The translations under genes were made by a program, and so were the position numbers. 64,000 bases of DNA from Isoptericola cucumis (GTDB lineage: Bacteria > Actinomycetota > Actinomycetes > Actinomycetales > Cellulomonadaceae), in contig NZ_BMDG01000002.1 of assembly GCF_014635665.1 (NCBI RefSeq), positions 310,001 through 374,000 on the forward strand, in the 5' to 3' direction. The notes below the pieces were generated by a model, which was given only the letters and a program-made list of their open reading frames with translations, had not been told where the DNA came from and did not search any database. Positions 1 through 64,000 of this stretch are shown here, in pieces (within the stretch, counting starts at the first letter, position 1; each line of letters opens with the position of its first letter).

Positions 1-1173
1 CGCGTCTTCTCCGCGTCGTGGAAGCTCGTCACCCCGCTGGCGCTGCTGGCGCTCCTCCTGTCGTGGCCGGGGGCGAGCTGGTTCCTGCTGGTCGCGGTGC
101 CGACCGGGATCGGGCTGCTGCTCGCCGGCCGCTGGGCGAGCCGCACGTGGCTGCACCGGCAGCGCCGGGCGGGCGGATGCGTGACGCTCGTCCTCGCCGT
201 CGGGCTGCGGGACCAGGTGGAACGGCTCGTCCACGAGCTCAACGAGCGCCCGTCCGGCTACCGGGTGGTCGGGGTGTGCGTACCCGTGACCGACGACGTG
301 CGGCCGGGGGAGGAGATCCTGGGCGTGCCGATCGTGGGAGACCTGCGCACCGCCGGCACGATGGCGACGGCGGTCGGCGCCGACTGCGTGGCCGTGAGCG
401 GGTCGGACTGCGTCACGGCCGACGTCGTGCGCCGCCTCGGCTGGGAGCTCGAGCCCGTGGGCGTCGACCTCATGCTGACCGCCGAGCTGGCCGACGTCGC
501 CGGCCCGCGCATCACCGTCACCCCCGAGCAGTCCGTGTCGCTGCTGCACGTGGACGCCCCGCGGTTCACCGGGCCGCGGTACGTGCTGAAGTCCGTCGTG
601 GACTGGATCGGGGCGGCCGTCATCACGCTCGTGCTGCTGCCGGTGCTGGTGGTCGTCGCGGTCGCCGTCAAGCTCACCAGCCCGGGGAAGGTCCTCTTCC
701 GCCAGGACCGGGTCGGGCGCGACGGGCGCACGTTCCGGATGCTGAAGTTCCGCTCCATGCGCGAGGGCGCCGACCGTGAGACCGCCGTGCTCGCCGGCCC
801 CAGCGACGGCGCCGGCGTGCTGTTCAAGCTGCGCGACGACCCCCGCGTGACGCCGCTGGGCCGCGTGCTGCGACGCTGCTCGCTGGACGAGCTGCCCCAG
901 CTGTTCAACGTGCTCGCCGGCCAGATGTCGCTGGTCGGGCCGCGACCGCCCCTGCAGGCGGAGGTGTCGAAGTACGAGGCGCGCATGCGCCGCCGGCTGC
1001 GCGTGAAGCCGGGCATCACCGGGCTGTGGCAGGTGGCCGGGCGCTCCAGCCTCTCCTGGGAGGAGGCCGTGCGGCTGGACGTCTACTACGCGGAGAACTG
1101 GACGCTGATCGGCGACTTCCTCATCCTGCTGCGCACCGCCAAGGCCGTCGTCACCGGCTCCGGCGCGTACTGA
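1..1173 (+). CDS. Exopolysaccharide sugar-phosphate transferase (5' truncated by window edge)
   Basis: Transfers a sugar-1-phosphate from a nucleotide sugar to undecaprenyl phosphate at the membrane, the first step of exopolysaccharide repeat-unit synthesis. The reading frame is open to base 1, so the start lies outside the window and 390 residues are visible. A hydrophobic N-terminal segment and a CoA-binding-like middle region come first. Another membrane helix follows (about 200-225), then the bacterial sugar transferase catalytic domain with the hallmarks FRQDRVG, LKFRSM, LDELPQLFNVL, SLVGPRP and KPGITGLWQV. A second full-length paralogue lies at 4481-5992, so this locus has two initiating transferases, perhaps with different sugars. 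Substrate cannot be read from sequence. Confidence 0.9.
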   Translation, partial: RVFSASWKLVTPLALLALLLSWPGASWFLLVAVPTGIGLLLAGRWASRTWLHRQRRAGGCVTLVLAVGLRDQVERLVHELNERPSGYRVVGVCVPVTDDVRPGEEILGVPIVGDLRTAGTMATAVGADCVAVSGSDCVTADVVRRLGWELEPVGVDLMLTAELADVAGPRITVTPEQSVSLLHVDAPRFTGPRYVLKSVVDWIGAAVITLVLLPVLVVVAVAVKLTSPGKVLFRQDRVGRDGRTFRMLKFRSMREGADRETAVLAGPSDGAGVLFKLRDDPRVTPLGRVLRRCSLDELPQLFNVLAGQMSLVGPRPPLQAEVSKYEARMRRRLRVKPGITGLWQVAGRSSLSWEEAVRLDVYYAENWTLIGDFLILLRTAKAVVTGSGAY

Positions 1174-1200
1174 GCGTCGCCCTTCCGCCCGTCGCCGTGG

Positions 1201-1785
1201 TCACCGGGGCCGGGGCGTGCCGACCGCGCCCGCGCCGCCGTGCAACGAGGTCACCAGACGACCCACCTGACGTCGGAGCCAGGCGTACGACCGCCAGTAC
1301 TCGTCGTCGGGACGCCCGTAGGGGTCGCGGATGTCGTCGTCGCCGTCCTGCCCGAGGAACCGGGGACGGAGCGCGAGCGCGGCGGGCACCAGGGCGGCGA
1401 GACGTTCGGCGTCGGTGGCGCCCTGCACGCTCCCGCCGGGGAGCTCTGCCGCGAGGCGGGACAGCTCGCCGAGCGTGACCGTGTGCCGCACGGCGGAGGG
1501 GTGGAGCGCGAGCGCCGACGCCCGGTGCGCCGCGGTGACCGTGAGGACCAGGTCGGCGCCCGCCATCATCTCCCCCGTCAGAGGGCGGGACCGGAACGGG
1601 CCGAGCTCCACGCCGTCGTCCCTCAGGTGGGCGGCCATCCGCTCGTCGACCGGCCAGCCGGGCAGGCCACGGGTGCCGGCGCTCGAGACGGCGACGCTGT
1701 CGTCCAGCGCGCGGTCGAGCAGGTGCTGCGCCGCGGGCGAGCGGCAGATGTTGCCCGTGCACACGACCAGCACCGAGTACGTCAT
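1201..1785 (-). CDS. Low-molecular-weight protein-tyrosine phosphatase (Wzb/Ptp type)
   Basis: Cytoplasmic phosphatase predicted to dephosphorylate tyrosines, most likely those of the BY-kinase encoded at 10675-12138. The start ATG at 1785 is chosen because it follows a strong GGAGGAGG ribosome site and places the family signature VCTGNICRSPAA (C-x5-R P-loop, catalytic Cys and Arg) directly at the N-terminus. The usual acid Asp is in DPYGRPDDEYW near residue 160. 194 residues is slightly longer than the roughly 150-180 typical of the family. It is encoded opposite to the flanking EPS genes and ends 28 bp from the sugar transferase stop. Confidence 0.9.
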   Translation of the reverse strand: MTYSVLVVCTGNICRSPAAQHLLDRALDDSVAVSSAGTRGLPGWPVDERMAAHLRDDGVELGPFRSRPLTGEMMAGADLVLTVTAAHRASALALHPSAVRHTVTLGELSRLAAELPGGSVQGATDAERLAALVPAALALRPRFLGQDGDDDIRDPYGRPDDEYWRSYAWLRRQVGRLVTSLHGGAGAVGTPRPR

Positions 1786-1889
1786 GCCACCTCCTCCACG
1801 GAAAGGCTCCACCGAGCCGGGCTCGGGCGCCGCGGGTAGCGTGACGGCGATCGACCGCTGCCCGAACCCAGCAGACGACGGGAGAGCTC

Positions 1890-3740
1890 ATGACGCATCC
1901 CGGATGGGGCGAGCGGTGGGCGAACGCCCCGACACCGATGGTCGACATGGACGAGGACAGGGCGCCTTCCGGGCACGGACGCCCCCGCCGGCCCCGGACC
2001 CGGCGTGCGGTCCGCCGCCGTCGGGTGCGTATCGCGATCTGGGTGCTGGTGGTCGTCCTGCTCCTGCTCGCCCTCCTGCTCGCGCGCGTCGTCACGGACG
2101 CCCTGCGCGCCCGGGACTCGCTGGAGCAGGCGGCGACCAAGATCGCCGCGCTCTCGTCGGACGCCGTCGCGGGACGGTCGGACCAGGTCGACGCCGGCCT
2201 CGCAGGGCTCCAGGAGGACACCGCCGAGGCGGTGCAGGCGACGTCGGGCAGCCACTGGTCGTTCGCGGCGCGCCTCCCGGTCGCCGGCTCCACAGCCGAG
2301 GCGGTGGCGACGCTCGCCGAGGTCTCCGACACGCTGGCGCACGGCCCCCTGGAGGACCTGGCGGCCGCGGTCGCCGTGGTGAATCCCGGCGCGCTGGCGC
2401 CCAGCGACGGGCGCCTCGACCTCGAGCCGCTGCGTCAGGTCGCGCCGACCGTGGTCGACGCGGACCGCGACCTCGCGAGCGCCCAGGAGACGGTGACCGC
2501 GATCGACGACACCCTGCTCCCGCAGGTCGACGATGCCGTGGCGCAGGTCGGGGCCCGGCTCGCCGAGGTCCGGTCCACGACCGCCACCGCCGCGCGGGCC
2601 GCGGAGCTCGTCCCGGCCATGCTGGGCGCGCAGGAGGAGCGGCGGTACCTCGTCCTGGTGCAGTCCAACGCCGAGCCCCGCGCGCTCGGTGGCATCCCGG
2701 GCTCGCTGATCCAGCTGCGCGCCGACGACGGGGAGCTGGTGATCGAGGACCAGCGGGCGGCGTCGTCGCTGGGTGTGTTCGACGAGTCGGTGCTCCCGCT
2801 CGACGACTCGGAGTCCGCGCTGTTCGGCGACAAGCTCGCCCGCTTCGCTCAGAACGTCACGATGACCCCCGACTTTCCCCGGGCCGCCGAGCTCGCCCGC
2901 GAGATGTGGCGCGAGCGCACGGGCGTCACGGTCGACGGCGTGCTCTCGATGGACCCGGTGGCGCTCGCGGACGTCCTCGCCGCGGACGGCCCGCTCCAGG
3001 TGCCGGACGGCGACGAGCTGGCGGGGGAGCAGCTCGCCCGGTACCTGCTCCACGACGTCTACGTCCGGCACCCGGAACCGGACGACCAGGACGAGGTCTT
3101 CGCCGACGTCACCCAGGAGGCGTTCGAGCGTGTCATGGCCGGCGAGGGCGACACGGCCCGGCTCATGGACGCGTTGGCGGGCAGCGCCCGCGAGGGGCGC
3201 GTCATGCTCTGGTCGGCGGACGGCGCCGAGCAGGCCCAGCTCGACGGGACGGTGCTGGACGGGGCGCTGCGGGGGGTCCAGGGGGACGAAACCCCCGTCG
3301 TCGGCGTGTATGCGCAGATGACCCGCGCGGCCAAGATGGGCTGGTACCTGGACTCGGACGTCGACGTGGAGGTCGTGGCCGACCGGCCGGACGGCTCGCA
3401 CGAGCTCGCCGTGACCGTCACGCACACGAACTCCGCGACCGCCGACGAGGTGCGCGGTCTGCCCGCATATGTCACGGGAATGGACGAGGAAAATCCTGGT
3501 GAGCTGCGGATGAACTCGCTGGTCTACGCCCCCGCCGGGGGGCGAATTGTGTCCGCACGCGACGCAGAGGGGAATGTCGGTCTTTTCCCGCAGGTGCATC
3601 ATCACCTCATTGTCGGAGCGCGTTCATTGAGTTTGTCTCCTGGCGAGACAAGCGCTGTGACCTATGTCATGATCACCGGGAAGCATCAATCCGATGATGT
3701 CGTCGTCAGGTCGACCCCGGGTGCCCGCGCAGAGCGTTGA
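1890..3740 (+). CDS. DUF4012 domain membrane protein of the EPS locus
   Basis: Function unknown; DUF4012 proteins recur in actinobacterial polysaccharide loci. The 616-residue protein has a basic cytosolic N-terminus, one transmembrane helix at about 47-66 and a large extracytoplasmic region. Its core includes the segment LVLVQSNAEPRALGGI near residues 252-267, typical of the family. ATG at 1890 follows GGGAGAG at good spacing. The last 80 or so codons (about 3470-3700) use noticeably more A/T-ending codons than the rest of the gene, a compositional break that continues into the next gene. Likely a surface-exposed assembly or anchoring factor, but that role is inference from context. Confidence 0.75.
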   Translation: MTHPGWGERWANAPTPMVDMDEDRAPSGHGRPRRPRTRRAVRRRRVRIAIWVLVVVLLLLALLLARVVTDALRARDSLEQAATKIAALSSDAVAGRSDQVDAGLAGLQEDTAEAVQATSGSHWSFAARLPVAGSTAEAVATLAEVSDTLAHGPLEDLAAAVAVVNPGALAPSDGRLDLEPLRQVAPTVVDADRDLASAQETVTAIDDTLLPQVDDAVAQVGARLAEVRSTTATAARAAELVPAMLGAQEERRYLVLVQSNAEPRALGGIPGSLIQLRADDGELVIEDQRAASSLGVFDESVLPLDDSESALFGDKLARFAQNVTMTPDFPRAAELAREMWRERTGVTVDGVLSMDPVALADVLAADGPLQVPDGDELAGEQLARYLLHDVYVRHPEPDDQDEVFADVTQEAFERVMAGEGDTARLMDALAGSAREGRVMLWSADGAEQAQLDGTVLDGALRGVQGDETPVVGVYAQMTRAAKMGWYLDSDVDVEVVADRPDGSHELAVTVTHTNSATADEVRGLPAYVTGMDEENPGELRMNSLVYAPAGGRIVSARDAEGNVGLFPQVHHHLIVGARSLSLSPGETSAVTYVMITGKHQSDDVVVRSTPGARAER

Positions 3741-3848
3741 GGCGATGCCTTTCCAACTGATTTGGTTGAGGAGCGCCCCGTTGGGCGCCAGACGGGTGCG
3801 CCGAGCCGCGCACTTACCCCACACTTCGCCACACAGGGGACAGAGAGC

Positions 3849-4457
3849 ATGATCCGACGTCTTGTCGCCTTTGTCGGGGCACTTGCCACATTGATGGTGA
3901 TCCCGACCGCGGCTGCCATTGCAGACACCGACGACTTCACCTATTCGCCCGACGAGTACTCCATGACCGTCAGCGTCACCACCGCGACGGTCGGTGTGCC
4001 GTTCGCGGTCAACCTTTCCGGTCCCGCCGGAAATGCGTCGTTCACGCTCGAGATCCCAGGGGTCGACGACGACGCGATCGAGGTCGCCGGCGCGCAGACC
4101 GCCGTGACGACCGACGGGGCGGCGTCGTTCTCCGTCACCCTCCCGGAGGAGGGTACGTACACCCTCACCGGGACCGACGCCGAGGGGCAGGTCGTGGGCT
4201 CCGCGAGCGTGACCGCGGTGGCGGCAGGCTCCGACGGCGGGGGCGTCGGGTCCGTGACCGACGACGGCACCGTCGGCGTGAGCGCCGAGGACGGCTCCGA
4301 CGGCGGCATCCTCGCGGTGACCGGTGCGTCCAGCGCGCCGTACCTGCTCGCGGCAGCCGGCCTCCTGGTCGCCGGCCTGGTCGCCCTCCTCGCCGCCCGC
4401 GCCCGGAGCCGCCGGGCTGCCCGGTCCGAGCCGGGTCGCAGCGGCAGCTCGTTGTGA
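3849..4457 (+). CDS. Secreted surface protein with LAXTG sorting signal
   Basis: A 202-residue exported protein. The start ATG at 3849 is preferred over an upstream in-frame start at 3762 because it begins a clear signal peptide (MIRRL, hydrophobic core, AAAIA cleavage-type end near 27) and follows AGGGGA. The mature part is Thr/Val/Asp rich with an Ig-like beta composition. The C-terminus has LAVTG (residues 155-159), a hydrophobic helix and an Arg-rich tail. This is the LAXTG class that actinobacterial class E sortases recognise. No sortase is in the window. Position between the DUF4012 gene and a sugar transferase suggests a role at the polysaccharide surface; function unknown. Confidence 0.75.
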   Translation: MIRRLVAFVGALATLMVIPTAAAIADTDDFTYSPDEYSMTVSVTTATVGVPFAVNLSGPAGNASFTLEIPGVDDDAIEVAGAQTAVTTDGAASFSVTLPEEGTYTLTGTDAEGQVVGSASVTAVAAGSDGGGVGSVTDDGTVGVSAEDGSDGGILAVTGASSAPYLLAAAGLLVAGLVALLAARARSRRAARSEPGRSGSSL

Positions 4458-4480
4458 GGTGAGCGGGAGGAACTGTCCCG

Positions 4481-5992
4481 ATGACGGTCGAGAAGGACGT
4501 CACGCCCGTCCAGGGCAGCTCGGTCATCCATAAACCCCAGGTCTGGGGCGGCGTCGCGCCGGTCGCGCGGCCGCCCCGGGCCAGGGAAGCCTGGCAGTCG
4601 GCGCTCGTCTCGCGGGCGCTGCTCGTCGACGTGGCGGCGATCGTCGTCGCGGTCGCGGCGGCCTACCTGGTGCGCTTCGACCTCGAGGTCGACGTGGGGC
4701 TGCTGGAGCCGCGCGGCGGGCAGTACCTGCTGATCTCCGTGGTCCTGGTCGAGGCATGGGTGCTCGCGCTCGGCGTCGGCGGCGCCCGCAGCCACCGGGT
4801 GCTGGGATCCGGTCGCGAAGAGGTCGTGCGCGCCGTGCGAGCCTCGCTCGCGCTCTTCGGGCTCGTGGCGGTGATCTGCTACCTGCTGAAGTTCGACCTT
4901 GCCCGCTCGTACGTCGCGGTGGCGCTGCCCGTCGGCCTCGCCCTCCTGCTGGCCGGCCGGGCGCTCCTCGCACGGCGCCTGCACGCCGATCGCGCGCGAG
5001 GGGAGTACCGCCGGCGCACCCTGCTGGTCGGCGCGCTCGACACCGTCCACGACCTCGGTGTGCGCATGCGTCGCGCGCGCGCGGCCGGCTTCGACGTCGT
5101 CGGGGTCTGCGTGCCGGGCGGTGCCGCGGTGGCGTCGCCGCTGCCCGACGTCCCGGTGCTCGGAGACGTCCGGGAGGCGCCGGACATCGCGCGGAGGTCA
5201 GGCATCGACGCGGTCGCCGTCACTGCCTCCGACACGGCCACGACCCAGATGATCAAGCAGTTCGCGTGGGACCTCGAACCGACCGGGGCGGACCTGCTGG
5301 TCGTCCCCGGCCTCGCGGACGTCGCGAGTCCCCGCCTCCTGGTGACGCCGGTCGACGGGGTCCCCGTGGTCCAGGTCGCCCCGCCCGGCTACACCGGCAC
5401 CCAGCACGTGCTGAAGCGCGCCTTCGACGTCGCGGTCGCAGGGATCGGCCTGGTGCTCGTCGCGCTGCCGCTGCTCCTCGTCGCCGGCGTCGTCCGCCTC
5501 ACCAGTCCGGGCCCAGCCCTCTTCCGGCAGGAGCGCATCGGGCTGAACGGTGAGCCGTTCACCCTCTACAAGCTGCGCACCATGCGCCTCGGCGCCGAGG
5601 CGCAGCTCGCCGAGGCCCTCGACGGTGTGGCCGGGGTCTTCTACAAGCCCAAGGCCGACCCTCGGGTCACCCGCTTCGGCCGATTCCTGCGCCGGTACTC
5701 GATCGACGAGTTCCCTCAGCTGCTCAACGTGCTCAAGGGGGACATGAGCCTCGTCGGACCGCGGCCGCAGGTCGCGTTCGAGGTCGCGCAGTACGACGAC
5801 GCTCTACGACGCCGGCTTCTCGTCAAGCCCGGCCTGACGGGGCTCTGGCAGGTGAGCGGTCGTAACGACCTGCCGCTCGACCAGAGCACGCGACTGGACC
5901 TGTATTACGTGGAGAACTGGACGCTCGTCGGCGACATCGGGATCCTGCTCCGCACCGCACGGGCGGTGCTCAGCCCTGACGGGGCCTACTGA
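4481..5992 (+). CDS. Exopolysaccharide biosynthesis polyprenyl glycosylphosphotransferase
   Basis: Full-length paralogue of the gene at the window start: a 503-residue membrane enzyme that loads the first sugar phosphate onto the lipid carrier. Four N-terminal transmembrane helices (about 43-170) are followed by a Rossmann-like CoA-binding-type region. A fifth helix near 310-335 precedes the catalytic domain with FRQERIGLNGEPF, YKLRTMR, IDEFPQLLNVLKGDMSLVG and KPGLTGLWQVSGR. Its stop codon overlaps the 3' end of the convergent flippase gene by 7 bp, so transcripts of the two genes would be antisense at their ends. Confidence 0.92.
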   Translation: MTVEKDVTPVQGSSVIHKPQVWGGVAPVARPPRAREAWQSALVSRALLVDVAAIVVAVAAAYLVRFDLEVDVGLLEPRGGQYLLISVVLVEAWVLALGVGGARSHRVLGSGREEVVRAVRASLALFGLVAVICYLLKFDLARSYVAVALPVGLALLLAGRALLARRLHADRARGEYRRRTLLVGALDTVHDLGVRMRRARAAGFDVVGVCVPGGAAVASPLPDVPVLGDVREAPDIARRSGIDAVAVTASDTATTQMIKQFAWDLEPTGADLLVVPGLADVASPRLLVTPVDGVPVVQVAPPGYTGTQHVLKRAFDVAVAGIGLVLVALPLLLVAGVVRLTSPGPALFRQERIGLNGEPFTLYKLRTMRLGAEAQLAEALDGVAGVFYKPKADPRVTRFGRFLRRYSIDEFPQLLNVLKGDMSLVGPRPQVAFEVAQYDDALRRRLLVKPGLTGLWQVSGRNDLPLDQSTRLDLYYVENWTLVGDIGILLRTARAVLSPDGAY

Positions 5993-7494
5993 CGGCCTGG
6001 GCCGGAGCCCTCAGATCCGGTGGAACGCCTGAGGAGCCGTGTGCTGCGCCAGACGGTCGCGAGGTCACGGCGCAGCGTCGGCCAGCTCAGCGCCACGACG
6101 CCGAGGGTCGCGACGGTGCTGCCGAGGCCGACCGCGATCTCTGCCCATGGTCCGGCGAGGTCGAGTCGTGACGCGACGACGCTGCCCACGGTGGCGGCGG
6201 TCCCGTGCGCGACGACAGCACGGAAGGCGACGCCGAACAGCTGGCCGGCCGGGGCGTCGTTCGTCCGACGGATCCAGAGCAGGCCTGCCAGCCAGGTGAC
6301 GACGGCCGACGCGGCCACGCCACCCGCCACACCTGTCATTCCGCCGACCGATCCGACGACGATGGCAACCAGCAGCAGCGGGCGGGTGACGAGGGTGAAG
6401 ACGAACAGCGCGCGTGTACGACCCGTCGACAGCAGGACCCAGGTGGTCGGCTGTGTCGCCGTCTCGAAGACAGCGGCGATCATCAGCAGCGTCAGGACGG
6501 GCGCTGCCGGCGCCCAGGAGGGCCCGAGCACGATGTCGACGAGCGGTGAGGCCATCGCTGCGGCCACCGTGCAGATCGGTGTGAGCGCGTGCAGCAGGAT
6601 CGTCTGGCCTCGTCGCACGAACGGCCAGAACTCGTCCTTCTCGTCCTGCAGGCGGGCCAGGATCGTCAGGGCGACGCGCTGCGCCGGGTACGTGAGCTGC
6701 CGCATGGGAAGGGCCATCAGCTGGAACGCCCGGTTGTAGAGTCCGGCCGAGACCGCGCCGAACCGGAAGCCGACCACGATCGTGTCGGCGGCGCGACACG
6801 TCTGCTCGACCAGCTGGCTGGCGAGAAGATGGAGGCCGTAGGACACGAGCGGGCGGATGCTCACCCGGCGATGGGGGAGACGCGGTACCCAACCCGCGAC
6901 GCCGGCCGAGCCGACGCAGATCACCAGGGCGATCGCGAGGTTCTGCCCTACCAGGGCCCAGTAGGCGCCTCCGAGCAGGGCGATGGCGACCGCGGTGACG
7001 AGGCCGGCGACCTGGCCGACGACGTCGATCCCCGCAGCGGCCGTGAATCGCATCTCCCGCACGATGCTTGCGCTGTACTGGGTGGTCATTCCCCCCAGCA
7101 CGAACGTCAGGGCGAGCCACCGCGTGACCTCGGTCAGGGTGGGCTCGCCGTAGAACGCCGCAACCAGCGGCGCGAGGAGGTAGAGCGTCGCTCCGGTGGC
7201 GCAACCGAGTGCCGTGTTGAGCCAGAACAGGTTGTCGCGCTCCTCCTCGGACAGCGTCGCGGCCTGGATCGCAGCGTTCGCCATCCCGCCCTCCCGCACG
7301 ACGTCGCCGATACGCACCACAGCGGCGGCCATCGCCACCAGCCCGAAGTCCTCGGGCAGGAGGAGTCGGGCGAGGACGACCAGCGATATCCCCTGAACGC
7401 CTGCCCGCACGAGCTGTCCGACGAGTGTCGAGACGCCGCCGCGGGCGGCGATTCCTCCGAGGCGGCGCGGGCCACCCACAGCGCCGCCCGTCAT
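5986..7494 (-). CDS. Wzx-like oligosaccharide flippase (MOP superfamily)
   Basis: Predicted 502-residue polytopic membrane protein that flips lipid-linked repeat units across the membrane. The start ATG at 7494 is set by the ATGA overlap with the stop of the upstream polymerase gene, and begins MTGGAVGGPRR. The family pattern near the N-terminus is visible (VLARLLLPEDFGLVAMA, about residues 38-54), followed by NxALG-type helices as in the Wzx/RfbX and lipopolysaccharide biosynthesis protein families; about 12-14 hydrophobic segments. It is the last gene of a four-gene translationally coupled operon reading leftward. Confidence 0.85.
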   Translation of the reverse strand: MTGGAVGGPRRLGGIAARGGVSTLVGQLVRAGVQGISLVVLARLLLPEDFGLVAMAAAVVRIGDVVREGGMANAAIQAATLSEEERDNLFWLNTALGCATGATLYLLAPLVAAFYGEPTLTEVTRWLALTFVLGGMTTQYSASIVREMRFTAAAGIDVVGQVAGLVTAVAIALLGGAYWALVGQNLAIALVICVGSAGVAGWVPRLPHRRVSIRPLVSYGLHLLASQLVEQTCRAADTIVVGFRFGAVSAGLYNRAFQLMALPMRQLTYPAQRVALTILARLQDEKDEFWPFVRRGQTILLHALTPICTVAAAMASPLVDIVLGPSWAPAAPVLTLLMIAAVFETATQPTTWVLLSTGRTRALFVFTLVTRPLLLVAIVVGSVGGMTGVAGGVAASAVVTWLAGLLWIRRTNDAPAGQLFGVAFRAVVAHGTAATVGSVVASRLDLAGPWAEIAVGLGSTVATLGVVALSWPTLRRDLATVWRSTRLLRRSTGSEGSGPGRQ

Positions 7495-8762
7495 GCGGTG
7501 GAGGCGGCACGTGGTGTTGCGGGCGGGTTGCCGTACGCGAGGGCGATGGGCACGGCGAGGCCGACGACGAAGTACAGCTCGTTGTGGCTCGAGTAGAGCG
7601 ACGTGGCGACGACCAGGGCGACCAGAAACATGGCCATCACCCATTCCCTTCTGCGAACGAGGGCGAGCGCGGTCCGTGCCAGGACCGCGAGGTACAGGAG
7701 CGCGACCCACAGCGGGAACTCCAGGACGATCGAGCCCAGCGTCGAGTGGAGCGGCGCCGTGCCCTCCAAGATGGCCTGGTAGACCAAGGGATCCTTGACG
7801 GCGATGCTCGTGAGGTCGACCTGGCTCCCTGCCACGGAGTTCGAGAAACCCCCGGGTGTAACTCCGAGCAGCAGGTTCCATGCACTGTCCATCTTGAGCT
7901 GTGCGCCGAGCGAGAGCAGCTCGAGGTGAGAGGCCGTCGATGCGGACGTCGACTCGCCCGGAGCCAGCACCCGCTCGAAGACGGTGAACTGCGCCGCCGC
8001 GCGCGCTGCAAGCAGCCCGGGGAGCACGACGGCGGCGAGCAACACGAGATGCGCCCCGTACACCTGCCACACCTTGACCGCGTGGGCGCGAACCAGGCGG
8101 TACTCGGTCACGAAGGCCAGCGCGAGCAACGGAGCGAAGAAGAAGGGCATCCTGGAATAGGTGATCAGGGCGAGGGCGAAGAAGCCGAGGGCGACGAGCA
8201 GCCGGAGCGGCGTGCGGAGGAATCGCAGCGAGGCGAAGGCGAGAAAGCACGCTGCCACGGCGGCGTGCGAGTTGTCGTCGAAACCGAGGTCCGGAATCTC
8301 GGTTCCCGTCCAGCGGTCGTGGGCGAGCATCGCCACGAGCACCACCGCGGTCACGGGGATGGCGTGGCGGACCCCGTGCGACAGGGCGTCCGCGGCGCCG
8401 TGGTCACGGCTGGCCCGGTAGACGGCGACCAGGTAGACCGTGGCGAGCACGAAGTAGATCATGTGCGTAGGCAGGATCCGGGCGCCGTACTGCAACGAGA
8501 TCGACAGCGACGCGACCGCCACGGAGGCGACGCCCGCCAGGATCAGGATCACGTCGCGGGCTCGCAGGAGCCGGGGATAGGCCACGAAGAGCAAGGCGAT
8601 CCCGACGACCTGCGCGATGTTGGAGACGGCGAGCCGGTCCGCCAGCTTCATCCCGAAGAGCATCCCGACCATCACGATCACGGTCGACGCCGCGACGAGT
8701 CGCGCCGCGCGGTCGACGTCGTGAGGTGCCGCCGCCTGCACCGGGTCGGCGACGGCTGTCAT
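7491..8762 (-). CDS. Wzy-like O-antigen/EPS polymerase
   Basis: A 423-residue protein with roughly ten to twelve hydrophobic helices and one large polar loop (about residues 255-345). This is the topology of Wzy/O-antigen ligase family polymerases that join repeat units outside the membrane. The helix-loop segment around YSRMPFFFAPLLAL resembles the region before the periplasmic loop in this family. Sequence identity in the family is low, so the call rests on topology and on its place between a glycosyltransferase and the flippase. It overlaps both neighbours by 4 bp (ATGA). Confidence 0.7.
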   Translation of the reverse strand: MTAVADPVQAAAPHDVDRAARLVAASTVIVMVGMLFGMKLADRLAVSNIAQVVGIALLFVAYPRLLRARDVILILAGVASVAVASLSISLQYGARILPTHMIYFVLATVYLVAVYRASRDHGAADALSHGVRHAIPVTAVVLVAMLAHDRWTGTEIPDLGFDDNSHAAVAACFLAFASLRFLRTPLRLLVALGFFALALITYSRMPFFFAPLLALAFVTEYRLVRAHAVKVWQVYGAHLVLLAAVVLPGLLAARAAAQFTVFERVLAPGESTSASTASHLELLSLGAQLKMDSAWNLLLGVTPGGFSNSVAGSQVDLTSIAVKDPLVYQAILEGTAPLHSTLGSIVLEFPLWVALLYLAVLARTALALVRRREWVMAMFLVALVVATSLYSSHNELYFVVGLAVPIALAYGNPPATPRAASTA

Positions 8763-9580
8763 GCAGATCCTTCGACGCGTACCGCACGCGCCCGACCGAC
8801 CGTGGTGCGGACGGAGCGCAGCGCCGGCCGGACCAACCCGCGGGCCGTGGTGCGTGCGAGCGCGACGGGGTCTCGCGCGAACAACCGCCAGTGTCGCCCC
8901 ATGATGCGACGGATGCTGGCGTCTCTGACCCGAGCGTCACCGCGGGTGATGGAGTCCTCGGACATGAACTTGTCCGCCACGACGACCGGCACGTGCAGAA
9001 GCCGGGCGTTCGTCCTCTCGATCAGGGACAACCACAGGTCCCAGTCCTGGAACCGCCGGAGGCCATGGTCGAATCGCACGACCTGGAGCAGGGCTGCGTC
9101 GAGGATCGCGGACTGGGTGGAGAACCGGTTCGTCAGCCGGAGCGCACGCCGGGGATCGCCGACGGGGCGTGGTGGCTCGAGCCTCGGGCTCGACCCGGCC
9201 CACGCCCGGCACGTCCCGAAGACCACGGTGTCGGGGCCGGCCCAGGGCCGCAGGTGCTCCACGAAGGTGGGCATCCATCGGTCGTCGCTGTCCTGGAACG
9301 CGACGAGGTCGCCCTCGGACTCGGCGATGCCCCGGTTCCGTGCGGCGGTCGCACCGAGGTGCGGCTGCTGCACCAGCCGGACGCGGGAGTCCCTCTCTGC
9401 TGCTTCCGCCACGATCGCGGGAGTGCTGTCGGAGGACCCGTCGTCGACGACGACGAGCTCGTGCACGGGGACGGTCTGCTCGAGCACACTGTCGATCGCT
9501 GCGGGCAGCGTCTCCGCGCGGTCGTAGGTCGGCAGCACGACGCTGACCCGGTCGTGCGTCGCCCTCGACGTCTCGCTCAT
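8759..9580 (-). CDS. Family 2 glycosyltransferase
   Basis: A 273-residue GT-A fold glycosyltransferase predicted to add one sugar to the lipid-linked repeat unit at the cytoplasmic face. The N-terminus VSVVLPTYDRAETL and the diphosphonucleotide-binding VVVDDGSSD are typical of GT2, and the DxD-like FQDSDDRW lies near residue 92. A second motif RRFQDWDLWLSL (about 183-194) supplies the catalytic ED-type acid. Start ATG 9580 overlaps the upstream gene stop as ATGA; a longer in-frame extension upstream lies inside that gene and is rejected. No membrane helices. Confidence 0.9.
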   Translation of the reverse strand: MSETSRATHDRVSVVLPTYDRAETLPAAIDSVLEQTVPVHELVVVDDGSSDSTPAIVAEAAERDSRVRLVQQPHLGATAARNRGIAESEGDLVAFQDSDDRWMPTFVEHLRPWAGPDTVVFGTCRAWAGSSPRLEPPRPVGDPRRALRLTNRFSTQSAILDAALLQVVRFDHGLRRFQDWDLWLSLIERTNARLLHVPVVVADKFMSEDSITRGDARVRDASIRRIMGRHWRLFARDPVALARTTARGLVRPALRSVRTTVGRARAVRVEGSA

Positions 9581-10476
9581 GAGCCCGCCACCGCTGCCCT
9601 GGAGCGAACGGCGGCCCTCGACACGTCGGCGGCCTGCACGAGACCGCTCACCGCGGTGGAGAGCGCGAAGCGCAGCCAGATGCCCAGGACGACGCCTGCG
9701 TCGACCAGCGGGTGCCCCCGCTGATGCTTGAGGTAGAAGAGCACCATGCTGCGGTGGAAGTGGAAGTTCAGCCGCAACGGTCGTGTGCGGCCGGACGAAC
9801 CTCCCTTGAGGTGCGTCGCGGAGACCCGGCCGTCGTAGACGATCCTCCAACCCTGGGACCGCATCCGCACGCACCAGTCCAGGTCTTCGGCGTACATCCA
9901 GAACCGCCCGTCGAGGGGACCGACCTCGCGGACAGCCTCGGAGCGGACGAGCATGAAGGCCCCGTTCACGGCTTCGACATCGGCGACGTCGAACTCGCCG
10001 ACGTCCGGCGCGGTGTACGCGGTGCCGGTGCGTCCGACGAGCCTGAGGGCGAAGTACCGGGCAGCGGTCCAGGGCCTAGGGATCCGTCTCTTGGCAGCAT
10101 GGTCGAGCGTTCCGTCGGCCGTGACGAGCCGGCATCCCACGATGCCCACGTCGGGCGCCCCGTCCATCCCGTCGAGGAGCTGATCGAGGATTCCGGGAGA
10201 TATCTCGGTGTCGGGATTGAGGAGAAGCACGTAATCGGCAGAGATGTCGGAAAGGACCTCATTGTTCGCCACCGCGAAGCCGTCGTTCGACTTCCGGCGG
10301 TGCAGGATGAACTCCGGAAATCGTGCCGCCACCACATCGGGGGTGTCGTCGGGGGAGCAGTTGTCGACGACATGCACCGTCGTTTTATCCGGTGCAGAGA
10401 GGCGGACCGAGGAAAGGCACCGTGCGACAAGATCGGGCCGCCCGTAGGTCACCACGATGATCTGAAGCCGATCCAC
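9577..10476 (-). CDS. Family 2 glycosyltransferase (rhamnosyltransferase-like)
   Basis: First gene of the leftward EPS operon, 299 residues. The GTG start at 10476 has AGGAGG eight bases upstream. Motifs: IIVVTYGRPDLVARCL at the N-terminus, VVDNCSPDDT for the nucleotide, LLNPDTEI for the metal-binding DxD equivalent, and MYAEDLDWCVRMR for the catalytic base. These are typical of the WbbL/rhamnosyltransferase GT2 subgroup. A hydrophobic helix near the C-terminus may tether it to the membrane. A probable promoter (TAGTGT, minus strand 10532-10537) lies 56 bp upstream, divergent from the BY-kinase gene. Confidence 0.88.
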   Translation of the reverse strand: MDRLQIIVVTYGRPDLVARCLSSVRLSAPDKTTVHVVDNCSPDDTPDVVAARFPEFILHRRKSNDGFAVANNEVLSDISADYVLLLNPDTEISPGILDQLLDGMDGAPDVGIVGCRLVTADGTLDHAAKRRIPRPWTAARYFALRLVGRTGTAYTAPDVGEFDVADVEAVNGAFMLVRSEAVREVGPLDGRFWMYAEDLDWCVRMRSQGWRIVYDGRVSATHLKGGSSGRTRPLRLNFHFHRSMVLFYLKHQRGHPLVDAGVVLGIWLRFALSTAVSGLVQAADVSRAAVRSRAAVAGS

Positions 10477-10531
10477 GGGACTGACCTCCTCGACGCGTCG
10501 CCGAGCATTTCGAGCCGAGCGGGACGATGTC

Positions 10532-10596
10532 ACACTATCCACGCACCACAGCGAGTGCAGCGTGAGCGCGCGGTGCGCACCCTTCGCAGTTAGGCT
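10532..10596. promoter_or_regulatory. Divergent promoter region between EPS glycosyltransferase operon and BY-kinase gene
   Basis: The 198-bp gap between the two EPS units carries TAGTGT on the minus strand (10532-10537), a -10 candidate for the glycosyltransferase operon. TAGGCT on the plus strand (10591-10596) is a -10 candidate for the kinase gene. Both fit the actinobacterial TANNNT pattern. No clear -35 elements or operators were recognised. Confidence 0.4.
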
Positions 10597-10674
10597 CGCT
10601 GATGGTTCAACTTCGACAATCCGACCGACGTGCGACGACTCGGGTGGTTCGAGCGAGGTGACGACGGGGGTGCC

Positions 10675-12138
10675 ATGGGGCTGGCCGAGTATCTGAGCGT
10701 CCTCCGTAAGCACTGGCTCGTGATCGCCATCTCGGCGGTTGCGGGGATCGTTCTTGCGGGACTGCTGTCGACCGCCACCACTCCGCAGTACCAGGCCCAG
10801 TCCCAGGTCTTCGTGTCGACACGGTCGGGAGAGTCTCTGGGTGACCTCGTCGCCGGGAACTCCTTCACCGCGAACCAGGTCTCGTCCTACACGGCGTTGG
10901 TGTCGAGCCCTCGAGTTCTCCAGCCGGTGATCGACGAGCTCGGGCTGGCAGACTCCGTCGACACCTTGGCGGAGAGGGTGACAGCGGAATCCCCCGAGGA
11001 GACTGTTCTCATCACCATCAGCGTCACCGATCCACAACCGCAGGGTGCGGCCGAGACGGCGGACGCGATCGCATCGAGCCTTGCGACCGTCGTCGCCGAG
11101 CTGGAGCGCCCTTCGGGCGGCGAACCCTCGCCGGTCCAGATCAGCACGGTCCGGGAGGCGCAGGTCCCGGAAGGCCCCGTCACGCCGCGCACGACGTTGA
11201 ACGTCGCGTTGGGCCTCGCCCTCGGTCTCCTCATCGGCGTGGGCATCGCGGTGCTCCGAGCGACCCTCGACACCCGTGTGCGGTCGGACGAGGACGTCCG
11301 TGCTCTGACCGATGCACCGCTGCTCGGGACGATCGCGTTCGACGAAGAAGCGGTGAGCCAGCCGCTCATCGTCCAGGGCAGCCCGCACAGCCGTCGCGCC
11401 GAGTCGTTCCGGAGGCTCCGGACCAACCTGCAGTTCCTCGAGTTCGACGACGACCGACGGCGGGTGCTGGTCACCTCCTCGCTCCCGGGGGAAGGGAAGT
11501 CCACCACCGCGATCAACCTCGCCATCACCTTGGCGCACGCGGGTACGCGGGTCGTGCTCGTGGACGGAGACCTGCGACGTCCGAGCGTGTCCCGGTACCT
11601 CGGTCTCGAGGGGTCCGTGGGTCTGACGACCGTGCTCATCGGACGGGTGCCCCTGGAAGCAGCGGTGCAACCGTGGGGAGACACCAACCTGTTCGTGCTC
11701 CCGAGCGGGGAGATCCCCCCGAACCCGAGCGAGCTCCTGGGCTCGGCGCAGATGGAACGGCTGGTCGCCCAGCTCGACGAACAGTACGAGGTGGCCGTGA
11801 TCGACAGCGCCCCGCTCCTTCCGGTCACCGACAGCGCGGTGCTCGCGAGGCTCACCGGCGGGACGATCCTGGTCGTCAGGGCGGGCGAGATCCACAACGC
11901 CCAGGTGCAACAGGCACTCCGCGTCCTGTCGACCGGCGGGGCAAGTCTCCACGGGGTCGTGCTGAACGGGGTGGCACAGTCCGATGCGTCGGAGTATCGC
12001 TACCAGTACTACGAGCAGGACGGTGGGTCCGACGGCAGATCAGGGGTCGGTGCACCGAGCCACCCGGGGGACCAGATGCTGCACGGGGCGCACTCCTCCG
12101 GTCGTACTCGTAGCCGGGTCGGGCTCGGAGGACCGTGA
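10675..12138 (+). CDS. Polysaccharide co-polymerase with tyrosine autokinase domain (Wzz/BY-kinase)
   Basis: Controls chain length and export of the polysaccharide through cycles of tyrosine autophosphorylation. The 487-residue protein starts with a Wzz domain (MGLAEYLSVLRKHW, helices near 15-38 and 175-198). The cytoplasmic kinase follows: Walker A LPGEGKST (residues 270-277), Walker A' VLVDGDLRRPS, and Walker B VAVIDSAPLLPV. The C-terminus has a tyrosine cluster SEYRYQYYEQD (Tyr 441, 443, 445, 446), the expected autophosphorylation tail. ATG 10675 is chosen because it begins the Wzz domain; an in-frame start 15 codons upstream has no conserved sequence. Fusion of Wzz and kinase is the usual actinobacterial/proteobacterial arrangement. 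The likely antagonist is the phosphatase at 1201-1785. Confidence 0.92.
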   Translation: MGLAEYLSVLRKHWLVIAISAVAGIVLAGLLSTATTPQYQAQSQVFVSTRSGESLGDLVAGNSFTANQVSSYTALVSSPRVLQPVIDELGLADSVDTLAERVTAESPEETVLITISVTDPQPQGAAETADAIASSLATVVAELERPSGGEPSPVQISTVREAQVPEGPVTPRTTLNVALGLALGLLIGVGIAVLRATLDTRVRSDEDVRALTDAPLLGTIAFDEEAVSQPLIVQGSPHSRRAESFRRLRTNLQFLEFDDDRRRVLVTSSLPGEGKSTTAINLAITLAHAGTRVVLVDGDLRRPSVSRYLGLEGSVGLTTVLIGRVPLEAAVQPWGDTNLFVLPSGEIPPNPSELLGSAQMERLVAQLDEQYEVAVIDSAPLLPVTDSAVLARLTGGTILVVRAGEIHNAQVQQALRVLSTGGASLHGVVLNGVAQSDASEYRYQYYEQDGGSDGRSGVGAPSHPGDQMLHGAHSSGRTRSRVGLGGP

Positions 12139-12141
12139 CCA

Positions 12142-12831
12142 TCAACGGGCGGGTGAGGTGGCCCGGGGCAGCCAGACCGTCGTCTGGGCCGCCTTCGACT
12201 TGCTCGGCGCAAGGCCCCGGATCGTGACGTGACGGTGCCTGCGGGCGAGCTCGAACGTGGGGGCGTACCGCGACCTCTCGGAGTCGTCGAGCAGCAGCAT
12301 GCCTCCGGGACGGACCTTGGGCAGCGCGTGCTCGAAGCACCGGACGCGCTGCCTGCCGTCAACGACGACGACGTCGAAGTGCTCGTCGGGGTAGTCGTCG
12401 ATCGCGGGAACGTAGTCGGCGTAGTCGTCGGCGGCGCTCCTGACGAGGAGGTCGACGTTCGAAAGGGCGGCCGTCCGTTCCCGTAGTGCCTCCGCCCACT
12501 CCGGGTCGTGCTCGACCGTCACCACCTCGCCGGCCCGTTCTGCCATCCACAGCGTCGAGCCGCCGCCCCCGTACTCGAAGACCGAGGACTCGGGGGTGAG
12601 CACCTCGTCGAGCCGGTCGATGATCTGGAAGGGTAGCCAGGGGAGCCTGAGCTCCAGGGTGGTGCGCTCGACCGTGGGGATCCATCGTCCGAGGTAGCCG
12701 ACCTGGCGCGGGTCCCGGACGATCTGGCCTCCGACGCGAGCTGCGCCGCGGACCGCGATCCACAGTCGTCCCGGGTCGCGGACGAGCATCTTGGCAACGC
12801 GCGACGACGCCGAGGTTGACTCTCGCAGCAT
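12142..12831 (-). CDS. Class I SAM-dependent methyltransferase-like protein
   Basis: A 229-residue soluble protein. The segment SSVFEYGGGGSTLWMA (about 79-94) matches SAM-binding motif I, VVTVEHDPEW is the motif with the acidic ribose-binding residue, and HFDVVVVDGRQR and RPGGMLLLDDSER are motifs IV and V. Such proteins occur in capsule loci, where they may O-methylate a sugar, but the substrate is unknown. The 3' end is 3 bp from the convergent kinase stop. The start ATG at 12831 lies 7 nt after TACAGT, so its message is probably leaderless. Confidence 0.75.
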   Translation of the reverse strand: MLRESTSASSRVAKMLVRDPGRLWIAVRGAARVGGQIVRDPRQVGYLGRWIPTVERTTLELRLPWLPFQIIDRLDEVLTPESSVFEYGGGGSTLWMAERAGEVVTVEHDPEWAEALRERTAALSNVDLLVRSAADDYADYVPAIDDYPDEHFDVVVVDGRQRVRCFEHALPKVRPGGMLLLDDSERSRYAPTFELARRHRHVTIRGLAPSKSKAAQTTVWLPRATSPAR

Positions 12832-12838
12832 GGATTCG

Positions 12839-12844
12839 ACTGTA
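12839..12844 (-). promoter_or_regulatory. -10 box of a probable leaderless promoter
   Basis: TACAGT on the minus strand ends 7 nt before the ATG at 12831, placing the transcription start at or next to the start codon. No ribosome site is present in the gap. Confidence 0.45.
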
Positions 12845-12919
12845 CGAGCGCGTGCTCAGCGGCGCGCGCTCAGAACGTCGGTATCGCAAGGCCTCGCGGC
12901 ATTCCCGTCCCGATCTAAG

Positions 12920-13750
12920 TCATTTCGTCCCGACAAAGACGCGTTCGCCACGGACCAGGCCGTATCGTCGGCAGTCCGCCGGGCTGGCGACGAATTCGGA
13001 GAGCTCGAATCCCGCGGACTTGATCCGGTCGCGCAAGTCTTTGCCGAAATACCGGACATGGTCGGTCTGACCGAACTCGATCTTGCGCTCCCGGGCGTCC
13101 GTCACGCCGGTGTTCTCATGGCTGCGGTCCCAACCCTCCACGATGGGAACCATCACGATCAGGCGGCCCCCGGGAGCCAGGACGCGGTACAGCTCCCTGA
13201 GAGCCGATCGGTCGTCGACGTGTTCCAGGACGTGTGAGCACACGATCGCGTCGAAGGAGTCGTCTTCGAGGTCGATCGCCTCGATGTCGACTCGGATGTC
13301 CGCGACGGTCTCGTCGATGTCCGCGGACACGACGAGGCCCGGCGAGATCTCGTGGAGAAGCTGCGCTACCTGCATCTCGGGAGCGAAATGGAGGACGCGA
13401 TCGCCCGGCGCGACGAGCGCTTGCCGCTGGACGGCGAGCAGGAGGAGCCGGTGTCGTTCGAACGACCGGCAGACCCGGCACTTGGCGTCGAGCCGCGGCG
13501 GGTCGCCCGCGGGCGAGAATCTTCCTCGATATCCGCAGAACGGACACTCGCGTGGTGCGACACCCCGGAGCATCCGGACGGTCGACCGCGCGACGAACCT
13601 CGCGTCTGCCGCGACGCTCCGGACCTGACCTGCGGCACGTCGCCTTCGCGGGGTCGACTGCGATGGTCGTACGGACCGCACGTGCGCCACTTGTTTTGAT
13701 TCCATGCCACCGGCCTTCGCGCGTGTCGCCTGTGATTGGTGTGCGTGCAT
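12920..13750 (-). CDS. SAM-dependent methyltransferase with N-terminal zinc-knuckle
   Basis: Predicted 276-residue enzyme. After a basic N-terminus, two Cys pairs (CPFC at about 69-72 and CRVC at about 91-94) form a zinc knuckle resembling that of capsular/NodS-like methyltransferases. The catalytic part has DRVLHFAPEMQ (motif I), SADIDET, FDAIVCSHVLEHVDD (motif IV) and RVLAPGGRLIVMVP (motif VI), i.e. the Methyltransf_11 type. The end of the protein includes a DHVRYFG segment common to sugar or lipid methyltransferases. An alternative ATG at 13705 would remove 15 residues; neither start has a strong ribosome site. Probably modifies the polysaccharide, by context only. Confidence 0.75.
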   Translation of the reverse strand: MHAHQSQATRAKAGGMESKQVAHVRSVRPSQSTPRRRRAAGQVRSVAADARFVARSTVRMLRGVAPRECPFCGYRGRFSPAGDPPRLDAKCRVCRSFERHRLLLLAVQRQALVAPGDRVLHFAPEMQVAQLLHEISPGLVVSADIDETVADIRVDIEAIDLEDDSFDAIVCSHVLEHVDDRSALRELYRVLAPGGRLIVMVPIVEGWDRSHENTGVTDARERKIEFGQTDHVRYFGKDLRDRIKSAGFELSEFVASPADCRRYGLVRGERVFVGTK

Positions 13751-13954
13751 TTCGTCAGCCCACCGGAGGGAGACAATTCATTCCCGTCGATGTCCGGCAT
13801 TCCCGCTGCAGCGAGCGTATCGCCGGACCTCGAGTTCGACCTCCCAGGGGAATTACGACACATGGATTGCGGCACACCGTTCGTGGCGCCGATGTCGAGT
13901 GCCGGAGGTAGTGTCGGCAGACGCCTGCCTCGGCAGCCGACGGGAGGTGCGCAG

Positions 13955-14515
13955 GTGCGGATCTGGCCGAGCTCCGGGGGCGCCACCGTGGGCCGACGCA
14001 GACAACACGGTGTTCGTTCCGCGCTCGTGCTGGTCCCCGCGGCCGTCGGCCTGTTCGTGGGCTGCGGCCTCACCGGCGGGCCGCCAGAGAGGACGGGTCC
14101 GTCCACGCCGCCGGGTCGCACCGCATCCGTCACCCCTGCTGCCGACCTCGAGAGGCTGGTGAACGTCGCACGCGAGGACGCGGGCGTCGAGGTGCTGGAG
14201 CACGACGACTGTGCCGCGCGGGTGGCCGCGGAGCGTGCGCAGGCCCTCGTCGGCGCACAGGAACTGACGCACGGTGACCTGGACGACGTGCTCGACGAGT
14301 GCGGCGTCGCGCGGGCGGGCGAGAACCTCGCCCGGTCGGAGCGACCGCCGCAGGAGGTGGTGGACGCGTGGCTCGCTTCGCCGGGGCATGCATCGAACGT
14401 CCGTGACCAGGGCTTCGACCGTGGCGCGGTGGCGTGCGTGCAGGACGGGGAGGCCGAAAAGAGGCCGCAGATGCTGTGCTCGCACGTGTTCCTCGAGAGC
14501 GACGACGCCGACTGA
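13955..14515 (+). CDS. CAP-domain (SCP-like) lipoprotein
   Basis: A 186-residue extracellular protein. The GTG at 13955 is chosen because GGGAGG lies 7 nt upstream; the frame is open further upstream but without a signal peptide. A basic N-terminus and hydrophobic stretch end at LFVGC (Cys 37), an approximate lipobox. The remainder is a bacterial CAP domain: LERLVNVAREDAGV, ELTHGDLDDVLDECG and GENLARSERPPQEVVDAWLASPGHASNV. This preserves the His/Glu/His pattern of the CAP cavity. CAP proteins bind small molecules or lipids, and the bacterial role is mostly unknown. It sits between the capsule methyltransferases and a purine permease. Confidence 0.8.
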   Translation: MRIWPSSGGATVGRRRQHGVRSALVLVPAAVGLFVGCGLTGGPPERTGPSTPPGRTASVTPAADLERLVNVAREDAGVEVLEHDDCAARVAAERAQALVGAQELTHGDLDDVLDECGVARAGENLARSERPPQEVVDAWLASPGHASNVRDQGFDRGAVACVQDGEAEKRPQMLCSHVFLESDDAD

Positions 14516-14567
14516 GCGGCGGCGCCCCTCCGGTGGACCGGCCGATGTGAAATCGGCGTCACGGACG

Positions 14568-14590
14568 GGATTCCATGAAGGAATCCTTCA
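14568..14590. promoter_or_regulatory. Overlapping palindromes upstream of the purine permease
   Basis: Two nested inverted repeats: GGATTCC/GGAATCC (14568-14574 and 14580-14586) and the 15-mer TGAAGGAATCCTTCA (14576-14590, 7-1-7, perfect arms). They cover the first possible ATG (14575) of the permease frame. This favours the downstream ATG at 14614 as the real start and makes the repeat an operator candidate. Confidence 0.4.
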
Positions 14591-14613
14591 CACGGTCTGC
14601 CATGATTCTGCTC

Positions 14614-16077
14614 ATGGCGAACCAGACCACCGCGCCGCCGGCAGGCGACCTGAGCGCGATCGACCGCTTCTTCAAGATCACCGAGCGAGGCTCGACCATC
14701 GGGTCGGAGATCCGCGGCGGGCTGGTGACGTTCTTCGCGATGAGCTACATCATCGTGCTGAACCCGCTGATCATCGGCACGGTGCCGGACGGCACGGGCC
14801 AGGTGCTCGGCGGCGGTGCGGAGGCGACGCCCGAGAGCCTCGCCATGGTCGCGTCCGCCACGGCGCTGGTCGCCGGTGTCGTGACCATCATCATGGGCGT
14901 CGGCGCGAACTACCCCCTCGGCCTCGCGGCGGGCCTGGGCCTCAACGCCGTCGTCGCGTACTCGATCGCCGGCCTGCCGAACGTGACCTGGGCCGACGCG
15001 ATGGGCCTCGTGGTCATCGAGGGCATCATCATCCTGCTCCTGGTGCTCACCGGGTTCCGCGAGGCGGTGTTCCGGGCCGTCCCGGTGGAGCTCAAGACGG
15101 CGATCAGCGTCGGCATCGGCATGTTCATCGCGCTCGTCGGCCTGGTCAACGCCGGCTTCGTCGTGCCGGGCGACGGCACCGTCCTCGCGCTGGGCAACCT
15201 CGGCACCTGGCCGATCCTCGTGTTCGTCGTCGGGCTCGTGCTGACGATCGTGCTGTTCGTGCGCAAGGTCCGCGGCGCCATGCTCGTCGCGATCATCACG
15301 GCGACGGCGCTCGCGGTGGTGCTGGAGAACACGCTGCACATCGGCACCAAGGCCGAGGGCAACCCGAACGGCTTCAACCTCAACGCCCCGGCGTTCGACG
15401 GCGTCGTGACCACGCCCGACCTCGGCCTGATCGGCGAGTTCTCCCTGCTGGGCTCCTTCGAGAACATCGCCGCGGTCTCCGTGGTCCTCATCGTGTTCTC
15501 GCTGCTCATCGCGGACTTCTTCGACACGATGGGCACGATGGTCGCCGTCGGCGGCGAGGCCAAGCTGCTCGACGCCGAGGGGAACCCGCCCCGCACGCGC
15601 GCCATCCTCGTCGCGGACTCCGTGGCCGCCATCGCCGGCGGCGTCGGCAGCACGTCGTCCAACACCGCCTACGTGGAGTCGACGACGGGCGTGGGCGCCG
15701 GCGCCCGCACCGGCTTCGCGGCCGTCGTCACCGGTGTCGCCTTCCTGCTCGCGACCTTCCTGTCGCCGGTGGTCGCACTGGTGCCCTACGAGGCGGCCGC
15801 CCCGGCCCTCGTCTTCGTGGGCTACCTGATGATGGCGCAGGTGGCGGGCATCTCCTGGCGCAACGTGGAGATCGCCATCCCGGCGTTCCTCACGATCATC
15901 ATCATGCCGTTCACCTACTCCATCGCCGACGGCATCGGCGCCGGCTTCATCTCCTTCGTCATCATCAAGCTCGCGCTGGGCAAGGTGCGGCAGATCCACG
16001 CGCTGATGTGGATCGCCGCGGCCATGTTCGTCGTCTACTTCACGCTGGGGCCGATCCAGGCGGCGCTCGGCCTCTGA
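14614..16077 (+). CDS. NCS2-family purine permease (AzgA/PbuG type)
   Basis: Polytopic membrane transporter for hypoxanthine/guanine/adenine by proton symport. The N-terminal motif DRFFKITERGSTIGSEIRGG and the signature MSYIIVLNP are diagnostic of the AzgA-like NCS2 branch. Later motifs include YPLGLAAGLGLNA and the substrate-site segment DFFDTMGTMVAVG, with GSTSSNTAYVESTTGVGAGA. 487 residues and about 12-14 helices match the family. ATG 14614 is chosen because an upstream in-frame ATG (14575) lies inside a palindrome and the conserved part starts shortly after 14614. The CATGAT hexamer 7 nt upstream could be a leaderless -10. Confidence 0.9.
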   Translation: MANQTTAPPAGDLSAIDRFFKITERGSTIGSEIRGGLVTFFAMSYIIVLNPLIIGTVPDGTGQVLGGGAEATPESLAMVASATALVAGVVTIIMGVGANYPLGLAAGLGLNAVVAYSIAGLPNVTWADAMGLVVIEGIIILLLVLTGFREAVFRAVPVELKTAISVGIGMFIALVGLVNAGFVVPGDGTVLALGNLGTWPILVFVVGLVLTIVLFVRKVRGAMLVAIITATALAVVLENTLHIGTKAEGNPNGFNLNAPAFDGVVTTPDLGLIGEFSLLGSFENIAAVSVVLIVFSLLIADFFDTMGTMVAVGGEAKLLDAEGNPPRTRAILVADSVAAIAGGVGSTSSNTAYVESTTGVGAGARTGFAAVVTGVAFLLATFLSPVVALVPYEAAAPALVFVGYLMMAQVAGISWRNVEIAIPAFLTIIIMPFTYSIADGIGAGFISFVIIKLALGKVRQIHALMWIAAAMFVVYFTLGPIQAALGL

Positions 16078-16129
16078 CCTGAGGGCCGACCACCTGGGAC
16101 CGTCGTCGCCCCGGGGAGTGCCCGCGCCC

Positions 16130-16135
16130 TAGGCT
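16130..16135 (+). promoter_or_regulatory. -10 box candidate for the UDP-glucose dehydrogenase gene
   Basis: TAGGCT lies 60 bp before the GTG at 16196 in the 118-bp gap after the permease. No convincing -35 was seen. Confidence 0.3.
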
Positions 16136-16195
16136 GAGCGCGACACCGCCCGGACAGGCCTGCCCGGGCGGCGCCTGCGACGAAGGGCGGCACGC

Positions 16196-17509
16196 GTGAA
16201 GGTCTCGGTGATCGGCCTCGGTTACCTCGGGGCGGTCCACGCCGCGAGCATGGCGAGCCTGGGGCACGACGTCGTGGGGGTCGACGTGGACGCCGGCCGC
16301 GTGGCGGCGCTCGCGGCCGGCAAGGCCCCGTTCTTCGAGCCAGGGCTGGACGACCTGCTGGCCCGGGTCGAGGCCACGGGGCGGCTCACCGTGTCCACCG
16401 ACATGTCGGCGGTCGCGGGCGCCCGGGTGCACTTCATGTGCGTCGGGACGCCGCAGCGCGACGACGGCAACGCGGCCGACCTGTCCTTCGTCGACACGGC
16501 GACGGCCGCGCTGGCGGCGCACCTCGGCCCGGGGGAGGTGGTCGCGGGCAAGTCGACGGTCCCGGTGGGGACGGCGGCGCGCCTGGCCGAGGCGGTGGCG
16601 GCCGCGGCGCCGGGCGCCGTCCTCGCGTGGAACCCGGAGTTCCTGCGCGAGGGCCTCGCCGTGCAGGACACGCTGCACCCCGACCGGCTGGTCTACGGGG
16701 TCCCCGAGGGCCCGGCGGGGGAGCGCGCGGCGGCGGCCCTCGACGAGGTGTACGCCGCGCCCCTGGCCGAGGGCGTGCCGCGCATCGTCACCGACTACCC
16801 GACGGCGGAGCTCGTCAAGGTGGCGGCCAACTCGTTCCTCGCCACCAAGATCTCCTTCATCAACGCGATGGCGGAGCTCTGCGAGGTCGCCGGGGGAGAC
16901 GTGACCCGGCTGGCCGACGCCATCGGGCACGACGCGCGCATCGGCCGCCGCTTCCTCAACGCCGGGCTCGGCTTCGGCGGCGGCTGCCTGCCCAAGGACA
17001 TCCGCGCCTTCATGGCACGCGCCGACGAGCTCGGGGCGGGTGACGCCGTCGCGTTCCTCGGCGAGGTGGACGCCATCAACACCCGCCGCCGGGCACGCAT
17101 GGTCGAGCTGGCGACCGAGGTGCTCGGGGGCATGGTCGACGGCGCCGAGGTGACCGTGCTGGGGGCCGCGTTCAAGCCCGACAGCGACGACGTGCGCGAC
17201 TCCCCGGCGCTCGACGTGGCGACGCGGCTCGCCGAGCTCGGTGCGGCCGTCACGGTGCACGACCCGCAGGCGATCGACAACGCGCGCGCCAAGCGGCCCG
17301 ACCTGCGGTACGAGCGCGACCTCGAGGAGGCCCTCGCCGGCGCGGACGCCGTCCTCGTGCTGACGGAGTGGCAGGACTACAAGGAGCTGGACCCGGAGCG
17401 CGTGGGCGTCCTCGTCGCGCAGCGCACGGTGCTCGACGGTCGCAACGCGCTGAGCCGGTCCGCGTGGACCGCGGCGGGCTGGCGGTACCGCGCCCTCGGC
17501 AGGCGCTGA
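16196..17509 (+). CDS. ugd: UDP-glucose 6-dehydrogenase
   Basis: Oxidises UDP-glucose to UDP-glucuronate with two NAD+, giving the acidic sugar donor for the exopolysaccharide. Domains: N-terminal NAD-binding Rossmann fold (VIGLGYLGAVHA; DVDAGRV), central helical dimer domain with the catalytic cysteine in GFGGGCLPKD (Cys 264), and C-terminal UDP-binding domain (GAAFKPDSDDVRDSPAL; LTEWQDYKELDP). 437 residues is the usual length. GTG at 16196 is supported by GAAGGG upstream. A GDP-mannose dehydrogenase is possible but the sequence layout fits the UDP-glucose type better. Confidence 0.9.
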   Translation: MKVSVIGLGYLGAVHAASMASLGHDVVGVDVDAGRVAALAAGKAPFFEPGLDDLLARVEATGRLTVSTDMSAVAGARVHFMCVGTPQRDDGNAADLSFVDTATAALAAHLGPGEVVAGKSTVPVGTAARLAEAVAAAAPGAVLAWNPEFLREGLAVQDTLHPDRLVYGVPEGPAGERAAAALDEVYAAPLAEGVPRIVTDYPTAELVKVAANSFLATKISFINAMAELCEVAGGDVTRLADAIGHDARIGRRFLNAGLGFGGGCLPKDIRAFMARADELGAGDAVAFLGEVDAINTRRRARMVELATEVLGGMVDGAEVTVLGAAFKPDSDDVRDSPALDVATRLAELGAAVTVHDPQAIDNARAKRPDLRYERDLEEALAGADAVLVLTEWQDYKELDPERVGVLVAQRTVLDGRNALSRSAWTAAGWRYRALGRR

Positions 17510-17588
17510 GGGGCCCCCGGTCGCCACCCCGCGGCCGCGGGAGCCGGCGTCCCGGCTGTGGCCCGGGTCTCTCCACGGGTGGGAATAG

Positions 17589-17613
17589 AACGATTCGATC
17601 GTTGGTTGACCAA
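17589..17613. promoter_or_regulatory. Two adjacent palindromes upstream of an MFS exporter
   Basis: AACGAT-TCG-ATCGTT (17589-17603) is immediately followed by TTGGTTGACCAA (17602-17613, 5-2-5). They lie 73-97 bp before the exporter ATG in an otherwise GC-rich gap. The spacing is typical of a repressor operator (MarR or TetR size), but no such regulator gene is adjacent. Confidence 0.4.
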
Positions 17614-17685
17614 GGCGTCCACCCCCCCGAGGAACAGGAGTCCTGTGGCACCCGTGAGTGACGACCACCTCCGGAGCATCGACCG

Positions 17686-18993
17686 ATGAGCGCCACGTTC
17701 TCCTCCCTCAAGTACGCCAACTACCGCATCTGGTTCGCGGCCGCCCTGGTGGCCAACGTGGGCACCTGGATGCAGCGCGTCGCGCAGGACTGGATCGTCC
17801 TGACCGACCTCAGCGACGAGTCGGGCGTCGCCGTCGGCATCACCACGGCCCTGCAGTTCGTGCCGTTCCTGCTGCTGTCCCCGTGGGCCGGCGTCCTGGC
17901 CGACCGGCTGCCGCGCCGCCGCCTGCTGATGGCGACCCAGGGCGGCATGGGCCTGCTCGCGCTCGGGCTCGGCGCCCTCGTGCTGTCCGGGCGGGCGGAG
18001 CTGTGGCACGTCTACGTCTTCGCGCTGCTGCTCGGCGTGGTCTCGGCGCTGGACAGCCCGGCCCGGCAGACGTTCGTCGCCGACCTGGTGCCCGTGGAGA
18101 AGCTGCCCAACGCCATCGGCCTGAACAGCGCGTCGTTCAACGGCGCCCGCCTCATCGGCCCGGGCGTCGCCGGCCTGCTCATCGCCGCCGTCGGCGCGGG
18201 CTGGGTCTTCATGATCAACGGCGTCACGTTCGCCGCGACCATCGCGGCGCTCGCCCTGATGAACGTGCGCCAGCTGCGCAGCCGCCCGGCCACGCCCCGC
18301 GCGAAGGGCCAGATCCTCGAGGGCGTGCGCTACGTGCGGGGCCGCACCGACATCGTCGTCATCATGGTCGTGATGTTCGTGGTCTCGGTGTTCGGGCTGA
18401 ACTTCCAGCTCACGTCCGCGCTGATGGCCCGGGTCGAGTTCGACCGGGGGGCGAGCGAGTACGGCATCCTCGGCTCGGTGCTGGCCATCGGGTCGCTGAC
18501 GGGGGCGCTGCTCGCCGCGCGCCGCGACCGGCCGCGGGTGCGGCTGGTCATCGGCTCCGCCTTCGCCTTCGCGGTGTCGACCGCGGTGCTGGGCCTCATG
18601 CCGACCTACTCGACGTTCGTGGTCGCGTGCATCCCGGTGGGGCTCGCGTCCCTGACGATGATGACGGCCGCGAACAGCGCGCTGCAGGTCTCCACCGACC
18701 CCGTGATGCGGGGGCGGGTCATGGCGCTGTACGTCATGGTCTTCCAGGGCGCGACGCCGATCGGCGCGCCGGTCGTCGGCTGGATCGGCGAGGCGTGGGG
18801 GCCGCGCTGGTCCATCCTGGTCGGCTCGATCGCGACGTTCGCGGTCGCGATCGCGGCGACCGTCTGGGCGATCCGGCGCTGGCGCCTGCGGGTGCGCTAC
18901 CGCGTGCTGCAGCGCCCGCACCTGCAGATCGAGTACCTCGACCGCGACCGCGACTGCGCCGTCGAGCGGCCGGCGGCCGCGCTGGCCGCCTGA
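17686..18993 (+). CDS. MFS transporter (12-helix exporter)
   Basis: A 435-residue major facilitator protein of the EntS/MFS_3-like group, predicted to export small molecules with proton exchange. Evidence: 12 hydrophobic segments, the loop 2-3 motif GVLADRLPRRRL (residues about 70-81), and the opening SLKYANYRIWFAAALVANVGTWMQ common to this subgroup, with DxPARQTFVADLVP after helix 4. ATG 17686 follows GGAG at 9 nt. Palindromes in the upstream gap suggest repression by a regulator encoded elsewhere. Substrate unknown. Confidence 0.88.
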   Translation: MSATFSSLKYANYRIWFAAALVANVGTWMQRVAQDWIVLTDLSDESGVAVGITTALQFVPFLLLSPWAGVLADRLPRRRLLMATQGGMGLLALGLGALVLSGRAELWHVYVFALLLGVVSALDSPARQTFVADLVPVEKLPNAIGLNSASFNGARLIGPGVAGLLIAAVGAGWVFMINGVTFAATIAALALMNVRQLRSRPATPRAKGQILEGVRYVRGRTDIVVIMVVMFVVSVFGLNFQLTSALMARVEFDRGASEYGILGSVLAIGSLTGALLAARRDRPRVRLVIGSAFAFAVSTAVLGLMPTYSTFVVACIPVGLASLTMMTAANSALQVSTDPVMRGRVMALYVMVFQGATPIGAPVVGWIGEAWGPRWSILVGSIATFAVAIAATVWAIRRWRLRVRYRVLQRPHLQIEYLDRDRDCAVERPAAALAA

Positions 18994-19023
18994 CCGCGCG
19001 GCGGGGCCGTCCGGGCGACGACG

Positions 19024-19815
19024 TCAGACGCCGGCCTTGGCCTGCTGGCGCCGCTTGAGGCGCCGCTCGAAGGCGTCCCGCGACCGCATCTCGTCCTCGG
19101 TGGGCCACATCATCACGATGAAGATCAGGGCCACCGTGAGCGCCGCGATCCCGAAGATGAGCGGGCCGAGGAGGTCGATCGGGTTGGTGCCGCCCGGCGG
19201 CACGCCGGGCGTGCCCTCGATGTTCAGCGCCGCCATGCCGGTGTAGTGCATGCCGCTCACCGCCACGCCCATGATCATCGCGGCGCCGGTGGTGGCCTTC
19301 CACCCCTTCACGTGCACGCACAGCCACAGGGCGGCGGTCGCGGCGACGATCGCGATGACGACCGACACCCCGACGATCCAGGTGGTGTAGGTCATGTGGC
19401 CGGACATCCGCATGGCCGCCATGCCCATGTAGTGCATCGCCGCGACGCCGAACCCGGCCACGAGCCCGCCGATGAGCAGCACCCAGGCGCGGTCGCCGGC
19501 GAAGCCCACGAGGAACAGCCCGATCGCGACGACGACCACGGCCACCAGGGCGCTGAGGACGGTCATCGGGACGTCGTAGTAGATCGGCATGCCGGTCACG
19601 GTGAAGCCGAGCATCGCGATGAAGTGCATGACCCACACGCCGGTGCCGCCGATGGCGACCGCGCCGATCAGCAGCCAGATGCTGCGGGTGCGGGCGTCCT
19701 TCGACGCTCGTGCGCGCGACGTCGCGGACAGGCCCGTCGCCGCGCCCACGCAGGACGCGAGGTACGCGAGGATCGGGGTGATGATCCCGTACGTGAGGTG
19801 GTTCATCTCCAGCAT
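19024..19815 (-). CDS. MHYT-domain integral membrane sensor
   Basis: A 263-residue protein with seven predicted transmembrane helices. The MHYT signature occurs three times: WVMHFIAMLGF, AAMHYMGMAAM and SGMHYTGMAAL. In this domain the Met/His residues at the outer face are proposed to bind copper and sense a diatomic gas such as O2, CO or NO. MHYT domains are often fused to GGDEF/EAL output domains; here the protein ends in a short basic cytoplasmic tail (RRLKRRQQAKAGV) with no output domain, so any signal must pass to a partner. ATG 19815 follows AGGGAGG. Confidence 0.85.
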   Translation of the reverse strand: MLEMNHLTYGIITPILAYLASCVGAATGLSATSRARASKDARTRSIWLLIGAVAIGGTGVWVMHFIAMLGFTVTGMPIYYDVPMTVLSALVAVVVVAIGLFLVGFAGDRAWVLLIGGLVAGFGVAAMHYMGMAAMRMSGHMTYTTWIVGVSVVIAIVAATAALWLCVHVKGWKATTGAAMIMGVAVSGMHYTGMAALNIEGTPGVPPGGTNPIDLLGPLIFGIAALTVALIFIVMMWPTEDEMRSRDAFERRLKRRQQAKAGV

Positions 19816-19978
19816 TGGTCGCCCTCCCTGGCAGCATTGCCCGGGACCCTGGCTCCAGCGTGGTGGGTCCACTCGGCGGCCGCACGCTAACAGGAAGTCG
19901 ACCGGGTGAAAAAGCCGGTGATTCCGGGCGCGTCCGGTCCGGGGTGTGGTATGCACGTCCGCCGGACGGCGCCGCCCC

Positions 19979-21130
19979 TCAGAGGTGGGCGACGACGTGG
20001 TCGACGCACGCGGTGAGGGCGCGCACGTCGTCCGGCTCGACGGCGGGGAAGAGCCCCACGCGCAGCTGGTTGCGGCCCAGCTTCCGGTACGGGAAGACGT
20101 CGAGCACGCCGTGGGCACGCAGCGTCGCCACCACCGCGGCGGCGTCGATCGCGGGGTCCAGGTCGACGGTGCCGACGACGGTCGACCGCGCGGACGGCTC
20201 GGTGACGAACGGCGTCGCCCAGTCCCGGGCCTCGGCCCACCCGTAGAGGGCGCCGGCCGACTCCGCGCAGCGCGCCGTCGACCAGGCCAGCCCGCCCTGC
20301 TCGAGCATCCACTCGACCTGCTCGGCGAGCAGCACGAGGGTGCCGACCGCGGGGGTGTTGAGGGTCTGGTCCGCGCGCGAGTTGGCGAGCGCCGTCGTGA
20401 GGGAGAGGAACTCCGGCACCCAGCGCCCGGTCCGGTCCGCCGCTCCCTCCACCCGGGCGGCACGCTCGACGGCCGCGGGCGAGCAGATCGCGAGCCACAG
20501 GCCGCCGTCCGAGGCGAAGACCTTCTGGGGCCCGAAGTAGTACACGTCGGTCGCGCCGACGTCGACGGGCAGGGCGCCGGCGCCCGACGTCGCGTCCACG
20601 AGCAGCAGGGCCCCGTCCGCCCGCGCGTCGGGCACCTGCGCGGCCGGGGCCATGGCGCCGGTCGAGGTCTCGTTGTGCACCGTCGCGTAGGTGTCGACGC
20701 CGTCGGCCGTCGCGAGCAGGGCGACCGAGCCCGGCGCGGCGTCACGGACCTGGGACGGCTCGAGGAAGGGGGCGCGTCCCGTGGCGGCGGCGAACTTGCC
20801 GCCGAACTCGCCGAAGACGGCGTGCTGGGCACGGCGCTCGACCAGGCACGCGGTGGCCACCTCCCAGAACGCGGTCGACCCACCGTTGCCGAGCGCGATC
20901 TCGTAGCCGTCGGGCAGGTCGAACAGGGTGGCCAGGCCCTGGCGGACCCGACGGACGAGGTCCTTCACCGGCGGCTGACGGTGGGACGTGCCCAGCACGG
21001 GCGCAGCCGGGTCCCCCGCGGCGGCCAGGGCGGCGACCTGCGCGGGGCGCACCTTCGACGGGCCGGAGCCGAAGCGGCCGTCGGAGGGCAGCAGCGACGG
21101 CGGGATGGCGAGGGTGGGCTGCGTGGGCAT
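19979..21130 (-). CDS. serC: Phosphoserine aminotransferase
   Basis: PLP enzyme that converts 3-phosphohydroxypyruvate and glutamate to phosphoserine and 2-oxoglutarate in serine synthesis. The 383-residue protein starts with an LPSDGRFGSGPSKVRP motif typical of the actinobacterial SerC branch. It has the conserved GTSHRQPPVKDLV region, and the cofactor lysine lies in VYYFGPQKVFASDGG. VDATSGAGALPVD holds the PLP-binding Asp. The gene is divergent from the DtxR-type regulator, with 164 bp between the starts. Confidence 0.92.
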   Translation of the reverse strand: MPTQPTLAIPPSLLPSDGRFGSGPSKVRPAQVAALAAAGDPAAPVLGTSHRQPPVKDLVRRVRQGLATLFDLPDGYEIALGNGGSTAFWEVATACLVERRAQHAVFGEFGGKFAAATGRAPFLEPSQVRDAAPGSVALLATADGVDTYATVHNETSTGAMAPAAQVPDARADGALLLVDATSGAGALPVDVGATDVYYFGPQKVFASDGGLWLAICSPAAVERAARVEGAADRTGRWVPEFLSLTTALANSRADQTLNTPAVGTLVLLAEQVEWMLEQGGLAWSTARCAESAGALYGWAEARDWATPFVTEPSARSTVVGTVDLDPAIDAAAVVATLRAHGVLDVFPYRKLGRNQLRVGLFPAVEPDDVRALTACVDHVVAHL

Positions 21131-21260
21131 CGGCTCTCCGTGGTCTGGGTGGTGGGATCCGTGGGAATCGGCGTGCTCGGTGTCGGTGGCGTGGGGCAGG
21201 ATGTCGCGAGCGCCGCGCCAGTCGTGCGCCAGGACCGGGCCTGGGCGGACGGGGTGCGAA

Positions 21261-21266
21261 TAGACT
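21261..21266 (+). promoter_or_regulatory. -10 box candidate for the DtxR-family regulator
   Basis: TAGACT lies 28 bp before the GTG at 21295, followed by GGGAG five bases before the start. This predicts a short 5' leader of about 20 nt. Confidence 0.35.
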
Positions 21267-21294
21267 AGGCCCGGGCCTGAAGACGGGAGTGGAC

Positions 21295-22014
21295 GTGACG
21301 GACCTGATCGACACCACCGAGATGTATCTCAAGACGATCTACGAGCTCGGCGAGGAGGGCATCCCGGCGCTGCGGGCGCGCATCGCCGAGCGCCTGGGAC
21401 ACTCCGGGCCGACGGTGTCGCAGACGGTCGCCCGCATGGAGCGTGACGGACTCGTCGTCGTGACCGGCGACCGCCACCTGGAGCTGACCGACGCCGGCCA
21501 GACGAAGGCGACGCGCGTGATGCGCAAGCACCGGCTCGCCGAGCGGCTGCTGACCGACGTCATCAAGCTCGACTGGGAGCACGTGCACACCGAGGCGTGC
21601 CGCTGGGAGCACGTGATGAGCGACCTCGTCGAGAAGCGGCTCGTCACCCTCCTCGACCACCCGCACATGGACCCGTACGGCAACCCGATCCCGGGGCTGT
21701 CCGAGCTGGGGGAGCAGTACGAGGACGTCCCCTTCCTGGCGGGCGTCCAGTCGCTGCCGGCAGTGCTCTCCGCCCCGGCCGCCGGCGGTGACGCGGACGG
21801 CGACGGCAGGTCGCTGGTGCTGCAGCGCATCGCCGAGCCGCTCCAGGTCGACGTCGAGCTCCTGGCCCGGCTCGCGGAGTCCGGCCTCGTGCCCGGGGCG
21901 CAGATCGTCGCCCGCCGCGCGGGCGCGGACTACGCGGTGCAGGTCGAGGACGGGCCGACCGTCCTCGAGCTCCCCGAGGACCTGGCCAAGCACCTGTTCG
22001 TCGCGGCCCGCTGA
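21295..22014 (+). CDS. DtxR/IdeR-family metal-dependent repressor
   Basis: A 239-residue iron (or manganese) dependent repressor. N-terminal winged helix: TDLIDTTEMYLKTIYELGEEG, with recognition helix around GHSGPTVSQTVARMERDGL. The metal sites are intact: the Met in TEMYL, the His/Glu pair in RKHRLAERLL, and the His/Cys/Glu/His set in HVHTEACRWEHVM. A C-terminal SH3-like domain is present (about 155-239), which favours IdeR/DtxR over the shorter MntR. GTG 21295 is preferred to GTG 21289 because GGGAG is 5 nt upstream. Likely global iron regulator; no iron-uptake gene is in the window. Confidence 0.9.
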   Translation: MTDLIDTTEMYLKTIYELGEEGIPALRARIAERLGHSGPTVSQTVARMERDGLVVVTGDRHLELTDAGQTKATRVMRKHRLAERLLTDVIKLDWEHVHTEACRWEHVMSDLVEKRLVTLLDHPHMDPYGNPIPGLSELGEQYEDVPFLAGVQSLPAVLSAPAAGGDADGDGRSLVLQRIAEPLQVDVELLARLAESGLVPGAQIVARRAGADYAVQVEDGPTVLELPEDLAKHLFVAAR

Positions 22015-22054
22015 CCACGGCGTCCGTCCCGCGTGCACGGATCGTGCGCGTGTC

Positions 22055-22070
22055 GTGACCGGAGCGTGAC
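22055..22070 (+). promoter_or_regulatory. MtrA-like direct repeat upstream of first NlpC/P60 gene
   Basis: GTGAC-CGGAGC-GTGAC: two identical pentamers 11 bp apart. They end 19 bp before TACGGT (22090-22095), the probable -10, so the box covers the -35 region. The response regulator MtrA of actinobacteria binds direct repeats of this kind (GTNAC, 11-bp period) in front of wall-hydrolase genes. Confidence 0.5.
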
Positions 22071-22127
22071 ATGGGCCCTGTCCTTCGGGTACGGTCGGGA
22101 CGCTCGTCGGAGATCGATCTGGCGGGC

Positions 22128-22326
22128 GCTCGTCCGGACGCCGAATCCTGCCACCGGTCGAGCTCCCACGGAACATCGCAAGGCAGGAGCGGGGGACCCA
22201 CTTCCGGGCGTCGGTAACGGCGCCCTCGGGGTGAAGCCGCACGGCCCGGTCTGGACGACGGGTACCGGCGGCCGGGTGATTTCTCCCACCCGAACCCGAC
22301 AGCTGACCTCGTAGGCGACAGGAGAG
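22128..22326 (+). promoter_or_regulatory. c-di-AMP riboswitch (ydaO/yuaA type), copy 1
   Basis: The 5' leader holds the conserved aptamer blocks in order: CCGAATCCTGCC, GGAGCGGGGGACCCA, GGGGTGAAGCCGC, then TCTCCCACCCGAACCCGACA, AGCTGACCTCGTAGGC and ACAGGAGAG. These match the ydaO/yuaA class that senses cyclic di-AMP and usually turns expression off when it is bound. The ribosome site AGGAGA of the gene at 22335 lies within the last conserved block and no terminator follows, so control is probably translational. This 320-bp gap after the DtxR gene contains nothing else but the promoter and the MtrA-like box. Confidence 0.9.
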
Positions 22327-22334
22327 GTTGACAC

Positions 22335-23132
22335 GTGACCGCACGCACGACTCGCGGCCGGCACCGCGCCGCCCGCCGCCCGATCGCCATCGCCACGAAC
22401 GGCAACGCCGGCCGTCGCGCGGCAGTCGTCGCGACCGCCGGTGGCCTGCTGGTCTCGACCTTCGCCAGCGCCGGTGCCGCACAGGCCGCGCCGGTGGACT
22501 CCGACGCCGCGAACAAGCTCAGCACGGTCGACCTCGGTGCCCTCACGGACCAGGCCCGCAGCGCGCTCGAGGCGGCCCCTGTCGTCACCGTCGACGCCCA
22601 GGCAAAGGTCGCCGTCGAGAAGGTCACCCCGAAGATCGCCGCCGCCGCGGAGATCACCCCGGCCCCCGAGCCGGAGCCGGAGCCCGTCGTCGTCGAGGCC
22701 TCGTACGAGGCGAGCGCGACCGAGGACTCGGCGGCCACCGAGACCACCGACACCGCGTCGCGCTCCGCCGAGCGCGAGGAGGTCGCCGAGGCGCCCGCGT
22801 CGGCCAACGGCTCGTCGATCGTCTCGATCGCGATGCGCTACGTCGGCGTCCCGTACGTCTCCGGCGGCACCAGCCCGTCCGGCTTCGACTGCTCGGGCCT
22901 GACGCAGTACGTCTACGCCCAGGTCGGCATCAGCCTCCCGCGCACCACCTCGGAGCAGCGCTACGCGGGCACCGTGGTGTCCGACCCGCAGCCGGGCGAC
23001 CTGGTCTGGACCCCGGGCCACGTGGCGATCTACGCCGGCGACGGGATGCAGATCGACGCCCCCAAGCCGGGCGACGTCGTCCAGTACCGCTCCATCTGGC
23101 AGTCGAACCCCACGTTCATCCGCGTGGGCTGA
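22335..23132 (+). CDS. NlpC/P60 cell-wall endopeptidase, copy 1
   Basis: Secreted peptidoglycan hydrolase that should cut D-iGlu-DAP (or equivalent) bonds in stem peptides during growth or division. The 265-residue protein has a long basic signal peptide (cleavage after about residue 53, AAQAAP). A linker rich in Pro-Glu and Ala-Thr (about 100-155) follows. The NlpC/P60 domain has catalytic Cys in SGFDCSGLTQYVYAQ and His in PGHVAIYAGDG. GTG 22335 follows AGGAGAG. Its paralogue at 23548 is collinear over the full length, including the leader. Regulation by c-di-AMP and an MtrA-like box is visible upstream. Confidence 0.92.
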   Translation: MTARTTRGRHRAARRPIAIATNGNAGRRAAVVATAGGLLVSTFASAGAAQAAPVDSDAANKLSTVDLGALTDQARSALEAAPVVTVDAQAKVAVEKVTPKIAAAAEITPAPEPEPEPVVVEASYEASATEDSAATETTDTASRSAEREEVAEAPASANGSSIVSIAMRYVGVPYVSGGTSPSGFDCSGLTQYVYAQVGISLPRTTSEQRYAGTVVSDPQPGDLVWTPGHVAIYAGDGMQIDAPKPGDVVQYRSIWQSNPTFIRVG

Positions 23133-23165
23133 GCCGCCCTTCACGGCAGGCGCCACGACGCCTCT

Positions 23166-23202
23166 CCGACGCCCCGTCGCGCATCGCGCGGCGGGGCGTC
23201 GG
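23166..23202 (+). terminator. Hairpin terminator after NlpC/P60 copy 1
   Basis: A 17-bp GC-rich stem (one G-T pair) with loop ATC, starting 34 bp after the stop codon. No U-run follows, as is common in actinobacteria. Confidence 0.7.
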
Positions 23203-23278
23203 CGTGTCGGAGAAAAGCTCGTCAGAGGGGCCAGGAACGGCGTCCTGGCGCGGTTCGTGGCGCGGTTCGCCGCCTGCT

Positions 23279-23294
23279 GTGATCGAAACGTGAC
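23279..23294 (+). promoter_or_regulatory. MtrA-like direct repeat upstream of second NlpC/P60 gene
   Basis: GTGAT-CGAAAC-GTGAC, 11-bp period, ending 18 bp before TACGGT (23313-23318). The geometry is the same as in copy 1 although the flanking sequence has diverged, which argues that the box is under selection. Confidence 0.5.
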
Positions 23295-23339
23295 ATTGCC
23301 GTTCTCGTCCGCTACGGTTTCAACCACTCGCCGGTCATT

Positions 23340-23540
23340 CGGTGAGTCTCGACCGGAACGCCGAGCCCTGCCGCCGGTCGAGCACCGCTATCCCCGGCAG
23401 GGACGGGGGACCCACTTCCGGGCATTGGAAACGGTGTCCTTGGGGTGAAGCCGCACGGGTCGGTCTGCATGTCAGACCCGGACGGCCGGGTGCTTTCTCC
23501 CACCCGAACCCGACAGCTCACCTCGTAGGCGACAGGAGAG
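23340..23540 (+). promoter_or_regulatory. c-di-AMP riboswitch (ydaO/yuaA type), copy 2
   Basis: The same conserved blocks as copy 1: CCGAGCCCTGCC, CAGGGACGGGGGACCCA, TTGGGGTGAAGCCGC, CCCACCCGAACCCGACA, CTCACCTCGTAGGCGACA and GGAGAG. Variable stems differ strongly from copy 1, while the c-di-AMP-contacting blocks are kept. The ribosome site again lies in the last block, eight bases before the GTG at 23548. Confidence 0.9.
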
Positions 23541-23547
23541 GGAACAC

Positions 23548-24345
23548 GTGAACGCACGCACCACGCGCGCCCGGCACCGCGCCGCGCGCCGTCCGATCAC
23601 GCCGCTCAGCGTCGGTTCCGCCGCTGCAGGGCGCCGGGCAGCTGTTGTCGCCACCGCCGGTGGTCTGCTGGTCTCGACCTTCGCGAGCGCGGGCGCTGCC
23701 CAGGCCGCGCCGGTCGACAGCGACGCTGCCAACAAGCTCAACACCGTCGACCTCGGCGCGCTGACCGACCAGGCGAAGAACGCCCTGCAGTCGGCCCCCG
23801 TCGTCTCGGTCGACGCCAAGGCCAAGGTCGACGTCGAGAAGGTCACCGCCAGCATCGCGCAGAAGGCGGAGATCACCCCGGCGCCGGAGCCCGAGCCGGA
23901 GCCCGAGCCCGTCGTCGAGGAGGCCGTGGAGACGGTCTCCGACACCGCCTCGCGCACCTCCGAGCGCACCGAGGTGCCCGAGGTCGCGGCCTCGTCCTCC
24001 GTGGGCTCCCAGGTCGTGTCGATCGCCTCGCGGTACATCGGCACCCCCTACGTCGTGGGCGGCGGCTCGCCCGGCGGGTTCGACTGCTCCGGTCTGGTCA
24101 GCTACGTGTACGCGCAGGTCGGTATCCACCTGCCGCACCAGTCGACCGGCATCCTGGAGGCTGCGAACACGCACGAGATCTCGGAGGCCGAGCTCCAGCC
24201 TGGTGACCTCCTCTGGTCGCCGGGGCACATCGGCATCTACATCGGCAACGGGCAGCAGATCGACGCCTCGCGACCCGACGGCTGGGTCACCAAGGTGCGC
24301 GACATCTGGCAGTCCAACCCGACGTACCTGCGCGTCACGGGCTGA
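23548..24345 (+). CDS. NlpC/P60 cell-wall endopeptidase, copy 2
   Basis: 265-residue paralogue of the gene at 22335: same signal peptide type and DSDAANKL-NTVDLGAL segment. The linker is repeat-rich (PEPEPEPEPV, then VETVSDTASRTSERTEV). The catalytic domain has Cys in GGFDCSGLVSYVYAQ and His in PGHIGIYIGNG. Substrate-cleft positions differ from copy 1 (VGGGSPGG versus SGGTSPSG; HQSTGILEAANTHEI versus RTTSEQRYAGTVVS), so the two enzymes may cut different wall sites. GTG 23548 follows GGAGAGG. Controlled by its own riboswitch. Confidence 0.92.
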   Translation: MNARTTRARHRAARRPITPLSVGSAAAGRRAAVVATAGGLLVSTFASAGAAQAAPVDSDAANKLNTVDLGALTDQAKNALQSAPVVSVDAKAKVDVEKVTASIAQKAEITPAPEPEPEPEPVVEEAVETVSDTASRTSERTEVPEVAASSSVGSQVVSIASRYIGTPYVVGGGSPGGFDCSGLVSYVYAQVGIHLPHQSTGILEAANTHEISEAELQPGDLLWSPGHIGIYIGNGQQIDASRPDGWVTKVRDIWQSNPTYLRVTG

Positions 24346-24357
24346 CCTCCCGTACCC

Positions 24358-24396
24358 ACGGCCCCCGACGCTCCGCCACGGAGCGTCGGGGGCCGT
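24358..24396 (+). terminator. Hairpin terminator after NlpC/P60 copy 2
   Basis: A perfect 17-bp stem (arms 24358-24374 and 24380-24396) with a 5-nt loop, 12 bp after the stop codon. Confidence 0.75.
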
Positions 24397-24508
24397 CGCA
24401 CGCCCGCACTCTTTGCTGGGACTTGCGCGTATCTTTCGCTAGGCTTGAACGTGCCCGGTCGTCTCGACGGTGAGGCGGCGCGACGGGAGCGTTCGAGGGA
24501 GGCTCGTG

Positions 24509-25468
24509 ATGACACGTCCTGAGGTCGTCCTGGTGGGTGTCGACGGCTCCGCTGCGAGCCTGCACGCCCTGGACTGGGCCGCCGGCTACGCGCGGCGGAC
24601 CGGCTGGGCGTTGCACATCGTCTGTAGCTACTCCCTCCCGTCGTTCACGGCGGCCTCCCTCGACGGGGGCTACGCCGCGCTCGACGACACCGCGATCCAG
24701 GAGGGTGCCCGGGCCGTCCTGGCCGAGGCTCAGGAGCGGGTCGCGGACTGCGGCGTCCCGGTGACGTCGGCGGTCGCGTCCGGGGACGCGGCCGGGGTGC
24801 TCGTGGAGCTGTCGCGCGAGCACGGGCTGGCCGTCGTCGGCACGCGCGGCAAGGGCGGGTTCACCGAGCGCCTCCTCGGCACGGTCTCGTCGGCGCTGCC
24901 GGCTCACTCGCACTGTCCCACCGTCGTGGTGCCGTACCGCGGGCCGGGGACGGGGGAGTCGACCGACCCGGAGCGGCGCGACGGCGACGTCGTGCACGAG
25001 GTGCGCCGCATCGTCGTCGGTGTCGACGGCTCGCCGTCCGCGGAGGTGGCGCTGCGGCACGCCGTCGCCCAGGCGCAGGTCTGGCGGGCGGAGCTGGTGG
25101 CGGTCGCCGGGGTGCCGCTCGCCGGCGGCGCCGGGGTGCTCGCCTGGCTGCCCTCGCAGATCGACCACGAGCAGGTGCTGGCCGACGTCAAGGAGGGCCT
25201 GGACGTCACGGTGGACAAGTTCGAGGCCCAGAACCCCGGGGTCACCATCAAGCGGCACGTGCTGGACGGCTCGGGGGCCGAGCTCCTCACCGAGTTCTCG
25301 ACCGGCGCCGACCTGATCGTCGTCGGCTCGCGCGGCCGCGGCGGGTTCCGCGGGCTCCTGCTCGGCTCCACCAGCCAGGCCGTGCTGCACCACTCGGCCT
25401 GCCCGGTGCTCGTCGTGACGCGCAAGTGCGACGAGGAGATGCGGCACGACGCCGAGCCCGCCGCCTGA
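24509..25468 (+). CDS. Universal stress protein with two Usp domains
   Basis: A 319-residue cytoplasmic protein of two tandem Usp domains (about 1-145 and 163-309). Each carries an ATP-binding loop of the G-2x-G-9x-G(S/T) type: GTRGKGGFTERLLGTVS and GSRGRGGFRGLLLGSTS. Each also starts with the VxxGVDGSxxS strand-loop. Tandem ATP-binding Usps in actinobacteria respond to hypoxia or stasis. ATG 24509 follows GGGAGG at six bases; TAGGCT about 70 bp upstream is a promoter candidate. It ends at a bidirectional terminator shared with the ABC exporter. Confidence 0.9.
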   Translation: MTRPEVVLVGVDGSAASLHALDWAAGYARRTGWALHIVCSYSLPSFTAASLDGGYAALDDTAIQEGARAVLAEAQERVADCGVPVTSAVASGDAAGVLVELSREHGLAVVGTRGKGGFTERLLGTVSSALPAHSHCPTVVVPYRGPGTGESTDPERRDGDVVHEVRRIVVGVDGSPSAEVALRHAVAQAQVWRAELVAVAGVPLAGGAGVLAWLPSQIDHEQVLADVKEGLDVTVDKFEAQNPGVTIKRHVLDGSGAELLTEFSTGADLIVVGSRGRGGFRGLLLGSTSQAVLHHSACPVLVVTRKCDEEMRHDAEPAA

Positions 25469-25484
25469 CCGAGACGTGGGAGGG

Positions 25485-25528
25485 ACGAGTCCGGCGTGGT
25501 TTCCCCCTCGGGACCACGCCGGACTCGT
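25485..25528. terminator. Bidirectional hairpin terminator
   Basis: A perfect 16-bp stem (25485-25500 with 25513-25528) and a 12-nt loop between the convergent universal stress gene and the ABC permease gene; it can serve both. Confidence 0.75.
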
Positions 25529-25540
25529 GCCCGCACCGGG

Positions 25541-26383
25541 TCAGTGGCGGGTGCGGTACAGCCGCATCGTGATCGGTCCGAAGACGGCGGTGAGCACCAC
25601 CGACGCGACGAGCACCCACACGATCTCGCCGCTGTCCGGCTGCCCGGCCATGAGGCCGCGGACCGCGGTGACCAGGTGCGACACGGGGTTGACGTCGACG
25701 AAGCGCTGGAGCGCCGCGGGCATCGTCGACGGGTCGACGAAGATGTTCGACGCGAACGTCAGCGGCATCAGCACCATCATGGACACGCCCATCACGGCGT
25801 TCGGCGTGCGCAGCAGCAGGCCGAGGATGGTGAAGATCCAGCTCAGGGAGAACGCGAAGACCAGCAGGAGCAGCACGCCGAGCAGCACACCGACGACGCC
25901 GCCGTCGGGCCGGAACCCGAGGATCAGGCCGAGGCCGATGCACATCACGGACGCGATGGAGTAGCGGACCGTGTCGCCGAGCAGGGCCCCCACGATCGGG
26001 GCGGGCCGCCAGATCGGCAACGAGCGGAACCGGTCGAAGACGCCCTTCGTGATGTCCGTGTTGAGGGTGTAGCCCGTGTAGACGGTCACGATGATGATCG
26101 TCTGCACGAGGATGCCGGGCAGCAGGAACTGGATGTACGCCGACGTCGACCCCGCCAGGGCACCCCCGAACAGGTACGTGAACATCAGGGTGAAGATGAC
26201 GGGCGAGACGAGCACGTCGAAGAGCTGCTCGGGCACGTGCTTGATCTTCAGCAGCGCCCGCCAGCCGAACGTGAACGTGGTCGACAGCGCCGACGGACGC
26301 GACGGACGCTCCTGCAGCGCGACCGCCTCGCGCAGGCTCGTCGTCGTGATCGTGGCCTCGTGGTCCGTGGACTGCGCGGTCAT
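25541..26383 (-). CDS. ABC-2 type exporter permease (DrrB-like)
   Basis: A 280-residue permease with six membrane helices. It forms a drug/lipid exporter with the ATPase encoded immediately upstream. The family features are [16 protein letters not shown] in helix 1-2, [34 protein letters not shown] cytoplasmic region (the amphipathic segment with FDRFRSLPI), and [16 protein letters not shown] before the last helices. Start ATG 26383 overlaps the ATPase stop as ATGA. DrrAB-like pairs export antibiotics or lipids; the substrate is unknown. Confidence 0.88.
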
Positions 26384-27498
26384 CGGGACACCTCCTCGGC
26401 AGCGACGTTCGCGCGACGCCCGGCGTCGCCGTCCGCCCCGGGCTCCGCGGAGTCCTCGTCGGGGAGCGGCCTGCCCGTGAGGGTCAGGAACACCTCGTCC
26501 AGGCTGGGCTGGCCGAGAGAGAACTCCGGGACCGCGATCCCGGCGTCGGCCAGGGCGGGAAGGATGCGCGCCACCGCGTCGGCGCCGTCGTCGGGCACCC
26601 GGGCGCCGAGCGCGTACGGGTCGGTCGGCAGCGTCGGCGAGGTGCCGAGCAGCTTCTCGAGGATCTCCGCCGCCTCGGCCCGCCGCGCGGAGTCGGCCAG
26701 GCGCAGGTCGACCGCACCCTGCCCGACCGACCGCTTGAGCTCGTTGGTCGTGCCCTCCGCGATGACCTTGCCGTGGTCGATGACGGAGATGCGGTCGGCG
26801 AGCTGGTCGGCCTCCTCGAGGTACTGCGTGGTCAGCAGCACCGTGGCGCCGTCCTCCACGAGCACCCGCACGATGTCCCACACCTGGTTGCGGGAGCGCG
26901 GGTCGAGGCCGGTGGTGGGCTCGTCGAGGAACAGCACGCGCGGCGCCAGGACGAGCGACGCGGCGAGGTCGATCCGGCGACGCATGCCGCCGGAGTAGGT
27001 CTTGACCTGGCGCCCGCCCGCGTCGGACAGGCTGAACGCCTCGAGGAGACCCTCGACGCGGCTGCGTGCCCCGGCGCCGGTGAAGCCGTAGAGCCGGGCG
27101 AGCATGAGGAGGTTCTCGGTGCCGGTGAGGTCCTCGTCGACGGAGGCGTACTGGCCGGTCAGCCCCACGGCGCCGCGCACCGCGTCGGCGTCGCCGACGA
27201 CGTCGTGGCCCAGGACCCGGGCCGACCCGGCGTCAGGGCGCAGCAGGGTGGCGAGCATCCGGACGACGGTCGTCTTGCCGGCGCCGTTGGGGCCGAGCAG
27301 GCCGAAGACGGTGCCGGTCGGGATCTGCAGGTCGACGCCGTCGACCGCCTTCGTGACCTGCTTGCGGGTGGAGAAGTGCTTGACGAGGCCGGTGGCCTCG
27401 ACCGCGAGGGCCGAGCCGGGAGGGGCGTGCGCGGGCACGGCGCTCGCGTGGCGGCCCGGAGGCCGGTCGGGTTCGGGGGCGTCCATGGGTGAGGTCAT
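26380..27498 (-). CDS. ABC exporter ATPase (DrrA-like)
   Basis: A 372-residue ATPase. Walker [14 protein letters not shown]-loop [17 protein letters not shown] signature [13 protein letters not shown], Walker [13 protein letters not shown] and an H-loop-like position occupied by Gln ([14 protein letters not shown]), as is usual in DrrA proteins. A C-terminal DrrA-type domain follows (about 250-345) and then an acidic tail. ATG 27498 is chosen for AGGAGAG just upstream; an in-frame start nine codons earlier is less likely. First gene of a two-gene operon. Confidence 0.9.
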
Positions 27499-27627
27499 GA
27501 GCTCTCCTGGGGTGACGTGGGCCACGTTAGACGCTAAGACAGGCCACCGACAGAGAATTCATCGCTGGGCGAATCCACGGGTGAATTCCGGACCGGGACG
27601 TCCGGCCGGGGCCCCCGGGCCCCTGGC

Positions 27628-27633
27628 TAGGGT
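27628..27633 (+). promoter_or_regulatory. -10 box of a probable leaderless promoter
   Basis: TAGGGT ends 6 nt before the ATG at 27640, leaving no room for a ribosome site; the message should begin at the start codon. Confidence 0.5.
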
Positions 27634-27639
27634 GTCGCC

Positions 27640-29037
27640 ATGAGCGACGACATCGACCCTGGTTACCTCGCGCAGTGGGTCGCGACGCAGGCCGGGCTCG
27701 CGCGCGTGCCGGGTGTGCAGTACGCGGTGCTGGTCGGCGACGACGTGGTCGCCGGGGGCGCGTGGGGCGTCGCCGACGTCACCACGGCGGAGCCGTTGCG
27801 CACCGACCACCTGTTCCGCGTGGCGTCGCACTCCAAGACCTTCACGGCGTCGGCCGTGGCGCGGCTCGTGGAGGACGGGACGCTGCGGCTCGACGACCCG
27901 TTCGCGACCCACCTGCCCGAGCTGGAGGAGGCGGCGGTCGGCCGGGTGACGGTGCGGGAGGCGCTCGGCCACACGGGCGGGGTGCTGCGTGACGGGCGGG
28001 ACGCGGACTTCTGGCAGCTGGGCGCCCCGTTCCCCGACCGGGCGGCGCTGCTCGCGTCGGTCCGCGCGGACGGCGAGGCGCTCGGCCGCGGCGAGCGCTT
28101 CAAGTACTCCAACCTGGCGTACGGGCTGCTCGGCCTCGTGATCGAGGCGGTGACCGGCACGTCGTACGCCGACCACGTGCGGCGGACGCTCGTGGAGCCG
28201 CTCGGCCTGCGCGACACGGCCCCCGAGCTCGACGACGGGCTCACCGGCCGGGCGGTCGTCGGGCACTCCGCGCGGGGCGTCGCGGACGACGGCCGCCTGC
28301 CGGTCGCCCCGGTGACCACCGGTGCCCTGGCGGCGGCGACGGGGTTCTGCTCCACGGCCCACGACCTGGTGCGCTGGCTCGCCACCCACTTCGACGACGA
28401 CGGCGGCCGCGACGGGATCGCACGCCTGCGGCCGGAGTCCCGGCGGCTGCTGCAGCGCGAGGAGTCGGTGATCGACGTGCCGCACGCGCGCCGGCGCGCC
28501 TACGGCCTCGGGTTCGAGGCGCGGGAGATCGAGGGCCGGCGCGTGGTGGGCCACTCCGGCGGCTTCCCCGGCCAGCTCACGCGCACGTGGGCCGACCCGG
28601 CGGGGCGGGTCGCCGTCTCGGTGCTGACGAACGCGGTGGACGGGCCGGCGGACGCGATCGCGACCGGGCTGTTCACGCTGGTCGCCACGGCCTTGGACGG
28701 CGGGGCGGCGGACGCGCCGCCGGTCGCCGAGCTCGACCGCTGGACGGGACGCTTCGCCAACCTGTGGGGCCAGACCGACATCGTGCGGCTGGGCCGCCGG
28801 CTGTGGCTGGTCGACCCGCGGGAGGCGGACCCGCTGGCCGGCGCGGACGAGGTCACCGTCGACGGCGCGGTGCTGCGACCGGTCGCCCGCCCCGGGTTCG
28901 GGCCGGTCGGCGAGCCGGTCGAGGTGCTCCGGGACGACGACGGCCGACCGGCGGCGATCGTCGTGGGCGGGATGACGTCGTGGCCGGTCGAGGAATACGA
29001 GCGCGAGCGCCTGGCGCAGCTCTCCCGCCCCCGCTGA
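27640..29037 (+). CDS. Serine hydrolase, class C beta-lactamase/PBP-like fold
   Basis: A 465-residue protein whose first 360 residues form a beta-lactamase-related (PF00144 type) domain. The catalytic Ser/Lys pair is in ASHSKTF (S-x-x-K, about residues 67-70) and the Tyr-x-Asn motif is in YSNLAYG; HSGGFPG supplies the HxG equivalent of KTG. No signal peptide, so it is probably a cytoplasmic esterase/peptidase rather than a secreted lactamase. A C-terminal extension of about 100 residues may bind substrate. It stands alone between divergent units. Confidence 0.85.
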   Translation: MSDDIDPGYLAQWVATQAGLARVPGVQYAVLVGDDVVAGGAWGVADVTTAEPLRTDHLFRVASHSKTFTASAVARLVEDGTLRLDDPFATHLPELEEAAVGRVTVREALGHTGGVLRDGRDADFWQLGAPFPDRAALLASVRADGEALGRGERFKYSNLAYGLLGLVIEAVTGTSYADHVRRTLVEPLGLRDTAPELDDGLTGRAVVGHSARGVADDGRLPVAPVTTGALAAATGFCSTAHDLVRWLATHFDDDGGRDGIARLRPESRRLLQREESVIDVPHARRRAYGLGFEAREIEGRRVVGHSGGFPGQLTRTWADPAGRVAVSVLTNAVDGPADAIATGLFTLVATALDGGAADAPPVAELDRWTGRFANLWGQTDIVRLGRRLWLVDPREADPLAGADEVTVDGAVLRPVARPGFGPVGEPVEVLRDDDGRPAAIVVGGMTSWPVEEYERERLAQLSRPR

Positions 29038-29062
29038 CGCGGGCCGGTCGGGACCGGCCCGG

Positions 29063-29833
29063 TCAGGACTCGGCGAAGGTCGGGGTGATGGGCTCCAGCC
29101 GCGGCGCGGGGGAGGGTTTGGGCTCGTCGAAGGTCTCGATCTCGACGCTCTCCGGGGCGAGCAGCCGCACGACGGCCTCGTCGAGGCTGGCGCGGATCGC
29201 GGCGACGAGGCCGTCGGCGTCGCGGGCCTCGAGGCGCTCCACCAGCTCGAGGTGGGACTCGGCGGCGTCCTTGCGCACGGCGTAGTCCTCGCTCGTCGTG
29301 AAGCTGGCGATCCGCACCTCGACGATGAGGGTCGACATCCAGCGCAGCAGCCACGGGTTGCCGCTGGCCGCGACGATGCTCCAGTGGACGTTGAGGTCGG
29401 TGTCGCCGATCCGGCGGGCGTCCTCGCTGTGCTCGGCGGCGACCAGGGCGTCGTGGGCCCGCCGCACCGCCGCCACCTGGGACGACGTGGCCCGCTCGAC
29501 GGCCAGCGGGGCCGCGGAGGTCTCCACGAAGGTGCGGGCCTCGTACAGTGCCCGCACCCGGTCGCTGCCGATCCGCACGACGCTGAGACCCCGGCCTGGC
29601 GTCGACAGGAGCAGGCCCTCCTGCACCAGGCGCTGGGCCGCCTCGCGGAACGGGCCGCGGCTCACCCCGAGCTGGCCCGACATCTCGACCTCGCGGATCG
29701 GCGCCCCCACCGGGAGCGCCCCCGAGTAGATGGCGTTGCGCAGCTCGACGGCGATGAGGTCCACCGTCGAGGGTCGTGTCACCGGCGCCCGGAACGGTGC
29801 GCTGCCGACGGGGACCCGTGACGACGAGGTCAT
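29063..29833 (-). CDS. GntR-family regulator with FCD ligand domain
   Basis: A 256-residue repressor-type regulator. The N-terminal winged helix (about 22-90) includes LPVGAPIREVEMSGQLGVSR, GPFREAAQRLVQEGLL; the FCD domain (about 95-215) has metal/ligand residues DTDLNVHWSIVAASGN and a later HLELVERLEARDA. ATG 29833 follows AAGGAG. It is divergent from the ehuBCDA importer, and a palindrome of the GntR type overlaps that operon's predicted promoter, so it probably represses ectoine-type uptake until inducer appears. That role is inference. Confidence 0.85.
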   Translation of the reverse strand: MTSSSRVPVGSAPFRAPVTRPSTVDLIAVELRNAIYSGALPVGAPIREVEMSGQLGVSRGPFREAAQRLVQEGLLLSTPGRGLSVVRIGSDRVRALYEARTFVETSAAPLAVERATSSQVAAVRRAHDALVAAEHSEDARRIGDTDLNVHWSIVAASGNPWLLRWMSTLIVEVRIASFTTSEDYAVRKDAAESHLELVERLEARDADGLVAAIRASLDEAVVRLLAPESVEIETFDEPKPSPAPRLEPITPTFAES

Positions 29834-29908
29834 CTGCTCTCCTTCCACGCGGCCAGGGACGCCGCGTCCCGGCCGATATCATCCCGCAATCCGGACACAC
29901 ACCAGATC

Positions 29909-29924
29909 GTGACCAGACTGTGAC
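29909..29924 (+). promoter_or_regulatory. MtrA-like direct repeat in the gntR-ehuB gap, site 1
   Basis: GTGAC-CAGACT-GTGAC, identical pentamers with the same 11-bp period as at the NlpC/P60 promoters, 260 bp before ehuB and 76 bp from the gntR start. Confidence 0.45.
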
Positions 29925-30036
29925 GGAGCGTTTTCCGTGCGCTGACGCCCGCGTGACAGCCGGCATGTCGCCCACGAAACGTCGCTGACCTGCACCGTCA
30001 TGGGGCGACCGGGGCGAGGTCGGGGCGCATCCCGAG

Positions 30037-30070
30037 ATTGTAGACAATCGGACAGGCTGACACGTAGATT
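30037..30070. promoter_or_regulatory. Palindromic operator overlapping the predicted ehuB promoter
   Basis: ATTGTAGACAAT (30037-30048) is a near-perfect palindrome of the GntR/FadR type (TTGT-NN-ACAA). It contains TAGACA, a -35-like hexamer 18 bp before TAGATT (30065-30070), a -10-like hexamer. A further half-site GATTGT overlaps the -10 itself. Binding would block transcription. The rest of this 335-bp gap holds two MtrA-like repeats and no gene. Confidence 0.5.
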
Positions 30071-30127
30071 GTCGCACCATCAGCATCGACGCTACGGTGT
30101 CCGATCGTCCACGTACCTCAGGCCCGT

Positions 30128-30143
30128 GTGACGCAGTTGTGAC
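30128..30143 (+). promoter_or_regulatory. MtrA-like direct repeat in the gntR-ehuB gap, site 2
   Basis: GTGAC-GCAGTT-GTGAC, 11-bp period, 25 bp before the ehuB GTG start. This is the second exact copy in this gap. Confidence 0.45.
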
Positions 30144-30168
30144 GCCGGGCCACGGAAGGGAGACACCC

Positions 30169-31098
30169 GTGTCGTCCACCACGACCAGGAACGGCCGGCG
30201 AGCGATCGTCGCCGCCGGCTCCGTACTTGCCATGACGGCGCTCGCCGCCTGCTCGAGTGTCGACGAGGGGGGTTCGGGCGACGGCGGTGGCTCGACCCTG
30301 AGCCGGCTCCAGGACGAGGGCACCGTGAACGTCGCGTACAACGGCGAGAAGCCCTACAGCTACGACGACGGTGGCGAGCTCACCGGCGCCACCATCGAGC
30401 TCGACCGGCAGATCTTCGGCGCGCTGGGCGTCGACGAGGTCGAAGGCACCCAGACCGAGTGGAACTCGCTGATCCCCGGCCTCACCGCCGAGCGCTACGA
30501 CACCGTCAGCGCGGGGATGTCGATCCTGCCGGAGCGCTGTGAGCAGGCGGCCTTCGCAGAGCCGACCATCATGTACACCACCGCGTTCCTCGTGCCCGAG
30601 GGCAACCCGGACAAGCTCACCGACTGGCAGTCGGTGGAGGGCTCCGACCTCACCGTGGCCGTGACCAGCGGCGCGATCGAGGACGGCTACGCGAAGGACA
30701 CCGGCGTCAAGACGATCACGGTCGGCGACTCGACCGACGGCCTCAACGCCGTGGTGGCGGGCCGCGCCGATGCCTTCGCGCTGACCGGCATCTCGATCCG
30801 TGCCCTCGCCGAGAGCACCGACGAGCCCGTCGAGGCCACCGAGGCGTTCGTCGCGAAGATCGACGGTGTGTCGCAGGTCGGCGCCGGTTCGGAGGTCTTC
30901 CGCAAGGGCGACACCGAGCTGCTCGAGGCCTACAACGAGGAGCTCGCGAAGTTCACCGGCGACGAGGCCAAGTGGCTCGAGGTCATGGAGCCGTTCGGCT
31001 TCACCGAGGCGGAGTTCCCGCCGGAGGGCCTGACCGCGGAGATGCTGTGCGAGGGCGACCTGGAGAAAATCTCCAACGAGCTGGGGCTGGACTCCTGA
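30169..31098 (+). CDS. ehuB: Ectoine/hydroxyectoine-type ABC transporter substrate-binding lipoprotein
   Basis: A 309-residue solute-binding protein of the polar amino acid family (SBP_bac_3). The signal peptide ends in the lipobox LAAC, followed by a Gly/Ser-rich tether. The core includes GTVNVAYNGEKPYSYDDGGE, LTGATIELDRQIFGALGVDE, NSLIPGLTAERYDTVSAGMSI and PERCEQAAFAEP, features shared with EhuB. GTG 30169 is preferred because GAAGGGAG precedes it and it starts the signal peptide. First gene of ehuBCDA. An amino acid importer cannot be excluded, but the gene order and permease sequences favour compatible solutes. Confidence 0.8.
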   Translation: MSSTTTRNGRRAIVAAGSVLAMTALAACSSVDEGGSGDGGGSTLSRLQDEGTVNVAYNGEKPYSYDDGGELTGATIELDRQIFGALGVDEVEGTQTEWNSLIPGLTAERYDTVSAGMSILPERCEQAAFAEPTIMYTTAFLVPEGNPDKLTDWQSVEGSDLTVAVTSGAIEDGYAKDTGVKTITVGDSTDGLNAVVAGRADAFALTGISIRALAESTDEPVEATEAFVAKIDGVSQVGAGSEVFRKGDTELLEAYNEELAKFTGDEAKWLEVMEPFGFTEAEFPPEGLTAEMLCEGDLEKISNELGLDS

Positions 31099-31102
31099 CC
31101 GC

Positions 31103-31849
31103 ATGTCAGATGATCTCCAGCTACTGATCGACAGTCTTCCCGACCTCGGCAACGGCGTCCTCGTCACGCTCCAGATGACGCTCGGCGGCGCCCTTCTGGC
31201 GATGGTTGTCGCGCTCGTGCTCGGGTTCGGCGCACGCACCCCGTCGCTCTGGGTGCGTGCGCCCTCCCGCGTGGTCATCGAGTTCTTCCGGGGCACCTCG
31301 CTGGTGGTCCAGATCTTCTGGCTCTTCTACGTGCTGCCGCAGTTCGGGTTCAAGATGGAGGCGCTCGCGGTCGCCATCGTGGCTCTGGGGCTCAACTACG
31401 GGGCTTACGCCGCCGAGGTCGTGCGCGGTTCCATCGAGTCCGTCCCGACGGGCCAGTGGGAGGCTGCGACGGCGCTCAACCTGGGATGGCTGCACAAGGT
31501 GCGGCGCGTGGTCTTCCCCCAGGCGTGGGCGCTGATGATCCCGCAGCTGGCCAACCTGCTGATCCAGCTCCTCAAGGGGTCGGCGCTGGCGTTCTACATC
31601 ACCCTGCACGACGTGTATTGGTGGACGGACGAACTGCAGCGAGACACGAGGGACACGTTCTTCAGCTTCGGCTGCGGTCTGATCGTCTACTTCGTGATCG
31701 CCTACATCCTCACCTGGGGAATGAACTGGCTCGAGGAGCGAGCAAAGCGGCGTCTCGGGCGCGGAACGCGCCCGCGGCTGCGTGACGTCTTCGGCCTCAA
31801 GCCGGGCGTCCCGTCGGAGATCGCCCGGATGAAGGGGGGCACGGCATGA
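31103..31849 (+). CDS. ehuC: Ectoine/hydroxyectoine ABC transporter permease EhuC
   Basis: A 248-residue inner-membrane permease of the His/Glu/Gln (HEQRo) type with about five helices. Recognisable segments: FFRGTSLVVQIFWLFYVLPQ, ALGLNYGAYAAEVVRG and the EAA loop PTGQWEAATALNLG, plus LANLLIQLLKGSALA. The long C-terminal tail is basic. It follows ehuB by 4 bp and overlaps ehuD by 4 bp (ATGA), so the three are translationally coupled. The protein fits EhuC better than generic polar amino acid permeases. Confidence 0.82.
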   Translation: MSDDLQLLIDSLPDLGNGVLVTLQMTLGGALLAMVVALVLGFGARTPSLWVRAPSRVVIEFFRGTSLVVQIFWLFYVLPQFGFKMEALAVAIVALGLNYGAYAAEVVRGSIESVPTGQWEAATALNLGWLHKVRRVVFPQAWALMIPQLANLLIQLLKGSALAFYITLHDVYWWTDELQRDTRDTFFSFGCGLIVYFVIAYILTWGMNWLEERAKRRLGRGTRPRLRDVFGLKPGVPSEIARMKGGTA

Positions 31850-32496
31850 ACGACGAGAGCATCTGGAGCTGGGAAACCGCCTGGGACGTTCTGCCAGCGC
31901 TCCTTCGTGGGCTGGTCGTCACCATCGAGGCGACGGTCGTGGGGATGGTGATCGCGTCGATCCTGGGGCTGCTCATCGCGCTGGCGATGCGCGCACCGAC
32001 GCGGTGGGTCCGAGGACCCTTGCGGTTCATCGTCGACTTCATCCGCATGACGCCGCTGCTGGTGCAGCTGGTGTTCGTGTACCTGCTGTCGCCGCCGGAG
32101 ATCCCCGCCCTGGTGATCGGGTTCGTGGTGCTGGGCATCCACTACGCGACGTACATGTCCGAGGTGTACCGCGCGGGGATCGAGGCGGTCCCGCAGGGGC
32201 AGTGGGAGGCGGCCACCGCGCTGAACCTCCCGAAGGCCCGCACGTGGCGCGCGATCATCCTGCCGCAGGCGATCCGCAACACCCTGCCCGGGCTCGGGAA
32301 CTACGCGGTCTCCATGTTCAAGGAGACGCCGTTCCTGTTCGCCATCTCTGTCGTCGAGATGTACACGGAGGCGCAGAGCTACGGCGCCAACACGTTCTCG
32401 TACATCGAGCCGCTGACGATGGTCGGGCTGCTCTTCCTCATCGTGAGCTACCCGACGTCGCTGCTGGTGCGCAGGATGGAGATCCGCCTTGCCTGA
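31846..32496 (+). CDS. ehuD: Ectoine/hydroxyectoine ABC transporter permease EhuD
   Basis: 216-residue second permease subunit; five helices. Segments: GLVVTIEATVVGMVIASILG, VDFIRMTPLLVQLVFVYLL and the EAA motif VPQGQWEAATALNLPKARTW, followed by PGLGNYAVSMFKETPFLFAI. It pairs with EhuC to form the membrane channel. Start ATG 31846 overlaps the ehuC stop. Confidence 0.82.
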   Translation: MNDESIWSWETAWDVLPALLRGLVVTIEATVVGMVIASILGLLIALAMRAPTRWVRGPLRFIVDFIRMTPLLVQLVFVYLLSPPEIPALVIGFVVLGIHYATYMSEVYRAGIEAVPQGQWEAATALNLPKARTWRAIILPQAIRNTLPGLGNYAVSMFKETPFLFAISVVEMYTEAQSYGANTFSYIEPLTMVGLLFLIVSYPTSLLVRRMEIRLA

Positions 32497-32524
32497 CCCG
32501 AAGACCCCCGCTGGGAGCCACACC

Positions 32525-33319
32525 ATGACCACATCGACCAGCAGCACGGGCGACGTGCCCGCCATCGAGTTCAAGGACGTCGTCAAGCGCTTCGGCGACA
32601 ACGTCGTGCTCGACAAGCTGAACTTCAGCGTCGCGCAGGGCGACCGCGTGACGCTCATCGGCCCGTCGGGATCCGGCAAGACGACGATCCTGCGCCTCCT
32701 CATGACTCTCGAGGAGGCGAACGGCGGGCTCATCCTCATCGACGGCGACCCCTACACCCACGAGTACAAGGGGCAGAAGTGGGTCGAGATCCCGGAGAAG
32801 CGGCGCCGCGTCGTGCGCAACCGGGTGGGGATGGTGTTCCAGCAGTTCAACCTGTTCCCCAACATGACGGTCATCGAGAACATCATCGAGGCGCCGATCC
32901 ACGTGCTCGGCAAGTCGAAGGCCGAGGCCGTCGCCCGCGGGGAGGAGCTGCTCGAGCAGGTCGGCATGTCCGAGAAGCGGGACTTCAAGACGAACCAGCT
33001 CTCAGGCGGCCAGCAGCAGCGCGTGGCGATCGCCCGCGCGCTGGCCATGGACCCCGAGATCCTGCTGCTCGACGAGGTCACGTCGGCGCTCGACCCCGAG
33101 ATCGTCGCCGACGTCCTCGGCGTCCTGCGCGAGATCGCGGAGACCACGGACATCACGATGCTGCTGGTCACGCACGAGATGCAGTTCGCGCGGGAGGTCT
33201 CCAACCGCGTGCTGATGTTCGACCAGGGGCAGATCGTCGAGGAGGCCGACCCGGAGACGATGTTCACCAACCCGACCCACGCGCGCACGAAGGAGTTCCT
33301 CAAGGCCGTGCTGGGCTGA
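32525..33319 (+). CDS. ehuA: Ectoine/hydroxyectoine ABC transporter ATPase EhuA
   Basis: 264-residue ATPase that energises the importer. Walker A IGPSGSGKTTIL, Q-loop MVFQQFNLFPNM, signature LSGGQQQRVAIA, Walker B ILLLDEVTSALDPE and H-loop LVTHEM are all intact. ATG 32525 follows GGGAG at 7 nt; a TTG start at 32489 that overlaps ehuD is possible but adds an unconserved tail. A 19-bp hairpin closes the operon. Confidence 0.88.
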   Translation: MTTSTSSTGDVPAIEFKDVVKRFGDNVVLDKLNFSVAQGDRVTLIGPSGSGKTTILRLLMTLEEANGGLILIDGDPYTHEYKGQKWVEIPEKRRRVVRNRVGMVFQQFNLFPNMTVIENIIEAPIHVLGKSKAEAVARGEELLEQVGMSEKRDFKTNQLSGGQQQRVAIARALAMDPEILLLDEVTSALDPEIVADVLGVLREIAETTDITMLLVTHEMQFAREVSNRVLMFDQGQIVEEADPETMFTNPTHARTKEFLKAVLG

Positions 33320-33369
33320 CCGCACGGGCCGGAGGGCCCTGGACACCCCGCTCCCGGCGGGTGGCGCGA

Positions 33370-33412
33370 ACGACGACGGCGAGGACCCGCGAAGGGTCCT
33401 CGCCGTCGTCGT
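33370..33412. terminator. Bidirectional hairpin terminator after ehuA
   Basis: A 19-bp perfect stem (33370-33388 with 33394-33412) and loop GCGAA, between convergent ehuA and the low-complexity membrane protein gene. Confidence 0.8.
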
Positions 33413-33427
33413 GCCTGGCCGGCCTGG

Positions 33428-34648
33428 TCAGGAGGCGGGGGCCTCCTCGACGGTGCCGCCCAGCGTGCTGCCGGAGCCGCCGCTGCTCGTGGCGTCGTCG
33501 CCGGACGTCCCGCCGCTCCCGGTCTCGGGGGCCACGCCACCGTCGCCGGAGTCCGTTCCCGTGCCCGTATCCGTGCCGCCGGTGTCGGTCCCGGTGCCGC
33601 CCGAGCCGCCGTCGGTCCCGGTGTCGCCGGATCCACCGGTCCCGGTGTCGGTCGACCCGTCCGTCGAACCGTCGGTCGAACCGTCCGTCGAGCCGTCGGT
33701 CGACCCGTCCGTCGAGCCTCCGGTCGACCCGGACCCGTCGGTGGTCGGGGCGGTGGGGTCGGTGTCGGGCACGGTCGCCGGGTCGTCGGCGGGGGCGTCC
33801 TGGTCCTGCTCCTGGCGGCCCTGGCCGTCGTCGCCCGAGCGGTCGCCGGTGGAGTCGCGCCCGTCGGTGTCGTCGGTGCCCGCCGGCGCGTCGGAGCCGG
33901 AGCCGCCACGCATCGTGCTGATGGACGTGCCGGAGCCCTCCTGGCCGCGGACCGCGTCGGAGATCGGCTTGCCGATGGCCAGCTCGATGGTCAGCACCAC
34001 ACCCATCACGACGGCGAACAGCGCCAGCGCGCTCACGGTGAGGACCTTGACCTTGCCGTGCCGGTCGATGAGCCGGAGCCAGCGGTTGCGCGGCTCCGGC
34101 GCGTCGTCGGCGTCTGCCGGCAGGTCCGCGGGCTCGCCGGCCGCCGACACCTGCCCGAGCGGCACGGTCTCGGATCCTGCGGCCGTGAACGCCGCGGTGT
34201 CGGACGCCGTGCCCGACGTCGCCGTGTCGTCGGCCGTACCGACCGCCGTACCGACCGCCGTGCCGGTGGCCGTGCGGCGGGCGCCGGCCGACCAGTCGGC
34301 CCCGGTCGTCGAGAGCGTGGTCCGCGGGCGCAGCCCGGGCCGGATGCTGGCCACGACGGGCTTGAGCTGGGCCTGCGTGCGCTCGATCGAGCGCGTGTAC
34401 AGGAAGTTGCCGACGACGGTGACGACGCTCGCCAGGCCCGCGCCGATGATGGTGCCGGCGACGCCGAAGAACGACATCAGCACGGTGGCGCTGACGGCCG
34501 CGAGGCCGCTGGCCACCACCTGGGTGAGCGACAGTCGGGTCGTGCTGGCCGGTGCCTCCTGGTCGGCGCGGCCCTGGGCGGGCGTCTCGCCGGTCGGGGC
34601 GTCGTGCTGGTGGCCCGGGATGGCGGGGGAGCGGGAGGAGGGGGTCAC
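33428..34648 (-). CDS. Membrane protein with long Ser/Thr/Gly/Asp-rich C-terminal region
   Basis: Unrecognised 406-residue protein. N-terminal polar segment, a hydrophobic hairpin at about 42-85 (glycine-rich, VAGTIIGAGLASVV), and a Thr/Ala-rich linker. A single helix follows at about 205-228, then about 175 residues of acidic low-complexity sequence with six STDG repeats (33655-33720) and many TGT/SGG units. The last part is likely outside the cell and might be glycosylated or act as a spacer through the wall; there is no sorting signal. GTG 34648 has no clear ribosome site. Confidence 0.6.
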   Translation of the reverse strand: MTPSSRSPAIPGHQHDAPTGETPAQGRADQEAPASTTRLSLTQVVASGLAAVSATVLMSFFGVAGTIIGAGLASVVTVVGNFLYTRSIERTQAQLKPVVASIRPGLRPRTTLSTTGADWSAGARRTATGTAVGTAVGTADDTATSGTASDTAAFTAAGSETVPLGQVSAAGEPADLPADADDAPEPRNRWLRLIDRHGKVKVLTVSALALFAVVMGVVLTIELAIGKPISDAVRGQEGSGTSISTMRGGSGSDAPAGTDDTDGRDSTGDRSGDDGQGRQEQDQDAPADDPATVPDTDPTAPTTDGSGSTGGSTDGSTDGSTDGSTDGSTDGSTDTGTGGSGDTGTDGGSGGTGTDTGGTDTGTGTDSGDGGVAPETGSGGTSGDDATSSGGSGSTLGGTVEEAPAS

Positions 34649-34887
34649 AGGGCTCGCGTCCAGGTCGGCGGTGGTCGGTCGGACGCCCGAGCTCCGCCGG
34701 CGTGTGGTGCCGCGCGCCGCGGGGCTCCGGCGTCAGCCGCGGGCGTCCCTCCCAGCCTAGGACGACCTTGTGCGCGCCGCGCCGGGCAGGCGTGACCCGC
34801 CCCGTGAGGAAGGGCGAAGATCCTGTGATGCCGGGACGACAGGCCCTGGCGAGGGCCCGCGAGAGCGCCGGCCGGGCCCGGCCGGTG

Positions 34888-36192
34888 TCAGCCGGCAGCG
34901 GCCTCCGCGGCGGCGAGCAGGATGCAGGTGGCGACGCCGTCCATCGCGACCCGGACCTCGTCCAGGGGCGGCATGGTCGGGGCGAGGCGGATGTTGCGGT
35001 CCTGCGGGTCCCGGCCGTAGGGGAAGGTGGCCCCGGCGGGGGTGAGCGCGATGCCGGCCTCCTTGGCGAGCTGCACCACGCGCGACGCGGTGCCGGCCGT
35101 GACGTCGACCGAGACGAAGTACCCGCCGGCCGGCTCCGTCCACGTCGCGACGCCGAGGTCGCCGAGGCGGTCGGCGAGGATGCCCGTGACGGCGGCGAAC
35201 TTGGGGGCGAGGATCTCGCGGTGCCGGCGCATGTGGGCGCGCACGCCCTCGGCGTCGCCGAAGAACATCGCGTGCCGCAGGTGGTTGATCTTGTCGGGGC
35301 CGATCGACCGGATGCCGAGGTGCTTCGTGAACCAGGCGACGTTCGCGGGGGACGACGCGAAGAAGGCGACGCCGGACCCCGCGAAGGTGATCTTCGACGT
35401 CGACGCGTACATCAGCACCCGGTCGGGGTGCCCGGCCTCCTCGGCGAGCGCGATCGCGTCGGCCGACTTCGCCTCGTGCGCCGTGAGGTGGTGCACGGCG
35501 TAGGCGTTGTCCCAGAAGATCCGGAAGTCGGGTGCTGCCGTGGGCATCGACACCAGCCGGCGGGCCACGGCCTCGGAGACGACGGACCCGTCCGGGTTGC
35601 CGTACGTCGGCACCACCCACATGCCCTTGATGCTGGGGTCGGTGGCGACGAGCTCGGCCACCGCCTCGGCGTCCGGCCCGTCGGAGGTCATCGGCACCGT
35701 GACCATCCGGATGCCGAGCTCCTCGCAGACGGCGAAGTGCCGGTCGTAGCCGGGCACCGGGCACACGAACGTGATCTGCTCCTCGCGCGACCACGGGCGC
35801 TCGGACCCGGGGACGCCGAACAGCAGCGCCTGCACGACGGTGTCGTACATGAGCGTCAGCGACGCGTTGCCCTGCGCGAGCAGCTGCTCCGTGGGCACGC
35901 CCAGCAGCTCGGCGAAGATGCCGCGCAGCTCGGGCAGGCCGGCCAGGCCACCGTAGTTGCGGGTGTCCGTGCCGTTCTCGCTGGTGTGCACGCCCTCGCC
36001 GGGCAGGGCGAGCAGCGCCTCGGAGAGGTCGAGCTGCTCGGCGGACGGCTTGCCGCGGGTGAGGTCCAGGCGCAGCCCGCGGGCCTGCAGCGCGGCGTAC
36101 TCGCCGCGCAGCTCGTCGAGGCGGGAGGCGAGGCCCTGGGCGGGGACCTGGGCGGGGACCGGGGCGGGCTCGGGCGACGGCACGGTGCTCAC
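34888..36192 (-). CDS. PLP-dependent aminotransferase, aspartate aminotransferase class Ic-like
   Basis: 434-residue fold-type I enzyme predicted to transaminate aspartate or a related amino acid. The N-terminal RLDLTRGKPSAEQLDLS is characteristic of the PF12897 (AAT_Ic) group common in actinobacteria. The cofactor lysine is in YASTSKITFAGSGVAFFA, PLP-contacting residues are in FWDNAYAVHHL, and the substrate Arg is in YGRDPQDRNIRLAPTMPP. GTG start 36192 with an Ala/Pro-rich lead-in. Alone in its unit with SRPBCC upstream. Confidence 0.85.
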   Translation of the reverse strand: MSTVPSPEPAPVPAQVPAQGLASRLDELRGEYAALQARGLRLDLTRGKPSAEQLDLSEALLALPGEGVHTSENGTDTRNYGGLAGLPELRGIFAELLGVPTEQLLAQGNASLTLMYDTVVQALLFGVPGSERPWSREEQITFVCPVPGYDRHFAVCEELGIRMVTVPMTSDGPDAEAVAELVATDPSIKGMWVVPTYGNPDGSVVSEAVARRLVSMPTAAPDFRIFWDNAYAVHHLTAHEAKSADAIALAEEAGHPDRVLMYASTSKITFAGSGVAFFASSPANVAWFTKHLGIRSIGPDKINHLRHAMFFGDAEGVRAHMRRHREILAPKFAAVTGILADRLGDLGVATWTEPAGGYFVSVDVTAGTASRVVQLAKEAGIALTPAGATFPYGRDPQDRNIRLAPTMPPLDEVRVAMDGVATCILLAAAEAAAG

Positions 36193-36202
36193 GCCCGCGA
36201 CT

Positions 36203-36691
36203 CTACCGGCCGCGGCGCTCCAGCAGTCGGCCGAGCCTGGACAGCGAGACGCGCATCATGACCCACAGCCCCAGCCTGAGCAGCGGGTCGGTGAGGGAGC
36301 GGGGGAGCGGGCCGGCGGCGCGCGCGGCGAGGTGCGCCTCCTCCCACCACACGACGCGGCTGCGGCGGTCGTCCACGGGCACGACGTCGAAGCCCGCCGC
36401 ACCCAGCAGCACCGGGCCGAGCTTGCGCAGCCGTGTGCGCCCGACCCGCGCCGCCGCGGTCGAGGGGCGCTCGATCGTCTCGACCTCCATCCGGTCGGTG
36501 ACGGGGCCGCTGACCATCGTGAACCGGTCGCCCGGCTCGGGCCCGCGCGTCGCCGGCGACACCAGGTGCGTCAGCGGGATCCAGCGCGGGTGCGTGCGCA
36601 GGTCGGCGACCCACGCGAAGGCGACGGACGCCTCGAGGGGCAGCAGCCGCGCCACCTCGACGCGGCGGGCCGGACGCTGCGGGTCGGTCAT
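36203..36691 (-). CDS. SRPBCC-family (START-like) protein
   Basis: 162-residue protein with the Bet v1/START-like ligand-binding fold: an N-terminal strand and the helix SVAFAWVADLRTHPRWIPLT, followed by GDRFTMVSGPVTDRMEVETIE and RSRVVWWEEAHLA, ending in an amphipathic C-terminal helix. Such polyketide cyclase/dehydrase-like proteins bind hydrophobic ligands; its ligand is unknown. It lies in the same direction as the aminotransferase, 10 bp before its start. Confidence 0.75.
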   Translation of the reverse strand: MTDPQRPARRVEVARLLPLEASVAFAWVADLRTHPRWIPLTHLVSPATRGPEPGDRFTMVSGPVTDRMEVETIERPSTAAARVGRTRLRKLGPVLLGAAGFDVVPVDDRRSRVVWWEEAHLAARAAGPLPRSLTDPLLRLGLWVMMRVSLSRLGRLLERRGR

Positions 36692-36706
36692 CGCGGCACC
36701 CGCTCG

Positions 36707-37630
36707 TCAGCCATCGGCCGGTCCGCCGGTGGCCTCGCCCGCGGACCTGCCGCGGCGACGCGGCAGCCAGCGGCTGACCCGGGTGCCGCGCGGCGCGGTC
36801 CCGGTGCCGGGCGCGGCGTCCAGGGCCGGCAGGTCGGACGGGCCGGACACGTCGCCCTCGACCACCCGGGGGAAGTGGTCCGGCGGAGGGCCGAAGGCTC
36901 GGCGCGACTGCGCGACCACGCCGTGCCCGAGCGCGCGACCGCCCGCGACGCCCACGACGACGCCGACGCCGAACGGCAGCAGCCGGCCGAGCGCGAGCGA
37001 GCCCTGCTTCGCGACCTGCCGCTTGAGGAACTGGCGCGCGAGCGTCTTGTTGACCCGCTTGATCGTGGTCTGCGGCATCGACGTGAGCAGCACCTTGCCC
37101 CACGCCACGGTCGAGCCGCCGACGGCGTTCTCCACGTCGCGCGCGCCCCTGTCGCCCAGCACCGTCGCCAGCAGCAGGGCGCGGCGGCGCGGCACGTCGT
37201 CGATCTCGATGCCGTGCACGTCGGCGACCGCCAGCGCGAAGGCCGACGACGCGGCGAAGTACGTGGCGACGTCGCCCGTGGTGAGGGCGGTGGCCGCCGC
37301 CGTCCCGACCGCCGGCGCGGCCGCCGCGGCGCCGACCGCGCCGCCCGCCGTCGTCAGCAGCGTCAGGTACTCCCGCTCCAGCAGGCGGATGATCTGCGCG
37401 GGGTCGGCCTCGGGGTTGCGGGCCCGCAACCGGTCCACGTGCCGGTGGATCGACGCCGACGGGATCGTCACGGCCTTGTCGAGGAGCATGTCCAGCAGCG
37501 GCGTCCGCCGGTACGTCAGCCACTCCTCCCGGCGCGCCGAGACCTCGCGGTCGCCGGCACCCGGCTGCGTGCCGTCGTCGCCGCGCACCACCTCGCCGCG
37601 AGCGTCGTCGACCCCGCGGCCGGTGGTCAC
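36707..37630 (-). CDS. Conserved actinobacterial protein, EcsC-like hydrophobic core
   Basis: A 307-residue protein of unknown function. The GTG start at 37630 overlaps the upstream OsmC stop (GTGA), so the two are coupled. The body has an Ala/Gly/Thr-rich hydrophobic stretch (about 92-150; GAVGAAAAAPAVGTAAA, LTTGDVATYFAASSAFALAV), a soluble helical part (KRVNKTLARQFLKRQVAKQG) and a second hydrophobic helix (FGVGVVVGVAGGRALG), then a disordered C-terminal tail. This resembles the EcsC-type membrane-associated proteins, but only loosely. Confidence 0.55.
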   Translation of the reverse strand: MTTGRGVDDARGEVVRGDDGTQPGAGDREVSARREEWLTYRRTPLLDMLLDKAVTIPSASIHRHVDRLRARNPEADPAQIIRLLEREYLTLLTTAGGAVGAAAAAPAVGTAAATALTTGDVATYFAASSAFALAVADVHGIEIDDVPRRRALLLATVLGDRGARDVENAVGGSTVAWGKVLLTSMPQTTIKRVNKTLARQFLKRQVAKQGSLALGRLLPFGVGVVVGVAGGRALGHGVVAQSRRAFGPPPDHFPRVVEGDVSGPSDLPALDAAPGTGTAPRGTRVSRWLPRRRGRSAGEATGGPADG

Positions 37631-38151
37631 GGCCGGCCCCCCGCCGGGTCCCCGTCCCCGCGCGCGGTGTCCGGCGCGGGCGGGTCGAACACTGCCGGCG
37701 GCACCAGCGCACCGGCCTTCAGCGTGCGGCCCACCGTGCAGGCGCGGTCGATCGAGCGCTGCGCGAGCAGGAGCGTCTTGTTGCGTGCCGCCTCGTCGAG
37801 CCCCGACAGGTCGATCTCGAACCGCTCGGTCAGGACCGGGTAGCGGTCCTCGTCCAGGTCCTTCGGGTCCTCGACGCGGATCGTGGTGCGGTAGTCGTCG
37901 CCGAGGACGCGGGCGAACTTCGTGTCGCTGCTCATGCCGGCGCAGGCGGCCAGCGCGATCTTCAGCAGCTCGCCCGGCGTGAAGACGGCGCCCGCCTCGG
38001 CGGGCCCGATCTCCACGCTCGCGCCGCGGGCCGAGTACCCGCGGTAGGTGCGGCTGCCGGTGCGCTCCACCCACAGGGGGTCCGTGGGCGACGGCGTCAC
38101 GGGGGCCTCCGCGTCGGCGGCCGGGGTCTCGGGCGTGGTGTCCTCCGTCAT
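37627..38151 (-). CDS. OsmC-family peroxiredoxin-like protein
   Basis: 174-residue thiol protein. The two redox cysteines of the OsmC/Ohr family are present in ALAACAGMSS and SIDRACTVGRTL. An Ala/Pro/Thr-rich 28-residue N-terminus precedes the core. The family reduces organic hydroperoxides. First gene of a leftward run through the EcsC-like, SRPBCC and aminotransferase genes. Its start is 35 bp from the divergent ECF41-type promoter. Confidence 0.85.
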   Translation of the reverse strand: MTEDTTPETPAADAEAPVTPSPTDPLWVERTGSRTYRGYSARGASVEIGPAEAGAVFTPGELLKIALAACAGMSSDTKFARVLGDDYRTTIRVEDPKDLDEDRYPVLTERFEIDLSGLDEAARNKTLLLAQRSIDRACTVGRTLKAGALVPPAVFDPPAPDTARGDGDPAGGRP

Positions 38152-38185
38152 GAGCCGATCCTCCCACTCCGGCCGCGGCCCGGGG

Positions 38186-38212
38186 TGTCACATCCGGCCG
38201 TCCCGCTCGGTC
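38186..38212 (+). promoter_or_regulatory. ECF41-type promoter of the NmrA-like reductase gene
   Basis: TGTCACA (38186-38192), 16 bp, then GGTC (38209-38212). ECF41 sigma factors are reported to use TGTCACA-N16-CGTC. The match is 7/7 plus 3/4 at exact spacing, predicting a leader of about 42 nt before the ATG at 38261. Confidence 0.65.
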
Positions 38213-38260
38213 GGGTGGGTGGCAGGCGGCCACGGGCCGCACCCAGGAGAGGAGAACGTC

Positions 38261-39013
38261 ATGAAGATCGTCGTCGTCGGTGGGACAGGCCTCATCGGCA
38301 GCCAGACCATCGAGTTCCTGCGCGACGCCGGGCACGACGCCGTCGCGGCCGCGCCCAGCACCGGCGTGGACACGCTGACCGGCCAGGGGGTGGACGAGGC
38401 GCTCGCTGGCGCCGACGTCGTGGTGGACGTGTCGAACTCGCCGTCCTTCGCGGACGACGACGTGCTGCGGTTCTTCACCACCTCCACGCGCACCCTGCTC
38501 GACGCCGAGGCGCGCGCGGGGGTGCGCCACCACGTCGCCCTCTCGATCGTCGGCGCCGACCGGACGCCCGACTCCGGGTACCTGCGCGCGAAGGTGGCCC
38601 AGGAGCAGCTGATCCGCGAGTCCGTCGCCGGGTGGTCGATCGTCCGTGCCACGCAGTTCTTCGAGTTCGCCGGCAGGATCGCGGACGGCGCGACCGTCGA
38701 CGGCCGGGTGCGCATCCCGCCGGTGGCGTTCCAGCCGGTCGCGTCCGTGGACGTCGCGCGCACCGTGGCCGAGGTCGCGGCGGGGGAGCCCCGTGGCGGC
38801 GTCGTGGAGCTGGCCGGCCCGGAGCGCCTGCGCTTCGACGAGTTCGTCCGGGCGGCGCTCGCGGCCCGCGGGGACGAGCGCGACGTCGTGGCCGATCCCG
38901 CCGCGCCGTACTTCGGGGCGGTCCTCGCGGAGGGCTCGCTCGTGCCCGCCGGGGAGCACCGCCGCGGCGCCGTCACGGCGGGCGACTTCGCGGCCGCGCA
39001 GCGCCCGGCATGA
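38261..39013 (+). CDS. NmrA-like NAD(P)-binding reductase/epimerase (ECF41 partner)
   Basis: 250-residue atypical short-chain dehydrogenase. The N-terminal GGTGLIGSQ (G-x-x-G-x-x-G) binds NAD(P); VDVSNSPSF and HHVALSIVGADR follow as in NmrA/SDR proteins, and YLRAKVAQEQLI holds the Tyr-x3-Lys. ATG 38261 has AGGAGAGGAG upstream. Such epimerase/reductase genes are the usual neighbours of ECF41 sigma factors (the COE group), and a fitting promoter lies upstream. Substrate unknown. Confidence 0.85.
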   Translation: MKIVVVGGTGLIGSQTIEFLRDAGHDAVAAAPSTGVDTLTGQGVDEALAGADVVVDVSNSPSFADDDVLRFFTTSTRTLLDAEARAGVRHHVALSIVGADRTPDSGYLRAKVAQEQLIRESVAGWSIVRATQFFEFAGRIADGATVDGRVRIPPVAFQPVASVDVARTVAEVAAGEPRGGVVELAGPERLRFDEFVRAALAARGDERDVVADPAAPYFGAVLAEGSLVPAGEHRRGAVTAGDFAAAQRPA

Positions 39014-39028
39014 CACCCGGCCCGGGCG

Positions 39029-39034
39029 TAGCGT
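39029..39034 (+). promoter_or_regulatory. -10 box of a probable leaderless promoter for the sigma factor
   Basis: TAGCGT ends 6 nt before the ATG at 39041, within the 27-bp gap after the reductase gene. It gives the sigma gene a housekeeping promoter in addition to read-through. Confidence 0.45.
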
Positions 39035-39040
39035 GACCGC

Positions 39041-39964
39041 ATGACGTCGCGCCCGCCCGCGCCCGAGCGCCCCGGCGTCGGCGAGGCCACCACCCTCGAC
39101 GACACCGGGGCGCTCGACACGTTCCTCGCCGTGCGGCCGCAGCTGTTCGGCATCGCGTACCGCATGCTGGGTGGCGTCGCGGAGGCGGAGGACGTCGTCC
39201 AGGACGCCTGGATCCGCTGGCAGGGGACCGACCGGACCGTCGTGGCGAACCCGGCGGCGTTCCTCACCACCGTGACGACCCGGCTCGCGATCAACGCGGC
39301 GACGTCGGCGCGCGCCCGGCGGGAGACGTACGTCGGGCCGTGGCTGCCGGAGCCGGTGGACACCTCCGACGACCCGGCGCTGGGCGCCGAGCGGGCGGAG
39401 GCGCTCGAGACGGCGACCCTGCTGCTCATGGAGCACCTCACGCCGGTGGAGCGCGCGGTGTACGTGCTGCGCGAGGCGTTCGGGTACCCGCACCGGAAGG
39501 TCGCGGAGATCCTCGACCTCAGCGAGGCGAACGCCCGGCAGCTCGCCCGTCGCGCCCGCGACCGGCTCGGCCGCCGGGAGGCCGTGCCCGTGGACGCGGG
39601 GGAGCACCGTCGCCTGCTCGACGAGTTCGTCGCCGCCGCGCACGAGGGCGACCTGGCGCGCTTCGAGCGCTACCTCGCGGACGGCGTCGTCGCGCGGCCC
39701 GACGGCGGCGGGCGGGTGCACGCGTCGCGTGTCGAGCTCGTGGGGAGGGCGCGGGTGTCGCTGTTCTTCGAGAACGTGTGGCGCAAGTACTGGGACGCCG
39801 GCCGGGTGCGGTCCGTCGAGGCCAACGGGCTGCCCGCGATCGTCGTCGACCTCGACGGCGCCCCGTTCGCGCTCGTGTCGCTCGACGTCGTCGACGGCCG
39901 GGTCGAGCACGTGTACGTGCAGGTCAACCCCGACAAGCTCGGCGGGTACACCGCCGCGGGCTGA
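39041..39964 (+). CDS. ECF41-group RNA polymerase sigma factor (SigJ-like) with SnoaL-like extension
   Basis: A 307-residue sigma factor. Sigma region 2 (LFGIAYRMLGGVAEAEDVVQ, DAWIRW) and region 4 (LTPVERAVYVLREAFGYPHR, SEANARQLARRARDR) are joined by a linker with WLPEP, the hallmark of ECF41. The C-terminal ~110 residues are a SnoaL-like domain with DGGGR and the terminal NPDKL motif. ECF41 proteins have no anti-sigma gene; the extension itself tunes activity. Its two neighbours are of the COE type and each has a matching promoter. Confidence 0.93.
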   Translation: MTSRPPAPERPGVGEATTLDDTGALDTFLAVRPQLFGIAYRMLGGVAEAEDVVQDAWIRWQGTDRTVVANPAAFLTTVTTRLAINAATSARARRETYVGPWLPEPVDTSDDPALGAERAEALETATLLLMEHLTPVERAVYVLREAFGYPHRKVAEILDLSEANARQLARRARDRLGRREAVPVDAGEHRRLLDEFVAAAHEGDLARFERYLADGVVARPDGGGRVHASRVELVGRARVSLFFENVWRKYWDAGRVRSVEANGLPAIVVDLDGAPFALVSLDVVDGRVEHVYVQVNPDKLGGYTAAG

Positions 39965-39993
39965 ACCCGCGGCGGCGCGGCCGGGCGTCGTCG

Positions 39994-41388
39994 TCAGGCG
40001 GCGCGGACCGGCGTGCTCGTGCTCGTGCCCTCCTCCGCGGGGGCGGGCGCCTCGGCGACCCGCACCGGTGGGGCCGCGGCCGCGAACGCGGCACGTGGCG
40101 TCTGCACCGAGGCCAGCGACACGACGTCCCGGCCGAACAGCGCGGCCGTGAGCCAGACCGCCGCCACGCGGGCCTTGCGCTCCCACGTCGGGATGGCGAG
40201 CACGTGGTATCCGCGGTGCATGAGCCACGCGAGGCGGCCGCGCACCACGATCCCGCGGTACTGGAAGATCCCGGAGCCCAGGCCGAGCGTCGCGACCACG
40301 CCGAGGCTGCCGTGCACGTACGGGCGGGTCGCCCGGCCGCGGCGGGCGGCGACGAGGTTGCGCGCCAGCCGACGCCCCTGGCGCACGGCGTGCTGCGCGT
40401 TGGGGACGGCGAGCGCCCCCGGCCGCGGCACGGCGAGGTCGGGCACCGCCGCGCCGTCGCCCGCCGCCCACGCGTCGGCCACGGGCGCGCCGTCGGTGCC
40501 CACCCGCAGGTCGGGGCGCACGACGACGTACCCGCGGTCGTCCACCGGCATGTCGGTGTGGGTCGCGACCACGGGGTTGGCCGCGTTGCCCGCCGTCCAC
40601 ACGAGCAGGCCGGAGGGGAAGGACTCGCCGCTCGAGAGCGTGACGACGCCCCCCGCGGCCGACACCAGGCCGGTCTCGAGGTGGACGCGTGCGCCGCGCC
40701 GCTCGAGCCGTTCGGCGACCCAGCGGCCCTGCGGCTCGGTCACCTCGGGCAGGATCCGGGCGCCCCGCTCGACGAGGTGGAACGCCGGCTCCGACGCGTC
40801 GATCTCCGGGTAGCGACGCAGCAGGTCGTGGGCGAGGGACAGCAGCTCGGCGAAGCCCTCCACGCCGGAGAAGCCGCCGCCGACGAACGTCACGGTGAGC
40901 AGCCGCGCGCGCTCGGGCCCGGCGGGCAGGCTCGCCGCCCGGTCGAAGGAGGTCAGGAGCCGGTCGCGGATCGCGACGGCCTCCTCCACGTGCTTCATCC
41001 CGATGGCGTGCTCCGCGACGCCCGGCACGGGGAAGACGCGGGTGACGGCGCCGGCGGTGACGACCACGGTGTCGTAGTCCAGCCGGAACGGCTCCCCGGA
41101 GCGCGGCCGCACGACGACGACGCGGGCGGCGTGGTCGATGCGCTCGACGGCGCCGTCGACGAGCCGCGTGCGGCGCAGGTGGCGCCGGTGCGAGACCGCG
41201 GCGTGCCGTGCCTCGACGGACCCGGCGACGACCTCGGGAAGGAACGGCTGGTAGGTCATGTACGGCCGCGGGTCGACGAGGACGAGCTCGACCTCGCCGC
41301 GCCGCAGCTCGCGCCGCAGGCCCTTCTTGAGCTCCCGGGCCGCCGTGAACCCGGCGTAGCCGCCACCGACGATGACGATGCGTCCCAT
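39994..41388 (-). CDS. NDH-2-like FAD/NAD(P)H oxidoreductase (ECF41 partner)
   Basis: 464-residue flavoprotein of the type II NADH dehydrogenase family: FAD-binding IVIVGGGYAGFTAA at the N-terminus, NAD-binding TVTFVGGGFSGVEGFAEL in the middle, and AWAAGDGAAVPD as the second FAD contact. A C-terminal amphipathic or transmembrane segment (about 400-430) would hold it to the membrane for quinone reduction. ATG 41388 is chosen over GTG 41391 since AGGAGG is five bases away. It converges on the sigma gene and has its own ECF41-type promoter. Confidence 0.88.
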   Translation of the reverse strand: MGRIVIVGGGYAGFTAARELKKGLRRELRRGEVELVLVDPRPYMTYQPFLPEVVAGSVEARHAAVSHRRHLRRTRLVDGAVERIDHAARVVVVRPRSGEPFRLDYDTVVVTAGAVTRVFPVPGVAEHAIGMKHVEEAVAIRDRLLTSFDRAASLPAGPERARLLTVTFVGGGFSGVEGFAELLSLAHDLLRRYPEIDASEPAFHLVERGARILPEVTEPQGRWVAERLERRGARVHLETGLVSAAGGVVTLSSGESFPSGLLVWTAGNAANPVVATHTDMPVDDRGYVVVRPDLRVGTDGAPVADAWAAGDGAAVPDLAVPRPGALAVPNAQHAVRQGRRLARNLVAARRGRATRPYVHGSLGVVATLGLGSGIFQYRGIVVRGRLAWLMHRGYHVLAIPTWERKARVAAVWLTAALFGRDVVSLASVQTPRAAFAAAAPPVRVAEAPAPAEEGTSTSTPVRAA

Positions 41389-41431
41389 CACTGCCTCCTG
41401 TGCCGCGCCCTGCGGGCGCTCTCACTACGTC

Positions 41432-41458
41432 GACCGCGCAGCGCCGGGCGACGTGACA
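41432..41458 (-). promoter_or_regulatory. ECF41-type promoter of the NDH-2-like gene
   Basis: On the minus strand: TGTCACG, 16 bp, GGTC. It has the same spacing and the same -10 as the promoter at 38186-38212, so the pair defines a local consensus TGTCACR-N16-GGTCG. Predicted leader about 37 nt. Confidence 0.65.
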
Positions 41459-41477
41459 CCTGATCGGTGTGACGTCG
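41449..41477. promoter_or_regulatory. 12-bp inverted repeat over the NDH-2 -35 element
   Basis: CGACGTGACACC, 5 bp, GGTGTGACGTCG: arms match except for one central position. It includes the -35 of the minus-strand promoter and lies 34 bp before the thyA -10, so a regulator bound here could act on either gene. Confidence 0.4.
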
Positions 41478-41510
41478 GCCGCGTCCGTGGGACGCACGCC
41501 GGGGCGAACC

Positions 41511-41516
41511 TAGACT
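41511..41516 (+). promoter_or_regulatory. -10 box of a probable leaderless thyA promoter
   Basis: TAGACT ends 7 nt before the thyA ATG at 41524; no ribosome site is present. Confidence 0.5.
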
Positions 41517-41523
41517 GGCCGGC

Positions 41524-42345
41524 ATGAGCGCGCCCACGCCGTCGAGCCCCGTCCCCACGCCGTACGAGGACCTCCTGCGCGACGTGCTGGAGCACGGCAC
41601 GCACAAGGACGACCGCACCGGGACGGGCACGCGCAGCGTCTTCGGCCGGCAGCTCCGCTACGACCTGCAGCAGGGTTTCCCGCTGATCACGACCAAGCGG
41701 GTGCACCTCAAGTCGATCGCCTACGAGCTGCTGTGGTTCCTGCGCGGCGACAGCAACGTGCGCTGGCTGCAGGAGCACGGCGTGAGCATCTGGGACGAGT
41801 GGGCCTCCCCCCAGGGCGAGCTCGGCCCGGTGTACGGCGTGCAGTGGCGCTCGTGGCCGACGCCGGACGGCGAGCACGTCGACCAGATCGCGGGCGTCAT
41901 CGACCAGATCAAGGTCAACCCCGACTCGCGGCGCCTGATCGTCAGCGCCTGGAACGTGGCCGAGCTGGCGGACATGGCGCTGCCGCCCTGCCACCTGCTG
42001 TTCCAGTTCTACGTCGCCGACGGCAGGCTCAGCTGCCAGCTCTACCAGCGCTCGGCGGACCTCTTCCTCGGGGTGCCGTTCAACATCGCCTCGTACGCGC
42101 TGCTCACGCACATGGTGGCCGCGCAGACCGGGCTCGAGGTGGGCGAGTTCGTGTGGACCGGCGGCGACTGCCACGTCTACGACAACCACGTCGAGCAGGT
42201 GCGCACCCAGCTGGAGCGCGAGCCCTACCCGTACCCGACGCTGCGCCTCGCGCCGCGCGAGTCGATCTTCGACTACGCCTTCGAGGACATCGAGGTCGAG
42301 AACTACCAGCACCACCCGGGCATCAAGGCCCCGGTCGCCGTCTGA
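41524..42345 (+). CDS. thyA: Thymidylate synthase
   Basis: Converts dUMP to dTMP with methylene-THF as methyl donor and reductant. 273 residues, the usual length. Conserved: [26 protein letters not shown], the catalytic cysteine in [32 protein letters not shown] and the dUMP-binding [13 protein letters not shown]. It is followed by folA, which regenerates the THF used here; 17 bp separate the two genes. Confidence 0.97.
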
Positions 42346-42362
42346 CCGCGGATCGGGCTGAC

Positions 42363-42878
42363 GTGATCGGGCTGATCTGGGCGCAGGCACGCGACGGCGA
42401 GGGGCGGCCCGTCATCGGGGCCGCGGGCACCATCCCCTGGCGGGTGCCGGAGGACTTCGCGCACTTCAAGGCGACGACGGCCGGGCACCCGGTGGTGATG
42501 GGTCGCCGCACCTGGGAGTCCCTGCCGCGGCGTCCGCTGCCGGGCCGCACCAACGTGGTCGTCACGCGGCGGGCGGGCTGGCACGACGACGGCGCGGTCG
42601 TCGCCTCCTCGCTCGACGAGGCGCTCGCGACGGCGGCCGCCGCGGACGGCGGCGACGAGGTCTGGGTGATGGGCGGCGAGCAGGTCTACGCCGACGCGCT
42701 GGCGCTCGCCGACCGGCTCGTCGTCACCGAGGTCGACCTGGACGTCGCGGGCGACGCCTTCGCCCCGGTCGTCGACCCGGCCATGTGGCGGCTGGTCGAC
42801 GACGGCGCGTGGGCGACGTCGTCCGGCCCGGGGAGCCTGCGTCACCGCGTCCGTGCCTACGGCCGGGCGCGCGCGTAG
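42363..42878 (+). CDS. folA: Dihydrofolate reductase
   Basis: Reduces the dihydrofolate made by ThyA. 171 residues starting at GTG 42363. Motifs: IGAAGTIPWRVPEDFAHFK (substrate Asp/Glu position occupied by Glu-Asp in PEDF), VVMGRRTWESLP and the NADPH loop RTNVVVTRR, with WVMGGEQVYADAL and VTEVDLDVAGDAF. Operon with thyA by position. Confidence 0.95.
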   Translation: MIGLIWAQARDGEGRPVIGAAGTIPWRVPEDFAHFKATTAGHPVVMGRRTWESLPRRPLPGRTNVVVTRRAGWHDDGAVVASSLDEALATAAAADGGDEVWVMGGEQVYADALALADRLVVTEVDLDVAGDAFAPVVDPAMWRLVDDGAWATSSGPGSLRHRVRAYGRARA

Positions 42879-42891
42879 CGGGAAGAGGTCG

Positions 42892-43557
42892 TCAGGAGAT
42901 CCACGACGGGTCGGACGCGAGCTCCTGGAGCTCGTTCACCAGCCGGGCCGTGTGGAACCCGTCGGCGACGGCGTGGTGCACCTGCACCGCCAGCGGGAGC
43001 ACCGTGCGCCCGTCCCGCTCGGTGTACCGACCGAGGGTGAAGATCGGCGCGAAGTGGTCCCACCCGCCCGCGACCTGCAGCGTGAAGCCGGTGAACGACG
43101 TCCAGGGCAGGCTCGACACGTCGAACGTGTTGGCGGGGACGTCGTCCTGGGGGAAGAAGGTCGTGGCGCTCCGGTGCGTGGCCAGGAGGTCGGCCGCGAC
43201 GTCGTGGAACCGGCCGAAGTCGGCGTCGAAGGGCGCCCAGACCGCGGCGAACGTCTCCCGCTCCGGGTTGAGCACGGTGAACATCGGGTGCAGCTCGTCC
43301 CACGTCGCCGGGGCGCCGTCGGCCGTGAGCGTCGTGCGGAACTCCGCGTGCCGGTTGACGAGCGAGGCCAGCGCCCACACCTGGGCGACGTAGGTCTTGC
43401 GGCCGGAGGCCCGCAGCGCGGCCGCCATCTCGGTCACGTCGACGTCGACCGTGACGGCGTAGGTGCACGGCACGCGGTCGCGGTAGTGCTCGAAGTGCTC
43501 GCGTCGGGGCCAGGTGGCGAGGTCGATCGGGCGCGCGGTGGTCACCAGCCGGAGCAT
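42892..43557 (-). CDS. Chloramphenicol acetyltransferase-fold O-acetyltransferase
   Basis: 221-residue CAT-like enzyme. The active-site His is in VQVHHAVADGFHTARL, the NPxxxxF-like core is in FTVLNPERETF, and DFGRFHDVA and WTSFTGFTLQVA match the trimer fold. ATG 43557 was chosen since the conserved part (PIDLATWPRREHFEHY) starts 9 residues later; further upstream sequence has no CAT similarity. CAT homologues in environmental actinobacteria do not always inactivate chloramphenicol, so resistance is not claimed. Confidence 0.85.
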   Translation of the reverse strand: MLRLVTTARPIDLATWPRREHFEHYRDRVPCTYAVTVDVDVTEMAAALRASGRKTYVAQVWALASLVNRHAEFRTTLTADGAPATWDELHPMFTVLNPERETFAAVWAPFDADFGRFHDVAADLLATHRSATTFFPQDDVPANTFDVSSLPWTSFTGFTLQVAGGWDHFAPIFTLGRYTERDGRTVLPLAVQVHHAVADGFHTARLVNELQELASDPSWIS

Positions 43558-43754
43558 GCCAGCCCGCGTCGTCGGGACGCCAGCGCATAGTCGGTCGCCG
43601 CCGCCGTGCACCCTCTCCAGGAGCGACTTGCACCCTGTCGGGCGCGCCGGCACCCACTCTGAGGCCGACGGCACCCATGCGCCTCCCCGCGCGCCCTGGG
43701 TGTCCTCTGGCCTGCGCGAACGTGGTCATACCACCACTTCAACAGGAGGAGACC

Positions 43755-45170
43755 ATGAAGACCACGAGGACCACCAAGATGCTCCGCACCGGTACGTGCT
43801 TCGCCGCGGGGGCGGCCCTCGCGCTCGCCCCGGGCGTCGCGACGGCCGTGGGCCAGGAGTCCGGGACCGGAGCGGACGGCGTCGGGGGTGGCCTCGAGGT
43901 CGAGACGGCCCCTCCGGCCGAGGAGACCACCGAGACGGAGCAGCCGTCGGTGGAGCCGGAGCCGGTGGAGCCTGCGCCGGTCGAGCCTGCGCCGGTCGAG
44001 ACGGCTCCTGTCGAGCCTGCGCCGGTCGAGACGGCTCCTGTCGAGCCTGCGCCGGTCGAGCCTGAGCCGGTCGAGCCCGAGCCCGTCGAGCCCGCGCCGG
44101 TCGACACGGCTCCTGTCGAGCCCGCGCCGGCGGAGACGGCTCCTGCCGCGGACGACGCGGAGGCCGCGACCCCGGACAAGGGCGAACCGGCCACCGAGAC
44201 GTCGAAGCCCGCGGCACCGAAGCCGGAGACGTCGGAGCCGAAGGCCTCGACGACGCAGAAGGCCGACGAGCCCGCCGGTGCGGGCCCCGGGATGTCGAAC
44301 GGCGGCTTCGTCGACGGCAACGACAAGTATCCGAACCCGGTCGACAAGATCGACGGGGACAGCTGGGAGGGCGCCGGCATTCCCGGTGTGACCTTCACGT
44401 TCACGAACAAGGGGACGATCGTCCTGACCTTCGGACCCGAGTTCAACCCGGAGACGCCGATCAACACCATCGTCCTGAAGGCCGGCAGCGGGCACGTCGT
44501 CTACACGGCCGACCGCCCGTTCCGGGCCGGGGACGTCGTGACCCTCACGACGGACCTGCTGCTCGAGGGCAAGGACATCAGCCACGTGACGTTCTACCCC
44601 GGTGGCGAGGACCCGACCGACCCGACGGACCCGACGGACCCGACGGACCCGACGGACCCGACGGACCCGACGGACCCGACGGACCCGACGGACCCGACGG
44701 ACCCGACGGACCCGACGGACCCGACGGACCCGACGGACCCGACGGACCCGACGGATCCCACGGACCCGACGGACCCGACGGACCCGACGGACCCGACGGA
44801 CCCGACGGACCCGACGGACCCGACGGACCCGACGGACCCGGTGGACCCGGTGGACCCGGTGGACCCGGTGGACCCGGTGGACCCGGCTGACCCCACGGTG
44901 CCGACCGACCCGACCGACCCGGCGAACCTGCCGACGTCGGACGTCACGACGGTGGCCCTGGACGTCGACACCATCGGCGCTCCGAGCCTGACCGAACCCG
45001 TGGCGGCACCGGTGGCCGAATCGGCGGCAGTGGTCGAGACGGACGGCGACGCACTCCCGCGGACCGGCCCGGACGGTGCCGGTGCGATGGCCGCGGCGGC
45101 CGCCGGACTGGTCGCCCTGGGCGGCCTGAGCCTGGCCGGGGCGCGCCGGGCGCGTCACGACGCGGACTGA
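43755..45170 (+). CDS. LPXTG surface protein with Pro-rich and (DPT)n stalk
   Basis: 471-residue wall-anchored protein. The signal peptide (residues 1-34) follows ATG 43755, which has AGGAGGAG upstream. Then come a Pro/Glu/Val repeat region ([10 protein letters not shown] units, about 70-135), a short folded domain (about 175-285, [17 protein letters not shown] and [12 protein letters not shown]), and 25 Asp-Pro-Thr plus 5 Asp-Pro-Val triplets. The end is LPRTG, a hydrophobic helix and RRARHDAD, a standard sortase signal. The stalk should extend the small domain beyond the wall. Ligand unknown. Confidence 0.88.
44610..44897 (+). repeat. 9-bp in-frame tandem repeat coding (Asp-Pro-Thr)25-(Asp-Pro-Val)5
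   Basis: Twenty-five units of the 9-mer GACCCGACG (first unit GACCCGACC; one other synonymous variant near 44755), then five GACCCGGTG units and two degenerate ones. All unit changes keep the frame, so slippage alters stalk length only. Confidence 0.95.
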
Positions 45171-45188
45171 CTCGGGCTGACGAGGGCA

Positions 45189-45224
45189 CGATGCCGGCCG
45201 GTGAGCGATCACCGGCCGGCATCG
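45189..45224. terminator. Bidirectional hairpin terminator
   Basis: A perfect 16-bp stem (45189-45204 with 45209-45224), loop GCGA, between the convergent LPXTG and LuxR genes. Confidence 0.8.
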
Positions 45225-45245
45225 CGTTGTGCCGGAAGGGCGTCG

Positions 45246-47834
45246 TCAGCCGCGCAGCGCGGCGCGGACGCCGGACCGGTCGGTGACCCCGAGCTTGTGC
45301 AGCAGCCGGTTGAGGTGGTTCTCGACGGTCTTGACGGAGATCCCGAGGGCGCGGGCGATCTCGCCGTTGGCGAGGCCGTCCGCGACGAGCGTGCCGACCT
45401 CCTGCTCGCGGGCCGTGAGCGTGGCCCCCGGCAGCGGGTCCAGCAGGGCGTCCGGGTCGACCCCGGCCCGGCGCAGCGCACGGTCGACGTCCTGCTGCAC
45501 GGCTCGTGCCTCAGCGTTCCGGTCCTCCGCCCGGAGACGGCGGACGGTCGCCCTTGCCGCGCGGACACCGAGCGTGACCTGGCCGGCGTCCGCGAGACGG
45601 CGGCCCAGCGTCGCACCCGCCATGACGTCCTCGTCGACGGTCGCCTCCGCGACCTGCACGATCGTCTCGACGAGGCCCGCGGGCTCCGGCCCGACGGCAC
45701 CGCGCAGCGTCGCTACCCGCTCGGGGTCGGGGGCGACGTCGATCAGGTCCCCGGCGCGCACCGCCGCGGAGACGAGGTAGCCGCGCTCGAGCAGGTCGAG
45801 CACGGCCTCCCACCCCTGCTCGGGGTCGACGCCGTCGGCACCGTCCGTCCGGGGCACCCAGGACACCGACGGCAGCAGGGCGGCCCCGCGGCGGGACGTC
45901 CGTTCGGCCTGACCGGCCAACATCGCCGACGACGTCACGTGGCCGTCGCGCCGGGCGACGGCGGCGGCGACCTCGAGGATGGCAGCCAGGTAGTGGCGCT
46001 GCAGGGCGGAGCCGAGCCCGATCGCCAGGACCGACCCGAGCAGGCGGCGCAGCTCGCGCGTCCGTCCGAGCAGCAGGAGGGCGCTGAGCGCCACGAACGC
46101 GTGCCCGGGGACGGCCTCGACGTCGACGTGGGCCCGCGCGCGCTCAAGATGCGCCGAGCTCCAGGTCAGCGCGCCGTGCACGTCACCGTCGACGAGCATC
46201 GCCAGGCCCGTGAGCACCCGCGACCGCGTCGCGAAGTCGGGGTCGGTCCACTCGGTGGCGCTCAGCAGGGCGGCGGCGGCCTCGGGCCTGCCCGTGGCGA
46301 GCAGGTGCTCCGCGTCGACCGTCGACGAGAACTCGCGAGTGCGGGACCACACCGGGTCGGACGTCGCGGGCCACTCCCGCCACGCGGGGACCCGGTCGTA
46401 CACGAGGGTCAGATGGTCCTCGACCGCGTGGAGCAGCCCCGACCAGGGGCCGACCTCGCCTCCCGCCCGGCGCAGCAGGGCACGGGCGGCGTCGGGGTCG
46501 TCGTCGGCGGTGGCGAGCGCGTGAGCCCGCCACCGGTAGAAGGCCGCCATCTCGGCCGGGTCGTCGGACGGTGGCGTTCCGTCGACGACCTCGTGCATCG
46601 CCTCGATGCTGCCGTTGCCGATCAGCAACGCCCGCAGATAGTGGGCGGCGGTGCGCGGCGACGGGTGGCGCTCCCACTCGTGGCGGCGCAGGAGGAGCTG
46701 CCGGCGCTGCTCGTCCGCGGTGAGCCGGTTGAGCACCGTGTCCGAGAGCCCGGCCCTGCCCGGCTCCTCTGTGGGCACCGCCGAGGCGTCCACCACGGGC
46801 TCGAACCACTGCGCCACGGTCGAGCGTTCACGCTCCTCCGGCTCGGTGCGAGCCCCCGGGTCGAGCAGCTGCGTCATCCGGTCGGCGAACCGCAGGCGGC
46901 GCGCACCGAGTGGCAGGTGGCGGTACCGCTCCTCGACGAGCGGCGGGTAGATGCCGACGACGACGCCGTCGCCCTGCGGGACGAAGCGCAGGAGCTGGCA
47001 GGCGTCCAGGTCCTCGAGCGCCTGCCAGCCGACGAGCTCCACCGCGGTCGGCAGGTCGACAGCGCCCGCGAGCGACAGGATCTGCACCGCCTCCACGCCG
47101 TCCGGGTCGAGGTCGGCGATCAGCGGCTGGACGACGCGGGTCAGGCCGGGGCTCCACAGGTCCGGGCCGGCGACCCAGGTGCCGTTCACCTGGCGGAGCC
47201 GGCCGCTGCGCCGGGCGGCCTCGGCGACGGCGACCACCAGCCCGGGCAGCCCGCCCGACGACCGGTTGATGCGGGTGACCACCTCCGGGTCGACCTCTCC
47301 CGGCAGGACCGCGCCCAGCAGGGCGGACACGTCGACGTAGTCGAGCACCGGCACGGTGAGCTGGACGCCGGGGCGGACCTCCGACGGCAGCGCGTACGGG
47401 TCCGCGGACCGTTCCGGCCGCGGGCGGGAGGCGGTGAGCAGCGGGAACGCGCGGCGCGCGTGCGCCGCGGTGACCGCACCGGCTGACGCCTGGTCGAGGT
47501 CGTCGACGTCGTCCACGACGAGCACGGTGCGGCCGTCGTCGACCGCCTTCTCGACGAGCCGCACGGCCGTCGTCACCGCCGACTCGCCGCGGTGGTCGCC
47601 ACGACGGGCCAGGTCGGCGACCGCGAGCGCTTCGAGCGGCCGGTCCTTGAGCGTCGCGATCCCCTGGACGCGCACCACGTCCCAGCCGCGCTCCACCAGT
47701 CCGGAGGTCGCGTCGGCGACCAGCATGCTGCGGCCCGAGCCCTTCTGGCCGATCAGGTCGACGCTGGACCCGGCGACGAGGTGGTCGACGATCTCGTCAC
47801 GCAGGTCCGTGCGGAACGCGTCCCGGCCGGCCAT
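45246..47834 (-). CDS. Large LuxR-family (LAL/MalT-like) regulator with P-loop domain
   Basis: 862-residue regulator. The N-terminal AAA/NACHT-like domain has LIGQKGSGRSML where the Walker A Lys is replaced by Arg, and Walker B TVLVVDDVDDLD. A long helical (TPR-like) middle region follows, and the C-terminal LuxR helix-turn-helix (TAREQEVGTLVADGLANGEI, then ISVKTVENHLNRLLHKLG). ATG 47834 is 22 bp after the xylB stop, so it is likely co-transcribed with xylAB. Binds DNA; the signal is unknown. Confidence 0.88.
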   Translation of the reverse strand: MAGRDAFRTDLRDEIVDHLVAGSSVDLIGQKGSGRSMLVADATSGLVERGWDVVRVQGIATLKDRPLEALAVADLARRGDHRGESAVTTAVRLVEKAVDDGRTVLVVDDVDDLDQASAGAVTAAHARRAFPLLTASRPRPERSADPYALPSEVRPGVQLTVPVLDYVDVSALLGAVLPGEVDPEVVTRINRSSGGLPGLVVAVAEAARRSGRLRQVNGTWVAGPDLWSPGLTRVVQPLIADLDPDGVEAVQILSLAGAVDLPTAVELVGWQALEDLDACQLLRFVPQGDGVVVGIYPPLVEERYRHLPLGARRLRFADRMTQLLDPGARTEPEERERSTVAQWFEPVVDASAVPTEEPGRAGLSDTVLNRLTADEQRRQLLLRRHEWERHPSPRTAAHYLRALLIGNGSIEAMHEVVDGTPPSDDPAEMAAFYRWRAHALATADDDPDAARALLRRAGGEVGPWSGLLHAVEDHLTLVYDRVPAWREWPATSDPVWSRTREFSSTVDAEHLLATGRPEAAAALLSATEWTDPDFATRSRVLTGLAMLVDGDVHGALTWSSAHLERARAHVDVEAVPGHAFVALSALLLLGRTRELRRLLGSVLAIGLGSALQRHYLAAILEVAAAVARRDGHVTSSAMLAGQAERTSRRGAALLPSVSWVPRTDGADGVDPEQGWEAVLDLLERGYLVSAAVRAGDLIDVAPDPERVATLRGAVGPEPAGLVETIVQVAEATVDEDVMAGATLGRRLADAGQVTLGVRAARATVRRLRAEDRNAEARAVQQDVDRALRRAGVDPDALLDPLPGATLTAREQEVGTLVADGLANGEIARALGISVKTVENHLNRLLHKLGVTDRSGVRAALRG

Positions 47835-47856
47835 CGCACCACCTCACCCGTCGTCG

Positions 47857-49350
47857 TCACCCTGGATCGACGATGTCACGGACGGCGGCGTACTGCTCGC
47901 GCACCACGGGCCGGGGGTCGGCGTCCAGGGTGGTGGTGACCGTCGTGGACCATGCCGGCGCGGGTGCGCCCGCGTCGTGGGTCGTGGCCAGCACCCACGC
48001 GGCCTGGCGCGCGGCGCCGTCGGCGACGTACTCGCCGGGCTCGGGGATGCTCACCGGAGTCCCGAGCACCTGCGCGGCCACCTGTTGCACGGCGGGCGAC
48101 TGCGCCGCCCCGCCGATGAGCATGACCCGCTGGACCGGGACGCCCTGGGAGCGCAGGGCGTCCAGACCGTCGGCGAGCCCGCACAGCATGCCCTCCACGT
48201 AGGCGCGGGCCAGGTGCTCGCGGGTCGACGTCGCGAGCCGGATGCCGTGCAGGGTCCCGGTGGCGTCGGGGCGGTTGGGGGTGCGCTCGCCCTCGAGGTA
48301 GGGGACCAGCACCAGGCCGTCGGCGCCGGCGGGCGCGGCGAGGGCGAGGCGCGCGAGCTCGTCGACGTCGACGCCGAGCACGGCGCGGGCGGCGTCGAGC
48401 ACGCGGGCGGCGTTGAGGGTGACGGCCAGCATGAGGGCGTTGCCGGTCGCGTCGGCGAAGCCGTTGATGGCGCCGGTGCCGTCGGCGGTCCGCCTCGGGG
48501 CGACCGCGGACACGACGCCGGAGGTGCCGATGGAGACGGCGATGTCGCCCGGCTCCATCCCGAGCCCCAGCGAGGCTCCGGCGTTGTCGCCGGTGCCGGG
48601 GCCGATCAGGGCGCCGCCGTCGACGCCGGAGCCGGCGACCGAGGCGTGGGCGACGCCGCCGGACTCGGCCGGGCCGAGCACGCGGGGGAGGATCACGTCG
48701 TCGCGCCCGAGTGCGAGCCGCAGCAGGTCGCGGCGGTACTCGCCGGCCCCGTCCGCGCCCTCGGCGTCGTAGTAGCCGGTGCCGGAGGCGTCGGAGCGGT
48801 CGGTGACGAGCGCGTCGAGCCGCGGCCCGAGCGGCGACTCGCCCTCGGGCCCGTAGCCGGCGATGCGCCAGGTCAGCCAGTCGTGGGGGAGCGCGACGGC
48901 GGCGACGCGGGCGGCGTTCTCCGGCTCGGCGTCGCGCAGCCAGCGCAGCTTGGTGACGGTGAGGGACGCGACGAGGACGGAGCCGACGGCGTCGGCCCAC
49001 GCCTGGGCGCCGGTGGCCCGGTCGCCGTCGCCGAGCTCGCGGACCAGGTCCTCCGCGGCGGGAGCGGAGCGGGTGTCGTTCCACAGGATCGCGTCGCGGA
49101 TCACGCGGCCCTCGGCGTCGAGGGCGACGAGCCCGTGCTGCTGCCCGCCGACGGCGATCGCGGCGACGTCGTCCAGGCCGCCGGCCTCCTGCGCCGCGGT
49201 GCGGAAGGCGTCCCACCAGTGCTGCGGGTCGATCGAGGTGCCGTCGGGGTGCTTCGCGGACCCGGACCGGACCAGCCGGCCCGTCTCGGCGTCGCGCACG
49301 ACGATCTTGCAGGACTGCGTGGACGTGTCCACGCCGGCGACGAGGGGCAT
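47857..49350 (-). CDS. xylB: Xylulokinase
   Basis: Phosphorylates D-xylulose to xylulose-5-phosphate for the pentose phosphate pathway. 497-residue FGGY-family kinase: ATP-binding [15 protein letters not shown] at the N-terminus, [21 protein letters not shown], the catalytic Asp region around [14 protein letters not shown], and C-terminal [22 protein letters not shown]. It lies 111 bp after xylA with a long hairpin in the gap. Confidence 0.95.
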
Positions 49351-49378
49351 CGTTGCTTCTCTCTCAGGCGGGCCGGAG

Positions 49379-49439
49379 CGTGGTGAGCGCGGGCTCGGGA
49401 CGGTCCGAGGTCGGACGGCCCGGGCCCGCGCTCACCACG
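49379..49439 (-). terminator. Intercistronic hairpin between xylA and xylB
   Basis: Arms 49379-49394 and 49424-49439 form a perfect 16-bp stem; a smaller GTCCG/CGGAC stem sits inside the 29-nt loop. It may be a partial terminator or mRNA stabiliser that makes xylA product exceed xylB product. Confidence 0.6.
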
Positions 49440-49461
49440 TCGGCGGGGATGTGGTCGGGCG

Positions 49462-50628
49462 TCAGCCGATGAGGTGGCGCAGCGCGAGCTGGTGCAGACG
49501 CACCAGACCGTAGTCGCGCTCCGCGACCGCGTCGACGTCGACGTCCTCGTAGGCGGACGTGTCGGCGAGGAAACTCTCGAACGACTCGCCCTCGGCCAGC
49601 GTCGGCTGACCCAGCTCGAAGATGCCGGCGTGCTCGAAGGCCTGCTGCACCTCCGGGTCCTCGCGGTAGGCCTTGGCCTTGGCGGCGAGCATGTCGTAGG
49701 TCTCCATGTTCGCCTTGGCCGACTCCCACACGCCGTCGAGGTACTCGGTGCGGCTGGGCTTGTAGTCGAAGTGGCGCGGGCCCTCGTAGCGCGGGCCGCC
49801 GTTCGGGAAGCCGTTCTCGAGCATGTCGACCGTGAAGAACGCGCTCAGCAGGTCACCGTGGCCGAAGACCAGGTCCTGGTCGTACTTCGGGCCGTGCTGG
49901 CCGTTGAGGTCGATGTGGAACAGCTTGCCCGCGTACAGCGCCAGCGCGAGGCCGTGCGTGTAGTTGAGGCCCGCCATCTGCTCGTGGCCCGTCTCCGGGT
50001 TGAGGCCGACGATGTCGCCGTGGTCGAGCGTGTCGATGAGGGCGATCGCGTGGCCGATGCTCGGCAGGAAGATGTCGCCGCGCGGCTCGTTGGGCTTCGG
50101 CTCCAGCGCGATGCGCAGGTCGTAGCCCTTCTCCTTGATGTACGCGGCGACGGTGTCGATGCCCTCGGCGTAGCGGGCGTGCGCGGCGTGCAGGTCCTTG
50201 GAGTTGTCGTACTCCGTGCCCTCGCGGCCGCCCCACATGACGAACGTCGAGGCGCCCATCTCCGCGGCGAGGTCGGCGTTGCGCAGCACCTTGCGCAGGC
50301 CGTAGCGACGCACCTCGCGGTTGTTCGAGGTGAACGCGCCGTCCTTGAAGATCGGGTGCGTGAAGGTGTTGGTGGTGACCATCTCGCAGACGAGGCCGGT
50401 CTCCTCGGACGCCTTCTTCACCGAGTCGATGTGCTTCTGCCGGTCGGCGCCCTCGGAGCCGAACGGGAACACGTCGTTGTCGTGGAACGTGAAGCCCCAC
50501 GCGCCGAGGTCGGCGAGCTTGCGGATCGAGTCCGCCGGGTCCAGGTCGGGGCGGGTGGCGGTGCCGAACGGGTCGTTGGCCGGCCAGCCGACGGTCCAGA
50601 GGCCGAACGAGTACTTGATGTCGCTCAC
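49462..50628 (-). CDS. xylA: Xylose isomerase
   Basis: Isomerises D-xylose to D-xylulose (also glucose/fructose). 388 residues, the short group I type found in actinobacteria. Catalytic His in [12 protein letters not shown], metal ligands in [12 protein letters not shown] and [15 protein letters not shown], and the Trp-Gly region [15 protein letters not shown] 50628. Transcribed leftward from a promoter that overlaps that of the divergent ROK regulator. Confidence 0.97.
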
Positions 50629-50714
50629 GGGGTTCTCCTCGTTGAGGTGGGGATGTCGAGTCGGGGGTACCGCGCGACGTCGCGGGCCACCGCGACGTTT
50701 TGTTGTATGGCTGA

Positions 50715-50743
50715 ACTATTGCGCGCCGCTGGGCTAGAGTCAA
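50715..50743. promoter_or_regulatory. Overlapping divergent xylA / xylR promoters
   Basis: Minus strand: TTGACT (50738-50743), 17 bp, AATAGT (50715-50720) for xylA. Plus strand: TAGAGT (50735-50740) 6 nt before the GTG at 50747, a leaderless promoter for the ROK gene. The two elements share three bases, so polymerase binding is mutually exclusive. The AT-rich stretch TTTTGTT, 9 bp, AACTATT (about 50698-50720) is a candidate ROK operator. Confidence 0.55.
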
Positions 50744-50746
50744 CAC

Positions 50747-51976
50747 GTGCCAGCCACCCCGACGACGGCGCCGACCGCGCACCCCGCGCCTCCCACCGGC
50801 GCTGCCGCCTCGCGCCAGCACACGCTGCGCGAGCGCAACCTGAGCCTCGTCGCGTCCGCCGTCTACGAGGCCACCACACCACCGTCGCGCGCCGACGTCG
50901 CCGCCGCCACGGGACTGACCCGCGCGACCGTCTCCACCCTCGTCGACCGGCTCGTCGCCGGCGGCCTCCTCGCCGAGCTGCCGCCCGTCGTCGCGCAGCG
51001 CGCCGGGCGCCCCGCCGTCCCGCTCCAGCCCGCGCGGCGCACCCTCGTCGGCCTCGGGCTCGAGGTCAATGTCGACTACCTCGGGGTGCGGGCGCTGGAC
51101 CTCGTCGGCGACGTCGTCGCCGAGCGCGTCGTCACCGGGTCGCTGCACGACTCCGACCCGGGCGAGGTGCTCGCGCGGCTCCGCGGCCTCGCGGCCGGGG
51201 CGATCGCCGAGCTCGAGGGCGCGGGCATGCGGGTGGCCGGTGCGCGGCTCGCGCTGCCCGGGCTCGTGGACGCCCGCGGTGCACGGCTCGAGGTGGCGCC
51301 CAACCTCGGCTGGTCGTCGGTCGAGCCCGTGCCCGTGCTCGACCTGCGCGCCGGTGACGGCAGCCCGCTCGACGTCGAGGTCGCCAACGAGGCCAAGCTC
51401 GCGGCCCTCGCCGAGCTCGCGGGCGATGTGCCGTCCTCGTTCCTCTACGTCTCCGGCGACGTCGGCGTCGGCGCGGGGATCGTCGTGGACCGGCAGCTCT
51501 TTCTCGGGCAGCGCGGCTGGAACGGCGAGATCGGGCACGTCGTCGTCGACCCCGCCGGGCCACGCTGCTCCTGCGGCGCCACCGGCTGCCTGGAGCAGTA
51601 CGCGGGCAAGGAGGTGCTGCTGCGCGGCGCCGGGCTGCCCGCGTCTGCGCCCGTGCACGCCGTCGTCGACCTGCTGCGCGACGGGGACGACGCCGCGCTC
51701 GCCACCGTGCAGCGCGCCGGCCGGGCCCTCGGCTCCGCGCTCGCCACGTTCGTCAACCTTGTCGACGTCTCGACCATCGTCCTCGGCGGAACGTACGCCG
51801 AGCTGTTCGGCTGGGTCGGGCACGTCGTGGCGGGCGTCGTCGAGGAGCGCGCCCTCGCCGCGCCGTTCGCGCCCGTCGACGTGCGGCCCGCCGCCGCCGG
51901 CCCGCACGCCGCGCTCACCGGCGGCGCGCGCGAGGTGTTGCGGGCGGTCGTCGCCGACCCCGCGGTGTGGGTGTGA
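50747..51976 (+). CDS. ROK-family transcriptional regulator (XylR-like)
   Basis: 409 residues. N-terminal winged helix (about 22-85; PPSRADVAAATGLTRATVST, LVDRLVAGGLLAEL) and a ROK sugar-binding domain: VGAGIVVDRQLFLGQRGWNGEIGHV, with the zinc motif C-x-C-x4-C in RCSCGATGCLEQY. Divergent from xylA, so it is the probable xylose-responsive repressor. GTG 50747 coincides with the predicted transcription start. Confidence 0.88.
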   Translation: MPATPTTAPTAHPAPPTGAAASRQHTLRERNLSLVASAVYEATTPPSRADVAAATGLTRATVSTLVDRLVAGGLLAELPPVVAQRAGRPAVPLQPARRTLVGLGLEVNVDYLGVRALDLVGDVVAERVVTGSLHDSDPGEVLARLRGLAAGAIAELEGAGMRVAGARLALPGLVDARGARLEVAPNLGWSSVEPVPVLDLRAGDGSPLDVEVANEAKLAALAELAGDVPSSFLYVSGDVGVGAGIVVDRQLFLGQRGWNGEIGHVVVDPAGPRCSCGATGCLEQYAGKEVLLRGAGLPASAPVHAVVDLLRDGDDAALATVQRAGRALGSALATFVNLVDVSTIVLGGTYAELFGWVGHVVAGVVEERALAAPFAPVDVRPAAAGPHAALTGGAREVLRAVVADPAVWV

Positions 51977-52019
51977 GTACTGCGGCGACGGCGTCGGACG
52001 GGTGACGTGGTCGCTCGGT

Positions 52020-52025
52020 TAGGGT
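52020..52025 (+). promoter_or_regulatory. -10 box before the leader peptide
   Basis: TAGGGT ends 7 nt before a GTG at 52033, so the transcript would begin at or next to the leader peptide start codon. Confidence 0.45.
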
Positions 52026-52032
52026 TTCTCCC

Positions 52033-52086
52033 GTGTCTGGTGCTTCTGCCGCGGCCGCTGCCGCAGTGACGAGGGCGCTCCGCTAG
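52033..52086 (+). CDS. Putative 17-aa leader peptide of the DHA2 exporter
   Basis: GTG-initiated ORF reading M-S-G-A-S-A6-V-T-R-A-L-R-stop. It follows a TAGGGT -10 at leaderless distance and ends in the first arm of an extended stem. Six consecutive alanine codons then Arg-Ala-Leu-Arg could favour ribosome stalling. Leader peptides of this size precede inducible exporter and resistance genes in actinobacteria. Confidence 0.45.
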   Translation: MSGASAAAAAAVTRALR

Positions 52087-52192
52087 CGGCGGGGCGTCCG
52101 ACTCCTCACTTCAGCTGAACGCTCCGCCGCTCCGTGTCCACCCCGGAGCGGCCGTCTCGTGCTGCCCGGGATCCACTCTCGAGCAACGGAGC
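52085..52192 (+). promoter_or_regulatory. Attenuator-like alternative stems before the DHA2 exporter
   Basis: Stem A pairs 52085-52097 with 52119-52131 (13 bp, one G-T). Stem B pairs 52126-52134 with 52144-52152 (9 bp). They share 52126-52131 and exclude each other. The ribosome-site sequence CGGAGC (52187-52192) can also pair with GCTCCG at 52121-52126, inside stem A. Ribosomes held on the leader ORF would break stem A's first arm. Confidence 0.45.
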
Positions 52193-52199
52193 AACTCTC

Positions 52200-53600
52200 G
52201 TGTTTCCAGCCATTCTTCCCGCACGCCTGACCGGCCACCCTGCGGTGCGTGCGCGCTGGGTGCTGGCCTGCCTGGCCATGCTGCAGTTCCTCGTCGCGGT
52301 CGACGTGACCGTGGTCAACATCGCCCTGCCGTCGATCGGCGCCGACTTCGGCACGAGCGCCCGTCAGCTGACCTGGGTCGTCGTGGGGTACACGATCACC
52401 GGCGGCGGACTGCTGATGCTGGGCGGCCGCCTCGGCGACGTGCTCGGGCGGCGGCGCGTCCTGCTGGCCGGCACCGGCATCTTCGGGGCCGCGTCCCTGC
52501 TCGCCGGCCTCGCACCGACGTTCCCCCTCCTGGTCGTGGCGAGGCTGCTGCAGGGCGCCGGCGAGGCGCTGGCCCTGCCCGCCGCGATGGCCGTCATCGT
52601 GCTGATGTTCCCCGAGGGCCCGCGCCGGTCGCGCGCCCTGGGGGTGTGGGCGGCCGTGGCCAGCTGCGGCCTCGTGCTCGGCTTCGTGCTGTCCGGCGTC
52701 ATCACCGAGCTGTTCGGCTGGCGGTGGATCTTCCTCGTGGCCGTGCCGTTCGTCGTCGTGATCCTGCTCGGCGTGGTCGCCCTCGTCCCGCCGGACGAGC
52801 CGGCCCGGCGCGCTCCCGTCGACATCCCCGGCGCGCTGCTGCTGACGGCCGCGCCCCTGCTGTTCGCGTGGGGGGTCGTCGAGGCCGGTGAGAGCGGGGC
52901 TGCCGGCTGGTGGCCCGCGGTGGCGCTCGTCGGCGCGGTGGCCGCCGCCGCGTCGTTCGTCGTCGTCGAGCGGCGCTCGACCGACCCGTTGGTGCCGCTC
53001 GGTCTTTTCCGCCACCGGCCGCGGGTCATGGCCAACCTCGCGACGGCGCTGCTGAGCGCCGCCCTCTCGACGTCGTTCCTGCTGTTCACCTTCCACCTGC
53101 AGGACCGGCTCGGGCTGAGCCCGCTCGCGGCCGGCGTCACGCTCCTTCCGCTCGCTGTGGCCCTCGTCGCGGCCGCCACGACCGTCCCGCGCCTGCTCGA
53201 CCGCTGGGGTGCGCGCACCTGCGCGCTCGTCGGGATCGCGTGCACCGCGCTCGGTGTCGGCGTCATCGCCCTGGTCGCCCACGTCGGGGCGGGAGCGGTC
53301 GCGACGGTGCCGGCGATGATCCTGGTGGCCGCGGGGATGGGCTTCGGCATCGTCGGGCTGCAGTACGTCGCCGTGAGCGGTGTGACCGACGACGACGCGG
53401 GCGTCGCCTCCGGCGTCCAGCGTGCCGCCGACCAGCTCGGTGGCGCCACGGGCGTCACCCTCTACATCGGGATCGGTTTCGCTCCCGGGGTCGCCGATCC
53501 GTTCGTCGTCACCGGGGGCCTTGCCGTGGTGGGTCTGGTCGGCGCGGCGCTCGTCGCCCGGCGCATCGCCGTTCCTGCAAAGGCGCGAGCGGGCGACTGA
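52200..53600 (+). CDS. DHA2-family (14-helix) MFS drug exporter
   Basis: 466-residue proton-coupled exporter of the EmrB/QacA group. Helix 1 carries the family motif DVTVVNIALPSIG, loop 2-3 has GRLGDVLGRRRVL, and helix 5 has the GLVLGFVLSG type antiporter motif; about 14 helices. GTG 52200 is chosen for GGAG 8 nt upstream; GTG 52134 would add 22 residues but lies in a stem and has no ribosome site. A leader ORF and alternative stems precede it, suggesting drug-induced expression. Confidence 0.82.
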   Translation: MFPAILPARLTGHPAVRARWVLACLAMLQFLVAVDVTVVNIALPSIGADFGTSARQLTWVVVGYTITGGGLLMLGGRLGDVLGRRRVLLAGTGIFGAASLLAGLAPTFPLLVVARLLQGAGEALALPAAMAVIVLMFPEGPRRSRALGVWAAVASCGLVLGFVLSGVITELFGWRWIFLVAVPFVVVILLGVVALVPPDEPARRAPVDIPGALLLTAAPLLFAWGVVEAGESGAAGWWPAVALVGAVAAAASFVVVERRSTDPLVPLGLFRHRPRVMANLATALLSAALSTSFLLFTFHLQDRLGLSPLAAGVTLLPLAVALVAAATTVPRLLDRWGARTCALVGIACTALGVGVIALVAHVGAGAVATVPAMILVAAGMGFGIVGLQYVAVSGVTDDDAGVASGVQRAADQLGGATGVTLYIGIGFAPGVADPFVVTGGLAVVGLVGAALVARRIAVPAKARAGD

Positions 53601-53630
53601 CCGTCCTGCGAGCCCGACCTCGCGTGCAGG

Positions 53631-53667
53631 GGCGTCGACGGCCGTGTCGTTCGCGGCCGTCGACGCC
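53631..53667 (+). terminator. Hairpin terminator after the DHA2 exporter
   Basis: A perfect 14-bp stem (53631-53644 with 53654-53667) and 9-nt loop, 30 bp after the stop codon and before the tRNA gene. Confidence 0.75.
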
Positions 53668-53785
53668 TCCACGGGGAGCGCAGGGCGTCCAAGCGCCGAT
53701 TCCAAGGGCCCGACGTCGGACGCTAGGCTGTGGGGCGTCGCCGGCTCCTGGCATCGGAACTGACGACGGGTCGCACTGCGGCCTC

Positions 53786-53858
53786 GCCTGCGTAGCTCAG
53801 TGGATAGAGCAACCGCCTCCTAAGCGGTAGGTCGCGCGTTCGAGTCGCGCCGCGGGCA
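53786..53858 (+). tRNA. tRNA-Arg (anticodon CCT)
   Basis: A 73-nt cloverleaf: acceptor GCCTGCG/CGCGGGC (one U-G), D-arm GCTC/GAGC, anticodon stem ACCGC/GCGGT with loop CTCCTAA (anticodon CCT, reading AGG), T-arm GCGCG-TTCGAGT-CGCGC and discriminator A. CCA is not encoded. It decodes the rare AGG arginine codon. Confidence 0.95.
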
Positions 53859-54003
53859 CCTGACCTCGGCGCCTCGCAGTTCGCGTACAACCAGTGACGA
53901 CGCGGTCGCCCGTACCGGTGAGTCGCTGGTCTCGACGTCCCAGTCGCCGCAGGACGGGGCCGAGCAGGCCTGATCCGCGTCCGCCGCCCGAACGGCCACG
54001 CCG

Positions 54004-54009
54004 TACGCT
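54004..54009 (+). promoter_or_regulatory. -10 box of a probable leaderless promoter
   Basis: TACGCT ends 6 nt before the ATG at 54016, with no ribosome site. Confidence 0.45.
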
Positions 54010-54015
54010 GCCGGC

Positions 54016-54543
54016 ATGCCGCTCTCCGACGTCGAACCCCGCCTGGACTCTGCCGACCCGTTGGCGCAGTTCGCCGCCTACCTCGACTACTACCGCGGCG
54101 CGGTCGCGCGGAAGCTCGAGGGCATGACGGAGGACCAGCTGCGCACGAGCCTGGTCCCGAGCGGCTGGGCGCCGCTGGAGATGCTCACCCACCTGGTGCA
54201 CATGGAGCGCCGCTGGTTCGTCTGGGGGTTCCTCGGCGAGCAGGTCGCCGACCCGTGGGGCGACCACACCGGCGGCGATCCCACGGGGCCGTGGCGGGTG
54301 CCCGGCGACGTCGGTCTGGGGGCGCTCGTCGACGCCCTCCACGCAGGCGGCGCGCGCACGCGCGAGGTCCTCGCGACCCACGACCTCGCCGAGCGTGGTG
54401 CCGTCGGCGGCCGGTTCGCGGACGACGGGACGCCGCCGCCGACGCTCGCCTGGATCTGCTTCCACGTGCTCCAGGAGTACGCCCGGCACGCCGGGCACCT
54501 CGACGTCGTGCGCGAGCTGGCGGACGGCGCGACCGGGGAGTAG
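54016..54543 (+). CDS. DinB/DUF664-family protein
   Basis: 175-residue four-helix-bundle protein of the DinB superfamily. The three metal-binding His positions are visible: MLTHLVHMERRWF and the C-terminal LQEYARHAGHLDVVREL. In actinobacteria many such proteins are mycothiol-dependent transferases. No substrate can be inferred. Its stop lies 15 bp from the convergent MFS gene. Confidence 0.85.
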   Translation: MPLSDVEPRLDSADPLAQFAAYLDYYRGAVARKLEGMTEDQLRTSLVPSGWAPLEMLTHLVHMERRWFVWGFLGEQVADPWGDHTGGDPTGPWRVPGDVGLGALVDALHAGGARTREVLATHDLAERGAVGGRFADDGTPPPTLAWICFHVLQEYARHAGHLDVVRELADGATGE

Positions 54544-54558
54544 GCGGCCGCCTCGCGG

Positions 54559-55794
54559 TCAGTCGGCGGACTCGGTGTGCGCGATGTGCGCCAGCTGCGG
54601 CCACACGAGCACGAGCGTCAGGCCCGCGCCGACGAAGCCGAACCACATCGGCGCGGTGAGGCCCCACTGCTGCGCGAGGACGCCGCCGAGGGCGTTGCCG
54701 ACGACGATGCCCCCGAAGACGCACATCATGTAGACGGACGCCACCCGCCCCTGGAAGCGCGCCGGCGTCGCGCGCTGCCGGATCGTGTTGGACACGGTGC
54801 CCCACACGAAGCCGTACGCGCCGAACACGAAGAGCGTCGCCATCGCGACCCACCCGGTCGTCGCCAGCGCGAGCGCCAGGTGGAAGAGCACCTCGAGCGA
54901 CAGGCACACCTTCATGAGGGTCGCGAGGGAGAACCGGCGCTCCAGCCGCCCGTAGGAGAACGTGCCGACCAGGCCGCCCACGGCGGACGCCGTCGTCAGC
55001 AGGCCGAAGCCGATCTCGCCCATGTGCAGGTGGTCGAGCGAGTACTTCACGAGGATGGCCCAGGGCGCAGCCCACGTGACGTTGAAGACGAGGATCACCA
55101 GGGCGAGCGTGCGCACGGGCGGGTGGTGCCAGATCCAGCGCAGGCCCTCGGCGACGTCGTGGCGCACGCGCGTGCGCTCGGTGGTGACGTCGCGGGCCAC
55201 CGGCGGCAGGACGACGCGGGCGACGAGGAGCACCGCCAGCACGACGCACAGCACCTGGACGACGAACGGCCAGGCCATCCCGGCGGCGAACAGGAACGCG
55301 CCCAGCGGCGGGCCGACGAGCTGGTTCGCGGTGAGGAACCCCGCCTGGAGCCGGGAGTTGCCGGTGCCGAGGTCGGCGGGGCGCACGAGCATCGGCAGCA
55401 GCGTCTGCGACGTGGTGTCCGCGAACACCTCGGCCACGCCCATCAGCAGCATCGCCGTCAGGACCATGCCGATGCTCACGTGGCCGGTCACGATCACGAC
55501 GCTCAGCGCCGCGACGACGACGGCGCGCAGCAGGTTCGCGACCACGACCAGCCGGCGACGGTCCAGCCGGTCGGCGAGCACCCCTGCCCACAGCCCGAAG
55601 ACGAGCCAGGGGAGACGTTGCAGCATCGCGGCCAGCGCGACGAGGAAGGCGGAGTCCGTCTGCGACGCCACCAGCAGCGGCCCGGCGGCGAGCGCGACGC
55701 CGTCGCCGATGTTGCTCGTCCACGACGACGACAGCAGCCAGCGGAAGCTGCTGCCCATGCGGGCCGGGACCACCGCCTCGACCAGCCTCGTCAT
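54559..55794 (-). CDS. MFS transporter (MFS_3/EntS-like)
   Basis: 411-residue exporter with 12 helices. Opening FRWLLSSSWTSNIGDGVAL and loop 2-3 GVLADRLDRRRLVV are characteristic, as is NRLQAGFLTANQLVGPPLG-like sequence after helix 4. ATG 55794 has AGGAG two bases further upstream than ideal; a promoter TATGCT lies at 55815-55820 (minus strand). Substrate unknown; distinct from the exporters at 17686 and 52200. Confidence 0.85.
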   Translation of the reverse strand: MTRLVEAVVPARMGSSFRWLLSSSWTSNIGDGVALAAGPLLVASQTDSAFLVALAAMLQRLPWLVFGLWAGVLADRLDRRRLVVVANLLRAVVVAALSVVIVTGHVSIGMVLTAMLLMGVAEVFADTTSQTLLPMLVRPADLGTGNSRLQAGFLTANQLVGPPLGAFLFAAGMAWPFVVQVLCVVLAVLLVARVVLPPVARDVTTERTRVRHDVAEGLRWIWHHPPVRTLALVILVFNVTWAAPWAILVKYSLDHLHMGEIGFGLLTTASAVGGLVGTFSYGRLERRFSLATLMKVCLSLEVLFHLALALATTGWVAMATLFVFGAYGFVWGTVSNTIRQRATPARFQGRVASVYMMCVFGGIVVGNALGGVLAQQWGLTAPMWFGFVGAGLTLVLVWPQLAHIAHTESAD

Positions 55795-56114
55795 CGCTCC
55801 TGCCACGACCGACGAGCATAGTTGCCTCGGGAATCCCCTGGTCACGGGAATTTTTCGTCCTGAGGTTGCGAGGACGCCCGGTGCCAGGTATTGACGGAAC
55901 CCGCCCCGAGCGGCAAACTCTCGATGGCAGCGCGCATCGCCCGCCCCCTGCGCGGTGCGCGCTGCCCTATGCCGGGCCAGCCCGGCCGCGACGCCCCTTC
56001 GGACCCCCCGCCGAGGGGGCGTCGACTCGTCTTCCGGCGCTTCACGCGGGCCTGTCGTGCCGCCGTCGGCGTGCCGGACCCCGTGCGGGACCCGCGCCGT
56101 TCTACCGTGCTGGC
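55795..56114. other. Gene-free gap between divergent MFS and helicase-like genes
   Basis: 320 bp. Contains the minus-strand -10 TATGCT (55815-55820), an A/T patch with a run of five T (about 55850-55855) and the palindrome GGGAATCCC near 55829-55837 on the MFS side, and the -10 TACCGT (56103-56108) of the helicase-like gene. A long open frame across it (from 55866) has no start signal or conservation. Nothing else recognised. Confidence 0.5.
56103..56108 (+). promoter_or_regulatory. -10 box of a probable leaderless promoter
   Basis: TACCGT ends 6 nt before the GTG at 56115, which sets the start of the helicase-like gene. Confidence 0.45.
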
Positions 56115-59100
56115 GTGAGAGCCGCCCGACGAACCACCGCCCCGACCGCGGTCACGCCCCCGGCCGCGGAGCCTGCCGAGCCGGTCGCCGCCCCGGAGGC
56201 GGGCCGGCGTGCCGACGCGGGGGAGAACGGCCGCGGGACGAACGGCGGTCGTGCGGGTGCTCAGCCGGCCGGCGGGCGGGACGCGCGCGACGGCTCCGGC
56301 CCGGTGCCCGGCCCGACGGTCCCCGACGCCGTCGAGGCCGCCACCCGCCGCTGGCGGGCGTCGCTGGTGGAGATGGTGGGCGGCTCGTCGCTCTCCGACG
56401 TGGGCCTGCTCGGCGAGGCCGTGGTCGACCTGTCGGCCGCGCACCCCTCAGGAGTCGCGGGCCTCTTCGCGGGCCGCCCCACGAGGCTCTCCAACCTGGT
56501 GCGCGAGGGCGAGGCCCTCCCGGCGGCACGACGCCGCGCCCGTGCGGTCGCGGCGCGCTCGGCCGAGCACGCGTCGAGGTACGGGGTGGCACCCACCTAC
56601 CTGGCGATCGGCGTCGCCACCTGGGTGGAGCCCGACGAGGCGCCGGAGGTCCCGTTCGGCGGGGGTGGTCCGCAGCGCTACGACGTCGCGGCCCTGGCGC
56701 GGGTCGCGTCCGGCCCGGCCGAAGGTCCCCAGGCGGGACACGAGGCAGGCGACGCCCCCGACGGCGACCCCGCCGGCGACGCGCACGACCCGGCCGCCGA
56801 CGGTCAGCCGGCCTCAGCCGCCGCCGAGGACGAGGGCCCCGCGCTCACGAGCTCGATCCCCGTCGTGTCGATGGCCGCCCGCGACTCCGGGGAGCGACCC
56901 GTGCCACCCGCGGGCGCGACCGGCCGCGTCGACGGCACGCCGGACGGCAAGGTCGACGGCGCCGCCGAGGCGCCGGCCCGCGGCCGGGTCGTGCACGCGC
57001 CCGTCGTCCTGCGGCCTGTGACGCTCACCCCGCGCGGCGACGGCGGCGCGGACTACGACCTCACGCTCGAGCCCACCGTCGAGATCAACCCGGTCGTCGC
57101 GCGCACCCTGCGCGCGCACGGTGCCCTGCTCGACCCGGCGGCGCTCGCGAAGGCCACGTTCACGCTCGCCGGCTTCGACCCGACGGACGTGCTCGCCCGC
57201 ATCGCCTCGCTCGGGGAGGCGGTGCTCACCGACTTCACGCTCGACCGGCGGGTGCTCGTCGGCACGTTCGTCCACCCGGGGCAGATGCTCGTCGACGACC
57301 TCGACGAGCTCGCGCCGTCGCTGCACCGCCACGAGGTGGTCGCCGCGCTCGCCGGGGTGGACGACGCGGCGGACAGGCTCCGCTCGCTCGAGCTCCCCGA
57401 GGTGCGCCGCACCGACGCCGACCCGACGCGCGAACGCGGCGTGGGCGACCTCGACCCGCACCAGCGGCACGCGCTCGACGCGCTGGCCACCGGCGGCCAC
57501 TTCTTCGTCGACGCCCCCGTCGGCTCGGACGTCGCGGGCACGCTCGCCGCCGTCGTGGCCGAGGCGACCTCCGCCGGCCGGTCCGTGCTGTACGTGACGG
57601 GGCACCGGCGGGCGGCCGACCGCCTGTCGCTGCGGCTCGAGAACCTGGGCCTCGACTCCCTGCTGCTGGACATCCCCCCGCACCCGACGTGGCGCGAGGA
57701 GGTCTCCCGTCGCCTGCTCGCGGCGATGGCCAGCGAGCCGGAGCAGGTCGACACCGACGCGACGGCGCGGGTGCGCGACGCACTGATCGGCACGCGCGCC
57801 CAGCTCACGGGGTACATCGAGGCGCTGCACGAGCGGCGCTCGCCCTGGCAGGTCTCCGCGTACGACGCGCTGCAGGCGCTCGCGCGGCTCACCTCGGAGC
57901 GGCCCGCGCCGTCGACCGGGGTGCGGCTCGCCTCCGAGGCCGTCGTCGCGCTCGACGGCCCGCGGCGCCGCGAGCTCGCGGCCGACCTCGTGCGCGCCGC
58001 CGAGCTCGGCGCCTTCACCCTGCGCCCGTCGTCGACGCCGTGGTTCGGCGCCCAGCTCGTCACGGACGACGACGCCCGCCAGGCGCTGCTGCGCGTCGAG
58101 CGGCTGCGCGACGTCACCCTGCCGCAGCTGCGACGCCAGATCGCGTACACGGTCGAGGTCACCGGCCTGACGACGCCGACGACCGTGCGCCGGTGGGGTG
58201 AGCAGCTCACGATGCTGGGCGGGATGCGCAGCACCCTCGACGTCTTCCACCCGATGGTCTTCGAGCGCACGGCCGCCGACCTGGTGCAGGCGACGGCGTC
58301 CCGGCGGTGGCGGGCGGAGCACGGCATCGAGATGGGCTGGCCGACGCGGCGCCGGCTGCGCAAGCGGGCCAAGGACATGGTGCGCCCCGGCGTGCGCGTG
58401 CCCGACCTGCACGCGGCGCTCGTCAACGTGCAGGAGCAGCGCGAGGTCTGGGCCGAGCACGCCCAGCGCGGCGGGTGGCCGACGCTCCCCGAGGGGCTCG
58501 CCTCCATCGAGGACACCTACGAGGCCGTGCGGATCGACCTCGAGGCGCTCGAGCCCGTGCTCGCCACGACGACGCTGGGCGGGCACCTGCTCGACCTCGA
58601 CCTCGACGGGCTCGCCGAACGGCTCCAGCGCCTGGCCGGGGACTCCGTCGCGCTCGCCGCCCTGCCCGAGCGCACCGCCCTGCTTCGCCGGGCCCGCTCC
58701 GCCGGTATCGGGGACCTCGTCGACGACCTCGCCGACCGGCGCTCGCCGGCCACGCTCGTCCACGCGGAGCTCGAGCTCGCCTGGTGGTCGTCGGTGTTCG
58801 AGCAGCTCCTGGCCGCCGACCCGGCGCTGGCCGGGCAGGACGGCGCCGGCCTCGACGCGCTCGCCCGCCGGTTCCGCCAGCTCGACCGGGAGCACCTGGC
58901 GGCCCTGGCCCAGCCGGTGCGGGTCGCGACGCGGGCCCACCTGGGCGCGGTGATGCGGGAGGACCGCGACGGTGCGGAGGCGCTGTTCACCGAGCTCATC
59001 GAGGGCCGTCTCACGACCTTGCGCGACCTGGCCGAGCGGCACGGCGACGTGCTGCGGCGCCTGCGGCCCACGCTCATCGCCACGCCCACCCTCGTGCCGC

Positions 59101-60581
59101 ACCTGCTGCCCGCGCACCGCACCGCCGACGTCGTGATCCTCGACGCCGTGCAGCACGTGCCCACGGAGGTCGTGGTGCCGGCGATCGCGCGTGCCCGCCA
59201 GGTCGTGGTGGTCGGCGACCCGCGGTCGGCGTCGGGCACGAGCGTGCACGACCTGGCCGGCCTGCTGCCCACCGTCACCCTGCAGCCGCACGACAACAGC
59301 CGCGACCCCGAGCTGACGCGGCTGCTCGCCGCCCACGGGTACGAGGGGCTGCTGCGACCGGCCCCCCTGCCGCGCGCCGAGGAGCTGGTGCGCCTCGACG
59401 TCGTCGACGGCACGGGGATGCCGGACCCGGTGTCCGGGAGCGTGGAGAGCACGCAGGCCGAGGTGGACCGCGTCGTCGAGGCGTCGATCGAGCACGCCCT
59501 GACCCGGCCCGAGGAGACGTTCGCGGTCGTCACCGTGACGGCCGCCCACGCGGACCGGGTCCGCGAGGCCCTGCTCGCCGAGGTGCGGGCCAACCCGGCG
59601 CTCGCGCCGTTCTTCTCCGGGTCGCGGCCCGAGCCGGTGGTCGTCGCCGACATCACGGGCGTCGCAGGACTGTCCCGCGACACGATCCTGCTGTCCGTCG
59701 GCTTCGGCCGCACGCCGCACGGTCGCGTGCTGCACCGCTTCGGCGTCCTCGGCGAGGCGGGGGGAGAGGCGATGCTGCTCGGGGCGCTGGGCGCCACCCG
59801 GCAGCGCCTGCACGTGGTGTCCTGCTTCCGGGCCGACGCGCTCGACCCGGAACGCCTGCGCGGCGCCGGGCCCCGGCTCCTCGCCGAGATGCTCGACCTC
59901 GCCGAGCGCCGCTCGGGGGCGGCCGACCAGGTGCGGCTCGGCAACGGCGTGGACGTGGGCCGTGCGCCCGACCGGCTCCTGGTCGACCTGGGCGAGCGGC
60001 TGTGGAAGCTCGGCTACCTGGTCGAGACCGACTACGGGGCCGAGGACGGCGACCGCATCCCGCTGGTCGTCGGCCACCCCGACCTGCCCGGCCAGCTCCT
60101 GGTCGCGGTGCTCACCGACGACGCCGCGTACGTCGCCGAGCCGTCGGTGCGGGTGCGCGACCGTCAGCTCGCCGAGCGCCTCGAGCGGGTCGGGTGGGTC
60201 GTGACGCAGGTCTGGTCGGCGGCCGCGTTCCTCGACCCCGACGGCGAGGCGGAGCGCGTGCGCGTGCTCGTGCAGCGCGTGCGCGACGAGCGGATCGGCA
60301 CCGCGGGCGGTGTCGTGCCGCCGCGGGAGGTCGTCGTGCCGGTGCTGCCCGACGAGGACGACGAGGACGACGCCCCGCCGGTGGAGGTCGTCGCCGACGA
60401 TGCCGAGCAGGCGCCCGAACCCGACGCCGGCCCGGACGTCCCGGACGCCGAGGCCGCGACGGACGACGCCGAGGCCTCGACGGACGCCGAGGCCGCGGGC
60501 GAGGGGCAGGACGCCGCCCGTCCCCTCGGGGACGACGAGCCGGCCCCCGCGGACGGGACGAAGGACGCCGTCACCGACTGA
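56115..60581 (+). CDS. DUF4011-type SF1 helicase/nuclease-like protein with degenerate active sites
   Basis: 1488 residues, apparently cytoplasmic. A DUF4011-like N-terminus (about 75-180 and 300-430) contains WRASLVEMVGGSSLSDVGLL and later VLRPVTLTPRGDG; a low-complexity insert is at about 195-290. The helicase core keeps the Q motif-like DPHQRHALDALATGG. The P-loop reads DAPVGSDVAGTL (about 466-477), with no GK[ST]. Motif II is VVILDAVQH (about 1006-1014) instead of DEAQ; VVVVGDPRSAS and GATRQRLHVVS match motifs III and VI. The C-terminal domain (about 1285-1390) resembles the MTES_1575/Vsr-like nuclease but RIPLVV and VAVLTDD lack the usual Asp and Glu. An acidic tail follows. GTG 56115 has a leaderless promoter. 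Probably a pseudoenzyme. Confidence 0.75.
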   Translation: MRAARRTTAPTAVTPPAAEPAEPVAAPEAGRRADAGENGRGTNGGRAGAQPAGGRDARDGSGPVPGPTVPDAVEAATRRWRASLVEMVGGSSLSDVGLLGEAVVDLSAAHPSGVAGLFAGRPTRLSNLVREGEALPAARRRARAVAARSAEHASRYGVAPTYLAIGVATWVEPDEAPEVPFGGGGPQRYDVAALARVASGPAEGPQAGHEAGDAPDGDPAGDAHDPAADGQPASAAAEDEGPALTSSIPVVSMAARDSGERPVPPAGATGRVDGTPDGKVDGAAEAPARGRVVHAPVVLRPVTLTPRGDGGADYDLTLEPTVEINPVVARTLRAHGALLDPAALAKATFTLAGFDPTDVLARIASLGEAVLTDFTLDRRVLVGTFVHPGQMLVDDLDELAPSLHRHEVVAALAGVDDAADRLRSLELPEVRRTDADPTRERGVGDLDPHQRHALDALATGGHFFVDAPVGSDVAGTLAAVVAEATSAGRSVLYVTGHRRAADRLSLRLENLGLDSLLLDIPPHPTWREEVSRRLLAAMASEPEQVDTDATARVRDALIGTRAQLTGYIEALHERRSPWQVSAYDALQALARLTSERPAPSTGVRLASEAVVALDGPRRRELAADLVRAAELGAFTLRPSSTPWFGAQLVTDDDARQALLRVERLRDVTLPQLRRQIAYTVEVTGLTTPTTVRRWGEQLTMLGGMRSTLDVFHPMVFERTAADLVQATASRRWRAEHGIEMGWPTRRRLRKRAKDMVRPGVRVPDLHAALVNVQEQREVWAEHAQRGGWPTLPEGLASIEDTYEAVRIDLEALEPVLATTTLGGHLLDLDLDGLAERLQRLAGDSVALAALPERTALLRRARSAGIGDLVDDLADRRSPATLVHAELELAWWSSVFEQLLAADPALAGQDGAGLDALARRFRQLDREHLAALAQPVRVATRAHLGAVMREDRDGAEALFTELIEGRLTTLRDLAERHGDVLRRLRPTLIATPTLVPHLLPAHRTADVVILDAVQHVPTEVVVPAIARARQVVVVGDPRSASGTSVHDLAGLLPTVTLQPHDNSRDPELTRLLAAHGYEGLLRPAPLPRAEELVRLDVVDGTGMPDPVSGSVESTQAEVDRVVEASIEHALTRPEETFAVVTVTAAHADRVREALLAEVRANPALAPFFSGSRPEPVVVADITGVAGLSRDTILLSVGFGRTPHGRVLHRFGVLGEAGGEAMLLGALGATRQRLHVVSCFRADALDPERLRGAGPRLLAEMLDLAERRSGAADQVRLGNGVDVGRAPDRLLVDLGERLWKLGYLVETDYGAEDGDRIPLVVGHPDLPGQLLVAVLTDDAAYVAEPSVRVRDRQLAERLERVGWVVTQVWSAAAFLDPDGEAERVRVLVQRVRDERIGTAGGVVPPREVVVPVLPDEDDEDDAPPVEVVADDAEQAPEPDAGPDVPDAEAATDDAEASTDAEAAGEGQDAARPLGDDEPAPADGTKDAVTD

Positions 60582-60634
60582 GCGCGAGCCGGTCGCGCCC
60601 GCGCGGGCCGGGCGACGGGTGGACAATGGCCTCC

Positions 60635-60877
60635 GTGAGCGAGCACGACACCGAGCAGGAGGAGCCGCGCCCCGACCGGGAGCAGCGGCCCGGGTCGCCC
60701 GAGCCCGGTGCGCGTCTTCCCGACGACCCGGCGACGGAGCGTCGTCGACGCGGCCCCCGCCGGGCGGTCCGGAAGGGCACGGAGCGGGAGAGCGGCTTCG
60801 GGGTGACGCGCGACGAGCGCGGCGGCCACGGCTCGAACGACGACCGGCTGCAGCAGGACGTGCCGCCGCACTGGTGA
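60635..60877 (+). CDS. Small highly charged protein of unknown function
   Basis: 80 residues, 53 bp after the helicase-like gene and in the same direction. Acidic and Pro-rich first half (SEHDTEQEEPRPDREQRPG), a basic RRRRGPRRAVRKGTERE block, then GFGVTRDERGGHGSNDDRLQ and the end QQDVPPHW. The ordered C-terminus looks conserved, while the N-terminus looks disordered. GTG 60635 lies 7 nt after GACAAT, possibly leaderless; ATG 60626 is an alternative. No known domain. Confidence 0.65.
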   Translation: MSEHDTEQEEPRPDREQRPGSPEPGARLPDDPATERRRRGPRRAVRKGTERESGFGVTRDERGGHGSNDDRLQQDVPPHW

Positions 60878-60890
60878 GGGGCCGACCGGG

Positions 60891-61331
60891 TCAGAGCCCG
60901 TGCGAGCTGTGCGGCGGCTCGGCCGACGTGGCGCCGGGCCGCTGGGCCGCGAGCAGGTCGCGGATCTCCTGCAGCAGGATGACGTCCTGCTCCATGGGCT
61001 CGGGCTCCTCCTCCTTGCCGCGCGCGCGGCGCTCGGCCAGGTGGTTGAGCGGCGCGACGACGATGAAGTACAACGCGGCGGCGACGATGAGGAAGTTCAG
61101 CACGGCGTTGAGGAACACCCCGATGCTGAACAGGGACTCGTTGATCTCGAACTGCCCCACCCCGGAGATGTCCGGCTGCCCGAAGATCGCGGCGATGAGC
61201 GGGTTGATGATGCCGTCCAGCAGCCCCGTCACGACCGCCGTGAAGGCACCGCCGATGACGATGCCGACGGCGAGGTCGACGACGTTCCCCCGCATGATGA
61301 AGTCCTTGAACCCGGACATCATGTTCTTCAT
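60891..61331 (-). CDS. mscL: Large-conductance mechanosensitive channel
   Basis: Pressure-relief channel that opens on hypo-osmotic shock. 146 residues. N-terminal amphipathic helix MSGFKDFIMRGNVVDLAVG, pore helix VGIVIGGAFTAVVTGLLDGI, periplasmic loop and second helix AVLNFLIVAAALYFIVVAPL, then a charged C-terminal bundle. ATG 61331 follows GGGGGA. Together with the osmolyte importer it belongs to the cell's osmotic defence. Confidence 0.95.
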   Translation of the reverse strand: MKNMMSGFKDFIMRGNVVDLAVGIVIGGAFTAVVTGLLDGIINPLIAAIFGQPDISGVGQFEINESLFSIGVFLNAVLNFLIVAAALYFIVVAPLNHLAERRARGKEEEPEPMEQDVILLQEIRDLLAAQRPGATSAEPPHSSHGL

Positions 61332-61462
61332 GTCTTCCCCCTGAGTGCGTGTCCCCGGGCAGCTCGCACACGGCGGATGCCCGGATGGCCGTGGCCGATT
61401 CTCGCCGCGACGGGGCGGCCCTGCAACGGATGGCGCTTGCCCGGCGGGTCGGTCCACGCCGC

Positions 61463-62275
61463 TCACGGGACGAGGACGGCGCCCACCGTGCCCCAGCCGG
61501 ACGCCGCTGACAGCGCGGGCGCGTCGTCGGGCGCGACGGCCACGAGCGTGACGTCCCGCCCGGGGGACGGGCCGGTGGCGGCGCCGCCCAGCAGCCCGCC
61601 GCCGGCCCCGCCGCCGTCGGCCGGAGAGCCCGTGCCGGGAAGCACCAGCGCCCGCCTCGCCAGGTAGTCGTCCTTGCCTGAGCCCGCGTCTGAGCCAGCG
61701 CCCGCGCCGCTCGTGCCGTTCGCGCCGTCCTCGCTCTCGACGCCGGCGGAGACCGGCGTCGCCCCGCCGTCGTCACGCGCGAGGAGGTCGACGCGGTCGC
61801 CGGGCCGCAGCCAGCCGGCGGCGGTCTCGTCGAGCCGGACGGGCACGACGACGGTGCCCTTCGGCGCCTGGGAGACGACCCCGCCGCCAGGCAGCAGCCC
61901 GGGGTGCAGCGGCAGGCCGGCGGGCAGCGTCACGGCGGGTGCCCGGCCGACGACGGCTCCCGCGTCGGTCAGCACGTCGGCGGGCACCATGGCCGCCGGC
62001 ACGGTGCGCACGTCGAGGTCCGCGCGCCGCACGGCCTCGCCGGCGGCGAGCGGGTGCGCGGGGACGACGACGTCGACGGTGGGCGGCGGCTCGGGCCGCA
62101 GCGCCTGCACGACGAGCGCGGCCGCGATGCCACAGCAGGCGGCCGCGAGCACGTAGCGCAGCCGCCAGGACAGCGTCCTCAGCCGGCGGGCGAGCCGCCG
62201 CGGTGACGGGCGGTCGGGGCGCCCGGCGTCGCGGCGCGGGGCGGAGGGGCGGGTGCTCGGGGTGCGGTCGGGCAT
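61463..62275 (-). CDS. SAF-domain (CpaB/RcpC-like) membrane protein
   Basis: 270 residues. Basic Pro/Arg-rich N-terminus, one helix at about 40-60, then a SAF domain (about 67-125; VPAHPLAAGEAVRRADLDVR, AGLPLHPGLLP) and a RcpC/CpaB-like beta region (GTVVVPVRLDETAAGWLRPG, DRVDLLA). In pilus loci CpaB guides Flp pilus assembly; no pilus genes are nearby, and lone SAF proteins next to mscL and an fmdB-like gene recur in actinobacteria (from memory). Role unknown. Confidence 0.75.
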   Translation of the reverse strand: MPDRTPSTRPSAPRRDAGRPDRPSPRRLARRLRTLSWRLRYVLAAACCGIAAALVVQALRPEPPPTVDVVVPAHPLAAGEAVRRADLDVRTVPAAMVPADVLTDAGAVVGRAPAVTLPAGLPLHPGLLPGGGVVSQAPKGTVVVPVRLDETAAGWLRPGDRVDLLARDDGGATPVSAGVESEDGANGTSGAGAGSDAGSGKDDYLARRALVLPGTGSPADGGGAGGGLLGGAATGPSPGRDVTLVAVAPDDAPALSAASGWGTVGAVLVP

Positions 62276-62394
62276 GGCCGTGACGCTAGGTCGCCGTGCA
62301 CCCCGGCCTCCGTCGTCCGGACGACGCCTGTGGACGCGCAGGCTTGGGGGCAGGCTCGGCGCCGACCCTCAGGCCACAACGTCAGGCGGAGGCG

Positions 62395-62745
62395 TCAGGC
62401 GGAGGCGGCCTTGGACGACCCCGACGATCCGGACGAGCTCGAGGACGAGCCGCCCGACGAGCTGCTGCCGCTCGACGACGAGCCCGACGACGAGCCCGAC
62501 GAGCTGCTGGACGACGAATCCTTGGAGCCGCCGGACGACGACGACCCGGAGCTCGACGAGCCCGCGCCCTTGCGCGAGTCGTTGCGGTAGAAGCCCGAGC
62601 CCTTGAAGGTCACCCCCACGGAGCCGAACTGCTTGCGCAGGCGGCCGCCGCACTCGGGGCAGACGGTCAGCGAGTCGTCGGTGAACGCCTGGTGGACGTC
62701 GAACGCGTGGTCGCAGTCGGCGCACCGGTACGCGTAGGTGGGCAC
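62395..62745 (-). CDS. FmdB-family zinc ribbon protein with Ser-rich tail
   Basis: 116 residues. N-terminal zinc ribbon with C-x2-C pairs in YRCADCDHAF and VCPECGGRL, followed by FGSVGVTFKGSGFYRNDSR, the standard FmdB/CxxC_CXXC_SSSS regulator layout. The second half is almost entirely Ser/Gly (SSSSG units). FmdB was linked to formamidase expression; in actinobacteria the function is unknown. The 119-bp gap before the SAF gene start shows no feature. Confidence 0.85.
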   Translation of the reverse strand: MPTYAYRCADCDHAFDVHQAFTDDSLTVCPECGGRLRKQFGSVGVTFKGSGFYRNDSRKGAGSSSSGSSSSGGSKDSSSSSSSGSSSGSSSSGSSSSGGSSSSSSGSSGSSKAASA

Positions 62746-62825
62746 GTGATCTCCTCGGGACGGATGCGGCGATCGGGCAGGATCGCTGGCACTCAGGTCT
62801 TGCGAGTGCCAATCATACGGGGCGG

Positions 62826-62831
62826 TAGTCT
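62826..62831 (+). promoter_or_regulatory. -10 box of a probable leaderless promoter
   Basis: TAGTCT ends 7 nt before the GTG at 62839. Confidence 0.45.
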
Positions 62832-62838
62832 CGCCTGC

Positions 62839-64000
62839 GTGTCATCGACCGCGCCCCCCGCAGCACCTGGCAGCTCGCCCGACGACGACCCCACGTCGGG
62901 CCCCACGTCCGCCGGCATCCCGCCGGAGCTCGAGGAGTCGCTGGAGGACGAGCCGGCGCCGCGGCGCCGGTCCCGGCTGCGCAGCGTCGTCGTCGGGATC
63001 GCCGTGGTCGTCGTGCTCGCCCTGGTGGCCAGCACCGTGTTCGCCGTCGTCACCGTCCGGCGTCCGCTGCCCGACCACGAGGGCACGCAGAAGGTGCCGG
63101 GCCTCTCGGCCGACGTCGAGGTCCGTCGTGACGCGCAGGACGTGCCCCACGTGTACGGCGACTCCGCCGAGGACCTCTTCCTCGCCCAGGGGTACCTGCA
63201 CGCGCAGGACCGCTTCTTCGAGATGGACTACCGCCGCCACGTGACGTCGGGCCGGCTGGCCGAGCTCGTCGGCAACGTCCCCGAGGCGGTCGAGGCCGAC
63301 AAGGTCATCCGCACGTTCGGGTGGCGGCGCGTGGCCGAGGAGGAGTGGCACCTGATCTCCGACTCCACGCGCGAGTACCTCCAGGCGTACACGCAGGGCG
63401 TCAACGCCTACCTGGAGGAGCGCGACCCCGAGCAGCTCGCCGTCGAGTACACGGTGCTCGGGGCGAACGCCGAGGTCTCCGAGCCGGAGCCGTGGGACCC
63501 CGTGGACTCGCTCGCCTGGCTCAAGGCGATGGCCTGGGACCTGCGGGGCAACTACGACGACGAGCTCGACCGCGCGCTCGCCTACAGCACGCTCGGGGAC
63601 AGCGCCCTCGTCGACGAGCTCTTCCCGGCCTACGACGAGAGCGGGAACGCGCCGGTCCTGCGCACCCGCGACCTGGCGAACCGGACGGACGACGGCCCGG
63701 CGGCCGGCTCCGAGGCCACCGGGCCCGAGGACGCCGACATCCTCGGCTCGGCCGGCGGCGAGGCCTCCGCCCGCCTCGAGAGCGCGATGGACGCCACCCG
63801 CACCGCGCTGGACGCCGTGCCGGTGCTCGTCGGCCGGGGCGACGCCTCGGGCTCCAACTCGTGGGTGGTGTCGGGGGAGCACACGGCGTCCGGCAAGCCG
63901 CTGCTGGCCAACGACCCGCACCTGGCGCTGTCCTCGCCGGGCATCTGGTCGCAGGTGGGCCTGCACTGCAACGAGGTGACGGCGGAGTGCCCCTTCGACG
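62839..64000 (+). CDS. Penicillin acylase-family N-terminal nucleophile hydrolase (3' cut by window edge)
   Basis: The frame stays open to the last base, so only the first 387 residues are visible. A disordered acidic N-terminus is followed by one transmembrane helix (about 50-75, VVVGIAVVVVLALVASTVF) acting as a membrane anchor. The alpha-chain region contains DAQDVPHVYGDSAEDLFLAQ and GYLHAQDRFFEMDYRRH. GSNSWVV (about 341-347) supplies the Ser nucleophile at the self-cleavage point, then LLANDPHLAL. Such enzymes cleave penicillins or, more often, acyl-homoserine lactones. GTG start with a leaderless promoter. Confidence 0.88.
   Translation, partial: MSSTAPPAAPGSSPDDDPTSGPTSAGIPPELEESLEDEPAPRRRSRLRSVVVGIAVVVVLALVASTVFAVVTVRRPLPDHEGTQKVPGLSADVEVRRDAQDVPHVYGDSAEDLFLAQGYLHAQDRFFEMDYRRHVTSGRLAELVGNVPEAVEADKVIRTFGWRRVAEEEWHLISDSTREYLQAYTQGVNAYLEERDPEQLAVEYTVLGANAEVSEPEPWDPVDSLAWLKAMAWDLRGNYDDELDRALAYSTLGDSALVDELFPAYDESGNAPVLRTRDLANRTDDGPAAGSEATGPEDADILGSAGGEASARLESAMDATRTALDAVPVLVGRGDASGSNSWVVSGEHTASGKPLLANDPHLALSSPGIWSQVGLHCNEVTAECPFD

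Follow-up and report, generated by a model that had tools for sequence, protein, structure and literature searches.

Genes and promoter sites at the locus

The window, i.e., the whole 64,000-nt stretch of DNA that was analysed, carries an ECF41 sigma factor gene flanked by genes for an atypical short-chain-type oxidoreductase (SDR) and a type II NADH dehydrogenase-like protein (NDH). The features considered here are:

37627..38151, minus strand: OsmC-like protein (PF02566 match), divergent neighbour kept with the locus
38186..38212, plus strand: ECF41-type promoter of the SDR-ECF41 operon (-35 TGTCACA 38186-38192, N16, -10 GGTC 38209-38212), kept in 7/7 genomes having the locus
38261..39013, plus strand: atypical SDR (NAD_binding_10/Epimerase/NmrA-like), 250 aa, opening the presumed operon
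39041..39964, plus strand: ECF41 sigma factor, 307 aa, with a fused C-terminal SnoaL-like domain (profile and PDB matches)
39994..41388, minus strand: type II NADH dehydrogenase-like FAD oxidoreductase (NDH), convergent to the sigma gene
41432..41458, minus strand: ECF41-type promoter of the NDH gene (-35 TGTCACG 41458-41452, N16, -10 GGTC 41435-41432), from motif search and conservation
41524..42345, plus strand: thymidylate synthase, neighbour only

Profile searches identified the sigma gene product as a full-length SigJ/ECF41 homologue. It scored 279 bits against PRK09636 (SigJ), above the cut-off of 271, and 321.2 bits (E 5e-96) against NCBIfam TIGR02957, slightly below the cut-off of 323.25. 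ECF-type sigma-70 regions 2 and 4 are present (PF04542, E 2.1e-12; PF08281, E 1.2e-11), and TIGR02937 is matched above its cut-off. The C-terminal extension of about 100 residues with a SnoaL-like fold that is expected of ECF41 was found both in the PRK09636 match and in the alignment with the SigJ structure 5xe7, which spans residues 26-302, SnoaL-like domain included (E 5.9e-41); the match to PF12680 (SnoaL_2) had an E of 9.8e-4, below the curated cut-off. The translation shows all three of the peptide marks that an earlier note on this DNA had pointed out, WLPEP, DGGGR and NPDKL. WLPEP, read as GPWLPEPVD in the sigma2-sigma4 linker, is an ECF41 hallmark according to the available text of PMC3426412; the strings DGGGR and NPDKL are absent from that main text as available, which mentions just three conserved motifs. 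No anti-sigma-like gene was found among the neighbours identified around the sigma gene, and directly upstream of it there is no TGTCAC-type site. A homology search of the source genome returned four further matches to this sigma factor besides the protein itself.

The neighbours on both sides are of the oxidoreductase/epimerase type, as had been proposed, and thus of the class (COE) expected beside ECF41. The SDR matches PF13460 (E 2.8e-10) and PF01370 Epimerase (E 4.8e-6) above their cut-offs and NmrA below it (E 5.8e-4); its start at 38261 refines the earlier gene model, and 27 bp separate it from the sigma gene on the same strand. NDH, for which the start ATG 41388 is more likely than GTG 41391, matches Pyr_redox_2 (PF07992, E 1.7e-37), and its top PDB matches are NDH-2-type enzymes (best E 6.1e-33). 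By homology it is NDH-2-like, with putative NADH:quinone activity, and it is a paralogue separate from a homologue of 46-49% identity that is present in 18/18 genomes of the genus. The OsmC-like protein matches PF02566 with an E of 1.1e-4 and 22.9 bits, below the cut-off of 27.5. No TGTCAC-type site points towards its gene in the window; at a related locus (L041) such a site does so, with spacing longer by one base.

Two matching promoters in the window and the genome

Scanning the window for TGTCACR-N16-GGTC returned two matches, exactly the two promoter sites described in the earlier note, against 0.13 expected; two matches were reached in 1 of 100 shuffles. Compared with the ECF41 promoter TGTCACA-N16(+-1)-CGTC, both sites agree in the -35 and the spacing (one has G for the last A), and the -10 is GGTC. 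A genome-wide search, which that note had recommended, gave six matches to TGTCACR-N16-SGTC, compared to one with the reversed control. The four off-locus matches sit inside open frames of 407 to 891 codons, a length that high-G+C DNA readily yields, and were not taken as regulon members. Transcription of the SDR-ECF41 operon is predicted to start at about 38219-38221, by analogy with Sinorhizobium meliloti, where 9 nt lie between the end of the motif and a mapped start (PMC3616915, from the text available); for NDH, the predicted start is at about 41423-41425.

Conservation of the motif among relatives

Of the 17 other Isoptericola-like genomes of the genus, 6 were found to carry the SDR-ECF41/NDH locus, with sigma homologues at 77-88%. 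The motif lies at the orthologous place for SDR in 7/7 genomes and for NDH in 7/7, and all 14 promoters read NGTCACR-N16-GGTC, while the spacers diverge: pairwise identity was 0.48-0.51 in the spacer versus 0.92-0.95 in the -35. The rows for this count were chosen by a pattern with fixed GGTC, so that the -10 identity of 1.0 is by construction. The search in relatives, likewise suggested at the outset, yielded 23 matches to the extended motif across the 18 genomes: the 14 locus promoters, one at another ECF41-SDR locus (L043) and eight elsewhere, versus 10 with the reversed control. One of these eight is promoter-positioned by the criterion used, upstream of a carboxymuconolactone decarboxylase gene in G011; across the surrounding 10 kb, five ECF41 queries gave no E better than 0.02.

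Among the fetched loci of the wider family, counted with any base allowed ahead of GTCAC and of GTC and the site at most 140 bp upstream of the gene, the motif was present at 35/39 SDR homologues and 36/36 NDH homologues. Of the four SDR genes that miss it, three (L129-L131) follow NDH in the same orientation. Between genera, gene order shifts and the motifs stay. G130 and G134 are single-contig genomes in which some 1.33 Mb separate NDH from the sigma gene and in which NDH retains TGTCACG-N16-GGTC; the unlinked NDH homologues with a site include L158-L160, G130, G133 and G134. This retention at both genes, and at NDH even when it is unlinked, supports the self-contained mini-regulon of two enzymes that the earlier note envisaged, with seemingly no further member in the source genome. 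In four Cellulosimicrobium-like loci, an alpha/beta-hydrolase gene is a likely third target.

Across 221 genomes, ECF41 and NDH occurred together in 47, sigma alone in 5, NDH alone in 14 and neither in 155 (thresholds E<=1e-70 for ECF41 and E<=1e-150 for NDH, with at most 10 or 7 candidates scored per genome; Fisher p 1.3e-29, kinship ignored). In 7 of the 14 genomes without a sigma homologue at E<=1e-70, NGTCAC-N17-NGTC is nevertheless found upstream of NDH, and in 6 of the 14 there is a CTCACA-N16-CGTC variant. These counts suggest that another sigma factor is probably able to serve NDH where the close one is absent. Two of the 36 motif-bearing NDH genes, L154 and L155, come from genomes without a close sigma homologue.

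In many SDR and NDH leaders, inverted repeats lie downstream of the predicted start and ahead of the ribosome site. Leader hairpins are nonetheless unproven, the mean z being only -0.6 (37 SDR leaders) and -1.0 (31 NDH leaders); in eight Cellulomonas-like SDR leaders, pair counts were no higher than in shuffles, and one structure pair fell on a gapped column.

Variation of the -10 box

In 80 named actinobacterial ECF41 loci, the 91 promoter-positioned sites counted at spacing 17 divided into GGTC (68), TGTC (22) and CGTC (1). In the family loci, GGTC stands at all 35 SDR sites and at 33/36 NDH sites (exceptions L144, L154 and L155); in Promicromonospora-like genomes, TGTC is the usual form at NDH, and SDR has GGTC. 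Two loci of the same genus with sigma factors at 70-72% (L044 and L045) have TGTC. Among 21 further ECF41 loci of the genus, a site was found in seven, which are more distant loci: CGTC in three (L016 = L046, L019 and L023) and TGTC in four. When L046, a CGTC-type ECF41, was the query, 2/220 genomes matched at E<=1e-80, too few for comparing clades. On the sigma tree, G and T at the -10 interchange many times. The earlier idea of a lineage-specific -10 holds only in part: GGTC is not peculiar to the lineage, being the box of 68/91 sites across actinobacteria. Exact CGTC as a search string would leave 90 of those 91 sites at spacing 17 unfound, so that reading the -10 as KGTC should help the prediction of ECF41 targets in actinobacteria.

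Discussion

The motifs, the gene order, their conservation among orthologues, the persistence of the motif beyond linkage and the co-occurrence of the genes were all seen directly, and this comparative genomics makes control of both genes by the linked sigma factor very likely. Our main reading, to which we assign a probability of about 0.83, is that the linked ECF41 sigma factor drives the SDR-ECF41 operon and NDH. Its fused SnoaL-like domain would hold its activity in check, as published for ECF41; once active, it would guide RNA polymerase to NGTCACR-N16-GGTC promoters and so yield two transcripts, one of the SDR-ECF41 operon, which would close a positive feedback loop, the other of the convergent NDH-2-like gene. 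We infer that the linked sigma, not a paralogue, reads both sites, and that SDR and ECF41 are cotranscribed and autoregulated. The enzyme types suggest NAD(P)H/quinone redox chemistry. More speculatively, the SnoaL-like domain may bind a small redox-active or quinone-like molecule as the signal, and SDR and NDH may restore NAD(P)H/quinone balance. Taken as a whole, the locus is a well-supported case of a known kind of switch, not a new kind.

Some findings sit less easily with control by the linked sigma: ECF41 occurs without this NDH in five genomes, 4/39 SDR genes are without the motif, and NDH has such a site in 7 of the 14 genomes that lack the close sigma. The sites could also be real ECF-type promoters read mainly by paralogous ECF41 or related sigma factors, the linked one being one input of several; the products of the four further sigma matches could read the same sites, TGTCAC is common to ECF41 targets generally, and half of the NDH-bearing genomes without the close sigma keep the NDH site. 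We judge this unlikely, because the motif pair stands at the sigma gene in all seven genomes with the locus, the gene set co-occurs, and the sites found at ECF41 loci of the genus that are less closely related have CGTC or TGTC. That the SDR-ECF41 operon is the sole target and the NDH site a chance match in high-G+C DNA is very improbable: the first base of the NDH -35 does differ among species (T, C or A), but NGTCAC-N17-NGTC recurs at every NDH homologue in the fetched family loci, unlinked ones included, and mostly with GGTC.

The uniformity of GGTC in the family, beside TGTC or CGTC at other ECF41 loci of the genus, might be taken to mean a new promoter specificity that separates the ECF41 of this lineage from same-cell paralogues. 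GGTC predominates across actinobacterial ECF41 loci, however, G and T are swapped repeatedly on the sigma tree, TGTC occurs at the Isoptericola-like L044 and L045, and Promicromonospora-like NDH genes mostly have TGTC beside GGTC at SDR; we therefore reject a narrow lineage-specific -10 and regard the wider claim as quite unlikely. As a tentative extension, short of even odds, the family's ECF41 regulon may be a dispersed one of SDR and the NDH-2 paralogue, with the alpha/beta-hydrolase or the unlinked carboxymuconolactone decarboxylase in some genomes, read from NGTCACR-N16-KGTC promoters and governed by a SnoaL-like domain that senses the quinone-like compound being cleared.

Among the literature matches listed, there was no GGTC -10 or two-target ECF41 locus in these genera, which is not proof of absence. 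Mycobacterium tuberculosis SigJ (PDB 5xe7) is homologous to the present sigma factor over the aligned residues noted above. In the available text of PMC3616915, the S. meliloti RpoE9 promoter is TGTCACA-N16-CGTC, with one operon named; its distance to the mapped transcription start fits the conserved G after the -10 here, whereas the first base of its -10 is C. According to the text of PMC3426412 available, neither deletion nor overexpression of ECF41 led to a reproducible phenotype in the two species tried. Two enzyme targets that keep their promoters when unlinked narrow the search for a role to a joint function of SDR and the NDH-2-like protein. With the ECF41 systems of Bacillus licheniformis and Rhodobacter sphaeroides in that same paper, the locus shares the fused C-terminal extension, the WLPEP linker, a COE-class neighbour (carboxymuconolactone decarboxylase, oxidoreductase or epimerase), the TGTCACA -35, the 16 bp spacing and a promoter-led COE-ECF operon; the order of sigma followed by convergent COE accounts for 9/373 in its survey. 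The locus differs from them in its GGTC -10 and in its two separate target promoters, retained in relatives when unlinked, and such a set of several conserved targets departs from the published single-target view of ECF41.

Predicted promoter sites at the ECF41 locus

The ECF41 sigma factor gene, which encodes a SigJ-like protein with a fused SnoaL-like C-terminal domain, sits in the window in the following arrangement.

Gene order at the ECF41 locus (window coordinates, strand, description)
38261-39013, + strand: atypical SDR gene, 27 bp before the ECF41 gene
39041-39964, + strand: ECF41 sigma gene, after the SDR gene
39994-41388, – strand: type II NADH dehydrogenase (NDH-2)-like gene (NDH), facing the sigma gene
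Outer flanks of this group: OsmC-like and thymidylate synthase genes

The sequence TGTCACA-N16-GGTC ends 48 nt upstream of the SDR start and, on the other strand, TGTCACG-N16-GGTC ends 43 nt upstream of the NDH start. TGTCACR-N16-GGTC was matched twice in the window against 0.13 expected, and across the whole 4.46 Mb genome TGTCACR-N16-SGTC gave six matches versus one for the reversed pattern, the remaining four of the six lying inside long open frames. Because the genes that the two sites precede are precisely those on either side of the ECF41 gene, a chance origin of both is very unlikely.

Another GTCACAC stands 16 bp above the GTCAC of the NDH –35 (41467-41473, – strand), an element noted at loci L037-L041 of the comparison genomes as well. 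Among the seven genomes with the locus, five have GTCACAC at 16 bp before NDH and a sixth has GTCACTC at 15, while three have GTCACAC 16-17 bp above the SDR –35; this extra element is possibly an activator site. Candidate inverted repeats are found in both leaders between the predicted start and the ribosome site (38219-38260 and 41388-41425), and in other genera too, with different sequences. Nearby, 43677-45170 (+ strand) encodes a protein with long TDPTDP repeats and an LPRTG-like C-terminus, which we take to be a sorting signal; the product is probably a wall-anchored surface protein.

Conservation in the genus

Homologues of the sigma factor are found in the genus at 84-88% identity in five genomes and 77% in a sixth, and these six share the gene set, and its order, that runs from the aminotransferase to the thymidylate synthase gene, with the exception of L042 (G007), where two of the outer genes are swapped and ~1 kb is added between the OsmC and SDR genes. 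The motif precedes both SDR and NDH in 7/7 genomes with the locus, with pairwise identity of 92-95% in the –35 and about half in the spacers. Three more sigma genes (71-72%; L043-L045, from G006, G012 and, as a second gene, G007) have different surroundings, with a convergent SDR-like gene (43-46%) at some distance and sites reading GGTC, TGTC and TGTC, respectively.

The extended pattern GTCACR-N16-GGTC-N5-RGTG gave 23 matches in 18 genus genomes: 14 are SDR or NDH promoters, one precedes the L043 SDR-like gene, and eight lie elsewhere, versus 10 for the reversed control. One of the eight is promoter-positioned, before a carboxymuconolactone decarboxylase gene in G011. Aside from that case, the motif marks the SDR and NDH promoters of each genome in this Isoptericola-like genus. 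The G011 gene (L163 5032, contig C10; PF02627, with NGCAWC) lies behind TGTCACG-N16-GGTC, and carboxymuconolactone decarboxylases are a classic ECF41 target type; no convincing match to an ECF41 gene was found in the surrounding 10 kb.

The –10 box

The count covered the top 80 of 533 ECF41 loci, whose sigma factors are 50-88% identical to ours and so biased to near relatives; a site anywhere in them at spacings 12-22 was included if a ribosome site and open frame came after. Spacing 17 after TGTCAC gave 91 sites at 61 of these loci, and the ten other spacings yielded 40 in all; 24 of these had spacing 12, at which we think a conserved CTGTC before the –10 is being matched. The spacing-17 sites comprised 68 GGTC, 22 TGTC, one CGTC and no AGTC; therefore the usual –10 at these mostly actinobacterial loci is KGTC. 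When each locus was scored up to 3.5 kb from the sigma gene, the first base was G at 46, T at 11, both at two and C at one, with none at 20, and these labels switch many times on the sigma tree. The suggestion in the earlier note that GGTC is an altered, possibly lineage-specific –10 was only partly borne out at the best 80 of 533 loci. Conservation is also seen outside both boxes, where a CTG and a CC precede the –10 and a G stands seven bases past it; in S. meliloti, a start has been mapped 9 nt past the motif (PMC3616915).

The published form, CGTC, comes from 285 putative sites with a spacer of 16 ±1 (PMC3426412). Since 252 of the 373 proteins in that set are actinobacterial (PMC3426412), phylum alone does not explain CGTC versus KGTC, and the difference may come from other ECF41 clades or looser spacing. 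A scan of 21 other ECF41 loci in the genus (1.5 kb flanks) found a site at seven (three CGTC, four TGTC) and none at the other 14.

Co-occurrence and rearrangement in the family

Across 221 family genomes (E<=1e-70 for the sigma factor and E<=1e-150 for NDH, with at most 10 or 7 candidates scored per genome), the sigma factor was found in 52 and NDH in 61: 47 have both, five the sigma factor only and 14 NDH only (Fisher p 1.3e-29, kinship not removed). Gene order varies. In Cellulomonas-like L121-L128 the sigma gene is followed by NDH with its own promoter; NDH comes first in L129-L133; SDR is convergent to the sigma gene in L139, L148 and L150-L152; and in several Cellulosimicrobium-like genomes NDH lies apart from the sigma gene (L158-L160; ~1.33 Mb away in G130 and G134).

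When homologues with 55% identity or more in L037-L046 and L113-L164 were counted, allowing any base before GTCAC and at the first –10 position and omitting one of two stretches of the broken L156 NDH gene, a site preceded 35/39 SDR genes, every one TGTCAC-N17-GGTC, and 36/36 NDH genes (33 GGTC, two TGTC, one AGTC); truncation at locus ends cost no rows. The three non-GGTC NDH sites are at L144, L154 and L155, the last two from genomes without a close sigma factor. Among the 14 NDH-only genomes, seven keep NGTCAC-N17-NGTC, six have CTCACA-N16-CGTC and one has neither. Given these kept or altered sites, another sigma factor can probably serve NDH. The six CTCACA-N16-CGTC genes (L250-L252, L254-L256), in genomes without a close ECF41, give the impression of rewiring to a different sigma factor. 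The NDH paralogue also occurs as a second copy (85%; L153, L274, G009:C22), which has CGTCACG-N16-GGTC and lies ~6 kb from an ECF41-like gene of 45-46% identity.

Enzymes and proposed regulation

NDH represents a second NDH-2 paralogue. All 18/18 genus genomes carry a 46-49% homologue, but only the seven with the locus have a close one (at least 82%); two genomes have one of 68-70%. Among solved structures, NDH is closest to NADH:quinone reductases, and SDR has weak relatives only. At four Cellulosimicrobium-like loci, a gene assigned to Abhydrolase_3 from the L156 protein alone lies near NDH on the opposite strand and has a TGTCAC-N17-GGTC site of its own. In L119 and L156 it is directly divergent from NDH, and in L114 and L117 it stands ~1.7 kb beyond NDH; it is likely a third target. 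As an inference, the enzymes are most naturally read as pointing to redox stress linked to NAD(P)H and quinones. No oxidative stress phenotype was found for ECF41 in two species (PMC3426412).

In the published ECF41 model, the C-terminal extension controls the sigma factor and the neighbouring gene is the target (PMC3426412). Transcription of SDR and the sigma gene as one operon would provide positive feedback, and the second promoter would give an NDH transcript alongside it. KGTC is a useful correction to the ECF41 promoter consensus. The locus in the window fits the published model, with the addition of the second promoter for NDH: the ECF41 factor is ordinary in kind, and its two-target regulon is unusually clear and conserved.
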